A stretch of DNA of 64,000 nucleotides, from NCBI GenBank assembly GCA_947449015.1, contig CANFQA010000008.1, positions 1 to 64,000 of the forward strand. Reading direction: 5' to 3'. How positions within the stretch are numbered: position 1 is the first letter of the stretch; every line of letters starts with the position of its first letter. The DNA comes from Microthrixaceae bacterium. Its GTDB lineage: Bacteria > Actinomycetota > Acidimicrobiia > Acidimicrobiales > Acidimicrobilacustridaceae. The notes below the pieces were generated by a model. That model worked only from the letters and a program-made list of their open reading frames with translations. It had not been told where the DNA came from and ran no database searches. The translations under genes and the position numbers were made by a program. This document shows positions 1 through 64,000 of this stretch, one piece after another.

Positions 1-3000
1 CAACTGCCGACGAGCTGCCAGATGAAGCCGCATCGCCGGTTCCATCGCCATTTCCATCGCCTAGGCCATCGCGTCCCTCGGTGACAAGAATCGCTGACTC
101 ATCAACCCGCACTCGAACGCGCAGGAGATAGTAAATCGCCAATCCCCACGACAGGACCTGACCGAGCAGCATCAACCATCGGGTGATCGGAGTATTGAAA
201 CGTAGCGAGATCGGGCCCGAATCTGAAGCAGTGAAACTGCTTGCCCAACCGAGCGCTTCGGTGCGATCGAGATGGGTGCCGCCCTGCGAAAGCGTCCAAC
301 TCTTGCCACCGCTCTGAGCGACGTAGATCGTGGCGCCGGCTTGTTCGACCGATCCACTCCAGGCGGCAAAACCAGACGAATCGTCAAGCACTGCGGGGGC
401 ACCTGTGACCTGCGGGAAAAATTTCTCTGACAATGCACTCCCACCCTGAGGGATGGTTACGTCAGTGGGAAGTATTGCCCGCATGGGCCCCCATGCGGCA
501 TTGCGGTACACGCGTAAGCCGGGATTGACAGTGACCGAGTCAAGATCGAGCTGTCCATCGAGCATGGCCAACAAACCGGTGGGCTCGTAGCGAGTGGACG
601 CGGCATAGGGATCAGGTGCTTGGGCAAGGGGGACGATGATGTAGCGCACCGCCATTGGCGCCACCAGCGCCCCGAGGCGCGCCGTACCTCCAGCTCCCGC
701 CACCTCCAATGACGAAGCGAGCGATCGCAGACCTTCGTCGACCGGCCCCGACCACTGTTCGGCAACGGTAGGGGTACCGCCAGTGGAAGTGGCGAAGGTG
801 AGTGCTCGACCGGCCCCGAGTCCATCGATGCCAGGGGCTTTTAGATTCCAGCCCGACAGTGGCAGTGCGCTCGCGTCACCCAACCACAGGACTCGGAACG
901 CCCCTTCTTCAGAAGGCGCGTTCAGGAACGAGAGGCCCAATGTGAAATCTCCACGGGGCATCCCCCAACGTCCCGAAAGCGATGCTCCGACTGCGGGCAG
1001 CGCAGCAAGTACGAACGCTCCCGCAGCCAACAGCGAGGCCAACTGACGCCAACCGAAGTGGTAATCGGGCAAGTCGACCTCAAAGGCCGCAACGCCGAGG
1101 CCGATGGCCAAAGACACACCCACCGCTGCGGGAACGAGCCCCAATGACAGCGGCGGCAACTGACCGCCAATCCAGCCCTGGCCGAGTACCCATGCACCGA
1201 CAAGTCCACCAATAATCAACGCCCAGCAGCGCACAGCCCAAGCCAGTCGCCAGTCGCGCCCGATAAACAACGGCAGCAACGCCGTCAGAAGCAGCGCCCA
1301 GCAGAGCACGCCTCCGCTCACGGGGCCGATCGAGAAGCGAGTGATCGACCCAACGCTGATCGATGCCCCCGAAGATGCCGATCCAAGAAGCGTGCGCCAG
1401 TCGGAAACAAAAGAAATACTCCATGGCAGGTGCAGCACAAATGCCGCAATCGCACCACCAAGCCCTGCCAGAAATACTCGACCGGCGCTGCGGACCTGGC
1501 CGGCAAGGAGCCCGCCGAGCACCAGCAGGATTGAACTGGCGATCACCACTCCAATGAACGCAGGAGCGATCGTGGCGGCCAGAGCAGTGATGAGCCCGAT
1601 GGCAACGATGCGATGTGTAAGGGGCCGTCGCGTGACTCGAGGACCGGCCACGCCACCGCGTTCACCGAACGGCGTTAGCTCAGACGCCCCGAACAACTGC
1701 GAAATGACAATTGGCATTGCCGCGAATGCCACAAGACCTGCCCAATCGCCACGAGACATGGACTGCCCGGCGAGCGGCACCATGAGATAGGCGACGGTCG
1801 CAACGACGCGCGCCCGACGAGAACTCACTGGTCGTGTGAGTCTCCACATCGCGAGAACACCAAGTGGAAGCATCCCAAGGATGAGGATCTGACGGAGGAG
1901 ACCGACCGAGCCGAGAAGGACCGAGCCCAACAATGCGAAGAGACCAAAACCAGTTGGTGCCGGTGCGGTGGAGCCGAGGCCGATGGTCTGATAGCCGCTC
2001 ACCCACCGGGAGAACATGTCGCCCACACCAAGCATTGGAGTCATCCCACCCACCGCCGGTACGGAGCCGAAAATCAGTTCCCGACTTCCGATGAGCAGGT
2101 AGAGCACAATCAACAGCCATGCAGTGACTGTGAGCGTTCCCTTCGTTGCTCGCAGGTTGGAGACAAAATCCCAGTTGGATTCGTCGCCCTCCGAACGACC
2201 GAATTGCAACCGCAAAAACGTTGAAAGGCGCACGTTCCCGCGCCGTTGGAAGGAACGAACCTCGCCATCGTCGACGCGGCGAGACTCTGCGACCCGCTCA
2301 CGAAATGCACGGGTGCTACCCAGATGGGTGAAGTTCCAGATCCAGGCGGAGCTGATATCGCGGGCGTGACGGAACCGACCGAACACGACTGCCTGCAGGA
2401 TTTCGCAGACTGCGTAGAAGAGTGCAAACGGCGTGGTGCGAACTCGCGTCGTAAATGTGGTCGCGACGCGACGGGTCCGGATGCGATGTCGCATCTGGAG
2501 TCGACGACGATCATCGAATGGCCGTCGATCCCCGAGTGCCTCGAGATGGGCAACGCGGGCGTCAGGAGCGACCAGCACTCGCGCTCCGGCCACATGTGCC
2601 CGCCAGCCGAGATCGAGATCCTCCCCATGGAACGTGATCTCCGGATCAAACCCTCCGAGCACCTCGAACAGATCTGAGCGGACAAGTGTGACCGCACCCT
2701 GCACGTAGAACACGTCGCGCACCGAGTCGAATTGTTCCTGATCGAGATCACCGCGCTCGACGAAGGGTGACGGCTGCCCGTAATGGTCGACCGACATGCC
2801 AACCGACAGGAGGCGGCTTGGATCAGTCCAATCGACGACCTTGGGGCCAACAACACCTGCATTCGATCGGAACGATTCCTCGACGAGCGTGCCGATGACT
2901 CCTGGTTCGAGTCGCACGTCGTCGTGACAGAGCAGATGGAACGCAGCCCCCTGCACCGCAGTGAGCGACTCATTGGCCGCAGATGCGAAACCCGGATTGG

Positions 3001-3301
3001 TCTCAAGTCGACGCAGGTGCGCGTTTGGGAGCACTGACGCCACGCGTCGGCGCACGTCTTCGGCGTCTGCGCTGCCTGCATCGATCACCAGCACCGATAC
3101 CTCTGGGTACTGCTGGTCAGCAATGCTTGCCAGCGTCTCCTCGAACCACCAACCGGGATTGTGCGTCACCATCACGACAACTACGGCGGGTGCGGTGGCC
3201 TCATCGCCAGTGCCGGACTCAGGACCATCGATCATCAGATCGTCGATCGATGGTTCCTCGGCCACAGAGAAGGGTTCGGGGGTGGGTTCTTCAACAGTCA
3301 C
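1..3301 (-). CDS. Large membrane glycosyltransferase, GT2 N-domain plus multi-spanning C-region (3' end outside window)
   Basis: The frame stays open to the left edge, so the C-terminus is missing; about 1100 residues are visible. An acidic N-terminal tail leads into a GT2 domain at roughly residues 45-270, with VTHNPGWW, a CHDDV metal-binding motif near residue 125 and GEDLDLGWRAH near 225. From about residue 385 several hydrophobic segments follow, then a soluble stretch of about 300 residues (roughly 750-1040) and a last membrane helix near 1050. It probably transfers a sugar to a lipid-linked or wall glycan at the membrane. I chose GTG at 3301; an in-frame ATG at 3358 would leave only 6 bp to the divergent gene. 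Neither has a good ribosome site. Confidence 0.85.
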   Translation of the reverse strand, partial: MTVEEPTPEPFSVAEEPSIDDLMIDGPESGTGDEATAPAVVVVMVTHNPGWWFEETLASIADQQYPEVSVLVIDAGSADAEDVRRRVASVLPNAHLRRLETNPGFASAANESLTAVQGAAFHLLCHDDVRLEPGVIGTLVEESFRSNAGVVGPKVVDWTDPSRLLSVGMSVDHYGQPSPFVERGDLDQEQFDSVRDVFYVQGAVTLVRSDLFEVLGGFDPEITFHGEDLDLGWRAHVAGARVLVAPDARVAHLEALGDRRPFDDRRRLQMRHRIRTRRVATTFTTRVRTTPFALFYAVCEILQAVVFGRFRHARDISSAWIWNFTHLGSTRAFRERVAESRRVDDGEVRSFQRRGNVRLSTFLRLQFGRSEGDESNWDFVSNLRATKGTLTVTAWLLIVLYLLIGSRELIFGSVPAVGGMTPMLGVGDMFSRWVSGYQTIGLGSTAPAPTGFGLFALLGSVLLGSVGLLRQILILGMLPLGVLAMWRLTRPVSSRRARVVATVAYLMVPLAGQSMSRGDWAGLVAFAAMPIVISQLFGASELTPFGERGGVAGPRVTRRPLTHRIVAIGLITALAATIAPAFIGVVIASSILLVLGGLLAGQVRSAGRVFLAGLGGAIAAFVLHLPWSISFVSDWRTLLGSASSGASISVGSITRFSIGPVSGGVLCWALLLTALLPLFIGRDWRLAWAVRCWALIIGGLVGAWVLGQGWIGGQLPPLSLGLVPAAVGVSLAIGLGVAAFEVDLPDYHFGWRQLASLLAAGAFVLAALPAVGASLSGRWGMPRGDFTLGLSFLNAPSEEGAFRVLWLGDASALPLSGWNLKAPGIDGLGAGRALTFATSTGGTPTVAEQWSGPVDEGLRSLASSLEVAGAGGTARLGALVAPMAVRYIIVPLAQAPDPYAASTRYEPTGLLAMLDGQLDLDSVTVNPGLRVYRNAAWGPMRAILPTDVTIPQGGSALSEKFFPQVTGAPAVLDDSSGFAAWSGSVEQAGATIYVAQSGGKSWTLSQGGTHLDRTEALGWASSFTASDSGPISLRFNTPITRWLMLLGQVLSWGLAIYYLLRVRVRVDESAILVTEGRDGLGDGNGDGTGDAASSGSSSAV

Positions 3302-3352
3302 GACGGTTGGAAAGGGTACCCCTCGCACCGTTGGATACCGGCCACCCCCGAC

Positions 3353-3358
3353 TACCAT
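3353..3358 (+). promoter_or_regulatory. -10 box TACCAT of a leaderless start
   Basis: TACCAT fits the TANNNT pattern seen before many starts here. It ends 6 nt before the ATG at 3365, so transcription would begin at or next to the start codon. No ribosome-binding site lies in between. Confidence 0.5.
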
Positions 3359-3364
3359 CAGTCA

Positions 3365-3571
3365 ATGGCCGCGAACCACCACGATGACCCGATGCACGAC
3401 CTCTCGAAGGCGTCCAAGGATGTCGCCTATGCCGGAATCGGCCTCGCAGTGCTGGCGTTCCAGAAGTTTCAGGTGCAGCGCCGATCACTTGAGCGAACCC
3501 TCGCGGAGGCCAGCGCAGCCCGGCGCCAGGGCTCGTCCGGGTCGACTCGACGCGGCACTGACCACCGCTGA
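3365..3571 (+). CDS. Small conserved-type protein, 68 aa, unknown function
   Basis: The product is 68 residues. A charged start (MAANHHDDPMHDLSK) is followed by an uncharged segment DVAYAGIGLAVLAFQKFQ and a basic, Ser/Gly-rich tail. The hydrophobic part is short, so it may be a single membrane anchor or an amphipathic helix. It heads a plus-strand operon and its stop lies 3 nt before the GT4 start. Function is unknown; context suggests an accessory role in glycan assembly. The ATG at 3365 is preferred over upstream in-frame starts because those run into the divergent gene and because of the -10 box at 3353-3358. Confidence 0.6.
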   Translation: MAANHHDDPMHDLSKASKDVAYAGIGLAVLAFQKFQVQRRSLERTLAEASAARRQGSSGSTRRGTDHR

Positions 3572-3574
3572 CCG

Positions 3575-4696
3575 ATGCGGGTCGCATTCGACGCCACCTC
3601 ACTCATTGGACAGCGCACAGGCATCGGGAACTGCACTGCACATCTTCTAGAGGGTCTGCCCCGACCCGGACTCGACATCGTGGCGTTCGCGGTCTCGGCC
3701 CGCGGCGGTCGGCAATTACGCGCGGCCCTGCCACCAGCGGTCTCGCATATCAGCAGGCCAATGGCCGCCAGACCATTGCGCGCCATGTGGCGTCGAACCG
3801 ATCACCCCAGGATCGAACGGTGGACCGGTCGCGTCGATGTCGTCCACGGACCAAACTTCGTTGTCCCACCGAGCAGAGGCGGCGCCGAGATCGTCACAGT
3901 TCACGACCTCACCTGCATCCGCTATCCACAGTTGTGTACCTCTGACACCCTCCAGATACCCACGCTGCTGGCCCGTGCTGTCGCTCGGGGCGCGTGGGTC
4001 CATGCCGTTTCCCGCTTCGTTGCTGACGAGGTCATCGAAAACTTCGCTCTCCCCGCCGAGCGCGTCGTTGTCATCCCGAACGGCACCAGCGCAATGGTGG
4101 ACCCAGGTGAGGTGCCCGCACTTCGAGCCCGAGGCCATGCGATCGTCGGAGCGGAGCGCTACCTGCTGTCGCTCGGCACCCTTGAGCCTCGAAAGGACAT
4201 CCCATCGCTTATCGCGGCGTTCGACCTGATCGCTGCCAGTGACCCCGATCTCCTGCTCGTCATCGCCGGCCCCGACGGCTGGGGGGCCAGCCAGGTCACT
4301 GACGCCATCAGTCGTTCGCCATTCCGGAACCGAATCTCCCGAACCGGTTGGCTCGACGACCGCGAACGCGATGCGGTCATCGCTGGTGCAAGCGTCTTCG
4401 TCTATCCCTCTCTTTACGAGGGATTCGGGCTTCCACCGCTCGAAGCGATTGCCCTTGGCACCCCAGTCGTGGCCACACGCGTTGGCGCTCTTGCCGAGGT
4501 CTTGCGTGATGGTGCCGAATGGGCCGAGCCCAAGGATCCAGAATCTCTCGCGACGGCGATCACCCGACTCTTAGATGACCAAGCGCATTGCCAGACACTC
4601 CTCGATGCCGGAGAGCAACGGGTCAAGTTCTTTGACTGGGCAAAAAGCTCAGATGCACTCGCCGCTCTCTATGGGGTCGCAGCCAACAGTCGATGA
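3575..4696 (+). CDS. GT4-family glycosyltransferase (mannosyl/rhamnosyltransferase-like)
   Basis: This is a 373-residue GT-B glycosyltransferase of the GT4 group. The N-domain opens with MRVAFDATSL and carries VTVHDLTCIRYPQLC. The C-domain has SLGTLEPRKD, GWLDDRERDAV and the nucleotide-sugar motif YPSLYEGFGLPPLEAIALGT with the conserved Glu pair. It would move a sugar from a nucleotide donor to a glycan in the cytoplasm. It starts 3 nt after the preceding small gene and is followed by the GDP-sugar genes rmd and gmd, so a GDP-linked deoxyhexose or mannose is a plausible donor, though the sequence alone does not fix this. Confidence 0.88.
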   Translation: MRVAFDATSLIGQRTGIGNCTAHLLEGLPRPGLDIVAFAVSARGGRQLRAALPPAVSHISRPMAARPLRAMWRRTDHPRIERWTGRVDVVHGPNFVVPPSRGGAEIVTVHDLTCIRYPQLCTSDTLQIPTLLARAVARGAWVHAVSRFVADEVIENFALPAERVVVIPNGTSAMVDPGEVPALRARGHAIVGAERYLLSLGTLEPRKDIPSLIAAFDLIAASDPDLLLVIAGPDGWGASQVTDAISRSPFRNRISRTGWLDDRERDAVIAGASVFVYPSLYEGFGLPPLEAIALGTPVVATRVGALAEVLRDGAEWAEPKDPESLATAITRLLDDQAHCQTLLDAGEQRVKFFDWAKSSDALAALYGVAANSR

Positions 4697-4782
4697 GCAT
4701 CGGGAATCCGAACGCAGTGCCGTAGGATCTCGGACGCATCCGGCATTGGGTCGGACGTCGATCCACCTGGAACGGTTCCTCG

Positions 4783-5682
4783 ATGAAGGCTTTGATCACC
4801 GGCGCAGAGGGATTTGTCGGCAGACATCTCACCGAACACCTCGTGGCCTGCGGCGATGAGGTGGTGGGCGTGGATCGTGGCAACGGCCCCGATCTTGGCG
4901 ACCCACAAGGATTCGTCCGTCTTCTTGACGATGTGCAACCCGAGGTCGTGTACCACCTTGCTGGCTGGAGCGATATCGGCGCGTCGTGGTCAGATCCACA
5001 GACCACATTCGAAGTCAATGCAAACGGAACTCTGAATCTGCTGCAGGCCGCTGTCGCCACCTGCCGACCGCGAGTGCTCGCAGTAAGCAGTGCTGACGTC
5101 TATGGCGCGGTTTCGCCGTTCGAACTACCGATCACCGAATCATTCCCTTTCCGACCAGTCACGCCCTATGCAGCAAGCAAGATCGCTGCGGATCAGGTGG
5201 CTTTGCAGGCATGGCTCGGATACGGGCTCGAGACCATCCGAGTGAGGGCGTTCAATCACCTCGGGCCTGGACAGAGCCTTAGTTTCGTCGCTCCGGCCAT
5301 CGCCGAGCGCATTGCCCGCAACGAGCGCGAGGGCCTCTCAGACGTTCCCGTCGGCAATCTCACCCCTCGTCGTGACATCACTGATGTTCGCGACGTGGTT
5401 CGCGCGTATCGCCTTCTGATGGAGATGGGAGAGCCGGGAGAGGCCTACAACGTGTGTTCCGGTCGGGACGTCTCGATTGCGCAGCTCGCGGAGCGCCTAC
5501 TGGCGATGGCAACGCGTCCGATGGAGCTTGTGGCCGACCCCGACCTCCAACGACCGGTGGAAACTCCGATCCTGGTGGGCGATGCGACCCGCATTCGATC
5601 CACCACAGGCTGGGTCCCCGAGATTCCCATCGAGACCACCCTGTCTGACGTGCTCGAGGAACGGCGTCGTTCCCAGTCGTGA
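4783..5682 (+). CDS. rmd: GDP-4-keto-6-deoxy-mannose reductase-like SDR
   Basis: This is a 299-residue extended short-chain dehydrogenase. The Rossmann motif is ITGAEGFVGRHL, the catalytic motif is YAASK, and the Rmd-like stretch VGNLTPRRDITDVRDVVRAY lies in the C-half. Rmd enzymes reduce GDP-4-keto-6-deoxy-D-mannose to GDP-D-rhamnose with NADPH. Its neighbour gmd makes that substrate, which supports the call. A sister SDR making GDP-6-deoxytalose cannot be excluded. A possible -10 box TAGGAT lies at 4723-4728, giving a leader of about 50 nt, but the ATG has no clear ribosome site. Confidence 0.8.
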   Translation: MKALITGAEGFVGRHLTEHLVACGDEVVGVDRGNGPDLGDPQGFVRLLDDVQPEVVYHLAGWSDIGASWSDPQTTFEVNANGTLNLLQAAVATCRPRVLAVSSADVYGAVSPFELPITESFPFRPVTPYAASKIAADQVALQAWLGYGLETIRVRAFNHLGPGQSLSFVAPAIAERIARNEREGLSDVPVGNLTPRRDITDVRDVVRAYRLLMEMGEPGEAYNVCSGRDVSIAQLAERLLAMATRPMELVADPDLQRPVETPILVGDATRIRSTTGWVPEIPIETTLSDVLEERRRSQS

Positions 5683-5716
5683 CAACGATTCTCAGTTCGT
5701 ACGATGCCAAACCTAG

Positions 5717-6745
<1,029 letters not shown>

Positions 6746-6751
6746 GTCGGC

Positions 6752-7717
6752 GTGATACTCACTCTTGCTGGCGGTGTTGGCGCCGCCCGCATGCTCGCTG
6801 GGCTCATGCAGGTTGTCCCCCACGATGAACTCACTGCAGTGGTCAATGTGGGTGATGATCTCGAATTACACGGGCTGCGAATTTCCCCAGATCTCGACAC
6901 CATCACCTACACCTTGGCTGGCGCAATCAATCCGGAGACCGGATGGGGATTAGTCGACGAGTCATGGCAGGCGCGAACCATGCTCGAGCAGTACGGCGGC
7001 GTGAGCTGGTTTGGACTGGGTGACCGTGACCTCGGAACTCATCTCTACCGCACCCAGCGACTTTCAGAAGGCGCCGATCTTGCGACAGTCACAGCAGAGA
7101 TCACGGAAGCCTGGGGCTTGGGAGTGCGGTTGCTGCCAGTGACCTGCGATGCCTTGCGTACCCGCGTCACCCTCGCCGCTGACGATCCGTCGACCTCTGA
7201 GTTTCCATGTCTTTCCGCCGGCAGTGAGATCTCATTTCAGGAGTACTTCGTCCAACGACACCACGGCGTTCCGGTGTCTTCGATCCGATTCGCCGGAGCA
7301 GAGAACGCTCGACCCACCGAGGGAGTGCTCGAGGCAATCGCGACGGCAACAACCATCGTGATCGCCCCGTCCAACCCCCTTGTCTCCATCGATCCCGTGC
7401 TTGTCGTGCCCGGGGTGAACGATGCAGTGATCAGCCGTCGAGACCAGGTCGTCGCTGTCTCGCCAATCGTCGCCGGGTCGGCACTGAAAGGTCCCGCTGA
7501 TCGCCTCATGCGCGAACTCGGCCATGAGCCCACCGTGGTTGGCGTTGCCCGCATCTACCGCGACATCGCGGCAACACTGGTCATTGACGAAGCCGATGTG
7601 GCCTCTGCCGCCGCCGTCGAAGCTGAAGGCATGCGTTGCGTGGTCACCCCAACAGTCATGGACACGCCAGAACGCGCAGCGGCGCTCGCCCGCGTCGTCA
7701 TCGGGGCACAGTCATGA
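6752..7717 (+). CDS. cofD: 2-phospho-L-lactate transferase CofD/FbiA (coenzyme F420 synthesis)
   Basis: This 321-residue protein begins VILTLAGGVGAARMLAGL and has VVNVGDDLELHGLRISPDLDTI and IAPSNPLVSIDPVL, all typical of CofD/FbiA. The enzyme joins a phosphoenolpyruvate- or phospholactate-derived GMP/GDP donor to the deazaflavin Fo, giving dehydro-F420-0 or F420-0. The start is GTG, 6 nt after the gmd stop. Its end overlaps the cofE start by 4 nt (ATGA), indicating translational coupling. Its presence implies an F420-using organism. Confidence 0.94.
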   Translation: MILTLAGGVGAARMLAGLMQVVPHDELTAVVNVGDDLELHGLRISPDLDTITYTLAGAINPETGWGLVDESWQARTMLEQYGGVSWFGLGDRDLGTHLYRTQRLSEGADLATVTAEITEAWGLGVRLLPVTCDALRTRVTLAADDPSTSEFPCLSAGSEISFQEYFVQRHHGVPVSSIRFAGAENARPTEGVLEAIATATTIVIAPSNPLVSIDPVLVVPGVNDAVISRRDQVVAVSPIVAGSALKGPADRLMRELGHEPTVVGVARIYRDIAATLVIDEADVASAAAVEAEGMRCVVTPTVMDTPERAAALARVVIGAQS

Positions 7718-8430
7718 GCCGCATGGAGATTTTTGGGATCGAAGGGATCGGAGAGATCTCTGCCGGGACCAACCTTGCCGATGTCATCGCCGAGGCAGCC
7801 GCCTCGGACCAAGGGACCGTGCTGCGCGATGGAGACGTCCTGGTGGTCACCCAGAAAATCGTCTCGAAGGCCGAAAACAGGCTTGTGGCAATTGACCCAA
7901 ACGATCCACTCAGCCACAAGCCGCTCGTGGAGCAGGAATCTGTTCGCATCCTGCGCCGCCGTGGCGACCTCATCATCAGCGAAACCACGCACGGATTCGT
8001 CTGTGCCAACGCAGGGATCGACCTCTCCAACGTTGAGCGGGGTTGGGCCGCCCTTCTTCCAGTTGATTCCGACCGCTCCGCCCGGCGCATCCGCGACGGC
8101 CTTCGTCACCGCAGCGGTGTTGAGGTCGCAGTCGTGATTTCTGACACGTTCGGGAGAGCATGGCGTCGCGGCGTTACCGATGTGGCCATTGGCTGCGCCG
8201 GGGTTGCTGGCGTGGTGGACCTGCGGGGAACCGCCGATGCGCTTGGTCGAGAGATGCAGGTCACCGAAGTGGCGGTGGTCGACGAAATCGCTGCAGCAGC
8301 TGAACTGGTGATGGGAAAGTCCACTGGTATTCCGGTTGCTGTGGTTCGCGGCATCGATCCAACCTGGCTGCGAGATGGAAGCGTGCGGAGCGAAGTCATC
8401 CGCAAACCTTCGGAAGACCTGTTCCGCTAG
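7714..8430 (+). CDS. cofE: F420-0:gamma-glutamyl ligase CofE (standalone, without FbiB C-domain)
   Basis: The 238-residue protein matches CofE: GDVLVVTQKIVSKAENR, VRILRRRGDLIISET, THGFVCANAGIDLSNV, VISDTFGRAWRRGVTDVAIG and a terminal GIDPTW region. It adds glutamate residues to F420-0. Mycobacterial FbiB is about twice as long because a C-terminal FMN-binding reductase domain is fused; that domain is absent here, as in archaeal CofE. The ATG at 7714 overlaps the cofD stop; longer frames into cofD are not needed. It converges on the epimerase gene with a 6-bp gap. Confidence 0.94.
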   Translation: MSRMEIFGIEGIGEISAGTNLADVIAEAAASDQGTVLRDGDVLVVTQKIVSKAENRLVAIDPNDPLSHKPLVEQESVRILRRRGDLIISETTHGFVCANAGIDLSNVERGWAALLPVDSDRSARRIRDGLRHRSGVEVAVVISDTFGRAWRRGVTDVAIGCAGVAGVVDLRGTADALGREMQVTEVAVVDEIAAAAELVMGKSTGIPVAVVRGIDPTWLRDGSVRSEVIRKPSEDLFR

Positions 8431-8436
8431 TTGGGT

Positions 8437-9378
8437 TCAGCCCTTGGCTCGGAACCAATCGAGCACGGCAACGCTTCCGTCATCGAGTGACGTCCTCGGA
8501 CTCCATCGGAGTTCATTGACGGCGCGGCCCGGATTGAGTGCGGACCGAGAGAGCTCCCCCACCCGTGGTTCAGCATGTACTGCGGGCGATTCGACGCCAG
8601 CAGCTGCCGCCATCGATGCGTAGAGCTCATTGACCGATGTTTCAACCCCAGTACCGATGTTGTAAACGCCGGATCCAGCCTCTGCGCCACGGCAGAATGC
8701 ATCAACAACATCATTGACAAAGACGAAGTCCCGAGTCTGGTTGCCGTTACCAAAAATCGTGCACGGCTCACCAGCAAGAAGCCGGCCGGCGAAGATGGCT
8801 ACGACGCCAGCCTCACCGTGTGGATCCTGACGGGGACCGTAGACATTTGCCAATGCCATCGACGCGTGTTCGAGGCCATGGAGTGCAGCCATCGCGAACA
8901 GGTAATCGTCGGTGACCTTCTTGGCCACGCCGTAGGGCGAAACGGGGTGCTGCGGATGCGATTCGTCAACCGGGAGCGCTTCGGGGGCAGGCTCGCCGTA
9001 AATGGTTCCGCCACTGGAGGCGACCACGATCTTGCGAGCACCAGCAAGGCGACCCGATTCAATGACATTGAGACCGCCGAGAACATTTACCTCAGCATCG
9101 AACAGCGGTCGAGCAACTGACACACGCACGTCGGCCTGTGCCGCAAGGTGGAACACAACCTCCGGTTGGATGGATGCAAAGAGCGCAGGCAGCTCGCCGG
9201 AACGCACATCGATCTCGTGAAAGGAGAGCGCCCCTCCGTGCTCACGGGCGCTGCGAAGGTTGTCGAGATTGCCGCTGGCGAGATTGTCGATCACCGCGAC
9301 CTGTTGCCCATCGGCAAGCAAGCGATCGACAAGAGTTGATCCGATGAAACCGGCGCCGCCGGTGACGATGAAAGTCAC
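8437..9378 (-). CDS. NAD-dependent epimerase/dehydratase, UDP-glucose 4-epimerase-like
   Basis: This 313-residue extended SDR has VTGGAGFIGSTLVDRL at its start, VASSGGTIYGEP, catalytic YGVAKK, and GNGNQTRDFVFVNDVVDAF. These fit the GalE-like branch of nucleotide-sugar epimerases, which equilibrate glucose and galactose forms of UDP-sugars. Substrate cannot be fixed from sequence. It is the last gene of a minus-strand operon and its start overlaps the manC stop by 4 nt. GalE-like genes of this subgroup are common in cell-wall glycan clusters. Confidence 0.85.
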   Translation of the reverse strand: MTFIVTGGAGFIGSTLVDRLLADGQQVAVIDNLASGNLDNLRSAREHGGALSFHEIDVRSGELPALFASIQPEVVFHLAAQADVRVSVARPLFDAEVNVLGGLNVIESGRLAGARKIVVASSGGTIYGEPAPEALPVDESHPQHPVSPYGVAKKVTDDYLFAMAALHGLEHASMALANVYGPRQDPHGEAGVVAIFAGRLLAGEPCTIFGNGNQTRDFVFVNDVVDAFCRGAEAGSGVYNIGTGVETSVNELYASMAAAAGVESPAVHAEPRVGELSRSALNPGRAVNELRWSPRTSLDDGSVAVLDWFRAKG

Positions 9379-10385
9379 TGATTCTCCGATGCAGGAATTC
9401 TCGCCGAGGTAAACACCGAGCCGGCATCAATTGCCGTGGCATGGCCAACGACCGTGAGATCGCGCAACGAGCTGCGAGAACCCACCCGAGCATGCGAGCC
9501 GATGATCGAATCGGTGATGACCGAACCCTCCTCGATATGGGCGCCGGGGAGCACAACGGAATTGATGAGTTGCACTGCGGACCCCACATGCGCACCCTGC
9601 ATGACAACCGAGTGGGTCACAGTGGCATCTGCTTCGAGATAGGCGCTCGGATGGACTGCGGGCTCGGTCTCACCGCGCAGGCCATCAATGATGTCGAGTT
9701 GGGCCTGGAGATACGACTCGGGGGTTCCCGCGTCCAGCCAGTACGCAGAGCTCTCGACGGCATACAGCGAGCCGTCGGCGGCAAGACCAGGGAAGGTCTC
9801 GCGTTCAATGGACACCTTGCGACCTTCGTCGATGCGATGAAGCACCGATGGTTCAAGGACATAGGTCCCGGCATTGACCCAGTTGCTCGGGGCAGTTCCA
9901 ACCGGCGGCTTCTCAACGAACTCGATGACGCGCTGGTCGGCGTCGATCGGGACGACCCCATATCGTGAAGGGTCCTCCACCGGGGTCAGAGCAATGGTGC
10001 CCTCGCCACCATGGGTGTGGTGGAAGTCCCATAACCCTGAGACATCAAGATCAGTGAGAACATCGCCGTTGACCACGATGAATGTCTCATCGATGCCGGC
10101 GGCCCGAGCGGCGAAGCGAACGGCGCCAGCCGTGTCCAGCGGTTCGGGTTCAACGGCGTAGGTGAGCCCAACACCGGCACAGATGCCGTCGGGATAGGCC
10201 TCCATGAACGCATCGGGTCGATACCCAAGCGAGAGGATGGCTTCAGTGACTCCATGGTGGCCGAGCGCACGCACCACGCGCTCGATCATGGTCTGATCGA
10301 CAACTGGCAGCATCTGCTTCGGCATCGTCAGCGTGAGCGGACGAAGCCGGGTGCCGAAGCCCCCGACCAGGACGACTGCTCTCAC
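9375..10385 (-). CDS. manC: Mannose-1-phosphate guanylyltransferase-like nucleotidyltransferase
   Basis: The 336-residue protein has an N-terminal nucleotidyltransferase domain opening with VVLVGGFGTRLRPLTLTMPK and containing FIVVNGDVLTDLD and FVEKP. The last 90 or so residues form a left-handed beta-helix of hexapeptide turns (for example VMQGAHVGSAVQLINSVVL). This architecture is that of bacterial and mycobacterial GDP-mannose pyrophosphorylases, which supply the substrate for gmd nearby. A glucose-1-phosphate thymidylyltransferase is less likely, because a better RmlA is present at 47431-48525. It overlaps both neighbours by 4 nt. Confidence 0.8.
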   Translation of the reverse strand: MRAVVLVGGFGTRLRPLTLTMPKQMLPVVDQTMIERVVRALGHHGVTEAILSLGYRPDAFMEAYPDGICAGVGLTYAVEPEPLDTAGAVRFAARAAGIDETFIVVNGDVLTDLDVSGLWDFHHTHGGEGTIALTPVEDPSRYGVVPIDADQRVIEFVEKPPVGTAPSNWVNAGTYVLEPSVLHRIDEGRKVSIERETFPGLAADGSLYAVESSAYWLDAGTPESYLQAQLDIIDGLRGETEPAVHPSAYLEADATVTHSVVMQGAHVGSAVQLINSVVLPGAHIEEGSVITDSIIGSHARVGSRSSLRDLTVVGHATAIDAGSVFTSARIPASENQ

Positions 10386-11101
10386 GGATTCGCGGGAGCC
10401 GTCGTCGAGGGGGTGACGCCAGCAATGGTGGTTGCCGGTGCCACTGCGGTGGTCTTGGTGGCTCCGGCGACATCGCTCAGGTTGTCGAGTGTCGGAATAC
10501 TTGACGGCGGCGGCGGCGTGACACCTTCGGGAACCACCGCGAGCACGATGGCCAGGCGATCCTTGCTCAATCGGAAGTCTCCAATATTGGAGGTGACGAC
10601 CTGCGGAGCGCTCGCAGTGTCATCGGCGTTCCAGACGTAGAGCGCGACATTTGCGGGTTGTCCGTTGCAGTCGTAGCCGTTGGCATAGGTGGTGCCGTTG
10701 ACAGTGAAACCATCTTTGGTGAACGTCAACCCGTCGGTCTTGCCCCATGTGCTCAGCGTGGCGTTCTTGCCGGACGCTGCGCTCCCGAAGGGATGGATAT
10801 GAATGATGCCGTCACCGTGGGTGTGAATACCGAGCGTGTCAGCGCCCGTGTCAGTGAGCGGATCAAGGAACTTGTCGCAGACATAGATGCCATAGGCGGC
10901 ATGGAAATGATCAGTGACCTTGGGAGCCTGCTGCGCCTCACTGTTGTTCGTGCTGCGGGCGAGCCCGATAATGAGCACTCCCACGACCAGGACAGCCGCA
11001 ACCGAAATCGGGAAGACCAAATTGCGCTTCTTGCCCTTTGAGGTTGCTCCACCGGCCCGTGCAGCCCGTGCGACTTTCTTCGCTGAGGATGATTTTCCCA
11101 T
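10382..11101 (-). CDS. Membrane-anchored His-rich protein of unknown function
   Basis: The 239-residue product has a very basic cytoplasmic start (residues 1-27), one membrane helix at about 28-48 and an external domain. That domain carries a tight His cluster: DHFHAAYGIYVC (H65, H67, C75) and GIHTHGDGIIHIHPF (H93, H95, H101, H103). A low-complexity Pro/Thr/Ala tail fills about 200-239, resembling a wall-spanning linker. The His spacing suggests metal binding; no known family was recognised. It is the first gene of the operon running into manC and the epimerase, with a 4-nt overlap to manC. Confidence 0.75.
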   Translation of the reverse strand: MGKSSSAKKVARAARAGGATSKGKKRNLVFPISVAAVLVVGVLIIGLARSTNNSEAQQAPKVTDHFHAAYGIYVCDKFLDPLTDTGADTLGIHTHGDGIIHIHPFGSAASGKNATLSTWGKTDGLTFTKDGFTVNGTTYANGYDCNGQPANVALYVWNADDTASAPQVVTSNIGDFRLSKDRLAIVLAVVPEGVTPPPPSSIPTLDNLSDVAGATKTTAVAPATTIAGVTPSTTAPANP

Positions 11102-11110
11102 ATTCAGCAG

Positions 11111-11116
11111 AGACTA
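11111..11116 (-). promoter_or_regulatory. -10 box TAGTCT upstream of the His-rich protein operon
   Basis: On the minus strand TAGTCT lies 9 nt before the ATG at 11101. It fits the TANNNT leaderless pattern with an RNA leader of only a few bases. Confidence 0.45.
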
Positions 11117-11153
11117 GCGGCCGATGCCAGTCCCGCTCACGCGTGGCATCGGC

Positions 11154-12434
11154 TCAGGCACCGTGATGGCTTCCGTGGCCTTGGTCAATCAACTCAGAAA
11201 ATAATTCCTCATAGGAACCGGCCACGGCTGCAGGAGACGCCCAACCGACCACAAACTCCCGCGCTGCAGCGCCCATGCGACTTCGAGCATCGTCATCATC
11301 GAGCAGTCGCTCGATTGCCGCGATGAAGGCTTCGGCGTCGTCGGGAGGCACGGCCAGACCGGCGCCAGCCTCCTGGACGGTGCGAGCCACTTCGGTGCCT
11401 TCATCCACGCTGGCCACGATGGGGCGACCCGCGGCGAGAATGGAATACATCTTGGACGGCACACTGGAACGGGCAAGACCGGTGCGAAGCGGAACAACAT
11501 GAATATCGGCCGCTGCCAGCACCTCGGGCAGCTGCTCAATGGGCGCCATGTCAACGAATCTCAGATTCGGGAGATCAGCGGCTTCACGCTCAAGGCCGGG
11601 ACGGGCCGCTCCCCCACCATTGATGACGAAGACCACATCGGGGCGGGTTTCGCTCAACGCGCGGGCAGCGGCAATCACCAGATCGAGAGATTGCGATAAT
11701 CCAACGTTGCCGGCGTACATAACGACTCGACGACCACTGAGTCCGTGCGTACGCCGGTAGTCGTTCTCGTGATCGGCAGGCACGATATGGGCAGTATCGA
11801 CGAAGTTCGGAATGACCCGAACCTTGGCCGCCTGCACAGTGGCACGAGCCGGCGCCAAACCCTGCGTGATCTTGGTCCGCACGTTGTCGGCGAGATCATC
11901 AGAGAGCACCGTGACCGCATCCGAAGCTCGATAGCTCATACGTTCAAGCAAACGAGCTCCGGCGATCGCCCGGTCGCCGGTGAGCAAACCAAGTTCCACC
12001 GCAACATCGGGGAAGACATCTTGGATGTTGAACACCACCGGGACGCGCCGCGTTCGACCGACCACCGCGCCGGCAGGACCAAGGGTCAGCGGCGGCGACA
12101 TGGCCAGCACACCGTCTGGATGCACGCGCGTCCCGATACCAATGGCCGTCGCCAGTGCGGTGAATCCGCCGAAGGCAATTGCCCGGGCCGGGAGGTTGCG
12201 CTTATCAGTAGGAAAAGGGTTGACCCGACTGATACGACCCCACTCGGTGACTTCGCTACGAACAAGTCGCCCTTCCCATCCTGGCTCGATCGCATGACTC
12301 TGATACCAGGGCAAGGCAGTGATGATGTGGAGTCGATGCCCACGCTCGATCAGTTCATGAGCGATACGCGTCATCACCGCCCCGGTGGGGGCGACATCTG
12401 GCTCGAAATGGGGACACAGGACGACAAGGTTCAT
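11154..12434 (-). CDS. GT4 glycosyltransferase, WbuB-like
   Basis: The 426-residue protein begins MNLVVLCPHFEPDVAPTG, typical of the WbuB/colanic-acid type GT4 branch. It has NIQDVFPDVAVELG, VIPNFVDTAHI, VVMYAGNVGLSQSLDLVI and VPLRTGLARSSVPSKMYSILAAGRP, the last being the donor-site loop. WbuB-like enzymes add fucosamine or related sugars to O-antigens; the actual donor here is unknown. ATG at 12434 overlaps the upstream GT4 stop by 4 nt, which fixes the start against longer frames. The C-terminus ends in a His-rich stretch, GHGSHHGA. Confidence 0.9.
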   Translation of the reverse strand: MNLVVLCPHFEPDVAPTGAVMTRIAHELIERGHRLHIITALPWYQSHAIEPGWEGRLVRSEVTEWGRISRVNPFPTDKRNLPARAIAFGGFTALATAIGIGTRVHPDGVLAMSPPLTLGPAGAVVGRTRRVPVVFNIQDVFPDVAVELGLLTGDRAIAGARLLERMSYRASDAVTVLSDDLADNVRTKITQGLAPARATVQAAKVRVIPNFVDTAHIVPADHENDYRRTHGLSGRRVVMYAGNVGLSQSLDLVIAAARALSETRPDVVFVINGGGAARPGLEREAADLPNLRFVDMAPIEQLPEVLAAADIHVVPLRTGLARSSVPSKMYSILAAGRPIVASVDEGTEVARTVQEAGAGLAVPPDDAEAFIAAIERLLDDDDARSRMGAAAREFVVGWASPAAVAGSYEELFSELIDQGHGSHHGA

Positions 12435-13588
12435 GATGAGGATGCTGACGGGGGAAATGTCGAGAAACTGAGGTACAACCCGGCGAGAGCACGAGCTGAA
12501 TCGCTCCACTGGAAACGACTGCTCTGTTCTAGGCCGCGGGCCACCAAAGTTGCGCGATACCCGTCGTCGCCGAGGAGCCGGTTGAGCGCTGTGGTCCACT
12601 CGTCGACGGCAAATGGATCGACGAAACAAACCGCGTCGCCACCCACCTCGATGAGACCTCCCACCTCGCTCGCCACCACAGCGCACCGGCGAGCCATAGC
12701 TTCGAGCAATGGCAGTCCGAAACCTTCATAGGAAGATGGGAATGCCATGACAGCCGCCGTGCGATAGAGCACATCAAGTTGGTCTGCGTGAACGCGACCC
12801 GTTCGCACCACCCAGTTGCTCAGTTTGAGCCGATCGATCTGCGTACGTACTGCAGCCTCGACCGGGCCAGCTCCGCCTGTCAGTACAAGTCGGAGATGAG
12901 GAAATGTGCGATGAACTCGGGCGAACGCCTCGATGAGTGTTCGATGATTTTTGTGCTCATAGGTGATGGCCGGGTAGAGGACGAAGCTGTTCGGCGTCAG
13001 ATCGAAGGTGGCAAGCACTTCGGAAATCTGACCGGGAGATGGAGCGGCGAGGATTGGATCAATACCACTGGGGACGAAAACGACTCGTTGCGGATCAACA
13101 CCGGCGATCGACACAGCGTCACGAGCGGTGAACGATGCCAAGCACACCACCCGAGTTGCGGCGCGCAGCGACCGTGGCGCGAGCCATCGGATGTAGAGCC
13201 GCTTGAGTGGACCGAACCGCTCAGGATGCGTGATCGGTTGCAGATCATGCAGGGTGAGAATCCCAGGAACCGTGCGCACCGGAGGCATCGTGCCACCGGC
13301 GTGATGAAGCGCGTCGAGGCGATCACGTCGGGACCGTCGGGCCAACCATGTGGACTCGACGAACACTCGCAGTGGACGTGAGGTTCCCTCAATGGGGGCG
13401 ACCACGGACCGAAACATGGAACAGATATCGCTATAGGTGCGAGCGAACCGACGGTTGACATACAGCACAACCTCGAGGTCATCAGCATCGAAGGAATGCA
13501 GCGCGCGCAGGAGTCCGACCGTGTACTCCTCGCTCCCGCCCACCTCGCCGGGTACGAGCCAGAGCAGGTTCACGCCGATTCGGGTCAT
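12431..13588 (-). CDS. GT4 glycosyltransferase
   Basis: A 385-residue GT-B enzyme. Key segments are MTRIGVNLLWLVPGEVGGSEEY, LTLHDLQPITHPERF, YPAITYEHKNHRTLIEAF and FPSSYEGFGLPLLEAMARRC with the GT4 catalytic Glu region. The start resembles enzymes that add mannose or rhamnose in surface polysaccharide pathways. It is translationally coupled on both sides by 4-nt overlaps to other GT4 genes, so the three likely add successive sugars to one glycan. Confidence 0.9.
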   Translation of the reverse strand: MTRIGVNLLWLVPGEVGGSEEYTVGLLRALHSFDADDLEVVLYVNRRFARTYSDICSMFRSVVAPIEGTSRPLRVFVESTWLARRSRRDRLDALHHAGGTMPPVRTVPGILTLHDLQPITHPERFGPLKRLYIRWLAPRSLRAATRVVCLASFTARDAVSIAGVDPQRVVFVPSGIDPILAAPSPGQISEVLATFDLTPNSFVLYPAITYEHKNHRTLIEAFARVHRTFPHLRLVLTGGAGPVEAAVRTQIDRLKLSNWVVRTGRVHADQLDVLYRTAAVMAFPSSYEGFGLPLLEAMARRCAVVASEVGGLIEVGGDAVCFVDPFAVDEWTTALNRLLGDDGYRATLVARGLEQSSRFQWSDSARALAGLYLSFSTFPPSASSS

Positions 13589-14727
13589 GGTGTCGTGGCC
13601 CCAGACCCGAGTACCACAGCTTCCCGGTAGATCGATTCGAGTGCGACTGCGTGACGACGGGGGTTGAAAAGGTCACGCACACGCTCTCGCCCAAGAGCGC
13701 CAAGTTGCTCGCGCAACTCGGTGTCACTCAGTAGCCGATCGAGTGCAGCAACTAACGAATCACAATCCTGCGGGTCGATGAGCACACCTGCGTCACCGGC
13801 AACCTCTTCGGTGGCAGTGCCGACAGAGGTGATCACCGCAGTGCCCTGCGCCATCGCTTCGAGCACCGGGAGTCCAAAACCCTCCTGTCGACTCGGAAAG
13901 CAGAAGATGTCGGCTGCCGCGTACATCGCTCGAAGTTCATCAGTTCCGAGGAATCCAACTGACTTCACCTTCTCGCCGAGAGTTGCGAGTTGTGAGTCGA
14001 TGTCCTCGTTCCACCCGGCGGGTCCAGCGAGTACGAGCGTCGCAGAATCATCTGCGAGACGACCGAAGGCCTCAAGCAGCATCGGGAGGTTCTTTCGTGG
14101 TTCGATCGTTCCCGCCCACAGCACCATCGGACCATCGATGCCGAGTCGCGTTCGCATCTCAGCCACTCGCTCAGCCGGGACCGCAACGGGCTCGATGCTC
14201 CACGGCAGCAGGCGAAGCCGGTCAGGATCGAAGCCGTGGTCAATGCATTCATCAAGAGTCGCCTGCGACGGACAGTTGATGAGTGTGGCATCCCGGCGAG
14301 CCAGTTCAATCGCTCGATGGAAGAACCGCACACCTCTGGCCGTGAATTGGGAAGGATCCCTCAGGAACGCCAGATCATGCACCGTCACTACCAGCGGCGC
14401 GGTTGGGGCGGGCACGGCCATGCCGGTGGCGTGGATGACATCGACCGGACCCACCAACGAAGTAATTCGAGGGCGACGAAATCGATGCCAGGACTCATAG
14501 AGCGCAAGACGAGGAAGTCGGAAGCTGCGCATTGGCACCGCAGGGGTCCATGCCGGTTCCGGATCTTGGGAATGACGCGCGCTCACGCCGATCAGATCGA
14601 CCGAACCATGAGCGTTCAGTGCATCAATGGAGTCCAACGCGGATCGAGCGGTGCCCCCGGGTACCCGGTGCCAGCACTGCTCAAGGGTGACCGCCACCCG
14701 GAGTCGATCACCCATCTGTCCTTCCAC
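13585..14727 (-). CDS. GT4 glycosyltransferase
   Basis: A 380-residue GT4 protein with VTVHDLAFLRDPSQF, LWAGTIEPRKNLPMLLEAFG, VGFLGTDELRAMYAAADIFC and FPSRQEGFGLPVLEAMAQGT. The N-domain (VPGGTARSALDSIDAL) is of the mannosyltransferase-like kind. Either GTG at 14727 or ATG at 14715 (with AAGGA just upstream) could start it; the difference is four residues. It follows the LCP gene by 53 nt and so probably belongs to the same transcript, linking sugar assembly to wall attachment. Confidence 0.9.
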   Translation of the reverse strand: MEGQMGDRLRVAVTLEQCWHRVPGGTARSALDSIDALNAHGSVDLIGVSARHSQDPEPAWTPAVPMRSFRLPRLALYESWHRFRRPRITSLVGPVDVIHATGMAVPAPTAPLVVTVHDLAFLRDPSQFTARGVRFFHRAIELARRDATLINCPSQATLDECIDHGFDPDRLRLLPWSIEPVAVPAERVAEMRTRLGIDGPMVLWAGTIEPRKNLPMLLEAFGRLADDSATLVLAGPAGWNEDIDSQLATLGEKVKSVGFLGTDELRAMYAAADIFCFPSRQEGFGLPVLEAMAQGTAVITSVGTATEEVAGDAGVLIDPQDCDSLVAALDRLLSDTELREQLGALGRERVRDLFNPRRHAVALESIYREAVVLGSGATTP

Positions 14728-14780
14728 GTCCTCGAGTCTCGCACGCAGGTCAGAGCCAATGGCGCGTGCTCGAGCTCAGA

Positions 14781-15932
14781 TCAGAGGCAGGTTCCCCCGG
14801 CAGGCGGTTGCGGGACGAACTCACTTAGTGTCGTCGTCGTCGCCACGGGTGCAGTCGTAGATGGCGAAGTGGCGGAAGGCTTGGTGGTCGAGGTCACGCT
14901 GGTGGACGGTTCAACCGAGGTGCTCGTCGTGGTGGACGGATCCGCGATTGGAGCAGTGCCGCGGAAAATGTCGAAAATGGGCTGAGCGCCTGCGCTCTCG
15001 ATGAGAAGCACACTCATGTCGCCAACCATGGTTCCCGTTGCCGGCGGGGTGAACGTGAGCAGCGAATCGGGGTTGAAGGAACCGAAACTGGTTCCGAGAC
15101 CGACGATGTCACCAATGGAGAACGAGGTGTCCAATGTGACGTTCTTCTGAGCGAATCCGAGAAGGTCGCGCAACACAAACGGGTTACGGGCACCTTTGCT
15201 CACTGCCTTGCGCAGTGCGGCCTTGATGAACTGCTGCTGACGATGGATCCGACCGAAGTCCGAGGTTGGATCCTCCTGCCAACGGTTCGGCGACTTCGCA
15301 ATCTCGAAATGGCGAGACCGCGCGTACGCGAGCGCCTGTTCACCGGTGAGCGTGACACAACCCGGGTCGTACTGGAACAACCCAGTCCACTGATCACGCG
15401 ACGGGTACTGGAAATAGATCGGAACACCACCCACCGCATTCACCAGCGACTCGAACCCCTTGAAATCGACCATCGCGTAGTGGTTGATCGGGATGTTGAA
15501 GTCCTGCTTGATGGTTTCGATGAGACGCTGCGGACCGCCAAGTGCGAGCGCCTCGTTGATGCGCCCCTTTCCGCCTCCGGCGAGATCGACGTAGAGGTCG
15601 CGAGGCAATGACACCATGGCGGCCTTCTGGTTCTTCGGATCGACCCTCAGAATCATGATGGTGTCAGTGTTCATCGTTGCGGAGCGACCAACCAGAACCG
15701 GATCTCCGGAGTTGAGGCCCATGCCGTCATCAATACCAACCAGCAGGATGTTCTCGGGGTCTCCGGCCGGCACCGCGGCGGCAAGCGAAGCACCCACATC
15801 GATGCGGGGAAGCGCACTGGCCTGCGAATAGGCCCAACCGATACCTGCTGCCGCCGCCACACAGGCGAAGGCGAGAAGCAGGTTGAGTGACAGCAACAGT
15901 CGCTGTGGCCATGTTCTCGAGGGGCGGGTCAC
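14781..15932 (-). CDS. LytR-CpsA-Psr (LCP) family wall-glycan ligase
   Basis: The 383-residue protein has an N-terminal membrane anchor (residues about 10-33), then the LCP domain with ILLVGIDDG, TDTIMILRVDPK, MVSLPRDLYVDL containing the conserved Arg, GRINEALALGG and ALAYARSRHFE. LCP enzymes move lipid-linked glycans onto peptidoglycan outside the membrane. A Thr/Ser/Pro-rich tail of about 60 residues ends the protein. GTG at 15932 is chosen because TAACAT lies exactly 7 nt upstream; a longer frame to 15995 would cross this box. It heads an operon with three GT4 genes. Confidence 0.92.
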   Translation of the reverse strand: MTRPSRTWPQRLLLSLNLLLAFACVAAAAGIGWAYSQASALPRIDVGASLAAAVPAGDPENILLVGIDDGMGLNSGDPVLVGRSATMNTDTIMILRVDPKNQKAAMVSLPRDLYVDLAGGGKGRINEALALGGPQRLIETIKQDFNIPINHYAMVDFKGFESLVNAVGGVPIYFQYPSRDQWTGLFQYDPGCVTLTGEQALAYARSRHFEIAKSPNRWQEDPTSDFGRIHRQQQFIKAALRKAVSKGARNPFVLRDLLGFAQKNVTLDTSFSIGDIVGLGTSFGSFNPDSLLTFTPPATGTMVGDMSVLLIESAGAQPIFDIFRGTAPIADPSTTTSTSVEPSTSVTSTTKPSATSPSTTAPVATTTTLSEFVPQPPAGGTCL

Positions 15933-15939
15933 GGAGAGA

Positions 15940-15945
15940 ATGTTA
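15940..15945 (-). promoter_or_regulatory. -10 box TAACAT, leaderless start of the LCP gene
   Basis: Minus-strand TAACAT is separated by 7 nt (TCTCTCC) from the GTG at 15932. This spacing predicts a transcript beginning at or beside the start codon and decides the LCP start. Confidence 0.6.
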
Positions 15946-16000
15946 CTACTCCGGCCACGGAACCAGACTTCGCCCCTGCGGTGCGGTGGCAACAAACCCC

Positions 16001-16006
16001 TAGGCT
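16001..16006 (+). promoter_or_regulatory. -10 box TAGGCT upstream of pabB
   Basis: TAGGCT lies 9 nt before the GTG at 16016. It is divergent from the LCP promoter, with about 55 bp between the two boxes. Confidence 0.5.
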
Positions 16007-16015
16007 CAGGCCATC

Positions 16016-17059
16016 GTGGCCATCATCTCCCGCACCCGCATGTCCATCGATCTCGACCCGATCGCCGTTGTCGGCGGCAACGTCGCGTCATCACTGCGCG
16101 ATGTCACTTCAGATCTCAGCGCCCTGAGCAGCGAGGGCTGGTGGGTTGTCGCTCTGCCGTACAAGGGCGATCCGGTATGCGCGCGTTTCGATCAGCGCCG
16201 TCCCACGGGCGCGGCACCCCGCTCTCGGCGTGCATGGCGGGGGCCGGCAGCCGAGCAATGGAGCAGCTCGCTGTCGGAACAGCAATTCGCCTACCGCGTG
16301 CGCGCCATCCGACATTCCATTGCTCTCGGCGATGTCTACCAAGTGAACCTCACCCGGCAGTTGCGGGCACCACTGCCCGCCGAGGCCTCGATGCTCGCTC
16401 TGGGCGCGCAACTCGCACGAGGCAACCCGGCCCCGTACGCGGCCACCATCGAACTCCCCGATCACGGCGTGCGCATCGCGTCTGCATCCCCTGAGTTATT
16501 TCTTTCCGTCGACGGACGCTCCGTGCGATCCTCTCCCATCAAAGGCACCACGGCCCCCGGGGTCCCGTTCAGCGCCAAGGACCATGCCGAGAACATCATG
16601 ATCGTCGATCTTGTCCGCAATGACCTCGGACGCGTCTGTGACGTCGGCTCAGTGACGGCCCCAGATCTCCTTCGCACTGAACCGCATCCGGGTCTCAGCC
16701 ACTTGGTCAGCACTGTCGAAGGCCAACTCCGTGAAGAGTGCGACTGGCCCGCGCTGCTTGCTGCGACCTTTCCTGCTGGATCGGTTACCGGCGCCCCCAA
16801 GATCGCCGCGATGTCCGCGATCGACGAACTGGAAACGGCTGATCGCGGCATGTACTGCGGTGCCATCGGCTGGGTCGATGCCGACCGATCGATTGGCGAA
16901 CTCAACGTTGCGATCCGCACCTTCTGGGTTGAGGACAACGAACTGTGCTTCGGAACCGGCGGGGCCATCACCTGGGACTCCACCGCGGACGACGAATGGG
17001 CCGAGACCCAGCTGAAGGCTGCGCGCCTGATCGAACTTGCCTCAAGTGAGCCGCAATGA
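16016..17059 (+). CDS. pabB: Aminodeoxychorismate synthase component I-like, chorismate-binding
   Basis: The 347-residue chorismate-utilising domain shows YRVRAIRHSIALGDVYQVNL, SASPELFLSVDG, SSPIKGTTAPG (the PIKGT motif of PabB), NIMIVDLVRNDLGRVC and GSVTGAPKIAAM. PabB turns chorismate and ammonia into 4-amino-4-deoxychorismate for folate. The PIKGT motif favours PabB over anthranilate synthase TrpE. It is short because it lacks the N-terminal extension of E. coli PabB. No glutamine amidotransferase (pabA) is adjacent. The next gene, pabC, overlaps by 4 nt. Confidence 0.88.
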   Translation: MAIISRTRMSIDLDPIAVVGGNVASSLRDVTSDLSALSSEGWWVVALPYKGDPVCARFDQRRPTGAAPRSRRAWRGPAAEQWSSSLSEQQFAYRVRAIRHSIALGDVYQVNLTRQLRAPLPAEASMLALGAQLARGNPAPYAATIELPDHGVRIASASPELFLSVDGRSVRSSPIKGTTAPGVPFSAKDHAENIMIVDLVRNDLGRVCDVGSVTAPDLLRTEPHPGLSHLVSTVEGQLREECDWPALLAATFPAGSVTGAPKIAAMSAIDELETADRGMYCGAIGWVDADRSIGELNVAIRTFWVEDNELCFGTGGAITWDSTADDEWAETQLKAARLIELASSEPQ

Positions 17060-17868
17060 CGCCAGCGCCAATGTGGATCAATGGTCGCATCGTCAGCTCC
17101 GGTGACTCCACAATCCTCACCAACGACCACGGGCTGCTAATCGGAGATGGCACCTTCGACACCCTTGCGGTGCGTGATGGGTCCCCAAGGTTTCTTGCGC
17201 GCCATCTGCGCCGACTGCGGTCAGGTATCGACCGACTTGGCATCGGTCCGACGCCCAATGACGCAGCACTGGGCGAGGCCATCGGACAACTCATCGCCAG
17301 TACCGGCGTGCAAGATGCTCGAGTCCGCATCACTGTCACTGCGGGCCCGGGACTCTCGGCGCGAGTTCGCGGCACAACGCCAACCACAATCGTCACGATT
17401 GACGAACTTGGCGCCGCTCCCACATCAGTGGCGCTGGGCACGGTGGAGTGGACCCGAAACGAGCGATCACCGCTCGCCGGGATCAAATCAACCAGTTGGT
17501 CGGAAAACGCGCAGATCCTTCGCTGGGTCCGCGCTCACGGCTTCGACGAGGCCGTGCTGTTCGATAGCACCGGGCGCCTGAGCGAATGCTGCGCCGCCAA
17601 TCTCTTCCTCGTCGTCGAGGGCGCCATCGCCACTCCGGCGCTCTCCACCGGATGTCTCCCAGGAATTATCCGCGAGGTGCTGGTTGAGTCAGGTGCAGCA
17701 GTTGAGGCGGATCTCACTGGCGTACATCTTGAACGTGCCACCGAAGCCTTCATCACCTCGTCGACCAACGAAGTCGTCAGCGTCTCACGCATCGATTCGC
17801 GTCAATTGTCCATTGACGGACCGTTCACATCGATGGCCCGCGACGCTGTCGCCGCTGCATCTCACTAA
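17056..17868 (+). CDS. pabC: Aminodeoxychorismate lyase, class IV aminotransferase fold
   Basis: The 270-residue PLP enzyme has NDHGLLIGDGTFDTLAV, the PLP lysine in LAGIKSTSW, GRLSECCAANLFLV and GCLPGIIREVL. Class IV enzymes include branched-chain aminotransferase, D-amino acid aminotransferase and PabC; the 4-nt coupling to pabB makes PabC most likely. It would release pyruvate from aminodeoxychorismate, giving p-aminobenzoate. It converges on birA with a 47-bp gap that holds no clear terminator. Confidence 0.85.
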   Translation: MTPAPMWINGRIVSSGDSTILTNDHGLLIGDGTFDTLAVRDGSPRFLARHLRRLRSGIDRLGIGPTPNDAALGEAIGQLIASTGVQDARVRITVTAGPGLSARVRGTTPTTIVTIDELGAAPTSVALGTVEWTRNERSPLAGIKSTSWSENAQILRWVRAHGFDEAVLFDSTGRLSECCAANLFLVVEGAIATPALSTGCLPGIIREVLVESGAAVEADLTGVHLERATEAFITSSTNEVVSVSRIDSRQLSIDGPFTSMARDAVAAASH

Positions 17869-17915
17869 CGAGACGCTGCAGGTTCGCAACGATCACTGCG
17901 GTCGCGATTCGCGGA

Positions 17916-18731
17916 TCAGTCGACGGGGCGGAGATGCACCACGTCACCCACCGACACCTCGACAGGTTCGGCCAGTCCATCCACCGCCACCGAAAGCCGC
18001 CCGTGGTCATCGAGCGCAACGGCAGTTCCCTCGATCTGCGACCCAGCAAGTTCCACACGCACCCGGCGACCCAGCGTGGCTGAGAACCTCCGCATCTGGG
18101 CGAACAACTCCGAGCGACCGGCGGGATCCGAGCCGTCGCCGATCACGGTGAGCCAGTGATCGAATCGCCGCAACCAGGCCACCAGCAGGGTCTCGCGATC
18201 CACCAGCTCACCTGCGAGATGGTTGAGCGCTATGGCAGTGGCCGCAAGTTCCTCGGGCAACTGCTCGGGCCAGTTGACATTGAGACCCATCCCAACCACA
18301 ACGGCGTCGACTCTGCCCTCGGCGAGGACCGATTCGGCCAGCACCCCGGAAAGCTTCCTGTCGGCAACTCCGGCATCGATGGCGACCAGATCATTGGGCC
18401 ACTTGAGCCCACAACCGACACCGGCAACCTCGGCCACGGCCTCAGCCGAAGCAATCCCAGCAGCAGCCGTAATCAGAAATAGCGACTCAGGGGCTATCGG
18501 TGGACGCAAAAGCACCGACACCAAAAGGGAGGACCCGGCGGGTGCCACCCAGGTTCGATCTAGTCGGCCACGCCCGGCGTGCTGGTGATCAGCGAGGAAA
18601 ACAACGCCCTCAGGCGCGCCCTGCGAGGCCGCCTCGAGAAGGTCGGCGTTGGTGGATCCGGTCTCGGCAAACCACCGAATATCGGTGAACCGAGTGCCCG
18701 GAACGGCTGATGTGGCGAAGGACCCCTGCAC
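17916..18731 (-). CDS. birA: Biotin--[acetyl-CoA-carboxylase] ligase, monofunctional
   Basis: The 271-residue protein has TGSTNADLLEAA, AGRGRLDRTWVAP with the biotin loop GRGR, GSSLLVSVLLRP, LKWPNDLV and GMGLNVNWP, then the C-terminal SH3-like cap. There is no N-terminal winged-helix domain, so it is a ligase only, not a biotin-operon repressor. It would biotinylate the carboxylase encoded next door in the opposite direction. GTG at 18731 is chosen over GTG at 18740 because TATTGT lies exactly 7 nt upstream of the former and overlaps the latter. Confidence 0.92.
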   Translation of the reverse strand: MQGSFATSAVPGTRFTDIRWFAETGSTNADLLEAASQGAPEGVVFLADHQHAGRGRLDRTWVAPAGSSLLVSVLLRPPIAPESLFLITAAAGIASAEAVAEVAGVGCGLKWPNDLVAIDAGVADRKLSGVLAESVLAEGRVDAVVVGMGLNVNWPEQLPEELAATAIALNHLAGELVDRETLLVAWLRRFDHWLTVIGDGSDPAGRSELFAQMRRFSATLGRRVRVELAGSQIEGTAVALDDHGRLSVAVDGLAEPVEVSVGDVVHLRPVD

Positions 18732-18748
18732 ATCGGCCACAATAGGGC
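18732..18748. promoter_or_regulatory. 17-bp divergent promoter gap between birA and the carboxylase gene
   Basis: Minus-strand TATTGT (18739-18744) is a -10 box 7 nt from the birA GTG at 18731. The same bases read CACAAT on the plus strand, 5 nt before the carboxylase GTG at 18749. The two promoters must overlap, which would make firing of one exclude the other at any moment. Confidence 0.45.
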
Positions 18749-20518
18749 GTGCTCAAAAAGATCCTCATCGCCAATCGCGGCGAAATCGCTGTCCGAGTCA
18801 TCCGTGCATGCCAGGAGATGGGCATCGCCACCGTGGCCGTGTACTCCGATCTCGACCGTGACTCACTCCATGTCCGACTCGCCGACGAGGCCTACGCCCT
18901 CGGCGGAACCACCGCTGCTGAGAGCTATCTCAACACCGAGGTCATTCTCGATGTCATCGAGCGCAGCGGTGCCGATGGGGTTCACCCCGGCTATGGCTTC
19001 TTCTCCGAGAACACCGACTTCGCACGGGCAATCACCGAGCGCGGTGTCACGTTCATTGGTCCGCCCCCCGGAGCTATTGAGGTCATGGGCGACAAAGTCT
19101 CGAGTCGCATCGCCGCGCAGGCAGCCGGCGTGATGGGCGTTCCCGGAACCACCGAGTTCCTGAACGACGCATCCGAGGTCGTCGCCTTCGGCGAGCAATT
19201 CGGATGGCCGGTTGCCATCAAGGCCGCATACGGCGGCGGCGGTCGCGGCATGCGCGTGGTGCGCAGCGCGGAAGAGGCTGCCGAAGCATTCGATTCGGCT
19301 CGCAGCGAAGCTCTCAAAGGTTTCGGCCGTGATGAGTGCTACGTCGAGCGCTATCTCACCTGGCCGCGTCACATCGAAATGCAGATCATCGGCGACACCC
19401 ATGGAAACTGTGTCTGGGTCGCAGAACGCGATTGCTCGGCTCAACGCCGTCACCAGAAGCTCATCGAAGAGAGCCCCGCACCGGCGTTCCCCGCTGAGGT
19501 GCGCCAGGCCATGGGCGACGCTGCGGTCAAGGTTGCCAAGGCTTGCGGTTACTACAACGCCGGCACCGTGGAGTTCCTGTTCCAGGACGGAGAGTTCTTC
19601 TTCCTCGAGATGAACACGCGCCTCCAGGTCGAGCATCCCGTCACCGAAATGGTTTCGGGTATCGATCTCGTCGCCGAACAGATCCGTGTCGCATCGGGTC
19701 TGCCACTGTCGTTCACCCAGGAGTCGATCTCGCTTTCGGGCCATGCCATCGAGGTCCGCATTAACGCCGAGAACCCGGCCGAAGGCAAGTTCCTCCCCTC
19801 CCCCGGTGATATCAGCACGCTCGTTCCGCCAGCCGGTTTCGGTACCCGCTGGGACGGCGGCTACGAATCGGGCGACACCGTGAGCCAGTACTACGACAAC
19901 CTCGTCGGCAAGCTCATCTGCTGGGGCGAAGATCGTCCCACGGCCATTGCCCGCACCCTGCGAGCGCTGCGCGAGTTCCGCATCCAGGGAATCGCCACCA
20001 CCATCCCAGCCGATATTGCCATTCTTGAGCATCCTGATTTCGCTGCTGCCACACACTCCACCAAGTGGGTCGAAGACACACTTGATCTCACCGGCGTCAG
20101 CTCAACCCCCGTCTCTACCGATGCCGACGCTGAACCCAAGGTGCAGCGCGATGTCGATGTCGAGGTGAACGGCAAGCGCTTCGCCGTCAAGGTGTTCGTT
20201 CCGCAGTCACAGGCAGGGGCAGTCGTTGCAGTTGGTGGCGCCACAAGCGGTGCAGCCAAGCCTCGTCGCGGTTCTGCCGGCGGTGGCGGTGCCGCTGGTG
20301 GCGGATCCGGCGCAGTTGCGGTTCCAATGCAGGGAACCATCGTCAAGATTCTCGTCGAGGTCGGCCAGGAGATCGAAGCCGGCGCCACTGTCTGCGTGCT
20401 CGAGGCCATGAAGATGGAAAACAACATCGCCGCCGAGAAGGCCGGAACCGTCAAGGAGATCAAGGTGGCTCCGGGCGATTCGGTCGGTGCCGGCGACGTC
20501 GTCGTGATCATCGAGTAG
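18749..20518 (+). CDS. Acetyl/propionyl-CoA carboxylase alpha subunit (biotin carboxylase + BCCP)
   Basis: The 589-residue protein starts KKILIANRGEIAVRVIRA and contains HPGYGFFSENTDFA, the ATP-grasp loop YGGGGRGMRVV, RDCSAQRRHQK, EMNTRLQVEHPVTE and EVRINAENP. A Gly/Ala-rich linker (about 490-515) leads to a biotin carrier domain with EAMKMEN, biotinyl-Lys near residue 555. It carboxylates biotin with bicarbonate and ATP; a separate beta subunit, not in the window, would transfer CO2 to acetyl- or propionyl-CoA. Its closest named type is actinobacterial AccA3. Given the mutase at 26473, propionyl-CoA use is plausible. Confidence 0.95.
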   Translation: MLKKILIANRGEIAVRVIRACQEMGIATVAVYSDLDRDSLHVRLADEAYALGGTTAAESYLNTEVILDVIERSGADGVHPGYGFFSENTDFARAITERGVTFIGPPPGAIEVMGDKVSSRIAAQAAGVMGVPGTTEFLNDASEVVAFGEQFGWPVAIKAAYGGGGRGMRVVRSAEEAAEAFDSARSEALKGFGRDECYVERYLTWPRHIEMQIIGDTHGNCVWVAERDCSAQRRHQKLIEESPAPAFPAEVRQAMGDAAVKVAKACGYYNAGTVEFLFQDGEFFFLEMNTRLQVEHPVTEMVSGIDLVAEQIRVASGLPLSFTQESISLSGHAIEVRINAENPAEGKFLPSPGDISTLVPPAGFGTRWDGGYESGDTVSQYYDNLVGKLICWGEDRPTAIARTLRALREFRIQGIATTIPADIAILEHPDFAAATHSTKWVEDTLDLTGVSSTPVSTDADAEPKVQRDVDVEVNGKRFAVKVFVPQSQAGAVVAVGGATSGAAKPRRGSAGGGGAAGGGSGAVAVPMQGTIVKILVEVGQEIEAGATVCVLEAMKMENNIAAEKAGTVKEIKVAPGDSVGAGDVVVIIE

Positions 20519-21583
20519 TCAGGTCCGCACCCAACCGCTCGGTGCTGGCAGCGCCATATCGAGATAGGTCACGATGCCGGGACGAGCCGCGCATACCGAC
20601 GCAATGGCGTTGACCGCTGGCATCGCCGTCATCACCATTCCCAAAACCATGTAGTCGGCGAAGGAGTGCGCCACGAAGTCTGCAGGCGGGAATACCTCGA
20701 GTTTCGACCGAACTGTGGGCATCCCTTCCACCTCGACGATGTAGCCGTGCTCGACCCGCCAATCAGGCTCCAGCGTGCGGCCCTTGCGCCATCGGACATC
20801 ACAGGAGATCAGCTTTCGATCCCCGATCCAGCCCTGCCAACTCGCAGCCACGCCGGCCACATGCCCGGCAGCGATCGACCATGAACCAAGATCAAGATCA
20901 GCGGTGGTTACCGCCACCTCGGTCTCGCAGCACACGTTGTCGAGCTCGACTCCCAGCGCTTGGGCGATGAGATGCACGGCATCACCGAACACAGCCGTGC
21001 CGCGTTCAATCAGTGCAGGGAGATCAGGATCTTCGGGAAGTCGGCCGTACCCGACCGACAGCTCGGTGTCGGCCGAGTCGTAGCCAGTGGAGTCGACCGA
21101 CTCGAGCATGCGGATCGCATCAATGCGATCACAGAGTCCGGCTCCGACCATGCCGAGCAGATTCGCGAATCCAGGGTTCATCCCCGACCCAAAGATCGAA
21201 CTTCCGCCGCGTTCGCACGCGTCGATGACTCGCTGACGATCGTCACCCAGCGCGTGACCGGTGATGAAACCAGCGGTTGCGGTGATGTTGATTCCCGCCT
21301 CCAAGATGCGCACCATCTGATCAACATCGGGCCATTTGGGGTTGTAGACGACACAGTCAGGTTGCAGGGCGAGCAGTGCATCGACCTCGTTTGTGGCGAG
21401 CACGCCAATGGGATCAATACCGCACAACTCGCCGACATCGCGCCCCACCTTGTCGGGGGCCCACGCATAACAACCGATCAACTCGAGTTGAGGGTTGCTG
21501 ACCACAGCACGCACCGAGCGCTGGCCGACATTGCCAGTGGTCCACTGCACGATTCGCAACACGTTGTCTCGCGATGCCTGCAT
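20519..21583 (-). CDS. NAD(P)-binding protein, dihydrodipicolinate-reductase / 2,4-diaminopentanoate dehydrogenase-like
   Basis: The 354-residue protein has a DapB-like Rossmann start, LRIVQWTTGNVGQRSVRAV, then ELIGCYAWAPDKVGRDVGEL, and FGSGMNPGFANLLGM in the middle. Actinobacteria hold many such paralogues annotated as dihydrodipicolinate reductase, but lysine synthesis is not implied. Some relatives are amine or diamino-acid dehydrogenases. The physiological substrate is unknown. ATG at 21583 has AGGGGA upstream and is preferred to GTG at 21586. Its stop abuts the carboxylase stop with no gap (20518/20519). Confidence 0.7.
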   Translation of the reverse strand: MQASRDNVLRIVQWTTGNVGQRSVRAVVSNPQLELIGCYAWAPDKVGRDVGELCGIDPIGVLATNEVDALLALQPDCVVYNPKWPDVDQMVRILEAGINITATAGFITGHALGDDRQRVIDACERGGSSIFGSGMNPGFANLLGMVGAGLCDRIDAIRMLESVDSTGYDSADTELSVGYGRLPEDPDLPALIERGTAVFGDAVHLIAQALGVELDNVCCETEVAVTTADLDLGSWSIAAGHVAGVAASWQGWIGDRKLISCDVRWRKGRTLEPDWRVEHGYIVEVEGMPTVRSKLEVFPPADFVAHSFADYMVLGMVMTAMPAVNAIASVCAARPGIVTYLDMALPAPSGWVRT

Positions 21584-21642
21584 CACGTCCCCTTTGAATC
21601 GGCTGCATGAACAACTCTCACGCTAGGCGAATCGGTGTGCCA

Positions 21643-21648
21643 TAGGCT
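21643..21648 (+). promoter_or_regulatory. -10 box TAGGCT, leaderless start of the GT-C membrane gene
   Basis: TAGGCT lies 6 nt before the GTG at 21655, so the message probably starts at the start codon. This decides against the in-frame TTG at 21649. Confidence 0.6.
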
Positions 21649-21654
21649 TTGCTC

Positions 21655-23055
21655 GTGACAGCGGCACAGCGACTCGATCCGAGGAAATGGAGTCGGTTCA
21701 CCCTCGGCCTCCTTCTCATCACCCTGGCGGGACTCGGGGTTCGGGTGCTGTTCATTGAAGCTGAAGCTCCGGCAATAGTCGCCGGGGATTCCGTCTTCTA
21801 CGACGTCACCGCCAACCTCATGGCCAAAGGACATGGCTATATCGATCCTTTTCACTGGATGTTCGAGACACATCAGACGGCAGTTCTCCAAGACGGCACC
21901 TCGCGAGAAATCGTCATACCAAGCCATACCAAAGTCGCAACTGCGAAACATCCGCCGGCCTACACCTTTTACCTCAGTCTTTTCTCTCGGCTGGGCCTCA
22001 CCTCCACACGCGACCATCAACTGGCATCAGCCCTGCTCGGTGCAGCCTCCGTACTCATCGCTGGACTCCTTGGCAGAGCGTTGGCAGGACCGCGAGTAGG
22101 CCTCATCACCGCAGCGGTGACCGCTTTCTACGCGAACATCTACATCAGCGATGGACTCGTTCTATCCGAGACGATGTCGATTTTCTTCGTGTTTCTCACT
22201 TCATGGATGGCTGTCAGATTTTGGCGCCGACCATCAAGTGGCGCCGCAGCAATGCTCGGCGCTGCCGGAGCGCTCGCGGCTCTTTCGCGAGTCGAGTTGC
22301 TGCTCTATCTTCCGGTCATCGCCCTAGCCGTACTCGTTCGAAGTTCCCTACCCATACGCGATCGCCTCCTGCGCATTGTGGTCATGGGCGTAACAGCGCT
22401 GGCTGTTGTTGCCCCGTGGGTCGTGCGCAACAACCTCGTGATGCACGACAGCGTCACGATCACCTCCTCCAGTGGCGTGGTCCTCGTGCAAGCCAACTGC
22501 GACGCCACCTACTTCGGAGCACATGTCGGATGGTGGGCTCTCGACTGTCAGGACCCATGGCCCTTTGGACCAAACGGCGAAACACTTGACGAGTCACAGG
22601 AGAGCACCGCGTACACGGCCCGCGCTCAGGCATACATCAGCCAACACACCGGCCGGCTCATCACCGTGGTCATACCCGCACGCGTTGGCCGCATGTGGGG
22701 TCTTTTCGAACCGATGCAACAGGTTCGGATGGAAATCGTCGAGGGTCGCCCTGCGTTCTCCTCCTGGCTCGGCTTCTGGCAGTACGTGGTTCTCATACCG
22801 CTCGCAGTTGCGGGGGTGGTCATCCAATGGCGCCGTCGTGAGCCGGTTCTGGTCATCGCACTCTGGGCAGTCTTGGCAACCATCACTGCCGCCACAGCCT
22901 TCGGCGGTATCCGCTATCGCTCGGGAGCCGAGATCGCCATCGTCGTTTTCGCCGCCATCACCATCGACGCGTTCGTGAATCGACTGGGGCGAGGTCGCAG
23001 CCTGGTTGATTCAACGAGTGCTGAGAACCAAGGTGCCGCCGGCATGATCGGGTAG
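21655..23055 (+). CDS. GT-C-type multi-spanning membrane glycosyltransferase
   Basis: The 466-residue protein has about ten hydrophobic segments. The first (about 15-33, LGLLLITLAGLGVRVLF) is followed by an external loop holding AGDSVFYDVTANLMAKG, where the acidic pair sits as in GT39/GT83-like polyprenyl-phosphate sugar transferases. It would take a sugar from a polyprenyl carrier and add it to an acceptor outside the membrane. The acceptor is unknown. Its last 45 bp overlap the 3' end of the opposite RDD gene. Confidence 0.75.
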   Translation: MTAAQRLDPRKWSRFTLGLLLITLAGLGVRVLFIEAEAPAIVAGDSVFYDVTANLMAKGHGYIDPFHWMFETHQTAVLQDGTSREIVIPSHTKVATAKHPPAYTFYLSLFSRLGLTSTRDHQLASALLGAASVLIAGLLGRALAGPRVGLITAAVTAFYANIYISDGLVLSETMSIFFVFLTSWMAVRFWRRPSSGAAAMLGAAGALAALSRVELLLYLPVIALAVLVRSSLPIRDRLLRIVVMGVTALAVVAPWVVRNNLVMHDSVTITSSSGVVLVQANCDATYFGAHVGWWALDCQDPWPFGPNGETLDESQESTAYTARAQAYISQHTGRLITVVIPARVGRMWGLFEPMQQVRMEIVEGRPAFSSWLGFWQYVVLIPLAVAGVVIQWRRREPVLVIALWAVLATITAATAFGGIRYRSGAEIAIVVFAAITIDAFVNRLGRGRSLVDSTSAENQGAAGMIG

Positions 23056-23529
23056 TCCCCGATGAAGTTCACCGGCGGTGGCCGAGCCGTACGCGACCAG
23101 AACGCCCGGAACACAAAAAACTCCCAGAGGTAGCGCAATGAAGACCCATGGAGTCATGGCCCGCAGGAGCGCCTGGGGCATGTCTGGTCTCTTGCCGTCA
23201 ATCATGCGAACTACGCGGAGACCGAATATCGCCTTGCCCGGCGTGCGCCCAAACGCCGCCACACCCACGAATTCATAGAACGAGCCGAAGAGGAACAGGG
23301 CCGGCCCGAGCCAGAGGAGGGGACCAAATTCGAACCTGGCATTGGTGTACGAGGTGGCAAATGCCAGATAGACCAACGCCGGAAAGGACACTGCAAGCAG
23401 ATCAATTGCCCGAGCAGCGAACCGGGGACCGGGCGCAGCGAGACTAAACGGGCCGGTCCGGGGGAAATCGGCAGCCGAGGTGGGCTGGCGGGCACCTCCA
23501 GTTGGAGTCACCCCGTCACTCTGCGGCAT
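23011..23529 (-). CDS. RDD-family membrane protein
   Basis: A 172-residue protein with a Pro/Gly-rich start and an RDD domain: GPRFAARAIDLLAVSFPALVY with the Arg-Asp pair, then FGRTPGKAIFGLRVVRMIDG and a third hydrophobic segment. RDD proteins are small membrane proteins, often of unknown role; some act in Na+/H+ exchange. ATG at 23529 overlaps the end of the lpdA-like gene by 14 nt; GTG at 23511 would avoid the overlap. It likely shares the lpdA transcript. Confidence 0.8.
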   Translation of the reverse strand: MPQSDGVTPTGGARQPTSAADFPRTGPFSLAAPGPRFAARAIDLLAVSFPALVYLAFATSYTNARFEFGPLLWLGPALFLFGSFYEFVGVAAFGRTPGKAIFGLRVVRMIDGKRPDMPQALLRAMTPWVFIALPLGVFCVPGVLVAYGSATAGELHRGLPDHAGGTLVLSTR

Positions 23530-24874
23530 CAGAGATGGCCTCGGCCAGCGATGGATGCACAAACAGGCTTTCGTACAGATCCTGCACCTTGAGACCAGCA
23601 GTCACTGCAAGCGCCACGACCGAAATGAGTTCGGCCGCATTGCGACCCACGATGGAGCCGCCCAGTACAACACCTGTGGCTGGGTCGGAGATGATCTTGA
23701 CGAATCCGCGCGGATCCTCGTCAATGAGGGCCTTGGCATTGGCCGAGAATGGCACCTTGGTCACTCGAATCTTGCGACCCTCAGCGAATGCGTCAGCTTC
23801 GGCGAGACCCACATCCGCGATCTCAGGGACGGTGAAAATCGCCGACGCCGCCTTCTCGTAGTCGATGTGACGATGAGGTCCGACATGCAGACCCATGGCG
23901 TGCTCGGCGATCTTGCGACCCTGCATGGCTGCCACCGATGACAGCGGAAGCTTGCCCGACAGATCGCCCGCCGCGTAGATGTGCGCAACACTGGACTGAC
24001 AGTTGTGGTTCACCACGACATACCCGCCATCGTGGCGTACGCCAGCGGTTTCCAGTCCAAGACTCTCGTAGTTGGGCAGTGACCCGATGGCAAACAGCGC
24101 ATGGGTTCCGGTGACCTGACGTCCGTCATCGCAGCGGATGGTGACGGCTTCTTCGGCCCGGTCGAGGCCGATCGCTCGTGCACCCTTCAGGAGCCGCACA
24201 CCGCGTCGCAGAAAGTCTTCCTCCAACGCGGCTGCGACCTCGGGGTCCTTGAGTGGCAGTACCTGCTGACGACTCACCACAAGAGAAACCTCGCAGCCGA
24301 ACGAGGAAAACATATGTACGAACTCGACACCAGTGACACCCGATCCGACCACGATGAGATGCTCGGGAAGAACCTTGGGTGGATAGGCGTGGCGGGTGGA
24401 AAGCACGCGGTCGCCATCGATCTGAGCCCATTCGGGCAGACGGGGCCGCGATCCGGTGGAGAGCAGGACGACATCGGCATCGATTTCAAACGACTCAGTG
24501 TCGGTCTCGACTGCAACACGGTTGGCAGAGACAAGACGTCCAGTGCCTTGCACGAGCGTGACTCCCTGACTCTCGAGCAGGCCCGTGGTTGAAGATTCAA
24601 GACGAGTGCGGATGGCGGTGATGCGGTCGCGAAGCGCGTCGAGGTCGAGCGAAGCCGAAACATCGGTGAGCCCCATAGAACTGGCATGGTTGATGAGGGT
24701 GAGCGCTCCTCCGGTGGCGATCATGGCCTTCGAGGGCACACAGTCCCAAAGATGAGCGGCGCCACCCACGATGTCTTTTTCAATCATCGTCACCTCAGCA
24801 CCGAGGCGCGCTGCGTAGGTCGCTGCACTGTTGCCCGCCGGACCGCCACCGATGATCACAAAACGCTTTGCCAT
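23516..24874 (-). CDS. lpdA: LpdA-like flavoprotein NAD(P)H:quinone oxidoreductase
   Basis: This 452-residue member of the two-dinucleotide-binding disulfide reductase fold has FAD motif VIIGGGPAGNSAA, NAD(P) motif VVGSGVTGVEF, IYAAGDLSGKLPL and the dimer domain FVHPSLAEAISDAA. The active-site segment reads VGGAAHLWDCVPSK, so the first of the two redox cysteines of lipoamide dehydrogenase is replaced by Ala. The same loss is known for mycobacterial LpdA (Rv3303c), which reduces quinones rather than lipoamide. A redox-buffering or quinone-reducing role at the cytosol is therefore inferred. ATG 24874 follows TAGCCT by 8 nt. Confidence 0.85.
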   Translation of the reverse strand: MAKRFVIIGGGPAGNSAATYAARLGAEVTMIEKDIVGGAAHLWDCVPSKAMIATGGALTLINHASSMGLTDVSASLDLDALRDRITAIRTRLESSTTGLLESQGVTLVQGTGRLVSANRVAVETDTESFEIDADVVLLSTGSRPRLPEWAQIDGDRVLSTRHAYPPKVLPEHLIVVGSGVTGVEFVHMFSSFGCEVSLVVSRQQVLPLKDPEVAAALEEDFLRRGVRLLKGARAIGLDRAEEAVTIRCDDGRQVTGTHALFAIGSLPNYESLGLETAGVRHDGGYVVVNHNCQSSVAHIYAAGDLSGKLPLSSVAAMQGRKIAEHAMGLHVGPHRHIDYEKAASAIFTVPEIADVGLAEADAFAEGRKIRVTKVPFSANAKALIDEDPRGFVKIISDPATGVVLGGSIVGRNAAELISVVALAVTAGLKVQDLYESLFVHPSLAEAISDAAE

Positions 24875-24882
24875 GGACCGAC

Positions 24883-24888
24883 AGGCTA
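24883..24888 (-). promoter_or_regulatory. -10 box TAGCCT upstream of the lpdA-like gene
   Basis: Minus-strand TAGCCT lies 8 nt before ATG 24874. No ribosome-binding site is seen between, so the transcript is probably leaderless. Confidence 0.55.
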
Positions 24889-24937
24889 CCGGTCGCACCA
24901 GCAAGCTGATCCCGGTCGGATGCTTGTTACCAAGTGT

Positions 24938-25720
24938 TCATGAAGCGCTGCGATCCAGACGACGGAGACGGTGATCCGAGGTGAACAGCTGGCGCGTGAG
25001 TCCGAGACCGATCACCGAGACGCTGGTGGCAACCGAACCCAAGATGAGGTACATCAGGGCCAACTGGATCGTGACGGCATCAAGGGCATCCACTCCAGCG
25101 AGCACGAGACCCGTCATGGCACCAGGCAGGAACACGAGCCCGACCGCTTTGGTGGTTTCGATCTGTGGCACGAGCGCAGTGCGCAGCGCGTTGCGCGTAT
25201 AAGGACGAGCGGCATCAGACCAGCGATGCCCGAGGGCCAGCCGAGCCTCGATCTCGTCGCGCTTCTCACTGAACTCGGCAACGATTCGCCGACCGACCAG
25301 CACACACGATGTCATCGAGTTCCCGATCATCATTCCCGCCAGCGGAACAATTGTGCGGCCCTCAATTGGGAAGACGCCGAATCCGAAGATCACCGCCAGA
25401 CTCACCACGATGACAGTAAGCATGGCCAACGTGCCGAGCCACAGGATGCCGGGCACCTCCGGCACCCGCTGGCGCAAGGTGAGACCGGCGAACACCACCA
25501 TCACCGCAACCCAGATCCAGGCCCAAGCAACCGACGCATGGGGATCAAGTACGAGGCGCAACGCCCATCCCACCAGCAGCAACTGCACCGCAGCCCGGGC
25601 TGAGGCCCACGCGATGGAACGAGAGAGATGGAGACGCTGCCAACTCGAGAGCGCAATGGCGATGACGATGAGTGCGAAGGAACCCACCAGCCCTGCCCAT
25701 CCGATATGGGTCGAGTTCAT
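24938..25720 (-). CDS. fetB: FetB-type ABC exporter permease (UPF0014)
   Basis: The 260-residue membrane protein has about seven hydrophobic segments, the family signature GMMIGNSMTSCVLVGRRI near the middle, and LALGHRWSDAARPYTRNALRTALVPQI followed by LPGAMTGLVLAG. FetB with FetA forms an ABC exporter linked in E. coli to iron export and peroxide resistance. ATG 25720 overlaps the fetA stop by 4 nt, indicating coupled synthesis. Confidence 0.9.
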   Translation of the reverse strand: MNSTHIGWAGLVGSFALIVIAIALSSWQRLHLSRSIAWASARAAVQLLLVGWALRLVLDPHASVAWAWIWVAVMVVFAGLTLRQRVPEVPGILWLGTLAMLTVIVVSLAVIFGFGVFPIEGRTIVPLAGMMIGNSMTSCVLVGRRIVAEFSEKRDEIEARLALGHRWSDAARPYTRNALRTALVPQIETTKAVGLVFLPGAMTGLVLAGVDALDAVTIQLALMYLILGSVATSVSVIGLGLTRQLFTSDHRLRRLDRSAS

Positions 25721-26427
25721 TGGTCATCTCCGCTGAGGTCATCACCGCTGAGGTCATCACGCAGATACGCCAGTGCTTCATCTGTACCAACGCGTCGGCC
25801 GTCACGCATAACAACCAACTGATCACCCAAGCGCTCGGCCTGATCGTGGTCGTGACTGACCCACATGATGGCCAGACCCCGCTCGGCCAGATCAAGAGCC
25901 AGATCTTCGATCGCCCGACGGCTTGTGGGATCGAGCGCAGAGGTCGGCTCATCCATGAGAAGCACTCGGGGTTCGGTGAGCAGCGCACGCGCAATACAGA
26001 CACGCTGACCCTCGCCGCCCGAGAGGTCGTCAGCAGTGCGTTCAAGGAACTCAGGCGGCAGGCCCACCTGCTCCAGCACAGTGACAAGCCGACCATCGGA
26101 TGCTGCAGGATCGGCAACCCGCAGGTTGTCGGAAACCGTTCCAGCGAACAGCACCGGCTGCTGAAACACCATGCCGACCCGGCGCCGCAGCTCACACGGG
26201 TCCATCGTGGCGGTATCGACACCCTCGAACAGAATCCGGCCCGAGGTCGGAACTTCCAAGCGGTTGCCGAGGCGCAACAATGTGGACTTCCCCGCTCCGG
26301 AAGGCCCTGCCACCACCGTGATCGAACCAGCGACGGCCTCAGCAGTCACATCGACCAGAAGTACCTGGCCTCCGTCGAGTCGAACCCCAACGGCATCGAA
26401 CTGCAGCAGTGCGGCGGCGGTGGGCAT
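25717..26427 (-). CDS. fetA: FetA-type ABC exporter ATPase
   Basis: The 236-residue ATPase has Walker A GPSGAGKST, Q-loop VFQQPVLFAG, signature LSGGEGQRV, Walker B VLLMDEPTSALD and the switch His in WVSHDHDQ. It powers the FetB permease. The C-terminus ends in a repeated DDLSG motif encoded by a 15-bp tandem duplication. It is divergent from the mutase gene; no clear -10 box was found for it in the 45-bp gap. Confidence 0.9.
   Translation of the reverse strand: MPTAAALLQFDAVGVRLDGGQVLLVDVTAEAVAGSITVVAGPSGAGKSTLLRLGNRLEVPTSGRILFEGVDTATMDPCELRRRVGMVFQQPVLFAGTVSDNLRVADPAASDGRLVTVLEQVGLPPEFLERTADDLSGGEGQRVCIARALLTEPRVLLMDEPTSALDPTSRRAIEDLALDLAERGLAIMWVSHDHDQAERLGDQLVVMRDGRRVGTDEALAYLRDDLSGDDLSGDDQ
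25724..25760. repeat. 15-bp tandem repeat in the 3' end of fetA
   Basis: The unit TCATCACCGCTGAGG occurs twice in tandem (25724-25738 with one mismatch, 25739-25753), followed by a partial third copy (25754-25760). It encodes the DDLSG repeats at the FetA C-terminus and keeps the frame. Confidence 0.8.
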
Positions 26428-26460
26428 GACGCCAGCATGACACCCGAGCAGGCGCGCCCG

Positions 26461-26466
26461 TAGTCT
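26461..26466 (+). promoter_or_regulatory. -10 box TAGTCT, leaderless start of the mutase gene
   Basis: TAGTCT is 6 nt before GTG 26473. The nearer GTG at 26467 touches the box itself and is an unlikely start. Confidence 0.6.
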
Positions 26467-26472
26467 GTGTGG

Positions 26473-28622
<2,150 letters not shown>

Positions 28623-28626
<4 letters not shown>

Positions 28627-29636
28627 TCCGCGAGGTCGACACCGCGAGTGGCCTCATTGAGGGCATCAGAGCTGGTGATCGACGTTCGTTGGCCCGGGCC
28701 ATCACCCTGGCCGAGTCCACCCGAACCGATCACCGCGCGCTTGCCGACGAAGTTCTCGAGACGCTGCTGCCCGAGACCGGTCGGTCCCGGCGCATCGGCA
28801 TCTCAGGCCCGCCCGGGGTGGGCAAGTCAACGTTTATCGAAGCATTCGGGCTCCACGTCATCGACCACGGCCATCGCCCCGCAGTTCTGGCAATCGACCC
28901 CTCGAGCCGTCGTACGGGCGGATCCATTCTCGGGGACAAGACCCGCATGGCCGAACTGTCGCATAGCGAGGCTGCGTTCATTCGCCCCAGCCCCGGCAGT
29001 GGCCACCTCGGCGGTGTTGCTCGCCGCACTCGAGAAGCCATGTTGCTCTGTGAGGCCGCCGGTTTCGATGTCGTCATCATCGAAACCATCGGCGTCGGTC
29101 AGTCCGAGGTCGCTGTCGCCGACATGGTCGATCTCTTCACACTGCTGGTATCACCCGGTGGCGGCGATGAGTTACAAGGCATCAAGCGCGGCATCATGGA
29201 ACTTGCCGACCTCGTGATCGTGAATAAGGCCGATGGTGATCTCGCCGCGGCTGCCGGCCGAACCCGAGCTGATTACGCCGCTGCAGTGCATCTGCTCCGA
29301 CCGAAGTGGCAGGCGTGGGCCACCGAAGTCATGGCCTGCTCAGCGCTCACCGGCTCAGGTGTCGACGAGATCTGGACCGCTGTCGGTCGCTTCGCCGAGC
29401 AGGTCACCGAGTCAGGCGAACTGGTAACAGCCCGATCCCAGCAAGCAACCGCCTGGCTCTGGAGCGAGATCAGCGACACGCTCATCGACCGCTTCCGGGC
29501 TGATCCGGCCGTTGCAGCATTGCTGGAGAAAGCGGAGACAGCGGTGGCCTCGGGCCTCAACACTCCGACTCATGCTGCCCGAATGCTGCTCGATCGGTTC
29601 ACCGCCGCTTCATCAGAGTTGCGCACCGCCGATTAG
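28623..29636 (+). CDS. meaB: Methylmalonyl-CoA mutase-associated GTPase MeaB
   Basis: The 337-residue G3E GTPase has P-loop [71 protein letters not shown] and VIVNKADGD. MeaB guards the mutase, gating adenosylcobalamin loading and helping to replace damaged cofactor. It is translationally coupled to the mutase gene. Its TAG stop overlaps the TAA stop of the convergent glycosyltransferase gene (shared bases 29633-29636). Confidence 0.95.
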
Positions 29637-32600
29637 GCGAAGTCCGCTCCGGCGGCAGGACCAACCCAACCCTGCGGGTCAGCGAGGATGTCGTAGACCC
29701 CATCGAGCGCTGCCGGCCAGCTCGAGAACCGCTCCGCGATCGTGCGTGAGGCAGCAGCACCCATGGCCACACGACGCGTTGGATCGGCAACGAGGCCAGC
29801 GACTGCGTCAGCCAGTGCATCGACCGTGCGGCGACAACGAACCGAGTTGTCATTGTCGCGAAGGATCCAGTCGCCAGCCGGATTATCGAAGGCCACCACT
29901 GGTGTGCCACAGGCCATGAGTTCCAGTGGCAGGTACGACGGATGTGCCGAAAGGGTGAGCGCGATGCCCACATCGCACTGTCGATAAAGCTCGCCGGTGT
30001 CTCGGTAATCAAGCATCCCCAGATGTTCGATCCCCATACCGAGATCGTCGGGCGTTGCCCAGGAACCTGCCGTGACGATCCTGACACCGGAACCAAAGCG
30101 GCGCTTCACTTCGGTCAACGCCGGCTCGGCAATTTCCCAGCAATTTCGCCAGTGACCCGGGCGGGCGTACATGAACACGGTGGCAGGCCCGTCGTGGTCG
30201 AGTGGGCGTCGGTTTCGATCGTGGAACACGCTCTGATCAACCGCCGGCATAAACGCCCCGCCGGTGGTGCGGTAGTCGCGCGTCACAATGTCGAGAAGTC
30301 GTTGCGTGTTACAGAGCCCATAAAGGCCGAGCAGATAGCTCTCTTCACAGAGCGCGTAGTTCGTGCCGGCCGGATAGAACGAGGGTTCGAAATCCTGAAT
30401 CAGGTAGAACTTGCGCCTCGTGTTGGTGACCCGAGCAACCGTGTACGCCGTAACCCAGAGCGTGGCGATGGAGACATCTGCGGGCGGGATCTGGTGAAGA
30501 TCGGGATCGTCGGGCCCGCGCAGAAAGTAGAGGGCGCTGTCGACCAGCGAGGGGAAAGCAGCAGCGAGCGCAGACCGGAAGAACTCCGGATTCCGGTCGC
30601 CCTGAATGACAAAGCTGCTCCTGACACCCCGCGTGCTTCGCAGATGGTCCGCCATACGCAGCGCCGTGTTAATGCCGCCATAGAACGGGCTATCGATATC
30701 AGGGAAGTACCAATTGATGGACTCGACCTCTTGCCTACCGAGCGAGAATGCATGCAGTGCGCGAACTGATTCGACAAGTTGCTGGTCGGCCCGACAACTG
30801 CGAGCCAGCATGTCCGATTCATGCCGCGTGGAGCTCTGACGAAATGGCGTGAAGTTACGACCGAGCAGCGGACCGACAGTTTCAACCGCAGGGATCTCGT
30901 TTCGACGCGACAACTGCGGAGCGCCCGTTCGATTGGAGAGTTGCGGAGAGAAATACGGATCGCCACCGCGCAGATACTTCTGATAGCGCCAATAGCTGGC
31001 GAAGAAGTCCCCGGAAGGGACACTGGTGCCCCGAGTGACCGACTCGAGATGCTTCACCCGCACCATTGGGGTGACGAGGTTGCGCAGACCAAGGAATTTG
31101 GTGTCGAGACCTAGGACGACATCGCTGCCGCAGAGTACGAAGCGCTCATCGAATCCCCCGATCTGTTCGAACAGATCGCGACGCACCGCCACACAAGCTC
31201 CGGTGACCGACAAGGTGTTGCGATACCAATCTGTTGAACCAAAGATCGTGTCGGTGTGGGGTTCAAGACCGATGAACAGATGATCGGCGAAGCCGTTGAC
31301 CCCAATCACCACACCACCGTGTTGGATGCGCCCCTGCCCTTCGACAAGTTGGAGGCCAACCAAGCCGATATCGGGTTGCTGGGTCCACGAAACCATCTCG
31401 CGCATCCAGTCGGGGTCAACCGCTTCAGTGTCATCGTTGAGGAACAACAAGACCTCACCACGAGCATGCTGAGCCGCCACATTGTTGACCCGCGAGTAGT
31501 TGAATTCCTCATCCCACCAGATGACTTCAAGATCGAGATCGCCACGGTTATCGACATACCACTGCTCAGATTCCGGAGTTCGACCTCCGTTGTCCACGAC
31601 AAGCACATCAAATGATGGGTAGTCAGTCGCCATCAATGTGGGCAGACAGTTCTGCATCATCGCCACGTTGTGTCGGGTGGGGATGATCACAGTGACATGA
31701 GGTGGGTTTTCGAGTGGCCACAGGACCCGCACTGCGGAGCCGAAGGGCACGACCTGCGCCTCGCGTCCTGCGTCCCGCAGCGCATCGGACACGATTGCGG
31801 CGCCGGCTGAGGCCGAGACCGATGGACGCCGATGCAGGTGGTTGAGGACCCGCGGGATCCGCTCCACCGCGGATGTCGCAGGATTGAGCGCCAGCAGCAA
31901 CGCCCACCAGGCGCCGTCGCCAAGCACAGCGTTGAAACCACCGGATCGCTGTAGTGCAGAGCGCCGGATGGCGTAGGAACGTCCGAGCGGATTCGCACTC
32001 AGGAGAATTTCCGGTGACCAAGACGGGCGGAACTGGGGATCGGTCGTTGCGCGACGGGTGCACACGTCGTCATCCCAATGAATGAGCTCCGCTGCCGGGC
32101 GATCCCATGCTGTCGAGACGAGTTCATGGATGAAATCAGGCTCGAGTTGATCTCCGGCTTCGAGCAAGAGCACGAATGAGGATGGGTCACCCTCACCGAG
32201 AAGATCGGCGGCATGCTCCAACACTGAACGGTCGGCGGACACAGAAACGACGAGTCGCGGATCGGAAGCGAGTTCAATCGGCGCCTGCGTCACGATCGTG
32301 GCGGACCAGTCCTGTACCCATTGAGCGACGAGAGAGTCGACTGTGCGTTGGATCTGATGTGCTGATGCTTCGACATCGCCAAGGATGAACACCTCGATGC
32401 CCACGTGTCGACGATCAAAATCACCTTGCTCAACGCGCTGTTCGAAGCGCTCGCGATCTCCACGGTCCCGCTGTAACCACTCCGAGTACTTCGGTTCTCG
32501 ATCAATGGGATCATTTGCCGACTCCCAAACCTCACGAAACTGCGGAGCGTACTCACGGCCGTCTCGCGCCAGTTGACGACCGACACGCAACAGCGCCCGG

Positions 32601-32680
32601 ACACGGGAGTCAGTCGGTGCCACCACTCGGGCGACTCTCTCGGCCGGGCCGCGACCGAGCGGGTCGGTGGGTTCACTCAT
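29633..32680 (-). CDS. Three-module glycosyltransferase: GT2-like, GT2 and WsaF-like GT4
   Basis: The 1015-residue protein has three parts. Residues about 90-300 look like a divergent GT2 module (LIHWDDDVC, FRPSWSPEILLSANPLG, YAIRRSALQRSGGF). Residues about 325-570 are a clear GT2 domain (VTVIIPTRHN, VLVVDNGGRTPESEQW, LLFLNDDTEAVDPDW, VTGACVAVRRDLF, GGFDERF). Residues about 650-1010 match the WsaF-type rhamnosyltransferase fold (INWYFPDIDSPFYGGINTAL, FYLIQDFEPSFYPAG, LPLELMACGTPVVAFDNP). Such fusions assemble rhamnan-type or O-antigen chains. It is last in the operon after the ABC exporter genes, overlapping the Wzt-like gene by 4 nt. Confidence 0.88.
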   Translation of the reverse strand: MSEPTDPLGRGPAERVARVVAPTDSRVRALLRVGRQLARDGREYAPQFREVWESANDPIDREPKYSEWLQRDRGDRERFEQRVEQGDFDRRHVGIEVFILGDVEASAHQIQRTVDSLVAQWVQDWSATIVTQAPIELASDPRLVVSVSADRSVLEHAADLLGEGDPSSFVLLLEAGDQLEPDFIHELVSTAWDRPAAELIHWDDDVCTRRATTDPQFRPSWSPEILLSANPLGRSYAIRRSALQRSGGFNAVLGDGAWWALLLALNPATSAVERIPRVLNHLHRRPSVSASAGAAIVSDALRDAGREAQVVPFGSAVRVLWPLENPPHVTVIIPTRHNVAMMQNCLPTLMATDYPSFDVLVVDNGGRTPESEQWYVDNRGDLDLEVIWWDEEFNYSRVNNVAAQHARGEVLLFLNDDTEAVDPDWMREMVSWTQQPDIGLVGLQLVEGQGRIQHGGVVIGVNGFADHLFIGLEPHTDTIFGSTDWYRNTLSVTGACVAVRRDLFEQIGGFDERFVLCGSDVVLGLDTKFLGLRNLVTPMVRVKHLESVTRGTSVPSGDFFASYWRYQKYLRGGDPYFSPQLSNRTGAPQLSRRNEIPAVETVGPLLGRNFTPFRQSSTRHESDMLARSCRADQQLVESVRALHAFSLGRQEVESINWYFPDIDSPFYGGINTALRMADHLRSTRGVRSSFVIQGDRNPEFFRSALAAAFPSLVDSALYFLRGPDDPDLHQIPPADVSIATLWVTAYTVARVTNTRRKFYLIQDFEPSFYPAGTNYALCEESYLLGLYGLCNTQRLLDIVTRDYRTTGGAFMPAVDQSVFHDRNRRPLDHDGPATVFMYARPGHWRNCWEIAEPALTEVKRRFGSGVRIVTAGSWATPDDLGMGIEHLGMLDYRDTGELYRQCDVGIALTLSAHPSYLPLELMACGTPVVAFDNPAGDWILRDNDNSVRCRRTVDALADAVAGLVADPTRRVAMGAAASRTIAERFSSWPAALDGVYDILADPQGWVGPAAGADFA

Positions 32681-33942
32681 TCTGAGGACCCAAAGTCTGG
32701 TTGGGTCCAGGTGCCAAGCAGGTCAGTAACGCCGGCGAAGGGCAGGTCAGTTCCAACTCGAAAGGTGATGACCCGTTCCTTCTTATCGATGACCATGGTG
32801 CCGTCGGCGTCATGCACAGCGACCGAAAGGGAATACTCCCCCGGCCCCAACACAACCATGGGCATGACGAAGTCAATTGACCCACTGCCGCGGAATTCCG
32901 GCTGTTGACCGTGGTCGGGGGAGGTGCCCTGATTGGAGGCGAGGACACCAGCCTGGGTCTCAATAGAAAACGAGAACTTGGGACGCCGCACAGGTTGACG
33001 ACAGGTGAAGTTGACCCTGATGGTTCCAGCGAGATGCGATTCGAGATAGCGGGTTTCACGGCCGTTGTGATCAATGAGTTCAATCTCATCAAGGGTCACC
33101 AAACGTTCGGACGGGGCGCCCACAGGGCTCTCACGCACACGAGCTTCGTCCTCGATGACTGCCCGTTCGCGATCGATCTCAAACTGGCGCTCGGACTCGG
33201 CAACGTTGACCTGTTCGAGATAACGACGCACAACATCAACTGCCTTACCCTCAGCCATGAGATGGCCGTGATCAAGCCATGCGGCCCGATCGCACATGGT
33301 GCGGACAAGTTCCAGACTGTGGGTGACCATGACGATGGTGACACCGTTATTGCGCAACTTGTAGAGATGCTCGAAACAGCGCCGCTGAAACTCCTCGTCG
33401 CCCACGGCAATGATCTCATCGACAATGAGGATCTGCGGATTGACATGAACCGCCACGGCGAACCCGAGACGCACGAACATCCCACTTGAATAATGACGAA
33501 CCGGGGAATCGATGAATGCACTCAGACCGGCAAAATCGACGATGTCGTCGAAGAGGAGATCGACTTCCTTGCGGTGCAGACCCAAGATCGATGCGTTGAG
33601 ATAGACGTTTTCACGACCGGTGAGATCAGGGTGGAACCCTGCTCCAAGTTCGAGCAGAGCCGAGATACGCCCGTCGGTGGTAATGGTTCCGCTCGTGGGT
33701 CGATGAATTCCCGCCATCATCTTGAGAAGCGTGGACTTCCCCGAACCGTTGTGCCCGACGAGCCCGTAGACCTCACCGTGCTCCACCTGCAGCGAAACCT
33801 CGTCGACCGCCTGGAACTGTTCGTAGCGCTCCATGCGGAACTTGGTGAACATTTCCTTGATCGAACCGGGGCGATCCTTGTAGCGCCGGAAGACTTTTGA
33901 GACGTTGTCGACCCTGATGGCCGGAGTTTCCGCGGCCATCAC
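32677..33942 (-). CDS. Polysaccharide ABC exporter ATPase, Wzt-like with C-terminal glycan-binding domain
   Basis: The 421-residue protein has an ATPase domain (residues about 1-250) with Walker A VGHNGSGKSTLLKM, signature HYSSGMFVRLGF, Walker B ILIVDEIIAVGD and switch VTHSLELV. The extra 160 residues (about 265-421) form a beta-rich Wzt-type domain that in O-antigen systems reads the finished chain end before export. It pairs with the Wzm-like permease upstream, overlapping by 4 nt. Confidence 0.92.
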   Translation of the reverse strand: MMAAETPAIRVDNVSKVFRRYKDRPGSIKEMFTKFRMERYEQFQAVDEVSLQVEHGEVYGLVGHNGSGKSTLLKMMAGIHRPTSGTITTDGRISALLELGAGFHPDLTGRENVYLNASILGLHRKEVDLLFDDIVDFAGLSAFIDSPVRHYSSGMFVRLGFAVAVHVNPQILIVDEIIAVGDEEFQRRCFEHLYKLRNNGVTIVMVTHSLELVRTMCDRAAWLDHGHLMAEGKAVDVVRRYLEQVNVAESERQFEIDRERAVIEDEARVRESPVGAPSERLVTLDEIELIDHNGRETRYLESHLAGTIRVNFTCRQPVRRPKFSFSIETQAGVLASNQGTSPDHGQQPEFRGSGSIDFVMPMVVLGPGEYSLSVAVHDADGTMVIDKKERVITFRVGTDLPFAGVTDLLGTWTQPDFGSSE

Positions 33943-34748
33943 AGTTCCTCAGTGACATTCTTGGAGCGCCACGAGAAGATTGACCACCCGATGATGAAGG
34001 TGCCAAATGAGACGAGCATCATGACGGCGATATTGGCCAGGCTCGGCCACCGCAACACGTAGAACGCGTCGCGAGACCAGCCAACGAATTGCGCCACAGG
34101 ATTCAGCGAGAAGATGGTGCGAAGCGGAAGACCCCAGCGCTCCTCGGGGATGGCAGTGACCGGGTACACGATGGGCGTCGCGTAAAACAGCAGATTCATT
34201 CCGATTGAGACCAGGTAGCCGACGTCCCGTAGGTACACATTGAAGATCGAAACGGCCAGCCCAATGCCAAGAGCGAACGGCGCAAGCAGCAGCAGCACGA
34301 ACGGGAAGAGCAGGAAGGTGATTGAAACGTTTCCGAGGGCGATCATCACCACAGCGAGGATCCCACCCTCGATGCAGCTCTGGAGAAGCACCGTCATGAG
34401 ATTGGCAATAGCCGGACACGAAGGCGGGAAGTAGACCTTGTTGAGGAGTTGTCCCGAGTTCTGCAACGCAGTGATTGAACCATTGATGGTGGCGTTGAAG
34501 AAGTTCCAGACAACAAGACCGGCGAACAGGTAAAGCGCAAAGACGCCGGTATCGCCGTTCCCGAACGGAGGTGGAACCTGCTTCAGGAACACACCGAATA
34601 CGAGGCTGAAGATCACCAGCGTGGAAGCAGGGTTGATCAGGGACCATGCCCAGCCGAGAACGCTCTTCTTGTACCGGGACCGCAGCTCACGCTGCGCGAG
34701 GTTGTAGATGAGGTTTCGGTATGTCCAGATCTCAGTTGCGGCTGTCAC
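33939..34748 (-). CDS. Polysaccharide ABC exporter permease, Wzm-like
   Basis: The 269-residue ABC-2 permease has an amphipathic start (LIYNLAQRELRSRYKKSVLGW), about six membrane helices and the SLINPASTLVIFSLVFG segment common to Wzm/TagG permeases. It would carry a lipid-linked polysaccharide across the membrane, driven by the Wzt-like ATPase. The start is GTG with AAGGGG upstream, 41 nt downstream of the GT4 stop at 34790. Confidence 0.92.
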   Translation of the reverse strand: MTAATEIWTYRNLIYNLAQRELRSRYKKSVLGWAWSLINPASTLVIFSLVFGVFLKQVPPPFGNGDTGVFALYLFAGLVVWNFFNATINGSITALQNSGQLLNKVYFPPSCPAIANLMTVLLQSCIEGGILAVVMIALGNVSITFLLFPFVLLLLAPFALGIGLAVSIFNVYLRDVGYLVSIGMNLLFYATPIVYPVTAIPEERWGLPLRTIFSLNPVAQFVGWSRDAFYVLRWPSLANIAVMMLVSFGTFIIGWSIFSWRSKNVTEEL

Positions 34749-34789
34749 AGGGCCCCTTCGCGTCAGGCGCCAGATGACGTTACCAGCCC

Positions 34790-36076
34790 CTACCCATGAC
34801 CCCGGGCGATGCGCAGCGCTCGGCGCAGGCGCTGCGGGAGGCGCTCCGGTCCTGTGGGCACGATCCGCCGATCGGCTGCGAGGGACGGGGAACCACAGAA
34901 CTGCACCAGAGGCTGGGCCACTGAGGACCAGGTCATCTCGCGAGCAACCTCAGCAAGACGGATCCGGCGTTCGCCGCGAGTCACGTCATCCTCCGAGGCC
35001 AGGCGGTCGAGCGCATCGGCAACTGCTACCGGATCATCAGGCGGCACGACGATACCGAGGTCTCGTCGACCGACAAGCTCAGCCAACACATCACCGGAGG
35101 TACACAGAATCGGAAGACCGGCCCAGATGTAGTCAAGGACGCGGGTACGGAAGGACAACTCTGTCTCGGGATGCGCATGGTGCAAAGACACACCGACATC
35201 GGCATCTTGTAGCCACATTCCGCGGTCTTTGTACGGCACCCAATGATCGATGAAGTGGACTCGATCGCTGTCGAGCCCTGCTGATCGCGTTCGTTGGCGC
35301 GCAACCTCGACGAGCGGCAGTTCGCCCACCACCGGCGTCGGATGAGGACCGGCGAGGAACGCTGCAGCAATTCGCCGATGAGAGGTTCGGGGAAGTGCAT
35401 CGAGAAGGACCAGCGGATCAAGCCATGCGTAGAGACCACCGCCCCAGAACGCCACGAACGCGTCGGCCGGAAGTTCCCCTGCGGGCTTTCGCAACATGCT
35501 CGGCCCGGGCAACGGCGGCGACTCGGGCAAACCAAACGGAACGGTCAGAATGAAGTGTTCGAGCGTTGGATCCTCAGCGGTGATGCGCGAACCAAGGCGA
35601 CCGCTTGCGGCGAGAATGCCAAGGACCAAGTGCCGCTGCCGCTCATTCGCAACAAGCACAACATCGGCATGGGTGAGAGGTTCAACGAGATGGCGACTCG
35701 CATCGGCAACCCAGGTACGTTGCGCGTTGAAGGGTTCACCACGGCGCTGTTCGAGGGTCTCGAGCAGACCCGGATCGTAGGCATCGACGACGAGGGGAAT
35801 GCCCAGAGACCCGAGCCAAAGATTGTCGGCCAGCACAGGAGCGAAGACGACGATCACATCAGCAATGGCGACAACGGCACGAAGTTGCTCGGGGCTATCC
35901 CATGTGAGGAGTTCGATTCCCTCACGGTCGAGTTGACTCCCCAATGGAGCCGCAACCACCACAGGGTGACCTTCTTTGGCAAGGACACCGGCCATCTCGA
36001 CCGAGCGGATTGCTGGTCCAGCCATCAGATCGCCGACGGTATCGGCACAGATGAACACCACCCGGGCTGGGGACAT
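34790..36076 (-). CDS. GT4-like glycosyltransferase
   Basis: The 428-residue GT-B protein begins SPARVVFICADTVGDLMAGPAIR, a start seen in GT4 enzymes next to rhamnan and O-antigen ABC exporters. The C-half has HFIDHWVPYKDRGMWLQDADVGVSLHH and FRTRVLDYIWAGLPILCTSGD, which takes the place of the usual EGFG motif. Donor and acceptor are unknown. It appears to start a transcript of its own that also contains the ABC exporter and the GT fusion gene. Confidence 0.82.
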   Translation of the reverse strand: MSPARVVFICADTVGDLMAGPAIRSVEMAGVLAKEGHPVVVAAPLGSQLDREGIELLTWDSPEQLRAVVAIADVIVVFAPVLADNLWLGSLGIPLVVDAYDPGLLETLEQRRGEPFNAQRTWVADASRHLVEPLTHADVVLVANERQRHLVLGILAASGRLGSRITAEDPTLEHFILTVPFGLPESPPLPGPSMLRKPAGELPADAFVAFWGGGLYAWLDPLVLLDALPRTSHRRIAAAFLAGPHPTPVVGELPLVEVARQRTRSAGLDSDRVHFIDHWVPYKDRGMWLQDADVGVSLHHAHPETELSFRTRVLDYIWAGLPILCTSGDVLAELVGRRDLGIVVPPDDPVAVADALDRLASEDDVTRGERRIRLAEVAREMTWSSVAQPLVQFCGSPSLAADRRIVPTGPERLPQRLRRALRIARGHG

Positions 36077-36083
36077 GATCGAG

Positions 36084-36089
36084 AACCTA
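36084..36089 (-). promoter_or_regulatory. -10 box TAGGTT, leaderless start of GT4 at 36076
   Basis: Minus-strand TAGGTT lies 7 nt before ATG 36076. The same hexamer and spacing occur before the gene at 54229. It suggests that the exporter genes can be transcribed separately from the rml genes upstream. Confidence 0.6.
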
Positions 36090-36123
36090 CCAGCGCCGGT
36101 CGCGGACCCGAGGGCCTTCGAGG

Positions 36124-37695
36124 TCAGCGCAGCACCTCATCGACCATGGCCCGGAGGCGACGAGCAAATGCCTCCCGTCCGAATACCTGCGCTCGTTCCA
36201 CCGACGCAGCGCCAAGGCGTTGCCGCAACGGCTCGTCGGTGATCACCTGACGTGTGCGCGCCAGCAAGCTAGAGATCTCGGTGAAGAAGAAACCGTCGAT
36301 CCCTTCTCGCACGATTTCGAGCTGGCCACCCGCTCGCATCACGATCGGGACCGCACCGGCAGACATGGCCTCGACCGTGGTGATTCCGAAATGCTCGGCT
36401 CGTTCAGGATCAGCCTCTAGATCCTCACCCAAGCCAGTGGCATGCCAATAGATCGATGCTTCGGCGTAGAGCGCGTCGAGTTCCTCGCCACTCGCGCCAA
36501 TGTGAAACACAACTGGGAGTCCCTCGGCAGCACGTTGAACAGACTCTAGATAGGTCTGATCCTGTTCAGCGCAGCCTCCCACCAGATGCAGCTCCCACTC
36601 AGGGAACTGCGGTGAAAGCCGAGCAAACGCTTGGACCATCTCAAGCTGCTTTTTGGAGTGTCCGCGCTCGGGAGCGAAGAAACGTCCGACAGAAAGAATA
36701 ATGGGGCGTTTCTCGCCGCCGTTTCGCTGCGCAACCGCGGGGACCAAGACCTCGCAACGACGATTCCACAGTCGCTTCACCCACTGGGCTCCATAGCCGG
36801 AGTTGGCCACAATGCGGTCGTAGGTATCAAGCCATGGGAGTCCTCTGCGAGGACCGGCAAGCAGCGACACCGACTCAAATATTTTCGCCACTACGCCGGA
36901 GCCGAAACCAACCCAGACCACCGGCACACCGAGCTGACGGCGATCTCCGTTCCCGGAGATGTCATCGGGGAGAAATGTCTCGCTCAGTACTTCGACCGTG
37001 CGTCCGCCACGAACTCCGCTGATCGGGATTTCGATGATCTGAGGACGTAGCAGTTGTCGTCGATTGCGGGCCGCGATCACTGTGAACGAAGCAACATCGA
37101 CATCGTCCACCTTGACCCGAACGAGTCGATCGGTGCCATCAGGTAGGAATCTCGCCACGGCAATCCGCAGGGTGCGAGTGGTGGCGGGCGTGACGGTGGT
37201 GCGCAGCACACCTCGCCCATTGGTCCAGTGCACTTGCTGCCAACGGATGACATCTGCTGGGTGGAAGCCGGCGTCGAACTCGACCGGGCCCATTGACCGC
37301 CGAGCCATACTGGCAAGTCGGCCCATCATGCGGATCTGCCAGGTCGCCAGGTGCGCAGTGGGCAGGTGCGGGAAGTGCACGATTGAGATTCCACGTCGGG
37401 CACCGTTCGGACTCGTGTCGCGATAGGTGGCGTTGATGAGCAGGTCGTATCCCCGCGATACCCGTTCAATGGGTTCACACTCATCAACAACAACCACCCG
37501 TACGCGTGCCAGGTTCAGTCCAAGTCGTTCCTGCAGCGAGGCGAGATCAACCGGTTCGTGGGAGATCAAATCGACACGGTGGTCCGCACTGAGCACTTCT
37601 GCAATCGATCCAGCGTAGGCCTCTCCCCCGCCAGCAACCGACCAGAACCGGTCGTACACCGCAACTCGCAGTTCATTGGGAGTCCGGATGGTCAT
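36124..37695 (-). CDS. GT4 glycosyltransferase with a beta-rich insertion
   Basis: The 523-residue protein has a GT-B start (LRVAVYDRFWSVAGGGEAYAG), then a stretch at about residues 140-267 not expected in GT4 enzymes and rich in beta-type runs (RLVRVKVDDVDVASFTV, QIIEIPISGVRGGRTVEVL). The C-domain resumes with RIVANSGYGAQWVKRLW, ILSVGRFFAPERGHSKKQ and EHFGITTVEAMSAGAVPIV, where the usual EGFG motif reads EHFG. ATG 37695 overlaps the upstream GT2 stop by 4 nt. The insertion may bind the acceptor glycan. Confidence 0.85.
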   Translation of the reverse strand: MTIRTPNELRVAVYDRFWSVAGGGEAYAGSIAEVLSADHRVDLISHEPVDLASLQERLGLNLARVRVVVVDECEPIERVSRGYDLLINATYRDTSPNGARRGISIVHFPHLPTAHLATWQIRMMGRLASMARRSMGPVEFDAGFHPADVIRWQQVHWTNGRGVLRTTVTPATTRTLRIAVARFLPDGTDRLVRVKVDDVDVASFTVIAARNRRQLLRPQIIEIPISGVRGGRTVEVLSETFLPDDISGNGDRRQLGVPVVWVGFGSGVVAKIFESVSLLAGPRRGLPWLDTYDRIVANSGYGAQWVKRLWNRRCEVLVPAVAQRNGGEKRPIILSVGRFFAPERGHSKKQLEMVQAFARLSPQFPEWELHLVGGCAEQDQTYLESVQRAAEGLPVVFHIGASGEELDALYAEASIYWHATGLGEDLEADPERAEHFGITTVEAMSAGAVPIVMRAGGQLEIVREGIDGFFFTEISSLLARTRQVITDEPLRQRLGAASVERAQVFGREAFARRLRAMVDEVLR

Positions 37696-39029
37696 CGGCC
37701 GACGAACCAAGGCTCGAGTTTCCGGTCGGATACGAGAGCGATCGAACGGAGATGACGTCGTGTGCGCAGCGTTGCCGGCAGTAGGCGCAGGAAACCAGCG
37801 AATGAAACCAGTCGTCGTCGGACAATCATGGTGCTGGGTCGCCGCATCCCCAGCACAGGCCGGATCACATCGCGCACCGCATACGACGCCGTTGCACGTA
37901 GGAACAACACCGCTTGTTTCAGAACAAGCGGCAACGGTGCATTCTTGGTCAGCATCAGCAGCCGGTTCCGTTCGACGTGGAATGCGAAAACTTCGGAACC
38001 TTCACCACTGCTTGCTGCGTGCACGTGGCGGATCACGCTGGTCGGAGTGGTCCGATAACGCCATCCTCGCGCTTGGCCCCGCCACGAGAGGTCAGTGTCC
38101 TCGTAATAAAGAAAAAATGATTCATCGAACAAGCCGGCATCGGTCAGATACTCCGGTCGTAGGAGAACACCGCCTCCGCACCACGCGAACACCTCGACAG
38201 GTTCGTCGAATGATCCGTCATCGGCCTGGAGCCAACCACGATCGGCTCCGCAGCCATCAGAGAACACGACTGAGCCGACATTGTTCACAACATCAACCCG
38301 CGCAGTAGGACACGGGAACGTAATGGTCGAGGATCCGCGTCGCACGGTGATGGGACGACCATCGACAAGGAGTTCACAGTTCTCACTTGCATCGATGCGC
38401 AGGGCGATCATGCCGGGATCGGCCTTGGAAATCTCAGGCACGGGGATACGAACCACCGAGAGCGGTCCAATCCATTCGAAGGCGCCCAACGAGGACACTT
38501 CCCTCCCCCATCCCCCGGAGGCGACATGGAGATCACGCCAGGCGTCGACGCCACCGACGGCACATCCTCGAATCTGGATGCACAGGTCACGTCCTCCGGC
38601 ACCTTCCGACACCAGCACTGGCCCAGAGATAGCGACTTCGGTGAACTGCGGTGCTAGCACCAACTTCGGACAGGCCGCGCCAAGACCGGGATCGCCGTCG
38701 AGCGCGCTCACCAGCGGTTCAAGCCAGTTCGGCTCCACGAATGCATCGTTGTTGATGAGCGCGACATAGCGAACGCCATCAAGGTCGCGTAGTGCAGCAT
38801 TGTTCGCCGGGAATCCAGTGTTGGTTCCGAGTGCACGAATCTCGACCTGCGGAAATGCTGTTCGAAGTTTCTCGACACTTCCATCGGTTGAGCCGTTGTC
38901 CACACAGATCAACTGCAACTGCTCCGCAGGCCAGGTTGTCTGCGTCAGGTGCTGAAAGCAGCGAACAGTATCGGCGCCGCCGTTGTAGTTGAGCACGACA
39001 ACCCGCACCGGACCGGTCCGGTTGCTCAC
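37692..39029 (-). CDS. GT2 glycosyltransferase (rhamnosyltransferase-like) with a beta-rich insertion
   Basis: The 445-residue protein begins VRVVVLNYNGGADTVRCF with DNGSTDGSV and the NND motif at residues 93-95, as in WbbL-type rhamnosyltransferases. About 120 residues (roughly 126-247) are inserted before the second half resumes with FAWCGGGVLLRPEYL and FLYYEDTDLSWRGQARGW. The insertion contains ALRIDASENCELLVDGRPI, a beta-type pattern. Adjacent rmlD supports dTDP-rhamnose as donor. Overlaps of 4 nt on both sides show tight coupling. Confidence 0.87.
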   Translation of the reverse strand: MSNRTGPVRVVVLNYNGGADTVRCFQHLTQTTWPAEQLQLICVDNGSTDGSVEKLRTAFPQVEIRALGTNTGFPANNAALRDLDGVRYVALINNDAFVEPNWLEPLVSALDGDPGLGAACPKLVLAPQFTEVAISGPVLVSEGAGGRDLCIQIRGCAVGGVDAWRDLHVASGGWGREVSSLGAFEWIGPLSVVRIPVPEISKADPGMIALRIDASENCELLVDGRPITVRRGSSTITFPCPTARVDVVNNVGSVVFSDGCGADRGWLQADDGSFDEPVEVFAWCGGGVLLRPEYLTDAGLFDESFFLYYEDTDLSWRGQARGWRYRTTPTSVIRHVHAASSGEGSEVFAFHVERNRLLMLTKNAPLPLVLKQAVLFLRATASYAVRDVIRPVLGMRRPSTMIVRRRLVSFAGFLRLLPATLRTRRHLRSIALVSDRKLEPWFVGR

Positions 39030-39874
39030 GAGTTGAGCCTCGCCACAAGACGCTGGAGCGGTATGCGGAAGTCATCAAGTAGATCGATACCGCTGAGACG
39101 GAGCGCCGCATTGTCAAGTACCGAGTTGACTGGACGCGGTGCCGGACGTGGCGGGAGAAGGTCTGCCGTCGAAACCGGCCCCACGCGCTCGGGATCGAGC
39201 CCTGCGGCGCGCAGCACTTCGCGGGCGAACTCAAACCAGCTCACCGCACCCTGATTGGTGACATGGAATACGCCGGGACGCTGATCAACGACCAGACAAT
39301 GGATCATGACAGCGAGATCGTCGGCAAAGGTCGGATGGCCACGCTGGTCGTCGACGAAACTCAGAGATTCATGCTCACCGGCAAGACGCAGGATCGTCTT
39401 GACCATGTTCGATCCGTGGAACCCGCAGACCCATGAAGTCCGCACAATGGTGTCATCAGGGCCCAGTTCACGCTCTCCCGCCAACTTCGTGGCGCCGTAC
39501 ACAGATTGAGGATTCGGGACGTCCCATTCAACGTAAGCGTCGGATTTCGATCCATCGAAGACGTAGTCGGTTGAGATATGAACGATGCGGGCCCCCACGC
39601 GCCGGGCACCGTCGGCAAGATGCCGGACAGCAAGGGCGTTGTCACGCAAAGCACGATCGGGATCTGATTCACATGCATCAACTGCAGTCCATGCGGCCGG
39701 GTTGATCACCACATCGGGGGCGACAGTGGTGATCGCACCGAGCACCGCGTCGCGATCGCCGATGTCGAGCCCGGCGCGGTCGAACGAGAAGGTCTGATGG
39801 CGTTCGTCAGACGCGAACAACTCGACCAGCTCGCGTCCGACCTGACCGCCAGCGCCAGTGATCAGGACGCGCAT
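39026..39874 (-). CDS. rmlD: dTDP-4-dehydrorhamnose reductase
   Basis: The 282-residue SDR has RVLITGAGGQVGRELVELF, DVVINPAAWTAVDACESDP, HISTDYVFDGSKSDAYVE, the catalytic SVYGATKLAGE and RTSWVCGFHGSNMVKTI. It makes dTDP-L-rhamnose from the 4-keto precursor. It lies 4 nt after rmlB and overlaps the GT2 gene by 4 nt. Confidence 0.95.
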   Translation of the reverse strand: MRVLITGAGGQVGRELVELFASDERHQTFSFDRAGLDIGDRDAVLGAITTVAPDVVINPAAWTAVDACESDPDRALRDNALAVRHLADGARRVGARIVHISTDYVFDGSKSDAYVEWDVPNPQSVYGATKLAGERELGPDDTIVRTSWVCGFHGSNMVKTILRLAGEHESLSFVDDQRGHPTFADDLAVMIHCLVVDQRPGVFHVTNQGAVSWFEFAREVLRAAGLDPERVGPVSTADLLPPRPAPRPVNSVLDNAALRLSGIDLLDDFRIPLQRLVARLNS

Positions 39875-39878
39875 GTCA

Positions 39879-40832
39879 TCAGCCCTTCAGGGGTTCCCAC
39901 CACGCACGATTTGCGCGGTACCACTCGACTGTTTCAGCCAGAGCCTCGTCAAGGGAACGTTGTGGCTTCCAACCAAGCGCAGCAGCCTTCGAGCAATCGA
40001 TGGAATAGCGCCGGTCATGACCTAAGCGATCTTGGACATACTCGATCATGTCCTCGCCAGCACCGAGCAGTGCCAGCACCTTCTCGGTGAGTTCCTTGTT
40101 GGTGGTCTCGTTGCCACCCCCGATGTTGTAGATCTCACCGATCTCACCGCGTCGCAGAACAAGATCGACTCCGGCACAGTTATCGAGGACGTAGATCCAA
40201 TCGCGGATGTTGAGACCGTCGCCATACAGCGGGACCTTCCGGCCGTTGAGAAGGTTCGTGACGAATAGCGGAATCACCTTCTCGGGGAATTGAAAGGGAC
40301 CGAAGTTGTTCGATGATCGAGTCACAATGACCGGCAGCCCATAGGTCTCCTCATAGGACAGCGCAATGAGATCCGAGCCGGCCTTCGAGGAGGAATAGGG
40401 CGATCGGGGGCCAAGACGATCAGTCTCGACGAATGATCCAACATCGATGGATCCGTAGACCTCGTCGGTCGAAATGTGCAGGAAGCGATCGACGCCAACG
40501 TTGCGCGCCACATCACACATCACGTTGGTACCAAGGCAGTTCGTGCGAACGAACGTATCGGGGTCAACGATGGAACGATCAACATGACTCTCAGCGGCAA
40601 AATGCACGACTGCGTCGTGTCCGTCCATGGCCGCAGCGACCGCTTCCCGATCACAGATATCACCCTGGACAAAGGAGTAACGGGGATCGCCAGCGACATC
40701 GGCAAGGCTTGAGAGATTTCCCGCGTAGGTCAGTGCGTCAAACACCGTGACTTCGTCGTCGGTAGTGCCGAGCACGTGACGCACGTAGTTCGAACCGATG
40801 AATCCGGCGGCGCCGGTGACAAAGAGTTTCAT
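39879..40832 (-). CDS. rmlB: dTDP-glucose 4,6-dehydratase
   Basis: The 317-residue SDR has FVTGAAGFIGSNYVRHVLG, VHFAAESHVDRSI, HISTDEVYGSID, catalytic YSSSKAGSD, NNFGPFQFPEK and NIGGGNETTN. It converts dTDP-glucose to dTDP-4-keto-6-deoxyglucose. ATG 40832 overlaps the rmlC stop by 4 nt and precedes MKLFVTGAAG, the usual family start. Confidence 0.96.
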   Translation of the reverse strand: MKLFVTGAAGFIGSNYVRHVLGTTDDEVTVFDALTYAGNLSSLADVAGDPRYSFVQGDICDREAVAAAMDGHDAVVHFAAESHVDRSIVDPDTFVRTNCLGTNVMCDVARNVGVDRFLHISTDEVYGSIDVGSFVETDRLGPRSPYSSSKAGSDLIALSYEETYGLPVIVTRSSNNFGPFQFPEKVIPLFVTNLLNGRKVPLYGDGLNIRDWIYVLDNCAGVDLVLRRGEIGEIYNIGGGNETTNKELTEKVLALLGAGEDMIEYVQDRLGHDRRYSIDCSKAAALGWKPQRSLDEALAETVEWYRANRAWWEPLKG

Positions 40833-41395
40833 GGGCGAAGACCAAAATGTGGACGCCACTGGGGTTCAATTTCGCGTCGCAGCGGATTGCTTTGATCGCG
40901 GTTGGAGAGGATCGGCTCGGTGAGGCCCCAGTCGGCGTTGATCTCAGGGTCGTCCCATGCCACCCCGCATTCGTCGGTTGGGTTGTAATAGCCGTCAACC
41001 AGATAGGTGATCGTCATATCAGTGAGCGCACCGAAACCATGAGCAACGCCCGGCGGAATGAACACGCCTTGATGCGAGTGGGAGCCATCCTCACGTCTTC
41101 CGAGATCGAGCCACTGCGTGGCCCCATCGGTCGGAGATCCGGCGCGGAGGTCATGGAGTACAACTCGAGCAGTGCCATAGGGCACGTACCAGTAGTCAGC
41201 CTGATGCAGGTGGTAGTGAAGTCCCACTACCGCCCCGGCTTGGCGATCTCCTCGATTGCCCTGAATCATTTCTCGACCCTGGGGGAACCATTCGCGGCGG
41301 TACGTCTCAACGAAGTAGCCCCGTTCGTCGCCGTGGATCGTCGGGTCGACGATGTACACGCCGGCGATCGTGTCAGATTGATTCACTTCAGCCAT
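40829..41395 (-). CDS. rmlC: dTDP-4-dehydrorhamnose 3,5-epimerase-like cupin
   Basis: The 188-residue cupin has IHGDERGYFVETYRREWFP, VVGLHYHLHQADYWYVPYG and FIPPGVAHGFGALTDMTITYLVDGYYNPTDE, all RmlC landmarks; the usual LRGLHYQ reads VGLHYHL. It epimerises C3 and C5 of the 4-keto sugar. GGGAG lies about 7 nt before the ATG, and minus-strand TAACCT at 41426-41431 is a possible -10 box giving a 20-nt leader. Confidence 0.9.
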   Translation of the reverse strand: MAEVNQSDTIAGVYIVDPTIHGDERGYFVETYRREWFPQGREMIQGNRGDRQAGAVVGLHYHLHQADYWYVPYGTARVVLHDLRAGSPTDGATQWLDLGRREDGSHSHQGVFIPPGVAHGFGALTDMTITYLVDGYYNPTDECGVAWDDPEINADWGLTEPILSNRDQSNPLRREIEPQWRPHFGLRP

Positions 41396-41428
41396 GGTGC
41401 GCTCCCGCGGTGATCACAGGGGCGAAGG

Positions 41429-42031
41429 TTAGTCCGCCGTCCCCCCGCCGCTGGAGAGGGTGCCAATGGCAATCGTCTCATTGTGGACAAAAAAGCGACC
41501 GACAGGACGAGGGAACGGGAACGACCGCACACGTGAGACGGGGATATGCACTGAAGCGAGAAGTGATTGAGCAGCCTCCGCGTCGACGAAGGTGACATGG
41601 GTTGGATCAGAGCGCTGCCCGGCTTGTTGCGGGGTTATCAGGACGATTCGACCGCCTCCACGGATGTACGGCAGGTACGAGCGAACAAGGTCCTCCGCCG
41701 ATTCGGGATCGAGGTGCTCGATGACATGCGAGAGCAGGAGCGTGTCGAACGATCCGACCTCGAGCAGAGCGAACTCCTCGGGCGTGTAGGCATCGAACCC
41801 CCGTGCCCGACATTCATCCACCGACGTTGGGTTGTGATCCACTCCGATCCCGTTCCCGTCGAGGAATGCCAAGCAGCGACCGACACCGCAACCGACATCA
41901 AGAACCCGACCGAGCTCCAAATGACGAAGGTTCCACCGATACGGATTCGGGACGACCCGCTTCCAGAACGACTGCGGTCGGGACCGGAGACGGTCGGTGT
42001 ACCACGAACTGGATGTGTCGGACTGTTCCAT
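41429..42031 (-). CDS. SAM-dependent methyltransferase, class I
   Basis: The 200-residue protein has a SAM-binding core: GRVLDVGCGVGRCLAFLDGN (motif I), GIGVDHNPTSVDECRARG, FDTLLLSHVIEHLDPE and GGGRIVLITPQQAG. It resembles small methyltransferases of glycan clusters. A chain-capping methylation would suit an ABC exporter whose ATPase has an end-recognising domain. ATG 42031 has GAGG about 9 nt upstream; a longer frame would run into the divergent GT2 gene. A TACCCT box about 27 nt upstream may drive it. Confidence 0.82.
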   Translation of the reverse strand: MEQSDTSSSWYTDRLRSRPQSFWKRVVPNPYRWNLRHLELGRVLDVGCGVGRCLAFLDGNGIGVDHNPTSVDECRARGFDAYTPEEFALLEVGSFDTLLLSHVIEHLDPESAEDLVRSYLPYIRGGGRIVLITPQQAGQRSDPTHVTFVDAEAAQSLLASVHIPVSRVRSFPFPRPVGRFFVHNETIAIGTLSSGGGTAD

Positions 42032-42083
42032 CTTTGAGCCTCGGATCGACGATGGCAGAGGGTAGTGCTGATGGGGCGACTGG

Positions 42084-42089
42084 TAGCGT
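42084..42089 (+). promoter_or_regulatory. -10 box TAGCGT, leaderless start of the GT2 at 42097
   Basis: TAGCGT lies exactly 7 nt before GTG 42097. The open frame extends 98 codons further upstream, through the divergent promoter and into the methyltransferase, so this box decides the start. Confidence 0.55.
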
Positions 42090-42096
42090 TGCGCTC

Positions 42097-43185
42097 GTGG
42101 AACAGCCGCCGTCACCAGACCGCGCGACGATCGTCGACGGTACCGGCGCAGGCCGCCAGGCCAACGCCACCGAGGTCTGCGTCGTGATTGTTGTCTACGG
42201 CGAGGAACCTTGGCTCGATCGCTCGGTGCGGGCGGCACTCGCTTCCGAGGGCGTCTCGGTTGAGGTTGTACTCGTTGAGAACGGCGGATCAGAAGCCACG
42301 ATCGCTGCTCTCGAACTCATCGATCGTGTCAGCGTCATCCGGCCATTCCGGAACACTGGCTTCGCCGAGGGATGCAATCTGGGAGCGGCAGCCGGCACGG
42401 CCCCGGTCATTGCCCTCATCAATCCTGATGCAATCGTCGAACCGCAGGCGATGGCTGCACTCGCCGAAATGGCCGTGCGCCCTGGCGTCGGAATCGCCAC
42501 CGGGTCTCTCCGACTGGCAAGTGCACCTGAGCGCATGAACTCAGCAGGGAACGACATCAGCTTCCTCGGCCTCAGTTGGGCAGGCCATTTCAACGAACCG
42601 GCTGCAGACTTCCCCGATGAGTTCGACGTCGCCTCGGCGAGCGGCGCAGCCATGGCGTGCACCCGTGAACTTTGGGACCGACTCGGGGGCCTCGAGGAAA
42701 CATTCTTCGCGTATTTCGAGGATACGGAGTTCAGCATCCGATGCTGGCAGGCAGGACTTCGCGTGGTGTTCGTGCCCACCGCAGTGGTCGTGCATCGCTA
42801 CGAGTTCTCGCGAAATGTCGAGAAGTTCTATCTGCTCGAGCGGAATCGTCTCATCACCACACTCACGTGTTTCGACGCTCGCCATCTTGCCGTTATCGCT
42901 CCCCTGCTGATCTTGATCGAACTCGCGCTCATCGCACTCGCGGCGAAGGACGGATGGCTCCCGCAGAAATTGAGGGCCTATCGGGCGGTGCTGGGTGATC
43001 GCCACGCGATCGGTACGCGACGAGCATTCGTCATGAGTGAACGGACAGCACCGTCACGTCAGTTCAATGACCTACTGACCACCAACCTGAGCCCGGGAAA
43101 CCTACCGGGAGCCAAACCGCCGGCGTTTGCCGAGCGAGCGTTGGGGCACTATTGGCGCATCGCCAGAAGCATCGCCCGGATCTGA
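42097..43185 (+). CDS. GT2 glycosyltransferase, rhamnosyltransferase-like
   Basis: The 362-residue protein has EVCVVIVVYGEEPWLDRSV, VVLVENGGSEATIAAL, NTGFAEGCNLGAAAG, the metal motif INPDAIVEP (NPD in place of DDD), SGAAMACTRELWDRLGG and FFAYFEDTEFSIRCWQAG. A hydrophobic segment near residues 265-285 could associate it with the membrane. It is divergent from the methyltransferase and convergent with the GH25 gene across 7 bp. Confidence 0.85.
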   Translation: MEQPPSPDRATIVDGTGAGRQANATEVCVVIVVYGEEPWLDRSVRAALASEGVSVEVVLVENGGSEATIAALELIDRVSVIRPFRNTGFAEGCNLGAAAGTAPVIALINPDAIVEPQAMAALAEMAVRPGVGIATGSLRLASAPERMNSAGNDISFLGLSWAGHFNEPAADFPDEFDVASASGAAMACTRELWDRLGGLEETFFAYFEDTEFSIRCWQAGLRVVFVPTAVVVHRYEFSRNVEKFYLLERNRLITTLTCFDARHLAVIAPLLILIELALIALAAKDGWLPQKLRAYRAVLGDRHAIGTRRAFVMSERTAPSRQFNDLLTTNLSPGNLPGAKPPAFAERALGHYWRIARSIARI

Positions 43186-43192
43186 CCCATCC

Positions 43193-44566
43193 TCAGAAAA
43201 GTGCGCAACCGACGAACGCGTTTGCGCCATCTCCTTCGTTCGTTCCCACCAAACACGCGAACTGCGCACCGATACCGCGGCGCAGCGCTTGGTACACGTA
43301 GCCATGTGCAGACCCATGTCCGTAGGCCGCAGCCACATCTGGTCGCTCAAGACTCGCTGTCATCGGTACCGTCGCCCAGGTGCCGAGAGAGAATGAATAG
43401 AGATACGCGGTGACTGCGATCGACGCGTCGGTGCTCGGGTCGAGGGCCCAGCCCTTGAGATAGTTGTAGCCATAGGCCGAAATGGCAACCTCAAGGTTTC
43501 CGAACGGATCAGCGGAAGTGACTAGGACGGTCCGACAGCCGAGCAGCGGATTCGTTCCCGAGGTCGAGTCGATCGCATATGCGCAGACCTCATGGAGTCC
43601 CGCTCCGACAGAGAGACTGATTCGGACGCCGTGGTCTGGACCGAAGAACCCACTAAGCGCGTCATCAACGTCGGGACGCGGCACGTCTGCGGTTGCGGCA
43701 CCCCCCCATCGCCCGTCAACGTAGACGTGCACGGAAATCGGGTCCACCGTGTCCGGGTCGATTGCCCACCCACTTAACGACACCTCGCCACTGCTGGCGG
43801 ACACGGCATCGAGCGACCCGAAGGGCGCACCGGCGCCGCTGCCCCCTCCGGACAGCGCGTCGAGAGCAGCAAGATCGCAGCAGAAGCGGTTCACATCAAC
43901 CAGCGCCGAGATTCCCGGAACCGTTCCATCGCTTCGGAATTGCCAGAAGGTCCAACGCGACCAACCAGTCGGTATCAGCGGGCGGAATGTCGTGCTGTTG
44001 GGATCATTCGAATAACTCGGAAGCCAGAGCCGATAACCGGCCGCAATATCGATTGGGGCGCCGAGCTTGTCCTTCCAGAAGTAGTACCCGGTGTACAGAA
44101 GCGGAGCCTTACCGGTTAGCCGTGTCACCTCTGCCAACCATGTCCTTGTCCAGGTCGCGAGATCTGTGCGCCCCAGGCCGCCGGTCTCCTCAAGATCCAG
44201 TACCGCGCCGAAATCCTTGGGGCCAGTCTGCGAGCCAGCCTTGGACACGAAATAGCGAGCCTGGTCGAGTGCGGTACTGAACGGTTTCGCCGGCTTGGCG
44301 TAGTGATACGCCCCCCGATAGAGGCCAGCTCCGAGTGCTCCACTCCAGTCGCTGGCGAAATAGGGATTGGTGTAGGTGGTCGCCTCAGTCGCTTTGATGA
44401 GTGCGAAGGTCTGCCCCGACTCACGGACCTTGACCCAGTTGATTGGTGCGCTGCCGGGGTGCTGATAACTCGCAACGTCAACGCCAGTGAGCAACGCTCC
44501 AGCAGGAGCGGCACCCATCGCGAGGATCACGATCGCGGCAAGAAACATTGCTGCGGGTCGGCGCAT
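43193..44566 (-). CDS. Secreted GH25 lysozyme with two C-terminal repeat domains
   Basis: The 457-residue protein has a signal peptide (1-24, LAAIVILAMGAAPAGA), then a GH25 muramidase domain to about 235 with GVDVASYQ (D30), FALIKATEATTYTNPYF, RGAYHYAKP and VLDLEE (D124, E126). Two repeats of about 100 residues follow (248-350, 350-457); each has GSLD/GNLE, GWA(I/L)DP, a PDV segment, HG, and a Cys pair. GH25 enzymes cut peptidoglycan. The repeats recur in the lipoprotein at 48580-50940. The start is fixed by a -10 box 7 nt upstream. Confidence 0.9.
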   Translation of the reverse strand: MRRPAAMFLAAIVILAMGAAPAGALLTGVDVASYQHPGSAPINWVKVRESGQTFALIKATEATTYTNPYFASDWSGALGAGLYRGAYHYAKPAKPFSTALDQARYFVSKAGSQTGPKDFGAVLDLEETGGLGRTDLATWTRTWLAEVTRLTGKAPLLYTGYYFWKDKLGAPIDIAAGYRLWLPSYSNDPNSTTFRPLIPTGWSRWTFWQFRSDGTVPGISALVDVNRFCCDLAALDALSGGGSGAGAPFGSLDAVSASSGEVSLSGWAIDPDTVDPISVHVYVDGRWGGAATADVPRPDVDDALSGFFGPDHGVRISLSVGAGLHEVCAYAIDSTSGTNPLLGCRTVLVTSADPFGNLEVAISAYGYNYLKGWALDPSTDASIAVTAYLYSFSLGTWATVPMTASLERPDVAAAYGHGSAHGYVYQALRRGIGAQFACLVGTNEGDGANAFVGCALF

Positions 44567-44573
44567 AGTGATG

Positions 44574-44579
44574 ACGGTA
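44574..44579 (-). promoter_or_regulatory. -10 box TACCGT, leaderless start of the GH25 gene
   Basis: Minus-strand TACCGT lies 7 nt before ATG 44566. It sits in the 48-bp gap after the flippase stop. Confidence 0.55.
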
Positions 44580-44614
44580 GTTGCCCAAGATCGACGACCG
44601 AGGTCGGGTGTGGG

Positions 44615-45940
44615 TCAGATCTCGATCGGTTCGTGTTCGATCGCGTCGACCAGTGCACCAATTCCCGTGGTGGCCATCTTGCGTTGCTCGACCCGAAGGG
44701 CGATGCCCATGATGACGCCTGCTACAGCGGAACCGACGAGGAAACCAAGGTCGACCCGCAACTCGAGCCCAGTCACCACTGCCATCACCACCAACGAGGC
44801 GATGCTGCCGAAGCCCCACGCCACAGCGGTGATGCGATGGTCGCCGAGTGCCACCAGTGCCTGCGCCATGGTGAGCGCCACGATGAACACACCGCTGCCA
44901 GCTGCAAGCAGCGCCAATGAGGCCGCTGACATCGTGAAGTCCTTGAAGAGGATCTTCCCGACGAAAGGACCAGCAACGAACGCGCCAAGCGTGCCAAGAA
45001 TCGCAATGCCGACAACGACAGCCATAAGCCTGTTGAATCCGCGGCGAAACTCATCGTGTTCACCAGCGCCAGCCAGACCTGCGAGCTTGGGCAACAGGGT
45101 TCCCTGCACCGCCTGGAAGGCAAGGATCGGGACCCGAGCGACGAAGAACGCCGATGCGAACCCGGTAACGATGTCCCCGTCTGCCGCCGTCGAGAGGAGA
45201 TTCACGCCGAGAAGCGGCGCGTAGGACACCAACTGCAATAGCACCGAAGCAGCGAGGAGCCATCCCAGATTGACCGAGAGCTCAGACAGTGGCGCCTCCG
45301 GTCCGGGACGCAGTTCCGGTCGGGCCCGCAGCAGCACGATCGGTAGAGCGACGAGCGGCGACAATCCGAGGCACAGCGCATAGAGCCCCGCTGTATGTAC
45401 GCCGGCGAGAGCGAGACCGATGGCCAGCATCACGCGGACAGAACTATCGATGGCGATCAGTTCTCCATAGGAACGGAACCGACCCTCGCCGGCCAACACT
45501 CCACGGGTGAGATGCAGCATGCAGAACGACACCAGCGACAATGACAGGCTCAGAGCGAAGAGATTGTCGCCGTGGTAGATCTCTGTGGAGAGCCATGGGG
45601 TGGCAATGAGCACCGCAGCCACAAGCACCGTGGTGAGAATCGCCCCCATGCGTATGGCCCGCACCACCAGTGGTCGTCCGCCTTCTCCCTGGGCTTCACG
45701 ATGCGCAAGGGCACGGGCGACCTCCTGCTCCAACGGCAGGAAGAAGCCTGGACCGATCACGAATACAACAGCCCAGAAGGCCGAGAACGCCGCTTTGGCT
45801 GTGCCGTCGAGCGCATTGAGCGCAACGACGACGAAGGCATAGGCCGTGACCGCCGAGATGATCAGACCAGCGCCGACAGAGACAGTGCCAGTCGGAATCG
45901 CTTCGCCCAGATGACGGAGCTTGCGGATCGGGTTGGGCAT
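44615..45940 (-). CDS. Wzx/MATE-like lipid-linked glycan flippase
   Basis: The 441-residue protein has about 12 hydrophobic segments spread evenly, for example GTVSVGAGLIISAVTAYAF and FSAFWAVVFVIGPGFFLPLE, consistent with a polysaccharide transporter of the MOP superfamily. It would flip a lipid-linked repeat unit outward, a route distinct from the ABC exporter at 32677-34748. ATG 45940 (MPNPIRKL) has AGGAG 10 nt upstream; a GTG at 46000 would add 20 charged residues. Confidence 0.78.
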   Translation of the reverse strand: MPNPIRKLRHLGEAIPTGTVSVGAGLIISAVTAYAFVVVALNALDGTAKAAFSAFWAVVFVIGPGFFLPLEQEVARALAHREAQGEGGRPLVVRAIRMGAILTTVLVAAVLIATPWLSTEIYHGDNLFALSLSLSLVSFCMLHLTRGVLAGEGRFRSYGELIAIDSSVRVMLAIGLALAGVHTAGLYALCLGLSPLVALPIVLLRARPELRPGPEAPLSELSVNLGWLLAASVLLQLVSYAPLLGVNLLSTAADGDIVTGFASAFFVARVPILAFQAVQGTLLPKLAGLAGAGEHDEFRRGFNRLMAVVVGIAILGTLGAFVAGPFVGKILFKDFTMSAASLALLAAGSGVFIVALTMAQALVALGDHRITAVAWGFGSIASLVVMAVVTGLELRVDLGFLVGSAVAGVIMGIALRVEQRKMATTGIGALVDAIEHEPIEI

Positions 45941-46006
45941 TGCTGACGGACTCCTGTCGGTGCTGCTGCACCTCATTGTCGAAGGATCATTGTGGTCCAC
46001 CTGCGG

Positions 46007-47434
46007 TCACCCGAACGCGATACCGACGCTTGCCACGCTCACAACCGCGAACCCAGCAGTAAGCATGGTGGACCATCGACCGCGCAGCACCGCAGCGGCA
46101 GACGCGACCAGTGCGGGGACCGCCACCAATGCGTAGCGGAACGGAATATCCACATACACAGATTGAAAGCCGTAGTTGAACAACACGATCGCCGGACCAG
46201 CAATCGCAGCCACCCCCAACGATGCACAGGCCAGCGCTCTCTGGCGTGATCCTTTGGGGGACCGGACCATGGCCACGATGACCAGCCCGACGAGCAGCAC
46301 CGCCGCGAGACCTGAGGTGAGTATGACGAGATCGGTGCGCAGGAACGGCGGGAGATAAGGCCCGAAGAGCGGGTCGAATGTTTGTCGCCACGACCCGATG
46401 AACTGACTCATCGGAAAGCTGGTGACGGTGTAGCGCTGGGTCATCGGAATGTCAGCGCCCGGAACAGTTGCGATCGATTGGGCGACAACCTGCCAGACCC
46501 CAGACACCACAACGGCAACTGCGCTCGTCCAGAGAACCGGCAACAATCGCCGACTGTTCGAACCGCAAAATGCCCTCAGTCGCAAGATGACACCTGCCTG
46601 CGATGAAGGACCATCGTTGCGCGAGCCGCCGGAGGTGGAGGTGGAGGTCGAGGTCGAAGTCGAGGTCGAAGTGGATAGCGCTACTGACCTGATCGAGGAC
46701 CAATTGCAACGGAGAAGAAGGTAGAGCACGACCACCGCCACACCGATCAGGTTCGTGACCTTCGTGCCGGCACACAACGCTGATGCCGCGAGCACGACCC
46801 ACAACGGGAGTCGACCCCGCTCCCAGCGCACCACAGCCCAGACAAGAAGCGAACCGCAGAGCAGTGATGTCCCGTCGGTGTTGATGGTGGCGGCTGCCAA
46901 CAGCACGGTGGGCGTGCTTATCGTGATCGCGATGAGCGCCGACGCAAGGATTCGATTCGCTCCGAGTTCGCGCAGGAGCAGCCAAAGTGCACCCACTGCC
47001 GCCATCAACCACACCGCTCCTGCGGCGCGGCCGTTGGTGAGCGGATCGTCGGTCACGGGCAGTGTCGCAGCGATCGCTCGTGCAAGTAAACCGTCGATCG
47101 CGTAGTAGGTCGGCGGATGAATTGCCGCCGTGTTGAATCCACTTTCCTGGAACGTGGTCGGGTCGAGCTGAATCGTGGCATCGGTGACGCACGAGGGAAC
47201 CTTCGCGTCGAACTCCGCATCAAGACGGTGACAGGTTTCGAGTCGGAGCGATTTCTGTGTGAAGAGGTCTCCAAGCCCGACGAGATGCCCATCCCCTGCG
47301 CGGATCAGATAGTCGAGGTGCTGGAGCTCATCGACGGGTGAGACCTCGGTGTAGCTGTGTATGTGTCCGATCACCAGCCCAAAGGCCAGCAGCATGAGGG
47401 CCGCGACACAGATCGCGGATCGCAGACGACTCAT
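46007..47434 (-). CDS. Multi-spanning membrane protein, GT-C/DUF2142-like
   Basis: The 475-residue protein has about ten hydrophobic segments. The first external loop holds YTEVSPVDELQHLDYLIRAG, an acidic stretch like that of GT-C sugar transferases, and IHPPTYYAIDG. A Ser-Thr run (residues 254-268) interrupts a cytoplasmic or external loop. Function is inferred as polyprenyl-linked sugar transfer or related glycan chemistry. Its ATG overlaps the rmlA stop by 4 nt, tying it to dTDP-sugar synthesis. Confidence 0.72.
   Translation of the reverse strand: MSRLRSAICVAALMLLAFGLVIGHIHSYTEVSPVDELQHLDYLIRAGDGHLVGLGDLFTQKSLRLETCHRLDAEFDAKVPSCVTDATIQLDPTTFQESGFNTAAIHPPTYYAIDGLLARAIAATLPVTDDPLTNGRAAGAVWLMAAVGALWLLLRELGANRILASALIAITISTPTVLLAAATINTDGTSLLCGSLLVWAVVRWERGRLPLWVVLAASALCAGTKVTNLIGVAVVVLYLLLRCNWSSIRSVALSTSTSTSTSTSTSTSGGSRNDGPSSQAGVILRLRAFCGSNSRRLLPVLWTSAVAVVVSGVWQVVAQSIATVPGADIPMTQRYTVTSFPMSQFIGSWRQTFDPLFGPYLPPFLRTDLVILTSGLAAVLLVGLVIVAMVRSPKGSRQRALACASLGVAAIAGPAIVLFNYGFQSVYVDIPFRYALVAVPALVASAAAVLRGRWSTMLTAGFAVVSVASVGIAFG
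46631..46675. repeat. Hexanucleotide repeat tract encoding a Ser-Thr run
   Basis: About seven imperfect copies of a 6-bp unit (GAGGTG, GAGGTC or GAAGTC on the plus strand) encode fifteen alternating Ser and Thr residues on the minus strand. Unit changes keep the frame, so length variation would alter only a linker. Confidence 0.85.
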
Positions 47435-48525
47435 GCGATGTCGACGACGGAATGATCTCCGACCATGAGCCGGGTGGCGTGCGGGCGGGTTTCGGAACGT
47501 CGGACTTCCACCTTCTTACCGATGAGCGAGTCAGCGATCCGAGTGACATCGCGGATGACTGATTCCTCGAGTACCACGGAATGCTCGATCTCTGTGTTGA
47601 TGATCTCGCAATTGAAATAGATCGAGGTGAACGGACCGATGTAACTGTTCACGACCCGAGTGCGTTCGCCGATGATGGCGGGACCCCGCACAGTCGAATT
47701 GATGATGACCGCTCCGGCCTCGATTACGACCCGTCCATCGATAAGGGAGTCGGCGTCGACCGTGCCATGCACTGCTGGTTCGATGGCTTCGAGAACGAGC
47801 CTGTTGCCCTCAAGAAGCGGCTGAAGTTTGCCGGTGTCCTTCCACCAACCGTCGAGAACCTCATGCCGAACTCGATGGTCGTGATCGATCAGCCACTGGA
47901 TCGCATCGGTGATTTCAAGTTCCCCGCGCGGAGATGGGCGAATTGCCGCCACTGCCTCATGGATGCTTCGGTCGAACAGATACACCCCCACGAGTGCAAG
48001 ATCCGACGGAGGATCAACCGGCTTCTCCACCAGTCGCAGGACCTCACCATCAGGCCCGATCTCCGCCACGCCGAACCGCTGTGGGTCAGGAACACGGGCG
48101 AGCAGGATCTGCGCCGAGGGGATTACGGCATCGGAGTTGTCGGCACGTTGGCGATCAGCCTCGAACCGGTCGACGAACTCAGCGATTCCCTGACGCAGAA
48201 GGTTGTCACCTAGGTACATTACGAAGTCATCGTCGCCGAGGAATGTCCGTGCGATGAGAACACAATGAGCGAGACCAAGCGGTGCGTCCTGCGGAATGTA
48301 GGTGACTCGCGCACCCCACCGCGATCCATCACCGACTGCTTCTCGGATCTCGGCGCCGGTGTCGCCGGTGATGATGCCAATCTCGGTGATACCCGCCTCG
48401 ACCATGTCCTCGATCCCATAGAACAGGATCGGCTTGTTAGCCACCGGCACCAACTGCTTGGCACTGGTGTGGGTGATTGGGCGCAGGCGGGTGCCGGCGC
48501 CGCCGGAGAGAATGAGACCCTTCAT
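47431..48525 (-). CDS. rmlA: Glucose-1-phosphate thymidylyltransferase, long type
   Basis: The 364-residue protein begins MKGLILSGGAGTRLRPITHT with SAKQLVPVANKPILFYGIE, YLGDNLLRQG, RLVEKPVDPPSDLALVGVYLF and GWWKDTGK, all RmlA features. The last 110 or so residues form hexapeptide beta-helix turns, giving the long StrD/GraD-like form rather than the short E. coli type. It makes dTDP-glucose, the first step missing from the rmlBCD cluster 6 kb away. ATG 48525 is chosen because TAGAAA lies 6 nt upstream. Confidence 0.9.
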   Translation of the reverse strand: MKGLILSGGAGTRLRPITHTSAKQLVPVANKPILFYGIEDMVEAGITEIGIITGDTGAEIREAVGDGSRWGARVTYIPQDAPLGLAHCVLIARTFLGDDDFVMYLGDNLLRQGIAEFVDRFEADRQRADNSDAVIPSAQILLARVPDPQRFGVAEIGPDGEVLRLVEKPVDPPSDLALVGVYLFDRSIHEAVAAIRPSPRGELEITDAIQWLIDHDHRVRHEVLDGWWKDTGKLQPLLEGNRLVLEAIEPAVHGTVDADSLIDGRVVIEAGAVIINSTVRGPAIIGERTRVVNSYIGPFTSIYFNCEIINTEIEHSVVLEESVIRDVTRIADSLIGKKVEVRRSETRPHATRLMVGDHSVVDIA

Positions 48526-48531
48526 GGGCAC

Positions 48532-48537
48532 TTTCTA
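48532..48537 (-). promoter_or_regulatory. -10-like box TAGAAA upstream of rmlA
   Basis: Minus-strand TAGAAA lies 6 nt before ATG 48525. It differs from TANNNT at the last base, so it is a weaker match. Confidence 0.35.
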
Positions 48538-48579
48538 GCAGTCGGCCACTTCACGCCCATGTGGAGACCGACCGAATGT

Positions 48580-50940
48580 TCAATAGACACGACAGGACAA
48601 TGTGCTGTTCGGCATAGGTGAACCGGCGTTGAGTAACCGCACGCAGACAGTCGTAGGAGCGGCGGGAATGGCGACATACACGAGGAAGCCGTGGTTATCG
48701 CCGTACCCGGGATACGCAGCCGCAACGTCGGGACGAGACCCTGCCGCGCGGAAGATCTTTGCCGGACTGTCGCCGACCGAGACTGCAAGATTGATCGATC
48801 CGACGGCGTCGAGGTCGAGCGCCCATCCCCCGAAGATCACACCGCCGTAGCCACGATTGGCGAATTCGAGGTTGCCGATCGGTGAGGATGCTGTGACAGT
48901 GACCGAACGACACCCGAGTGGCTGATCAGTGCCGCCGACCCCCTCGTTCACCGCGGTGACACAGATCATGTGCGCGCCTGGCGCAGCTTGAATGACAGCA
49001 TTGAATCCGTGTCGTAGCCCGAGATTCGGATACACCGCTGCTACATCGGGTCGTTCGACGCCGGTCAGAGCGGTCTTGACGAGTGTTCCATCGACGGTGA
49101 TCCGGATCTTGGCATCAGCAGTCTCGGGATCGAACGCCCATCCCCAAACCCGAAAACCGCCCGGAGCGGTGGAGACCGAATCGAAACTGCCGAATGGCTG
49201 TCCCGAGATCGTGACAGTGATGCAGCCAAGAGACGTGTTCGAGGAACCACTCGGTGCGGCATTCACGGCAACTGCGCAGACTCGCCGGACTCCGGCGAGA
49301 AGCCGAACGAACTTCGAGAATCCATGATTCGCCCCGAACGTGGGGTGATCCTTCACGAGATCGCTACGAGCCACGTCGGCAGTGATGGAGTTGACGTAGG
49401 TGTCATCGGCGTAGATCTGCACGGTCAAGGGATCATTCGTGTCGGCGTCGAACGCATAGCCACGCAGGTTCACCCCGCCCACAACCGCCGTGACCGATTC
49501 GAGCGCACCGATTGGTTCACCGACAATCGCGATACTTCGACAGCCCATCGACTTATCGCCCGTGCCAAAGTCACCGATGTTGACCGCAACAGCGCAGACC
49601 GAATGCTCACCGCCGCTGAGATCCACCGTCGTTTCGAACCCATGCGCGTCGCCGTAGCCGGGCACGACTGCCGAGACATCGGTTCGCACCTTGTCCGCCA
49701 TGATGCGCTTGACGATGGCGCCATCAACCGCGATATCCACCGGAGTCGGGTCGTTGGTGTCGGGGTCGATCGTCCATCCAGTGAGTGTCACCCGGTTGAG
49801 CAGCGAAACGGAACTCGAGTCGAAACTGCCGAACGGATCCATGGTGAGCGGTCCCCACGGGGTATCTGCCGCTCGGGCCTTCGCGCAATCACCGCGTTTC
49901 GCCGTGAGATCGCAGAGGTTCGAGATCTTCGTCCACACCAACGAGGTACGCGCGTTCGAGGTGACTGGCTTGGTCGCGGTGATCCCGATATCGAAACCTG
50001 TGTCGTCTTTTACCCAGATGCGGTACTCATTTCCGTTTAGCTCAATGTCATAGAACGGTTTGGGTAGAGGCGTCAGATAGTCGGGACGAGCAGGGTCATA
50101 GGTGCCGTAGGTCCAGCTCTTCGAACCCTGCGCCCGAGCGGGGTCGATGTAGAAGCAGGTGAGGTTCTCGCCCAAACCGACCACGGTGCACGTGCGTTTC
50201 TCCATTCCACCGAGATGGTCAATTGTGTTGTCGGTGCCGAGATCGAGCTTGCCGTCCTTGAGGATCGAGTTATAGGCGTCCTCGCAGCGCGAATCGGTGC
50301 TGCAGTAGTACCACGCACCCCAGGCATAGGCCCGACGCTTCACCGGATCGTTCAGCCGATCTGCGGGAGCGTTGCACCAACGATAGGAAATCGTGTTAGC
50401 CGCCTGCATCGCCGCGGTATCGGTGTCGATGGCTGATGCGGCAGTGAGATTCCATCCACCTGCGGAGTCGAACTGCCACAGCCCAATACCCGGGCTGTAA
50501 AACGCGCTTGTGTACGCACCCGATGTCGCTGCGAACGGAAAAAGATTGGCGTTCAGCGACCAGATGTTCACGTTGTCCCATCGCGACAAGGTCATTGGCG
50601 ATGGCGACTTCGTTCCGGACTCGAATGACGTGGGCACGATGAGCATTGCGGTGAGCTGCGCAGGGCTGAGCCCACACGCGGCCTTCGCTTTGCCCGCTGC
50701 CCACATCGATGAGATCGGACCATCTCCCTGTACGCGACCGGAGGTGGAAGGGGTGATGAGTGTGGCCGTGAGATCAGCCGGAAGGCACGCGCTCGAGAGC
50801 AGAGCAACGGCTAGGAGCGCCAGAAACCCACCGATGATCCGCGGTCGCGAAACAGGCGCATGCGAGGTTGCGCTGCTTGGACGATCGGAACGGGGGAAGA
50901 TCAAAGGACTGGCCTCACGAATCGAGTGGACGCGGCACAA
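48580..50940 (-). CDS. Lipoprotein with lytic-transglycosylase-like domain and four C-terminal repeats
   Basis: The 786-residue protein has a basic start, a hydrophobic segment ending in LLSSAC (lipid Cys at 52), then a domain (about 75-230) with LTAMLIVPTSFESG (E107) and SPGIGLWQF (153-157), which resembles the ESG and GLMQ motifs of lytic transglycosylases. Residues about 395-786 are four repeats of about 100, each with FGSFD/IGNLE, GW.(F/I)DP, a (T/P)DV segment, a GYG.(A/N)HGF segment and a GCR end. A wall-cleaving lipoprotein is inferred. The start is TTG, but GGAGG lies 8 nt upstream. Confidence 0.82.
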   Translation of the reverse strand: MCRVHSIREASPLIFPRSDRPSSATSHAPVSRPRIIGGFLALLAVALLSSACLPADLTATLITPSTSGRVQGDGPISSMWAAGKAKAACGLSPAQLTAMLIVPTSFESGTKSPSPMTLSRWDNVNIWSLNANLFPFAATSGAYTSAFYSPGIGLWQFDSAGGWNLTAASAIDTDTAAMQAANTISYRWCNAPADRLNDPVKRRAYAWGAWYYCSTDSRCEDAYNSILKDGKLDLGTDNTIDHLGGMEKRTCTVVGLGENLTCFYIDPARAQGSKSWTYGTYDPARPDYLTPLPKPFYDIELNGNEYRIWVKDDTGFDIGITATKPVTSNARTSLVWTKISNLCDLTAKRGDCAKARAADTPWGPLTMDPFGSFDSSSVSLLNRVTLTGWTIDPDTNDPTPVDIAVDGAIVKRIMADKVRTDVSAVVPGYGDAHGFETTVDLSGGEHSVCAVAVNIGDFGTGDKSMGCRSIAIVGEPIGALESVTAVVGGVNLRGYAFDADTNDPLTVQIYADDTYVNSITADVARSDLVKDHPTFGANHGFSKFVRLLAGVRRVCAVAVNAAPSGSSNTSLGCITVTISGQPFGSFDSVSTAPGGFRVWGWAFDPETADAKIRITVDGTLVKTALTGVERPDVAAVYPNLGLRHGFNAVIQAAPGAHMICVTAVNEGVGGTDQPLGCRSVTVTASSPIGNLEFANRGYGGVIFGGWALDLDAVGSINLAVSVGDSPAKIFRAAGSRPDVAAAYPGYGDNHGFLVYVAIPAAPTTVCVRLLNAGSPMPNSTLSCRVY

Positions 50941-50948
50941 AACCGGGT

Positions 50949-50970
50949 CCTCCGCCCGTTGGTCAGGCTA
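50949..50970 (-). promoter_or_regulatory. Promoter and ribosome site of the repeat lipoprotein
   Basis: Minus-strand TAGCCT (50965-50970) is a -10 box. GGAGG (50949-50953) lies 8 nt before the TTG at 50940. This is one of the few starts here with a near-perfect ribosome site, and it supports the rare TTG codon. Confidence 0.55.
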
Positions 50971-51041
50971 GCAAGCGCCGACCCGCTGGCACCTGCACCC
51001 AGGCCAGGACCTGGGCCCACCGAGGCCCAGCCCAGTGGCGA

Positions 51042-52211
51042 TTAGTGCCGATTATGAGGGGTGCAGAACTGGTCGTATTCGGCGATGATGATGTCCGCCG
51101 GATCGATGGAACAGGCCGGACAGTTGGGATCGCGGCGGATCCGGTAGGTCATGAACGACTGCTCGAGACTGTCATAGGCCATCAGACGGCCCGAAAGGGA
51201 ATCGCCCAATGAGAGCAGCAGTTTGATCGCCTCGAGGGCCTGAATCGACCCGATGATGCCAGGAAGAACGCCCAGAACTCCTGCTTCCGCACAGGACGGG
51301 GCCAGCTCGGGCGGGGGCGGTTCGGGCAAGAAGCAGCGGTAGCAGGGGCCGTCATGGGGAAGGAACACCGTGACCTGTCCCTCGAACCGGAAGATCGAAC
51401 CGTGCACAACGGGGGTGCCGGTGCGAAGCGACGCATCGTTGAGCAAATACCGGCTGGGAAAGTTGTCCGCCCCATCAACGACAAGGTCGTACTGCGACAG
51501 GAGCGCTTCGACGTTGGAGGCGTCGAGTCGCATGTCGTGGGTGTTGACCGTGACGTCAGGGTTAAGAAGTTGAAGCGTCTTGGCGGCGGAGTCGACCTTG
51601 CGCATCCCTACACGCTCGAGGTTGTGCACGATCTGACGCTGAAGGTTGGACTCATCGACGACATCCATATCAATAATTCCAATAGTGCCAACGCCCGCTG
51701 CTGCGAGATAGAGCGCAGCTGGGGAACCAAGCCCCCCAGCACCAAGAAGCAGCACCTTGGCATCGAGCAGTTTCAGCTGCCCCTCCTCCCCCACCTCGGG
51801 AAGCAGGAGATGACGCTGATACCGATTGCGCTGCTCGGCCGAGAGCGTGCGCGGCGCGCTCCATTCCCGGCCCTGGTCCTTCCAGCGATTGAACCCTCCG
51901 TCCATGGAGACCACATCGGTGTAACCCAACTCGGTGAGCGTCTTCGCCGCGAACGCGGAGCGCACGCCGCCGGCGCAGAAAACCACGACCGGCACGGACT
52001 TGTCGGGGATCCGGCTCTCCACCTGTGCCTCGAGGTGACCGCGGGGAATGTAGAGAGCCCCCGGAATGGCCCCCTGCTCGAACTCATCGGGTTCACGCAC
52101 GTCAAGGAACACCGTGTTGGGTTCGGCACTGCGCCGGGCATCGCCCTCGGCGGTATCAATCTCGCGGATCTGCGACTTCGTCTGCGATAGGAGATCTCGG
52201 AACGTGGCCAT
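51042..52211 (-). CDS. Rhodanese-MoeB/ThiF-type sulfur-carrier adenylyltransferase
   Basis: The 389-residue fusion has an N-terminal rhodanese domain (about 18-115) with the active loop VVFCAGGVRSAFA, then an E1-like domain: RYQRHLLLPEVGEEGQ, VLLLGAGGLGSPAALYL, DESNLQRQIVH, the SCAEAGVLGVLPG segment and zinc pairs CYRC and CPAC. It would adenylate the C-terminus of a small ubiquitin-like sulfur carrier and load sulfur for cysteine, thiamine or molybdopterin synthesis. In mycobacterial MoeZ the rhodanese domain is at the C-terminus, so domain order is reversed here. A palindrome lies 74-98 nt upstream. Confidence 0.93.
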   Translation of the reverse strand: MATFRDLLSQTKSQIREIDTAEGDARRSAEPNTVFLDVREPDEFEQGAIPGALYIPRGHLEAQVESRIPDKSVPVVVFCAGGVRSAFAAKTLTELGYTDVVSMDGGFNRWKDQGREWSAPRTLSAEQRNRYQRHLLLPEVGEEGQLKLLDAKVLLLGAGGLGSPAALYLAAAGVGTIGIIDMDVVDESNLQRQIVHNLERVGMRKVDSAAKTLQLLNPDVTVNTHDMRLDASNVEALLSQYDLVVDGADNFPSRYLLNDASLRTGTPVVHGSIFRFEGQVTVFLPHDGPCYRCFLPEPPPPELAPSCAEAGVLGVLPGIIGSIQALEAIKLLLSLGDSLSGRLMAYDSLEQSFMTYRIRRDPNCPACSIDPADIIIAEYDQFCTPHNRH

Positions 52212-52284
52212 GGGCTGCCTTTGGGGTGGGACTTCGGGAGGGGGGATGTCGGTCCGATATGACAGTCACCGACGTTCGGGGGTG

Positions 52285-52309
52285 AAACCCTACCTAGTAG
52301 GTCAGGTTT
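52285..52309. promoter_or_regulatory. 25-bp near-perfect palindrome, probable repressor site for the MoeB-like gene
   Basis: The left half is AAACCnnACCTA and the right half TAGGTnnGGTTT around a central G at 52297; 10 of 12 pairs are complementary. Minus-strand TAGGGT (52287-52292) inside it fits the -10 pattern, so a bound dimer would block the promoter of the gene starting at 52211. The binding protein is unknown; a sulfur- or redox-sensing regulator is a guess from the target. Confidence 0.6.
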
Positions 52310-52324
52310 TTGCCACCTGCGACC

Positions 52325-53104
52325 TCAGCAGCTGACGATGAGTGGCAACAGGTCTGATGCCGACCCTGCCAGCCGTACCGTCGCGAGGTGATCCATCGCG
52401 GTGGCCTGGGCGTTCACGATGATCACCGTCCGCCCCGACCGAGCTGCGAGCTCCACCATGCCAGCAACGGGATACACGCTGAGACTGGTGCCAACTGCCA
52501 GGAGCACCTCAGCCTCACGCGAAGCCCGTTCGGCCCGATCAAGATCAGCGGAGATCAACGACTGCCCGAACAGGATGGTTGCCGACTTCACGATGCCCCC
52601 GCAGATGAGACAGGCCGGATCAAGTTCGCCAGCCCGCACCCGACTGAGCGCATCCTCCATCGGACCGCGTGCACCACAGGCAACGCATTCCCACCGATGC
52701 ACCGTGCCATGGATCTCAACAAGCCGGTCTGCCGGCGTGCCCGCCGCAAGGTGCAGACCATCAATGTTCTGGGTCACCAACGTATGAAGACGATCACCAA
52801 GCCTGGTGATCGCGCGGTGGCCATCATTCGGCTCGGCTGTGAACATCTCCGAAGCTGCGCGAATACGCCACGCGTCGCGCCGAACCTGTGGGTCGCTCAG
52901 ATAGGTCGTGATGTTCGAACGTCGCTCCGCTGCGGGGTCGCGGGTCCAGACTCCATCGGGGCCCCGGAAGTCAGGGATACCCGAATCGGTGCTGATGCCG
53001 GCGCCAGTAAGAACAGCAACCGACGCAGCACCGGCAATCAGATCAGCAGCACCAGCGATCGCATCGTTGTGCTGCGCACTCGAGCCGGACTCGTCCAACA
53101 TCAT
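52325..53104 (-). CDS. Sir2-family NAD-dependent protein deacylase
   Basis: The 259-residue sirtuin has AVLTGAGISTDSGIPDFRG, LVTQNIDGLH, the catalytic His in EIHGTVHRWEC, four zinc cysteines in CVACG and CLICGG, and AVGTSLSVYPVAGM. It removes acyl groups from lysine using NAD. In actinobacteria such enzymes regulate acyl-CoA synthetases among others. ATG 53104 overlaps the DUF2304 stop by 4 nt, an unexpected coupling to a glycan-type module. Confidence 0.94.
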   Translation of the reverse strand: MMLDESGSSAQHNDAIAGAADLIAGAASVAVLTGAGISTDSGIPDFRGPDGVWTRDPAAERRSNITTYLSDPQVRRDAWRIRAASEMFTAEPNDGHRAITRLGDRLHTLVTQNIDGLHLAAGTPADRLVEIHGTVHRWECVACGARGPMEDALSRVRAGELDPACLICGGIVKSATILFGQSLISADLDRAERASREAEVLLAVGTSLSVYPVAGMVELAARSGRTVIIVNAQATAMDHLATVRLAGSASDLLPLIVSC

Positions 53105-53463
53105 TCCGGGTTCAATCCTTCAGTTTCATCACGCGATCCCTTCTCGACATCTCGCAACGCCAACTCCTGCGCAAGCTGTTCGACGCGGTGTTCGAGTCGG
53201 CTGACATGAACCGAGAGATTGACCGCAACGATCAAAAGGAACAAGCAGACCACCCCGAATACGAGGTTGCTTCCGTAGGAGACTCCGAGCGTCGTCGACA
53301 ACCGGTCAACGAGCGGGCGGGCAAGCCCCAGGATCACTCCAACGACGGCGACACTGATCCAGAGCAACGCATAACTCTCCGAAAGGCGTCGCCGACGAAC
53401 GATCTCAACGATGAACGCAAGCAACATGACCGCTGCCAGCAACAAAATGAGGCTCAACTTCAT
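53101..53463 (-). CDS. DUF2304 membrane protein
   Basis: The 120-residue protein has three hydrophobic segments (about 3-19, 31-48, 65-85) and a C-terminal coiled-coil-like stretch, VSRLEHRVEQLAQELALRD. The RRRRLSESYALLW segment is typical of DUF2304. The family often sits beside polyprenyl-phosphate sugar transferases and may anchor or regulate them. It begins 1 nt after the GT2 stop. A paralogue lies at 54990-55397. Confidence 0.85.
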   Translation of the reverse strand: MKLSLILLLAAVMLLAFIVEIVRRRRLSESYALLWISVAVVGVILGLARPLVDRLSTTLGVSYGSNLVFGVVCLFLLIVAVNLSVHVSRLEHRVEQLAQELALRDVEKGSRDETEGLNPE

Positions 53464-53464
53464 G

Positions 53465-54181
53465 TCAATGACCCTTCGACATCGGTCGGCGAGAACGCGA
53501 CAGTGCGATAACAAGCATGAGGCGCACGAAGTGATAGGAGCTGCGGATCAGATTGTTCGACGCAGTTCCCCCAAGACGTTCACGCATCGCCACCGGAACT
53601 TCCACAATGCGAAGGTCGTTTTCATGGGCAATGAGCAGAGACTCAACAGTGTCCGAAAGGTAGGCACTCGGATACTGAAGCGCGAACAATTCGATCGCGC
53701 TTCGGCTAAATGCTCGGAAACCACTGGTGGTATCGGTGAGCGGCTGGCCGATTCTTCGAGAAAGAATGCGCGAGAGCATCCGCATGCTCAAGCGTCGACT
53801 CGAGGAAACCCGATAGTCCCCTGAGCCTTGGGCGAATCGAGTTCCGACAGCGAGATCGGCACCAGATCGAACAGCCTCGATCAGCTTTGCCGCCTCATTC
53901 GGATCATGCTGACCATCGGCGTCGATCTGCATTGCGATGTCGTAGGCGCCGGAATCAGCGAACCTGAACCCAGTGCGCAAAGCCGCCCCGACTCCCAGAT
54001 TAAAAGGATGATGGACCACCTTCGCGCCAGCAGATCGAGCAACAGCCATGGTGTGATCGCTTGACCCGTCATCGACGACCAGCACCTCGACATCGGGAAG
54101 TGCCCGGATCCCGGCGACCACTGCGGCGACAGTCTCCTGTTCGTTCAAAGCCGGAACGATGACGATCACACGGGTCCGCAC
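53465..54181 (-). CDS. GT2 glycosyltransferase, polyprenyl-phosphate sugar synthase-like
   Basis: The 238-residue protein has VIVIVPALNEQETVAAVV, EVLVVDDGSSDHTMAVA, NLGVGAALRTGFRFA, MQIDADGQHDPNE and the DTTSGFRAFSRSAIELF segment of dolichyl-phosphate mannose synthase-like enzymes. There is no C-terminal membrane domain. It would charge a polyprenyl phosphate with a sugar, the donor for GT-C enzymes such as those at 21655 and 46007. It is divergent from a close paralogue. GTG 54181 follows TAGGCT by 9 nt. Confidence 0.9.
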   Translation of the reverse strand: MRTRVIVIVPALNEQETVAAVVAGIRALPDVEVLVVDDGSSDHTMAVARSAGAKVVHHPFNLGVGAALRTGFRFADSGAYDIAMQIDADGQHDPNEAAKLIEAVRSGADLAVGTRFAQGSGDYRVSSSRRLSMRMLSRILSRRIGQPLTDTTSGFRAFSRSAIELFALQYPSAYLSDTVESLLIAHENDLRIVEVPVAMRERLGGTASNNLIRSSYHFVRLMLVIALSRSRRPMSKGH

Positions 54182-54190
54182 AGGTAGATC

Positions 54191-54221
54191 AGCCTAGTGG
54201 AACCGGCCTGCCGACTAGGTT
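54191..54221. promoter_or_regulatory. Divergent leaderless promoters of the mirrored GT2 genes
   Basis: Minus-strand TAGGCT (54191-54196) lies 9 nt from GTG 54181. Plus-strand TAGGTT (54216-54221) lies 7 nt from ATG 54229. Only 19 bp separate the two boxes, so the two units are probably fired from one shared region. Confidence 0.6.
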
Positions 54222-54228
54222 GGACCCG

Positions 54229-54993
54229 ATGTCCAACGTCGGCTCGTCACTCCCATCGAAACACGTTGCGCCTGACCGGATCATCGTCATCATGCCCGCC
54301 TTTAACGAGCAGGAGGCGCTGCCCTCGACGCTCGCAGGACTGCGCGCTGCGTCTCTTCCACTCGATGTGGTGGTCGTCGATGACGGCTCCACCGACGACA
54401 CCGCCAGCATCGCCGCCGCCAATGGTGCCGTATGTCTCCAGCTGCCCTTCAATCTCGGGATCGGCGGCGCGCTGCGAACCGGGTTTCGTTACGCGATCGA
54501 AAACGGCTATCAGCGCGGTATCCAGTTCGATGCCGACGGCCAACACGACCCCGAGCAGATCGCTGCGCTTCTCGAACCTCTCGACCACGGTGCCGACATG
54601 GTGGTGGGATCACGATTTGCCGGAGCGGGCGCCTATCAGGTCGGTCGTAGCCGCGGACTCGCAATGAACATTCTGCGCTGGGCCATTCGTCGCCTCGCCG
54701 GACAACGCTTCACCGACACGTCTTCGGGATTCCGTTCCTTTGGTCCAGATGTCCTCGATATGTTCGCCCATGAGTATCCGATCGAATACATGGACTCAGT
54801 CGAAGCACTCGTGATGGCGTGTCGGGCCGGCTTCGATGTGCGTGAGGTGCCAACGGTCATGCATGAACGCACCGGCGGCGTCGCCTCGAACCGCAGTTTC
54901 CGACTCGCCTACCACTACGTCCGTGTGCTGGTGTCTCTGGCCAACACTCCGAAGACCCATCGACGCAGCCGGACCGCCGAGGTGCACTCGTGA
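54229..54993 (+). CDS. GT2 glycosyltransferase, polyprenyl-phosphate sugar synthase-like (paralogue)
   Basis: The 254-residue protein has IIVIMPAFNEQEALPSTL, DVVVVDDGSTDDTASIA, LPFNLGIGGALRTGFRYA, IQFDADGQHDPEQI and DTSSGFRSFGPDVLDMF, and lacks membrane helices. It matches the GT2 at 53465-54181 motif for motif, pointing to an old duplication with inversion. ATG 54229 is chosen because of the -10 box; an in-frame ATG at 54220 overlaps that box. The DUF2304 gene follows with a 4-nt overlap. Confidence 0.9.
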   Translation: MSNVGSSLPSKHVAPDRIIVIMPAFNEQEALPSTLAGLRAASLPLDVVVVDDGSTDDTASIAAANGAVCLQLPFNLGIGGALRTGFRYAIENGYQRGIQFDADGQHDPEQIAALLEPLDHGADMVVGSRFAGAGAYQVGRSRGLAMNILRWAIRRLAGQRFTDTSSGFRSFGPDVLDMFAHEYPIEYMDSVEALVMACRAGFDVREVPTVMHERTGGVASNRSFRLAYHYVRVLVSLANTPKTHRRSRTAEVHS

Positions 54994-55397
54994 GCACCAG
55001 AGCCCATATCGCCCTTGCCGTGCTGGTGGCGCTGGCCATCTTCGTCATCATCCGTCTTGTTCGCCGCCGTCACCTCAAGGCGAAGTACTCGCTGCTGTGG
55101 CTCACGCTCGGCGGATTCATGGTCGTCATCGCTGCGGTTCCTGGCTTGCTCGACTGGACCGCCGCCCGCCTCGGCATTTACTACCAACCCACCCTGCTGA
55201 TTCTCCTCGGGCTGGCACTGCTGCTACTCATCGTCATGCATTTTTCCTACGAACTGTCACGCATGGAAAACCGCGTCCGCACGCTCGCCGAAGAAGCAGC
55301 GATCCTTCGGCATCGAGTGGCGAGCCTCGAAACAGGCCAGGGCGCTGTTCAGCTGCCGCAGGTCGAAGATCAACGCGACCAGTCTTCAGAGAACTGA
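54990..55397 (+). CDS. DUF2304 membrane protein (paralogue)
   Basis: The 135-residue protein has three hydrophobic segments, RRRHLKAKYSLLWLTLGG, LGIYYQPTLLILLGL, and a C-terminal heptad-like stretch, SRMENRVRTLAEEAAILRHR. It parallels the DUF2304 protein at 53101-53463. It overlaps the GT2 stop by 4 nt, so the pair is made together. Confidence 0.85.
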   Translation: MSTRAHIALAVLVALAIFVIIRLVRRRHLKAKYSLLWLTLGGFMVVIAAVPGLLDWTAARLGIYYQPTLLILLGLALLLLIVMHFSYELSRMENRVRTLAEEAAILRHRVASLETGQGAVQLPQVEDQRDQSSEN

Positions 55398-55409
55398 GCC
55401 TGATCAGGC
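55398..55409. repeat. 12-bp perfect palindrome after the DUF2304 gene
   Basis: GCCTGATCAGGC directly follows the stop. There is no U-run after it, so a standard terminator is unlikely. The rest of the gap to 55556 holds nothing else I recognise except the ribosome site of the next gene. Confidence 0.4.
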
Positions 55410-55556
55410 GCGTCTGTGCGGCACGATGGCGAGCCACCCGCTCGCGCTGCGGTGACGGCACTCCAAGCAGTGCCGAATTGCCCTGCGTAGGGCCTGCCCC
55501 GAGCCGACTCCAGAGGGATCGAAAGTGCATGAAAGCACCTGACCCGAAGGAGCGCG

Positions 55557-56282
55557 ATGTCCCACGTGTCCGATCCGCCAGTCTTTCCCGTAATTTCCCT
55601 GTCAGTAGAGGGCTGGCACGACCCCGTCATTGATGAGCTGGGGCACGACCCGCGCAGCACCTACGTCGAAAGGTTCTGGCTCCCAATTTTGGGTCCATCC
55701 ACGGTGTGGTTCCTGCGCCAGCTCGCCGATCGTCTTGACTCGCGACCCGATGGTTTCGACCTCGACCTGGTTGAGACAGCGCAGTCGCTCGGCGTCGGTA
55801 TGCGCGGCGGCCGCCACTCCCCCATGCTCAAGACCGTCGAACGTTCCTGCCGATTCGGAGCCGCCCGCATGATCGGAACCACCGGGCTCGCGGTGCGGCG
55901 TCGACTCGCACCACTGACCCGAGCGCAGGCGGAGCGTCTGCCGCAATCATTGGGATCCGAGCACGCACAGTGGTTGCAACGACCACGCGCCGCGCACACC
56001 GTTGACGAATTACGCGAACGCGCCCGTTCACTCGCGCTTTCAATGCTTGAACTCGGCGAGGACGACGCAGCCGTGGAACGACAGCTTCATCGCTGGCGAT
56101 TCCATCCGGCGGTGGCCAGCGACGCGCTGCGGTGGGCGCGTGAGTTGCAGCGGACCAAACCCGAGGTGCGTCCGGTGACCCGAACGCAGCCGAATGTGAC
56201 CCATGTGCAACGACCCAGAGTCGGTGCCGTTGGGATCGCCCTTAGGAGCGAGACGCCTTCGACCCTCGACGAGGCGGGTTGA
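55557..56282 (+). CDS. Conserved-type protein of unknown function, 241 aa
   Basis: No family was recognised. The middle is alpha-rich and basic: YVERFWLPILGPSTVWFLRQ, LVETAQSLGVGMRGGRHSPM and VERSCRFGAARM. The layout (helices, then a glycine-rich turn, then helices) recalls winged-helix or replication-type DNA-binding folds, but this is weak. A Glu/Arg-rich helix region follows (ELRERARSLALSMLELGEDD). The start is firm: AAGGAG lies 4 nt before the ATG. Its 3' end overlaps the convergent pepA by 41 bp. Confidence 0.7.
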   Translation: MSHVSDPPVFPVISLSVEGWHDPVIDELGHDPRSTYVERFWLPILGPSTVWFLRQLADRLDSRPDGFDLDLVETAQSLGVGMRGGRHSPMLKTVERSCRFGAARMIGTTGLAVRRRLAPLTRAQAERLPQSLGSEHAQWLQRPRAAHTVDELRERARSLALSMLELGEDDAAVERQLHRWRFHPAVASDALRWARELQRTKPEVRPVTRTQPNVTHVQRPRVGAVGIALRSETPSTLDEAG

Positions 56283-57744
56283 ACGACCGAGCGAGTTCCA
56301 GCAGGAGCCGCACCCCATAGCCCGTGCCACCGTTGGTGTTCTCGGCGTTGTCGCCCTCTGACCACCACGCGGTACCGGCAATATCAATATGGGCCCATGG
56401 GATACCCGCGCCGACGAACTCCTGCAGGAAGAGCCCCGCAGTGATGGTTCCGCCGCCCCGACCCTTCGAGATGTTGCGGAGATCGGCAACATCAGAGTCG
56501 ATCATCGGGCGGTACTCAGCGGGAAGCGGAAGCGGCCACATTCGTTCGCCGGCTCGCGCAGCAGCATCGGCAACCTGATCGCGCCATCCATCATCGTTGG
56601 CAAGCACCGCAGCGATGCGAGAGCCGAGCGCGATCTCGACTGCACCAGTGAGCGTGGCGAGGTCAACAATGGCGTCGGGCTTTGCTTCCGAAGCGAGACA
56701 CAACGCGTCGGCGAGGATGAGTCGTCCCTCGGCATCGGTGTTGAGCACCTCAACGGTGGTTCCGTTGCGAATGGTGAGAACATCGCCGGGACGGGTGGCG
56801 TCACCGTCGCTCATGTTGTCGGTCATTGGCAGATAACCAACCACGCGGCATTTGGGGGCGATGACCCGAACAGCGGAGAAGAACCCGAGCACAGCAGCAG
56901 CACCGCCCATGTCCATCTTCATGGTCATCATGCCTTCGCCGGTCTTGATGGAAAGGCCACCGGAATCGAACGTGATGCCCTTGCCCACAAGTGCGAGCGT
57001 TCGTTTGGCTCCAGACGGGTTGTAGGAGATCTCAACAAACTTCGGCTCCTCGGTGGAACCGCGATTAACGCCGAGTAGTCCACCGAGACCGAGGCGTTCG
57101 ATCTGAGCCCGTCCCATGACCTTGATAGCGAGGCCCTCGCGAGTGGCGATACGTCGGGCTTCAGCGGCAAGCGCAGTCGGAGTGAGCGTTCCACCGGGCC
57201 GATTCACAAGGTCGCGGGCGAGATTCTGCGCTTCAGCGATCGCGGCACCTTCGACAACTGCTGTTGCGGCCCGTGCCCCACCCGTGGCGACCAACGTGAC
57301 GCTCGCGAGCTTTGCGGTCTGGGCCTTCGACTTGAACTCTGTAAATCGGTATCCGCCGAGACCGGCACCCTCGGCAGCGGCGCGAATGAAATCGACCCGA
57401 TCAGCCGGATCGAGTTCCGCAATGATCGACCGAAGATCGATCGCCAGTCGCTTGACCTGCTTGGCAGCTCTCACTGCCTGCGCTGCGGCGCGTCGACAAC
57501 GATCCGAGGTCACCGCGCCAGCGTCACCAACACCAATGAGTGCGAACATCCGGCCAGAGTGATCAGCGACGATCACGACCTGATCAGCCCGACCGGCGAA
57601 TCCCTGAGTTTCCGGGGCGGTGGTCGGCACCCCCAGCGAGCGATAGGTGACCTTGGTGGACTCCTGCGTGGTTAGCAACACTGCAGTGAGCTCTGCGCTG
57701 GCCGGAGGGGTTCTGGCAATCGTGATCTTCACGGGATTGGTCAC
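56242..57744 (-). CDS. pepA: Leucyl aminopeptidase, M17 family
   Basis: The 500-residue protein has the M17 catalytic half with LVGKGITFDSGGLSIK, MKMDMGGAAAVLGFF, the signature NTDAEGRLILADAL and IVDLATLTGA, with metal-binding Lys, Asp and Glu residues in place. It cleaves N-terminal residues from peptides, usually as a hexamer. The start GTG 57744 has only weak upstream signals. It lies 35 nt downstream of the cobalamin adenosyltransferase gene and may share its transcript. Confidence 0.94.
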   Translation of the reverse strand: MTNPVKITIARTPPASAELTAVLLTTQESTKVTYRSLGVPTTAPETQGFAGRADQVVIVADHSGRMFALIGVGDAGAVTSDRCRRAAAQAVRAAKQVKRLAIDLRSIIAELDPADRVDFIRAAAEGAGLGGYRFTEFKSKAQTAKLASVTLVATGGARAATAVVEGAAIAEAQNLARDLVNRPGGTLTPTALAAEARRIATREGLAIKVMGRAQIERLGLGGLLGVNRGSTEEPKFVEISYNPSGAKRTLALVGKGITFDSGGLSIKTGEGMMTMKMDMGGAAAVLGFFSAVRVIAPKCRVVGYLPMTDNMSDGDATRPGDVLTIRNGTTVEVLNTDAEGRLILADALCLASEAKPDAIVDLATLTGAVEIALGSRIAAVLANDDGWRDQVADAAARAGERMWPLPLPAEYRPMIDSDVADLRNISKGRGGGTITAGLFLQEFVGAGIPWAHIDIAGTAWWSEGDNAENTNGGTGYGVRLLLELARSFNPPRRGSKASRS

Positions 57745-57779
57745 CTTGAGTTGTGTTGGTGGTCGTTACTGAAGCTTGA

Positions 57780-58316
57780 TCAGGGTCGTACCGAGCGGGT
57801 GGGCAGCGAGGTGCCCTCCTGCCAACGAGCGAGAGTCCAAAGCAGGTCGGAGAGACGATTGAGATAAGGAACAACGACACTGCCATCGACCACCGCAGGC
57901 ATGGAGTCGCGCTCAGCGCGGCGGACGACGGTGCGGGCCACATCGAGCAGCGCGCCAATGCGATTCTGGCCGGGCACGACGAACTCGGTTGGCGGGTCGA
58001 AACGCTCACTAATGGCATCGATGGTGGTTTCGAGCCGAGTGACCATTTCGTCCGATACCAACGTGGCGCCAGAGACCAATTTCTCCCGACTCGAGGGTTC
58101 GGTGGCGAGTTCGCCCATGAGTACCCAGAGATCCCGCTCGATCAGAAGCAAGATCTCCCCCAGTTCGGGATCGGCCTCGGCACGTGCCAGACCAATCGCC
58201 GCCTGCGCCTCATCGACTGCGCCATAGGCAGTCGGAGCAGCAGAATCCTTCGCCACCCTGCCGCCGTAGAGCAGCCCAGTCGTTCCGTCATCACCATGTC
58301 GCGTGTAGATCTTCAC
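57780..58316 (-). CDS. Cob(I)alamin adenosyltransferase, PduO type
   Basis: The 178-residue protein begins VKIYTRHGDDGTTGLLYGG, with YGAVDEAQAAIGLARAEA, FVVPGQNRIGALLDVART and VVRRAERDSM, the PduO pattern. It makes adenosylcobalamin from cob(I)alamin and ATP, the cofactor of the mutase at 26473. The GTG at 58316 follows TAGGCT by exactly 7 nt, so longer upstream frames are rejected. It is divergent from metH, another B12 enzyme. Confidence 0.93.
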   Translation of the reverse strand: MKIYTRHGDDGTTGLLYGGRVAKDSAAPTAYGAVDEAQAAIGLARAEADPELGEILLLIERDLWVLMGELATEPSSREKLVSGATLVSDEMVTRLETTIDAISERFDPPTEFVVPGQNRIGALLDVARTVVRRAERDSMPAVVDGSVVVPYLNRLSDLLWTLARWQEGTSLPTRSVRP

Positions 58317-58323
58317 GGGTGCG

Positions 58324-58329
58324 AGCCTA
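58324..58329 (-). promoter_or_regulatory. -10 box TAGGCT, leaderless start of the cobalamin adenosyltransferase gene
   Basis: Minus-strand TAGGCT lies 7 nt before GTG 58316. It decides the start. Confidence 0.6.
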
Positions 58330-58333
58330 CGTC

Positions 58334-58350
58334 GGTCGGGGTGCCCGACC
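58334..58350. repeat. Perfect inverted repeat in the adenosyltransferase/metH gap
   Basis: GGTCGGG and CCCGACC flank a GTG loop (7-bp stem). It lies just upstream of the adenosyltransferase -10 box and upstream of the metH one, where a regulator could bind. Further GGTCGG copies occur at 58396 and 58415 and CCGACC at 58439. Confidence 0.6.
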
Positions 58351-58384
58351 CCTACCGACCACCGGATCGGCTGCGGCCCTCTGA

Positions 58385-58615
58385 TAGATTCTGTAGGTCG
58401 GAGCTGTCCTGATGGGTCGGGCCAGAGCGCCCCAGCGACCGACCGGAATCCACACCCGATTGTTTCGTCCCGTTTCCTCGCGATCCGCTTTGACTGCTGC
58501 GCAGTTGCAGTGCGTCGAGGCCCCTCGCGGAATCTCTCGGTTGCTGCTCCGCCCCAACCCATCGTTGCCCGCAGATCGTTGATCTGCGCCTGCCCTTTCG
58601 CTCCAAGGAGTCACC
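58385..58615 (+). promoter_or_regulatory. metH promoter and long structured 5' leader
   Basis: TAGATT (58385-58390) is a likely -10 box, giving a leader of about 220 nt, very long for this genome. GGTCGG at 58396-58401 or 58415-58420 can pair with CCGACC at 58439-58444, two mutually exclusive folds. Near the gene, CGCAGATC (58570-58577) and GATCTGCG (58581-58588) form an 8-bp hairpin, followed by AAGGAG 5 nt before ATG 58616. No B12 box or SAM/SAH riboswitch core was recognised. Apart from these elements, the 299-bp gap 58317-58615, the largest in the window, shows no gene. Confidence 0.5.
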
Positions 58616-61600
58616 ATGAGCAGTTTCCTCGACGCAGCCCGCGAACGTGTCGTCATCTTCGATGGTGGCATGGGCACCGGCATCCAGTTGCGAGAGCTCA
58701 CGGCAGATGATTTCGGTGGCGAGGAACTCGAGGGGTGCAACGAACTGCTTGCGGTGACCAGGCCCGATGTGATCGGCGAGTTACATGCGGCATATCTCGA
58801 AGTCGGCTGCGAGGTCATCGAAACCGACACGTTCGGCGCCTTCGCCATTCCGCTTGGCGAATACGGGATCGCCGAGCGGACCCATGAACTCAATGTGGCT
58901 GCGGCTCGTCTTGCCAAGGATGTGGCATCGAGTTACGCCACGCCCGATCGGCCGCGATGGGTAGCTGGATCTATTGGACCGGGCACCAAGTTCCCATCGC
59001 TGGGGCAGATCCGATACGCAGAGTTACGCGATCACTATGAGCTGCAGAGCCATGGCCTGCTCACTGGCGGCGTAGACCTCATCATCATCGAAACCATGTT
59101 CGACCTGCTCACCGTGAAGGCCGCAATGAACGGCGCCAGGCGCGCCATGCGTTCGCTCGGTATCGATGTGCCATTGCAGGTGCAGGTCACGATGGAACTC
59201 ACCGGACGCATGCTCCCGGGCACCGAGATCGCTGCGGCGCTCGCCGCTATCGATCCGCTGCGCCCCGATGTCATCGGCATCAACTGCGCAACCGGTCCGG
59301 TCGAGATGGGTGAGCATCTGCGTCATCTCGCCGCGCATGCCCGCATGCCGATCTCCTGCATTCCTAATGCCGGCCTGCCCAGCGTGGTCGACGGCCACAT
59401 GCATTACGACCTCACCCCCGACCAGCTCGCCGAGCACCACGCACGATTCATCACCGAACTCGGCGTCAACATCGTCGGTGGATGCTGCGGAACGACGCCA
59501 GAGCATTTGGCTGCCGTCGTGGAGCGCTGCCGCGATCTCACCCCGGCGCCACGCACTCCGGTGCATGAAGCAGGTGCAACCTCGATTTACTCGCTCGTGC
59601 CGTTTGAGCAGGACACCTCGTTCATGATCATCGGCGAACGCACCAACGCCAACGGTTCGAAGAAGTTCCGTGATTCCATGCTTGAGGGCGATCTCGATAC
59701 CTGTGTTCAGATGGCTAAGGATCAGGTCAAGGAAGGTGCCCATGTCCTCGATCTCTGCGTCGACTACGTCGGCCGCGACGGCACCGACGACATGGACGCC
59801 ATCGCCCAGCTGTTCGCAACCCAGTCGAGTGTTCCGCTCGTTCTTGACTCCACCGAGCCGCAGGTACTCGAAGCCGGACTTTCTTGGCTCGGGGGACGCG
59901 CCATTCTCAACTCGGCCAACCTCGAGGACGGCGACCATGACGGCAGCCGCCTCGATCGCGTGATGAAACTGGCCAAGGAGTACGGGGCAGCAGTGATCTG
60001 TCTGTTGATCGATGAGGAGGGTCAAGCCCGTGACATCGAATGGAAACTGCGCATCGCCCATCGCATCCATGACCTCGCCGTCAATCGCTACGGCCTCGAG
60101 CCAAGCGATCTCATCTTCGATGCTCTGACATTCCCGCTTTCCACTGGCGACGACGACCTGCGCGGCGATGCCATCGCCACGATCGAGGCCATCCGTCGCA
60201 TCAAGAGCGAGATGCCCGGTGTGTTCACCACACTCGGAGTTTCCAATGTGTCGTTCGGCCTCAAGCCCGCCGCGCGCCATGTGCTCAATTCCGTATTCCT
60301 GCACGAGTGCGTGCAGGCCGGACTCGACTCCGCCATCGTGCATGCGGCGCGAATCATGCCCCTCAATCGTGTCCCCGATGAGCAGCGGCAAGTCTGCCTG
60401 GACCTCATTTACGACCGTCGTCGCGATGGCTACGACCCGCTCACCACGCTGCTCGACGTGTTCGCCGATGTGCAGGCAACCGAGGTTGAGCAGGAGGACC
60501 GCAGCGACTGGAGCATCGAACAACTCCTCAGCCAACGCATCATCGACGGTGACCGGGAAGATCTCGACCTCGCTCTCGACGAGGCGATGTCCAGCGGAAT
60601 CGAGCCGCTCATCATCATCAATGACATCCTGCTGGCCGGCATGAAGGTCGTGGGCGATCTCTTCGCCACTGGCGAGATGCAGCTCCCATTCGTTCTGCAG
60701 TCGGCAGAAACGATGAAGATGGCTGTCGCCCACCTTGAACAATTCATGGAGAAGTCCGATACCGGCGGCAAGGGACGCATTGTTCTGGCCACCGTCAAGG
60801 GCGACGTCCACGACATTGGCAAGAACCTCGTCGACATCATCCTCACCAACAACGGCTACGAGGTACACAACATCGGCATCAAGATCTCCATTGCGGAGAT
60901 GATCGAAAAGGCCATCGAAGTGAAGGCCGACGCCATCGGCATGAGCGGTCTGCTGGTGAAGTCCACACTCATTATGCGCGACAACCTCCAAGAGTTGAAT
61001 GCTCGCGGGCTTGCCGACATCCCAGTACTGCTTGGCGGCGCCGCGCTCACCCGTAGTTACGTCGAGCGCGACCTACGCGAGGTCTACGAGGGTCGTCTCT
61101 TCTACGGCAAAGACGCCTTCGAGGGCCTACGGGTCATGGATCGCCTCGGTGATATCAAGCGAGGCACTGAACCTGATGATGCCGACTGGGGTCGAGTTCC
61201 AAGCGAAAGCCGAGTGCCGGCCCGGTCTGGTTCCCGAGATGTCGAAACGCCATCTGCTCCCCTGCCGGCTCGCTCGCCAGAGGTGGCACTCGACAATCGC
61301 GTCTTCACGCCACCATTCCTTGGCTCCCAGGTGATCAAAGGCATCGCCATTGACGACATCGCCGCCTACATCAACGAGACCGCGCTATTCCGCAACCAGT
61401 GGCAGTTCCGCCCGGAAAAGAATTCCGACGGATCAGTGGAATCCGATGAGGGGTTCAAGGACCGCATCCGTTCCATCCTGCGCTCACAACTCGCTGAGGC
61501 CAAAGCAAGCGACATGCTGATCCCGCAGGTGGTCTATGGATATTTCCCGGCGAATAGCGACGGAACCGATCTCGTCATTTGGACCGACGACACGCGCACA

Positions 61601-62110
61601 ACCGAGCGCATGCGCTTCAGCTACCCACGCCAACATGAAGCACCGCACCTGTGCATTGCTGATTTTTTTCGGCCTGTTGGATCGGCCGAGCCTGATTATG
61701 CGGCGTTCCACATTGTCACCATGGGTCAGCGAGTCAGCGATCTGGCCGCCGACCTCTTCGCCCAGAACCGCTACCAGGAGTACCTGTTGGTGCATGGCTT
61801 GGGTGTCGAGATGGCCGAAGCGCTGGCCGAGTACTGGCACCATCGTGTCCGTACCGAATGGGGTTACGTGGATGAAGACGGCCCCTCACTCGCTGGCCTC
61901 TTCCGTCAGCAGTACCGCGGCGGACGCTACTCCTGGGGCTATCCGGCCTGTCCTGATCTCGAGGACAACATGGCAGTTGCTGCATTGCTCGATGCCGGAC
62001 GTATTGGCATCAACGTCAATGAAGACACCGGATTCCAGTACCAACCAGAGCAGACCACCTCGGCGCTCATCTGCCATCACCCACAGGCGAAGTACTTCAT
62101 CGCTCGCTGA
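58616..62110 (+). CDS. metH: Cobalamin-dependent methionine synthase
   Basis: The 1164-residue protein has all MetH modules in order: homocysteine domain with GINCATGP and GGCCGTTPEH (zinc Cys), pterin domain with IIGERTNANGSKKF, the B12 cap, the B12 domain with DVHDIGKNLVDIIL (cobalt-ligand His near 732), and the AdoMet reactivation domain (about 900-1164) ending YFPANSDGTD, VHGLGVEMAEALAEYWH and RRGYSWGYPACP-like residues. A Ser/Pro/Arg linker (about 849-890) joins the last two. It transfers methyl from methyltetrahydrofolate to homocysteine. Start and ribosome site are clear. Confidence 0.97.
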   Translation: MSSFLDAARERVVIFDGGMGTGIQLRELTADDFGGEELEGCNELLAVTRPDVIGELHAAYLEVGCEVIETDTFGAFAIPLGEYGIAERTHELNVAAARLAKDVASSYATPDRPRWVAGSIGPGTKFPSLGQIRYAELRDHYELQSHGLLTGGVDLIIIETMFDLLTVKAAMNGARRAMRSLGIDVPLQVQVTMELTGRMLPGTEIAAALAAIDPLRPDVIGINCATGPVEMGEHLRHLAAHARMPISCIPNAGLPSVVDGHMHYDLTPDQLAEHHARFITELGVNIVGGCCGTTPEHLAAVVERCRDLTPAPRTPVHEAGATSIYSLVPFEQDTSFMIIGERTNANGSKKFRDSMLEGDLDTCVQMAKDQVKEGAHVLDLCVDYVGRDGTDDMDAIAQLFATQSSVPLVLDSTEPQVLEAGLSWLGGRAILNSANLEDGDHDGSRLDRVMKLAKEYGAAVICLLIDEEGQARDIEWKLRIAHRIHDLAVNRYGLEPSDLIFDALTFPLSTGDDDLRGDAIATIEAIRRIKSEMPGVFTTLGVSNVSFGLKPAARHVLNSVFLHECVQAGLDSAIVHAARIMPLNRVPDEQRQVCLDLIYDRRRDGYDPLTTLLDVFADVQATEVEQEDRSDWSIEQLLSQRIIDGDREDLDLALDEAMSSGIEPLIIINDILLAGMKVVGDLFATGEMQLPFVLQSAETMKMAVAHLEQFMEKSDTGGKGRIVLATVKGDVHDIGKNLVDIILTNNGYEVHNIGIKISIAEMIEKAIEVKADAIGMSGLLVKSTLIMRDNLQELNARGLADIPVLLGGAALTRSYVERDLREVYEGRLFYGKDAFEGLRVMDRLGDIKRGTEPDDADWGRVPSESRVPARSGSRDVETPSAPLPARSPEVALDNRVFTPPFLGSQVIKGIAIDDIAAYINETALFRNQWQFRPEKNSDGSVESDEGFKDRIRSILRSQLAEAKASDMLIPQVVYGYFPANSDGTDLVIWTDDTRTTERMRFSYPRQHEAPHLCIADFFRPVGSAEPDYAAFHIVTMGQRVSDLAADLFAQNRYQEYLLVHGLGVEMAEALAEYWHHRVRTEWGYVDEDGPSLAGLFRQQYRGGRYSWGYPACPDLEDNMAVAALLDAGRIGINVNEDTGFQYQPEQTTSALICHHPQAKYFIAR

Positions 62111-62116
62111 GCGCTC

Positions 62117-62971
62117 TCAGGACAGCAACGCCCGAGCCACCAGGTCGATCCCGAATGCTGTGAGGATCGCTAAATACAACAGACCCGTCGCAGCCATCAC
62201 CGCGGAATAGGCCCGTTCCTTGAGCGCCAGCCTTGTGGTGATCACTAAGCCGATCGTGGTGATGACACAGGCGATCCAGAACCATGTCAGCAGCCCGCCG
62301 TAGCCATCATCGATAGTGCCGTTGATGGCGGAAATCATTCCCGTTGGCACCAACAACAACGCAACCTCGGGGATCCAGAGCCAGCCGGTCCAGCGAACCA
62401 TCTCGAGCAGAGCGCCCCGAGCGAGGCCAGGCTGCACCAAATACCAATGGCCCAGCAGCATGGCATCGGTGACCGCTCCGAGAAACAGCGCGCCGACAAC
62501 GAACCGGGCCACCGCCAGCCAAGCCGGTCCACCTGCCGCCAATGCCGAGGCGACCACGCCCACGAATCCGATGGCCGGCGCGACGAGATCGAGTCGTGGA
62601 TCGAACTCTCGCACCTGCGCGTCCTTGACCGCCGCAGCACGTTCAATGCCAGTCATCTCGGCGACGCGTGCAGAGCGAGCGTCAACGAGATCATTCTGTC
62701 CTGACACGCCGGCCCGACGACGCACAATCGACGAGACCAACACGCCGACGGCGACCACTCCGACCAGCAGCGCTGAGATGTCGCGCACCGGCAACGGATC
62801 TATCACTTCGGTGCCTACCCAGAACGCACCGAAGGCCATAAGCGCATAGGTGCCGCGCATGAGCCACCCATAGCCAAGCGATACCTCGCGGCGACGTGTG
62901 GTGACCCACAGGAAAAGCAAGCCTCCAGTGGCCCACTGAAGAAGGAACGAGGCGGCATCGAAATCGATCAT
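62117..62971 (-). CDS. Multi-spanning membrane protein of unknown function
   Basis: The 284-residue protein has about eight hydrophobic segments (for example FLLQWATGGLLFLWVTT, DISALLVGVVAVGVLVSSIV, LTWFWIACVITTIGLVITTR). A charged cytoplasmic loop near 95-125 separates the first three from the rest. A DAMLLGHWYLVQPGL segment holds polar residues inside the membrane region. No family was recognised. It lies between metH (6-bp convergent gap) and the M24 peptidase, 18 nt downstream of the latter. Confidence 0.72.
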   Translation of the reverse strand: MIDFDAASFLLQWATGGLLFLWVTTRRREVSLGYGWLMRGTYALMAFGAFWVGTEVIDPLPVRDISALLVGVVAVGVLVSSIVRRRAGVSGQNDLVDARSARVAEMTGIERAAAVKDAQVREFDPRLDLVAPAIGFVGVVASALAAGGPAWLAVARFVVGALFLGAVTDAMLLGHWYLVQPGLARGALLEMVRWTGWLWIPEVALLLVPTGMISAINGTIDDGYGGLLTWFWIACVITTIGLVITTRLALKERAYSAVMAATGLLYLAILTAFGIDLVARALLS

Positions 62972-62989
62972 GTTGTGTGGGTCCCGAAA

Positions 62990-64000
62990 TCAGGCATCGA
63001 CAACAACCAGCGAATGATTGGCACGGTTCAGCGCCTCGGGACCCGATGCGCTGGTGGCGACGATGTCTTCGAGTCGGAAGCCGAAGCGACCAGGCAGGTA
63101 GATGCCTGGCTCGACCGAATACACATTGCCCACCTCGAGGCGGTGGGTGTTGCCGGCCACGATGTAGGGATCTTCATGTTCCTCAACCCCGATGCCATGC
63201 CCGGTGCGGTGCATGAACCACTCCCCCAAGCCAGCAGACTCGATGATGGAGCGGGCGGCTGCATCGACTGACTCGCAGGTGGCCCCCACGCTCCCGGCCG
63301 CAACCGCGCTGCGTTGGGCCTCGTCGAGTACCGCATAGACCTCGAGCATCTCGGCCGAGGGCTCGCCGGTGACAACGCATCGGGTGATGTCAGAGCAGTA
63401 TCCGGCTCCGCTGGCTGAGAGCATGGTTCCGCCGAAATCACACAGGACGACCTCGTTGCGGCCAATCACTCGGGAACCCGGCTCATGATGCGGACTGGCC
63501 GCGTTCTCGCCGGCGGCAACAATGGCGAAATTCACCCGGTGATGCCCAGCGGCGAGGATGCGTCGGCCCAGTTCCGCGGACACCTCTGCCTCGGTGCGGC
63601 CAATAAGCGCAATATCTCCGGCCTGAAGCTCAGAAGCGATGCGATCGACAGCGGCGGCGGCAGTGCGCAGCATGTCCAGCTCCGCCGGTTCCTTCACTGC
63701 TCGCAGCGGTCCCAGCACCTCCGACGCATTGGAGAATGCAACGCCATGCAAACGGCGCTGGAGTTCAACGAGGAACTGCGACCAGGTGCGATTCCCGATC
63801 GCCGCAGTCGATGCGCCCCCAACGAGCTCGGCAACGATGTCGACGGGATTCTCCGTTTCGCCCCAACCCCGAAGATCGAAGACCTCGGTGTCGTGACGCA
63901 CCCGGGGCACCTCGAGTTTCGGCACCACCAGGGTGGCGCGGTCATGGAGCGGCACAACCAGCATGGTGAGACGTTCGAGCGGCATCGCCTCGTACCCGAC
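62990..64000 (-). CDS. M24-family aminopeptidase, Xaa-Pro type (5' end outside window)
   Basis: The frame remains open to the right edge, so the N-terminus is missing; about 336 residues are visible. The pita-bread domain has LCDFGG (first metal Asp), YCSDITRCVV, HRTGHGIGVEEHEDP (metal His), YSVEPGIYLPG and FRLEDIVA (metal Glu residues), matching proline peptidases such as PepQ and PepP. It hydrolyses Xaa-Pro bonds with two metal ions. The internal ATG near 63985 is not the true start, because the reading frame continues past it with VGYEA. Confidence 0.92.
   Translation of the reverse strand, partial: VGYEAMPLERLTMLVVPLHDRATLVVPKLEVPRVRHDTEVFDLRGWGETENPVDIVAELVGGASTAAIGNRTWSQFLVELQRRLHGVAFSNASEVLGPLRAVKEPAELDMLRTAAAAVDRIASELQAGDIALIGRTEAEVSAELGRRILAAGHHRVNFAIVAAGENAASPHHEPGSRVIGRNEVVLCDFGGTMLSASGAGYCSDITRCVVTGEPSAEMLEVYAVLDEAQRSAVAAGSVGATCESVDAAARSIIESAGLGEWFMHRTGHGIGVEEHEDPYIVAGNTHRLEVGNVYSVEPGIYLPGRFGFRLEDIVATSASGPEALNRANHSLVVVDA

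Follow-up and report, generated by a model that had tools for sequence, protein, structure and literature searches.

A conserved palindrome over the moeBR promoter, putative operator of a sulfur-assimilation regulon in Acidimicrobiales with a candidate Rrf2 regulator

Does the palindrome in front of a rhodanese-MoeB gene (moeBR) of a Microthrixaceae bacterium serve as an operator, and if so, which genes would it control and which protein would bind it? The locus was analysed within a contig stretch of 64,000 nucleotides (GCA_947449015.1, contig CANFQA010000008.1, positions 1 to 64,000), here called the window. The initial annotation had described an odd palindrome of 25 bp with 10 of 12 matching pairs and a TAGGGT resembling a -10 hexamer inside, and this was confirmed in the letters at 52285-52309: the plus strand reads AAACCCTACCTAGTAGGTCAGGTTT with one central base, the minus strand from 52309 to 52285 reads AAACCTGACCTACTAGGTAGGGTTT with a central C and 10 of 12 pairs matching around it. 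Between the site and the ATG of the rhodanese-MoeB gene are 73 bases, and 15 bases separate it from the stop codon of the preceding Sir2-family gene. The features of the locus are:

52285..52309, minus strand: putative operator of 25 bp, AAACCTGACCTACTAGGTAGGGTTT, conserved in 30 of 30 orthologs
52287..52292, minus strand: TAGGGT, predicted -10 hexamer of the rhodanese-MoeB promoter within the right arm of the operator (T, A and final T of TAnnnT the same in all 26 distinct sites)
51042..52211, minus strand: moeBR, predicted regulated gene, 389 aa, N-terminal rhodanese and ThiF/MoeB adenylyltransferase (NF006444 above cut-off; PF00899, PF00581)
52325..53104, minus strand: Sir2-family protein gene (PF02146), upstream of moeBR on the same strand

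On symmetry alone the palindrome is unremarkable. Counting palindromes in which 10 or more of the 12 pairs match, the window contains seven odd ones of 25 bp and six even ones, each group including one with 11 pairs, while the means of 20 Markov-1 simulations of the window were 4.95 and 4.75. The rank of strongest operator-like site in the window, given to it initially, was therefore not upheld by symmetry; the significance of the site lies in its conservation. A gene for a cobalamin-dependent methionine synthase, metH, was read by eye at 58616-62110 of the window, and the relaxed operator pattern had no match upstream of it. A predicted open reading frame at 46007-47434 contains a run of Ser-Thr repeats (STSTSTSTSTSTST), which points to short tandemly repeated DNA there.

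Conservation was computed for the orthologous promoters. Sixty-one genomes were searched for moeBR and 54 orthologs were judged, 30 fetched first, 20 more and four from a second genome scan; no full ortholog was present in G003, G009, G013, G028 and G032, and G001 and G007 held fragments of the gene, both with the site. All 30 first-fetched orthologs (proteins 77-100% identical) carried the site upstream, 27 by the pattern GACC-N5-GGTA and three by a looser reading. The pattern matched in 13 of the 20 further orthologs; a diverged version was visible by eye in six of the other seven, and none in G052. Invariant in 26 distinct moeBR sites were GAC, GT, the TA and final T of TAnnnT, and TTT, whereas the middle three bases of the hexamer varied (GGG, GGA, GCA, ATA, AGA and others). 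A fixed TAnnnT with variable middle bases is as expected for a -10 hexamer and supports the overlap of the palindrome with the rhodanese-MoeB promoter, noted from the single sequence. In five loci (L008, L025, L029, L030, L032) fewer than 10 bases lie between the end of the site and the ATG of moeBR, which fits leaderless transcripts. Of the named loci, i.e., the best 80 moeBR matches among those listed, 57 of 67 relatives and two of 13 outgroup loci had a site that scored above every one of 200 shuffles; the split was made by record titles and identity, with L372, titled Acidobacteria and without the site, among the 67, and some of the 80 are contigs already among the genomes and hence not independent. 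The relatives include Acidithrix ferrooxidans, Ferrithrix and Ilumatobacter, and it was from these record titles that the order was assigned as Acidimicrobiales; the isolate A. ferrooxidans carries the moeBR site. Phylogenetic footprinting, proposed as a check in the initial annotation, was positive in all three sets of promoters. Sites upstream of moeB in L382 (titled Deltaproteobacteria) and L387 (titled Planctomycetota) also exceeded all 200 shuffles; they may be due to chance, independent origin or transferred genes. Three contigs titled Bifidobacterium breve (L310, L334, L385) have a moeBR 60-89% identical to the window protein, and their titles look wrong.

The site is shared with other genes. 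A symmetric 25-bp form, AAWSYYGACYnnnnnRGTCRRSWTT, recurs at cysD/cysQ, sir, cysH, cysM, cysO, metY, the gene for 1-Cys peroxiredoxin (prx) and others. Genomes were scanned with a strict, symmetric and IscR-like pattern, AWNYYGACYNNNNNRGTNRRNWT, allowing no mismatch, and with the reversed pattern as control. Twenty-one genomes of the genus yielded 71 rows against two for the control, with matches in 20 genomes; eighteen genomes from other genera and families gave 58 rows against two, with matches in 16. Among 111 distinct strict sites in genomes of the order, 82 were at sulfur-related genes, 24 elsewhere and five unclassified, on a list of sulfur genes that was drawn up after the contexts had been read and includes folD, DUF4395, a carbonic-anhydrase-like protein and TauE. 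By tblastn, with at most 200 bp between the site and the start of the sulfur-related gene, 80 of the 111 were assigned to a listed gene (34/48, 29/36 and 17/27 in the three sets); two extra moeBR sites (G055, G298 C18) were assigned by coordinates. The 80 cases comprise moeBR (26), metY (13), prx (9), sir (6), cysM (6), cysD/cysQ (5), cysO (4), DUF4395 (4), TauE (2) and one each of cysH, tauD, metK, folD and the carbonic-anhydrase-like gene, so that 54 belong to genes other than moeBR. The 24 sites elsewhere include a G031 site (L134) beside a DUF4395/thioredoxin-like pair that was missed by tblastn, and some of them are recurrent.

Many gene names of these contexts were read by eye, with representatives confirmed by family search: O-acetylhomoserine sulfhydrylase, a CysK/CysM-family synthase, CysD, CysN, CysQ, CysH and 1-Cys peroxiredoxin. 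The sir representative was NirA/sulfite-reductase-like, below the curated cut-offs. A ThiS/MoaD-like protein was taken as CysO and a JAB-family protein as Mec; the roles of CysO, CysM and Mec are presumably those of the mycobacterial pathway, by analogy with which they were assigned. Genome comparison, with this computed target set, gives good support to the operator and to a sulfur regulon, and the initial suggestion of an undescribed sulfur-related regulon gains support. In a sample of 248 genomes of the phylum, at least one strict match was present in 131 (e.g., 10 rows in G276), and nine of the 29 genomes of the order had none. Two sites outside the order were inspected (L276, L277), neither of them at a recognisable sulfur-related gene.

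In the genome of the window, strict sites were found at moeBR (C8:52285), metY (C15:23315) and the 1-Cys peroxiredoxin gene (C36:15055). A site between mec and cysM (C14:50750) has two mismatches to an earlier related pattern, and the relaxed pattern added sites between cysD and cysQ (C76:2998) and at the beginning of the siroheme synthase gene cysG (C76:2152). The corresponding cysG site in the relative G012 lies at the head of a series of genes, the last of which are sir and cysH. A genome scan with the half-site pattern had been proposed initially, and it was positive: related sites were recovered at metY, prx, cysM, cysD/cysQ and cysG, while the exact pattern derived from the first sequence, ACCNNACCTANTAGGTNNGGT, matched the 52285 site alone and had no second copy. 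With up to three mismatches, the totals on each strand were three for ACCNNACCTANTAGGTNNGGT and 14 for its control; this result alone would have suggested a single-copy site, and the IscR-like form was needed to find the others. The pattern AWNYYGACCNNNNNGGTAGGNTTT with up to three mismatches gave 19 rows against 12 for the control, with useful leads only at zero to two mismatches. A matrix built from the moeBR sites scored cysM with 26.3, metY with 13.1 and prx with 14.7, compared to 30.9-47.2 for the moeBR sites, and had no match before either Rrf2 gene of this genome.

The position of the operator in the promoters, which were read by eye, varies with the gene. The -10 is covered at moeBR and also in two of the four cysO and three of the four DUF4395 promoters, whereas the -35 is covered at metY (TTGATT-N17-TAGGCT in the genome of the window) and at sir (TTGACC-N17-TACGGT in L136); at cysM the left arm enters a TAGAAT or TACAAT -10 in six of six sites. 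Some promoters have more than one copy: two strict operators precede sir in L131, and a second copy is visible by eye ahead of sir in L136 and L115 as well as ahead of the two TauE genes. Positions so varied on the core promoter are more in keeping with repression than with activation, and from the overlap with -10 and -35 elements we infer that binding probably represses. At moeBR, where the -10 hexamer is inside the right arm, a bound dimer would block RNA polymerase. For comparison, one Pseudomonas iscR site is described as located between -35 and -10 (PMC6599224, in excerpt).

The architecture of the operator points to the Rrf2 family. The consensus of the IscR Type-1 operator, ATASYYGACTRWWWYAGTCRRSTAT (PMC6599224, in excerpt), likewise has 25 bp, the same spacer and an identical SYYGAC / GTCRRS core. 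The pooled consensus given above, from 42 sites and biased by the search pattern, agrees with it in core and spacing and differs at positions 2 and 24; the window site matches it in 17 of 25 positions, the cysD site of the same genome in 20 of 25. Two Rrf2 genes are encoded in this genome, a C7-type (C7:81317-81808) and a C27-type (C27:17277-17732). The C7-type protein belongs to the Rrf2 family (PF02082, 132.8 bits against a cut-off of 30; TIGR00738, 115.3 against 73.3), and its closest solved relatives among the matches listed were 4cic, IscR and CymR. Its computed distribution follows the order: an ortholog at E below 1e-60 was present in 28 of the 29 order genomes of the phylum sample, G076, a member of the class, had a match with E 2e-48, and the other matches listed were at most 45% identical. 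Eight of the nine order genomes devoid of a strict operator match nonetheless carry a C7-type Rrf2. The recognition helix LPQPYLEQILLALKGAG is identical in 31 of 31 C7-type sequences, the motif PHx4C[DE]HEGQC is likewise present in 31 of 31, and G267 has HDGQC.

In a comparison of 24 genomes (G226, lacking a moeBR ortholog, was left out) 13 of 16 with a C7-type Rrf2 and none of eight without it had a moeBR site above all 200 shuffles, a co-occurrence confounded by descent since the genomes without it are mostly from outside the order; in G220 the moeB hit was only 50% identical and may not be an ortholog. Of the remaining three C7-type genomes, two have a weaker moeBR site and G130 has none. 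The C7-type protein was the only Rrf2 found in G002, G017, G030, G035, G036 and G057, each of which has a moeBR site, and in G267, with sites at moeBR, sir, metY and folD/prx. Taken from such sequence comparisons, the C7-type Rrf2 is the probable binder of the operator.

The C7-type protein has features of IscR and of CymR, and differs from both. It keeps Glu43-Gln44 of IscR (as YLEQ) and the positions of Cys98 and Cys104; of the IscR cluster ligands C92, C98, C104 and H107 (PMC5411485, in excerpt) it lacks an equivalent of Cys92 and His107 by alignment, and it scores 101.7 bits in TIGR02010, below the cut-off of 207.55. The targets, too, are different, being genes of sulfate assimilation and cysteine synthesis with no isc or suf gene seen among them. 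CymR of Bacillus and Staphylococcus is an Rrf2 protein with a cysteine and sulfur regulon (PMC9338935, in excerpt), and the B. subtilis CymR structure 2y75 was matched by phmmer with E 5.5e-18. The genes at the present operator likewise make up a cysteine and sulfur regulon, whose tie to the C7-type protein is a probable one. The score in NF047409 was 86.2 bits, below the cut-off of 195. B. subtilis CymR is described in the excerpt of PMC9338935 as having no cluster and as requiring a complex with CysK (O-acetylserine thiol-lyase) for DNA binding, whereas the C7-type has a conserved H/C/H/C stretch. A Rhodococcus Rrf2 protein, IGTS8_peg394, is actinobacterial as well and is annotated as regulator of sulfate adenylyltransferase; the likeness is one of description, and the excerpt of PMC8557817 describes no operator or regulon for it.

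Another Rrf2 protein could control the same sulfur regulon, either the C27-type or the type encoded beside cysD-cysN in other genomes of the genus. The C27-type gene adjoins a Ssu/Tau-like ABC operon (substrate-binding protein PF13379, ATPase, permease) in the genome of the window, this type or a sister form accompanies the metY, prx and cysM sites in six genus genomes (G000, G003, G004, G010, G011, G012), and the Rhodococcus annotation (PMC8557817, in excerpt) points in the same direction; G013 has yet another Rrf2 type together with prx and tauD sites. We consider this improbable, as seven operator-bearing genomes have the C7-type as the only Rrf2 found, and the C27-type has the recognition helix AKFVENTL instead of YLEQ and lacks the cysteines. 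The three cysD loci with their own Rrf2 are without the strict palindrome, a weak argument because in two of them, L404 and L410, cysD is closely preceded by a diverged match on a single strand (TTTCGACAGGATTGGTAGACAA). They form one genus branch and are possibly a replacement module with its own regulator:

L403, 2073-5480: cysD-cysN with an adjacent Rrf2 gene
L404, 2321-5649: cysD-cysN with an adjacent Rrf2 gene
L410, 2469-5761: cysD-cysN with an adjacent Rrf2 gene

About equally improbable is a regulator from outside the Rrf2 family, e.g., of the TetR, LysR or ROK type as in Corynebacterium. In other actinobacteria McbR and CysR are among the regulators of sulfur metabolism (PMC2580772, in excerpt), and no autoregulatory site was tied to the C7-type Rrf2 gene: at 30 C7-type loci the relaxed pattern had no match in 29 and one single-strand match inside a neighbouring gene in L180, and no sulfur gene was recognised beside the Rrf2 gene. 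The length of 25 bp, the 5-bp spacer and the YYGACY/RGTCRR core, in agreement with the IscR Type-1 consensus, argue against it. That the moeBR block is a promoter and nothing else, for instance of an ECF/SigR-type sigma factor with incidental symmetry, is highly improbable. In Streptomyces moeB is a target of SigR, whose consensus is GGAAT-N18/19-GTT, and in many genera GGAA is found near the -35 and is followed by GTT. The base preceding TTT varies, however (G in 18, A in 6, C in 1 and T in 1 of the 26 sites), in contrast to the constant T, A and T of TAnnnT, GGAA is lost in the window and in L006, and the symmetric form is present at other genes at differing distances. A terminator hairpin of the Sir2 gene was rejected as scarcely conceivable, even though the palindrome begins 15 bases past the Sir2 stop: on the strand of Sir2 and moeBR the RNA fold z-score was -0.75, no better than shuffles, the one terminator-like match at the site is on the opposite (plus) strand with none on the same strand, and the motif recurs before other genes and between the divergent cysD and cysQ. 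An RNA element was also rejected, since an Rfam search of 51000-53500 gave no match.

We consider it likely that the palindrome serves as operator for a repressor of sulfur assimilation conserved across much of the Acidimicrobiales, with the C7-type Rrf2 homodimer as the most likely protein to bind AAWSYYGACYnnnnnRGTCRRSWTT. As signal for keeping the regulon off we infer plentiful sulfur, which may be perceived as cysteine, sulfide or an Fe-S cluster. Under sulfur shortage the protein would release the DNA, and ATP sulfurylase, PAPS reductase and siroheme/sulfite reductase would be made, together with the CysO-CysM-MoeBR cysteine route, O-acetylhomoserine sulfhydrylase and 1-Cys peroxiredoxin. 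The set of operator-bearing genes differs from genome to genome. More tentatively, and with somewhat less than even chances, the C7-type proteins may be an undescribed, order-wide Rrf2 subfamily that senses Fe-S clusters or sulfide via the His/Cys/His/Cys stretch and represses the whole route of sulfur supply, including the CysO-thiocarboxylate cysteine pathway, from an IscR Type-1-like operator. PHx4CxHEGQC would then replace the Cys3His of IscR, and an IscR-type switch would have been rewired from Fe-S assembly to sulfur assimilation.

With the operator, its targets and a candidate protein, a predicted regulon of sulfur assimilation is obtained for the Acidimicrobiales, here mostly metagenome-assembled genomes. 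If true, an IscR-like operator governs sulfate assimilation and cysteine synthesis, the task of CymR in Firmicutes, which bears on the moves of Rrf2 regulators between iron-sulfur and sulfur control. Rrf2 sulfur regulons are known as a kind, and no earlier description of this control system was found in the open-access literature: among the matches listed there was no regulon of this kind, no paper on Acidimicrobi- together with Rrf2 and none on Rv1287 with Rrf2.

Two further palindromes were observed in genomes of the genus. A fully symmetric AAGCCGACCCAAAGGGTCGGCTT is located between a LysR regulator gene and a gene for a beta-keto acid cleavage enzyme (BKACE) in five genomes, with the same half-sites and no obvious link to sulfur. 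In four genomes the final part of an esterase-like gene harbours a near-perfect copy of the palindrome, which precedes an aldo/keto reductase (AKR) gene by about 73 bp. Their positions are:

L098, 2686-2708: LysR/BKACE palindrome
L085, 2055-2077: LysR/BKACE palindrome
L082, 749-771: LysR/BKACE palindrome
L101, 2914-2936: LysR/BKACE palindrome
L096, 2685-2707: esterase/AKR palindrome copy
L063, 1501-1523: esterase/AKR palindrome copy
L086, 2304-2326: esterase/AKR palindrome copy

Follow-up and report, generated by a model that had tools for sequence, protein, structure and literature searches.

The window, a 64,000-nucleotide stretch of DNA, comes from a 2.4-Mb genome in 86 contigs assigned to a Microthrixaceae bacterium, and the relatives with which we compared it are Acidimicrobiia. 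Within it, a 299-bp intergenic space (58317-58615) is bordered by a cobalamin adenosyltransferase gene on one side and metH on the other, and the features of this locus are as follows.

57780-58316, minus strand: gene for a PduO-type cob(I)alamin adenosyltransferase, divergent from metH (TIGR00636 at 129 bits, with the cut-off at 108)
58385-58390, plus strand: -10-like promoter hexamer TAGATT (TAnnnT), read from the sequence
58396-58445, plus strand: conserved RNA element of type A, whole (scoring 62.4 bits with covariance model R1 and 58.4 bits with R2)
58396-58406, plus strand: 5' strand of helix P1, consisting of GGTCGG, a bulged A, and GCTG (covariation in alignments A1 and A3)
58407-58418, plus strand: conserved 12-nt bulge UCCUGAUGGGUC / TCCTGATGGGTC, the probable ligand core (CCTGATGG is invariant in the metH alignment A1)
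58419-58432, plus strand: hairpin P2, GGGC-CAGAGC-GCCC (pairing in 100% of cells; C-G replaced by U-A and U-G)
58433-58444, plus strand: 3' strand of P1, consisting of CAGC, a bulged GA, and CCGACC (covariation in A1 and A3)
58546-58564, plus strand: leader segment complementary to the core at 58411-58428 (inverted repeat I1, 18 nt, 83%)
58570-58588, plus strand: 8-bp hairpin ahead of the ribosome site, outside the element (inverted-repeat search)
58605-58610, plus strand: Shine-Dalgarno sequence AAGGAG of metH, read from the sequence
58616-62110, plus strand: metH, the regulated gene, encoding cobalamin-dependent methionine synthase (NCBIfam TIGR02082, 1295 bits against a cut-off of 1011)

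The plus strand of the intergenic space folds better than its shuffles (z = -3.6, with 0 of 100 shuffles as good); the minus strand shows no such advantage (z = -1.2). Given the TAGATT hexamer at 58385-58390, the metH transcript is predicted to start near 58396, in agreement with the leader of ~220 nt reported in the preliminary description of this DNA. That description had also drawn attention to two GGTCGG/CCGACC pairings, which it took to compete, and to the hairpin in front of the ribosome site. Both pairings exist, but only that of 58396-58401 with 58439-58444 is conserved, and we discarded the idea of a switch between competing helices because the strong helix at 58331-58359 is unconserved and lies upstream of the -10 box. 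This upstream helix (GTCGGTCGGGGT/ACCCCTACCGAC), just 5' of the metH promoter, is found 15 to 43 nt before the adenosyltransferase start and may belong to the minus-strand leader of that gene. The 8-bp hairpin is likewise real, but it is absent from the relatives' leaders examined, is not conserved, and forms no part of the element. Past the element, the metH leader of the window (58446-58604) is roughly 75 to 120 nt longer than the leaders of relatives, and the extra part contains both the core-complementary segment and this hairpin.

The conserved unit is the 50-nt element at 58396-58445, smaller than the 220-nt leader first noted. It forms a hairpin at the 5' end of the metH leader, built from an outer helix (P1), a bulge on the 5' side only, whose core letters can also be given as CCNGANGG, and an inner hairpin (P2), in which 58419-58422 pairs with 58429-58432 in the window. 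The type A consensus reads (GCC)G.RAGCUG-wCCUGAUGGGnA-GGGC-nnGAnn-GCCC-CRGCUU.G(CGGC), where P1 comprises GCUG/CRGC plus a variable outer part and P2 is GGGC/GCCC. A DNA search of 60 relatives found that, the gene start aside, it is mainly positions 58399-58436 that are conserved, at a varying distance from metH. The element was present in the metH leaders of all 19 same-genus genomes in which metH was found, as well as in four more genomes of the family (G023, G027, G033, and G034). Family members that do not carry it (e.g., G025, G031, and G035) have a TAnnnT ~6 to 8 nt before the metH start codon and look leaderless; the same spacing and appearance were seen at metH or ahcY genes that do not carry the element in L054, L055, L056, and L217. 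For these genes, having a leader and having the element tend to coincide.

The covariance check that the preliminary description had proposed for metH leaders from relatives revealed that P1 covaries: across 16 leaders, both-side changes were observed in 5 P1 pairs. When 32 sequences were aligned (A3), both-side changes were found in 8 pairs and 45 cells, relative to 17 cells in shuffles, with 0 of 500 shuffles reaching 45; 92% of cells in this alignment were paired, compared with at most 52% for slid partners. G-U pairs greatly outnumbered A-C mismatches (26:1 in P1b plus P2 of type A, 16:0 in type B, and 42:1 together), an excess that marks the sense strand. The orientation relative to promoter and gene was the same in all members. 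In 82 of 93 distinct elements, TAnnnT preceded the RGCYG of P1 by 12 to 22 nt, against a background of 0.5% in neighboring sequence, and this spacing places the element at the predicted 5' end of the transcript. Several of the exceptions carry an extra hairpin between the -10 box and the element. In some families (L236, L237, L241, L248, and L253), an extra GC-rich hairpin (e.g., GGCCTTCCGGGGCC) separates the -10 box from an element of the second form, type B.

Type B has a shorter bulge (consensus GGGCUGA-nnnGAnn-GG(U)GYC-AGnn-GRCC-CCAGCC) and belongs to ahcY of close relatives, where most of the 30 leaders retrieved carry it directly after the -10 box; its P1 and P2 both covary. The model of this form, R3, found matches in 43 of 198 genomes from the order, and the loci lay immediately upstream of ahcY in 35 of the 37 fetched first and 10 of the 13 fetched later (two being repeats), while two R3 hits at the phylum level outside the order were set aside as chance. 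Since G204 scores with both R1 (1.6e-5) and R3 (1.3e-5), although it belonged to the R3 training set, types A and B are probably one family whose bulges differ by 4 to 5 nt. Close relatives such as G002, G003, G004, G010, G011, G012, and G019 combine a type A element at metH with a type B element at ahcY.

The gene association was obtained with R1, which was trained on metH leaders only and run over 397 genomes of the order. Outside the home family, 18 hits reached E ≤ 5e-4, with 13 directly upstream of ahcY, 3 upstream of metH, 1 upstream of the adenosine deaminase gene (add), and 1 (L096) in an unrelated context. Weaker hits, with E above 6e-4, had no ahcY, metH, or add downstream in any of the 28 that were fetched for checking; these were rejected as chance, and because all 28 were unrelated, the border between real and chance hits is clear. 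R2 gave four strong hits in another order of the class, each of them preceding add, and two full-length add proteins, one per order, exceed the TIGR01430 cut-off. A pattern search across 84,980 species yielded 65 matches, of which 31, including one in the isolate Acidiferrimicrobium sp. IK, precede metH (20), ahcY (10), or add (1); the remaining matches were nearly all cyclophilin codons and otherwise isolated chance matches. R2 and R3 hits elsewhere in the phylum were also dismissed as chance. The association with ahcY, metH, and add thus holds across two orders of one class, the Acidimicrobiia, and metK was never downstream of a confirmed element. In the window's own assembly ahcY was not found, so a second regulon member is not visible in this genome; the missing gene is probably an assembly gap. 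Three metagenome-assembled records titled Bifidobacterium breve (L136, CAMCTY010000003; L140, CAMCTW010000041; L141, CAMAYJ010000016) contain an Acidimicrobiia metH with the element, and their titles look wrong. Another record, titled Acidobacteriota bacterium REEB343 (L179, JAGWSF010000226), likewise carries the element, and its ahcY shares 99% identity with the gene of an Acidimicrobiia genome; this record is probably mislabeled or misbinned. Taken together, the element is a structured sense-strand RNA with covariation, located at the predicted transcript start and specifically associated with these genes in one class.

We next compared the element with known RNAs. Rfam 15 gave no match in the window at the gathering threshold and nothing meaningful up to an E value of 10, the loose-threshold hits (RAGATH-1 hammerhead at 18 bits, miRNA and snoRNA models) being chance only, and scans of 37 relatives' loci gave no family match. 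The earlier reading that the leader has no B12 box and no SAM or SAH core is thus borne out by covariance scans, and its suggestion of a new regulatory RNA on metH gains support from the covariation of P1 together with the lack of an Rfam match in the window or the relatives tested. A family search for the SAH riboswitch RF01057 likewise had no hit above the cut-off in any of 118 genomes from the order. In the open literature we found no description of the element, and with respect to the 2017 set of 224 candidate RNAs it is the Rfam scans that apply. We therefore regard it as very likely that this is a real, conserved, and, as far as tested, undescribed cis-regulatory RNA of the SAH cycle in Acidimicrobiia.

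The closest functional parallel is the SAH riboswitch, described from beta- and gammaproteobacteria, whose regulon is centered on ahcY, extends to metH in certain taxa, and leaves out metK (PMC4239095). The element shares this metabolic logic, being a leader RNA before ahcY and metH and not metK, but no member tested matches the RF01057 covariance model, and at about 35 to 50 nt it has a two-helix core. Like the SAM/SAH riboswitch RF01727, it is very small and lies near the translation start, and a loop might also pair with the ribosome-binding region; in contrast to RF01727, it gave no covariance-model match in loose scans, has the inner hairpin P2, and is not found on metK, the gene of SAM/SAH riboswitches in Rhodobacterales (PMC7367207, PMC4239095). 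By function, the element would work like the SAH riboswitch, whereas by sequence and structure it falls outside both RF01057 and RF01727. The SAM-Chlorobi motif RF01724 also sits in the leaders of ahcY-containing operons (PMC2864571), but that motif is confined to Chlorobi and occurs on metK as well, and our element has no Rfam match. Finally, the setting recalls the cobalamin riboswitch RF00174, given that metH is a frequent target of that riboswitch and that the divergent gene here encodes a cobalamin adenosyltransferase; the element, however, has no RF00174 match and no B12 box and also lies on ahcY and add, neither of which uses B12.

AhcY converts SAH to adenosine and homocysteine, MetH uses homocysteine, and adenosine deaminase removes adenosine. 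Since SAH is the molecule that best explains ahcY, metH, and add together, and since the presence of the element before ahcY and add points to SAH rather than cobalamin, we consider the balance to lie somewhat in favor of the element being a riboswitch for SAH, which would bind directly in the bulge or at the P1-P2 junction.

How such an element might act is suggested by complementarity between its core and the leader downstream. In the window, GATGGGT (58411-58417) of the core pairs with ACCCATC at 58557-58563. Elsewhere the complementarity is kept at other positions, as TGATGGGT/ACCCATCA in G010 and G011, as AGACGGGA/UCCCGUCU in L095, whose core is changed, and as AGAAGGGA/UCCCUUUU in L102. 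Within the element, only the bulge is more complementary to the downstream leader than shuffles are. Each core fits its own downstream leader better than those of others (P of about 0.008 in each type, with the partner site at a variable position), P1 meets stronger competition from the native linkers of type A than from shuffled ones (6.1 versus 3.8 kcal/mol; P = 0.006), and forced P1 formation exposes the translation start of type B more than it does with shuffled linkers (P = 0.011), although all these P values are optimistic, the sequences being related and the effects modest. In the window itself, the model left the predicted Shine-Dalgarno exposure unchanged when P1 was forced.

The metH and add leaders of two orders also have in common a block, UUCGACGCGCC, directly before the Shine-Dalgarno sequence and a GGCG after P1, and this shared block is a possible expression platform. 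Just before the start codon, the block takes the form TTCGACGCGCC(A)AGGAG in L039, L040, L089, L090, L104, L106, and L107, which include both metH and add leaders. Two other arrangements were rejected: a leader peptide from the ATG of CCTGATGGG, which many ahcY members (CCAGACGG, most of type B) do not have, and a fixed CCTG/CAGG pseudoknot with the Shine-Dalgarno sequence, which many metH leaders contain but CCAGACGG members cannot form.

Considering the pairing, linker, and shared-block signals together, we favor a competition model in which the ligand-stabilized element would free the message. When the ligand is absent, the core and the 3' strand of P1 would pair with the leader further downstream, and translation initiation would stay low; when SAH is present, the P1/P2 fold would be stabilized and the gene turned on, so that SAH, homocysteine, and adenosine would be cleared. 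That SAH turns the genes on is, in our estimate, an evenly balanced proposition and the least certain step of the proposal, the direction of switching being inferred in view of the relatedness of the sequences and of a Shine-Dalgarno exposure that, for the window itself, was unchanged in the model.

The strongest of the alternatives, though an unlikely one, is that the element is a riboswitch sensing SAM, adenosine, or homocysteine, the other metabolites considered from the cycle, and that it perhaps turns the genes off through a pseudoknot between the core and the translation start. The core can indeed pair with start-codon sequence in L202 (ATCGGGT/ACCCGAT), L234 (TGGGTGGG/CCCACCCA), and L092, SAM/SAH riboswitches operate in this manner (PMC7367207), and adenosine and homocysteine are the products of AhcY. 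Nevertheless, no element was seen before metK, the usual target of SAM riboswitches; adenosine would leave metH unexplained and homocysteine would leave adenosine deaminase unexplained, whereas SAH is common to all; and the partner site lies at a variable distance. Less likely still is that the element marks the site of a regulatory protein, on the RNA or as a DNA operator just past the promoter, with no metabolite-binding RNA involved. Its position directly behind the -10 box is one where a repressor could bind, and SAH-responsive proteins are known, namely, SahR, and McbR in Corynebacterium (PMC4239095). However, the tolerance of G-U, the near absence of A-C, and the uniform orientation form an RNA signature that speaks against a DNA operator, albeit one still compatible with an RNA-binding protein. 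That the element is merely a stable 5' hairpin protecting or insulating the message, with no switching, fits its GC-rich P1/P2 at the extreme 5' end and the small predicted effect of forced P1 on the window's ribosome site, but such a hairpin would need neither a conserved bulge sequence nor restriction to three genes of one pathway, making this explanation highly improbable.

Overall, we think it probable that the element is a riboswitch-type cis element of an SAH-disposal regulon, a candidate SAH binder that would act as an ON switch through competition within the leader. The more specific proposal, that it represents a new class of minimal SAH-sensing riboswitches (about 35 to 50 nt) that has a fold of its own, is restricted to Acidimicrobiia, and switches on ahcY, metH, and add, has in our view a chance only slightly better than even. 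To our knowledge, validated SAH-selective riboswitches have one fold only, RF01057. A second, independent, and smaller SAH candidate in another phylum would therefore test how few nucleotides suffice for SAH recognition and, if true, could serve as a compact SAH sensor in methyltransferase assays. It would also bring the removal of adenosine into an SAH-riboswitch regulon and supply a control circuit for the methyl cycle of the little-studied Acidimicrobiia.
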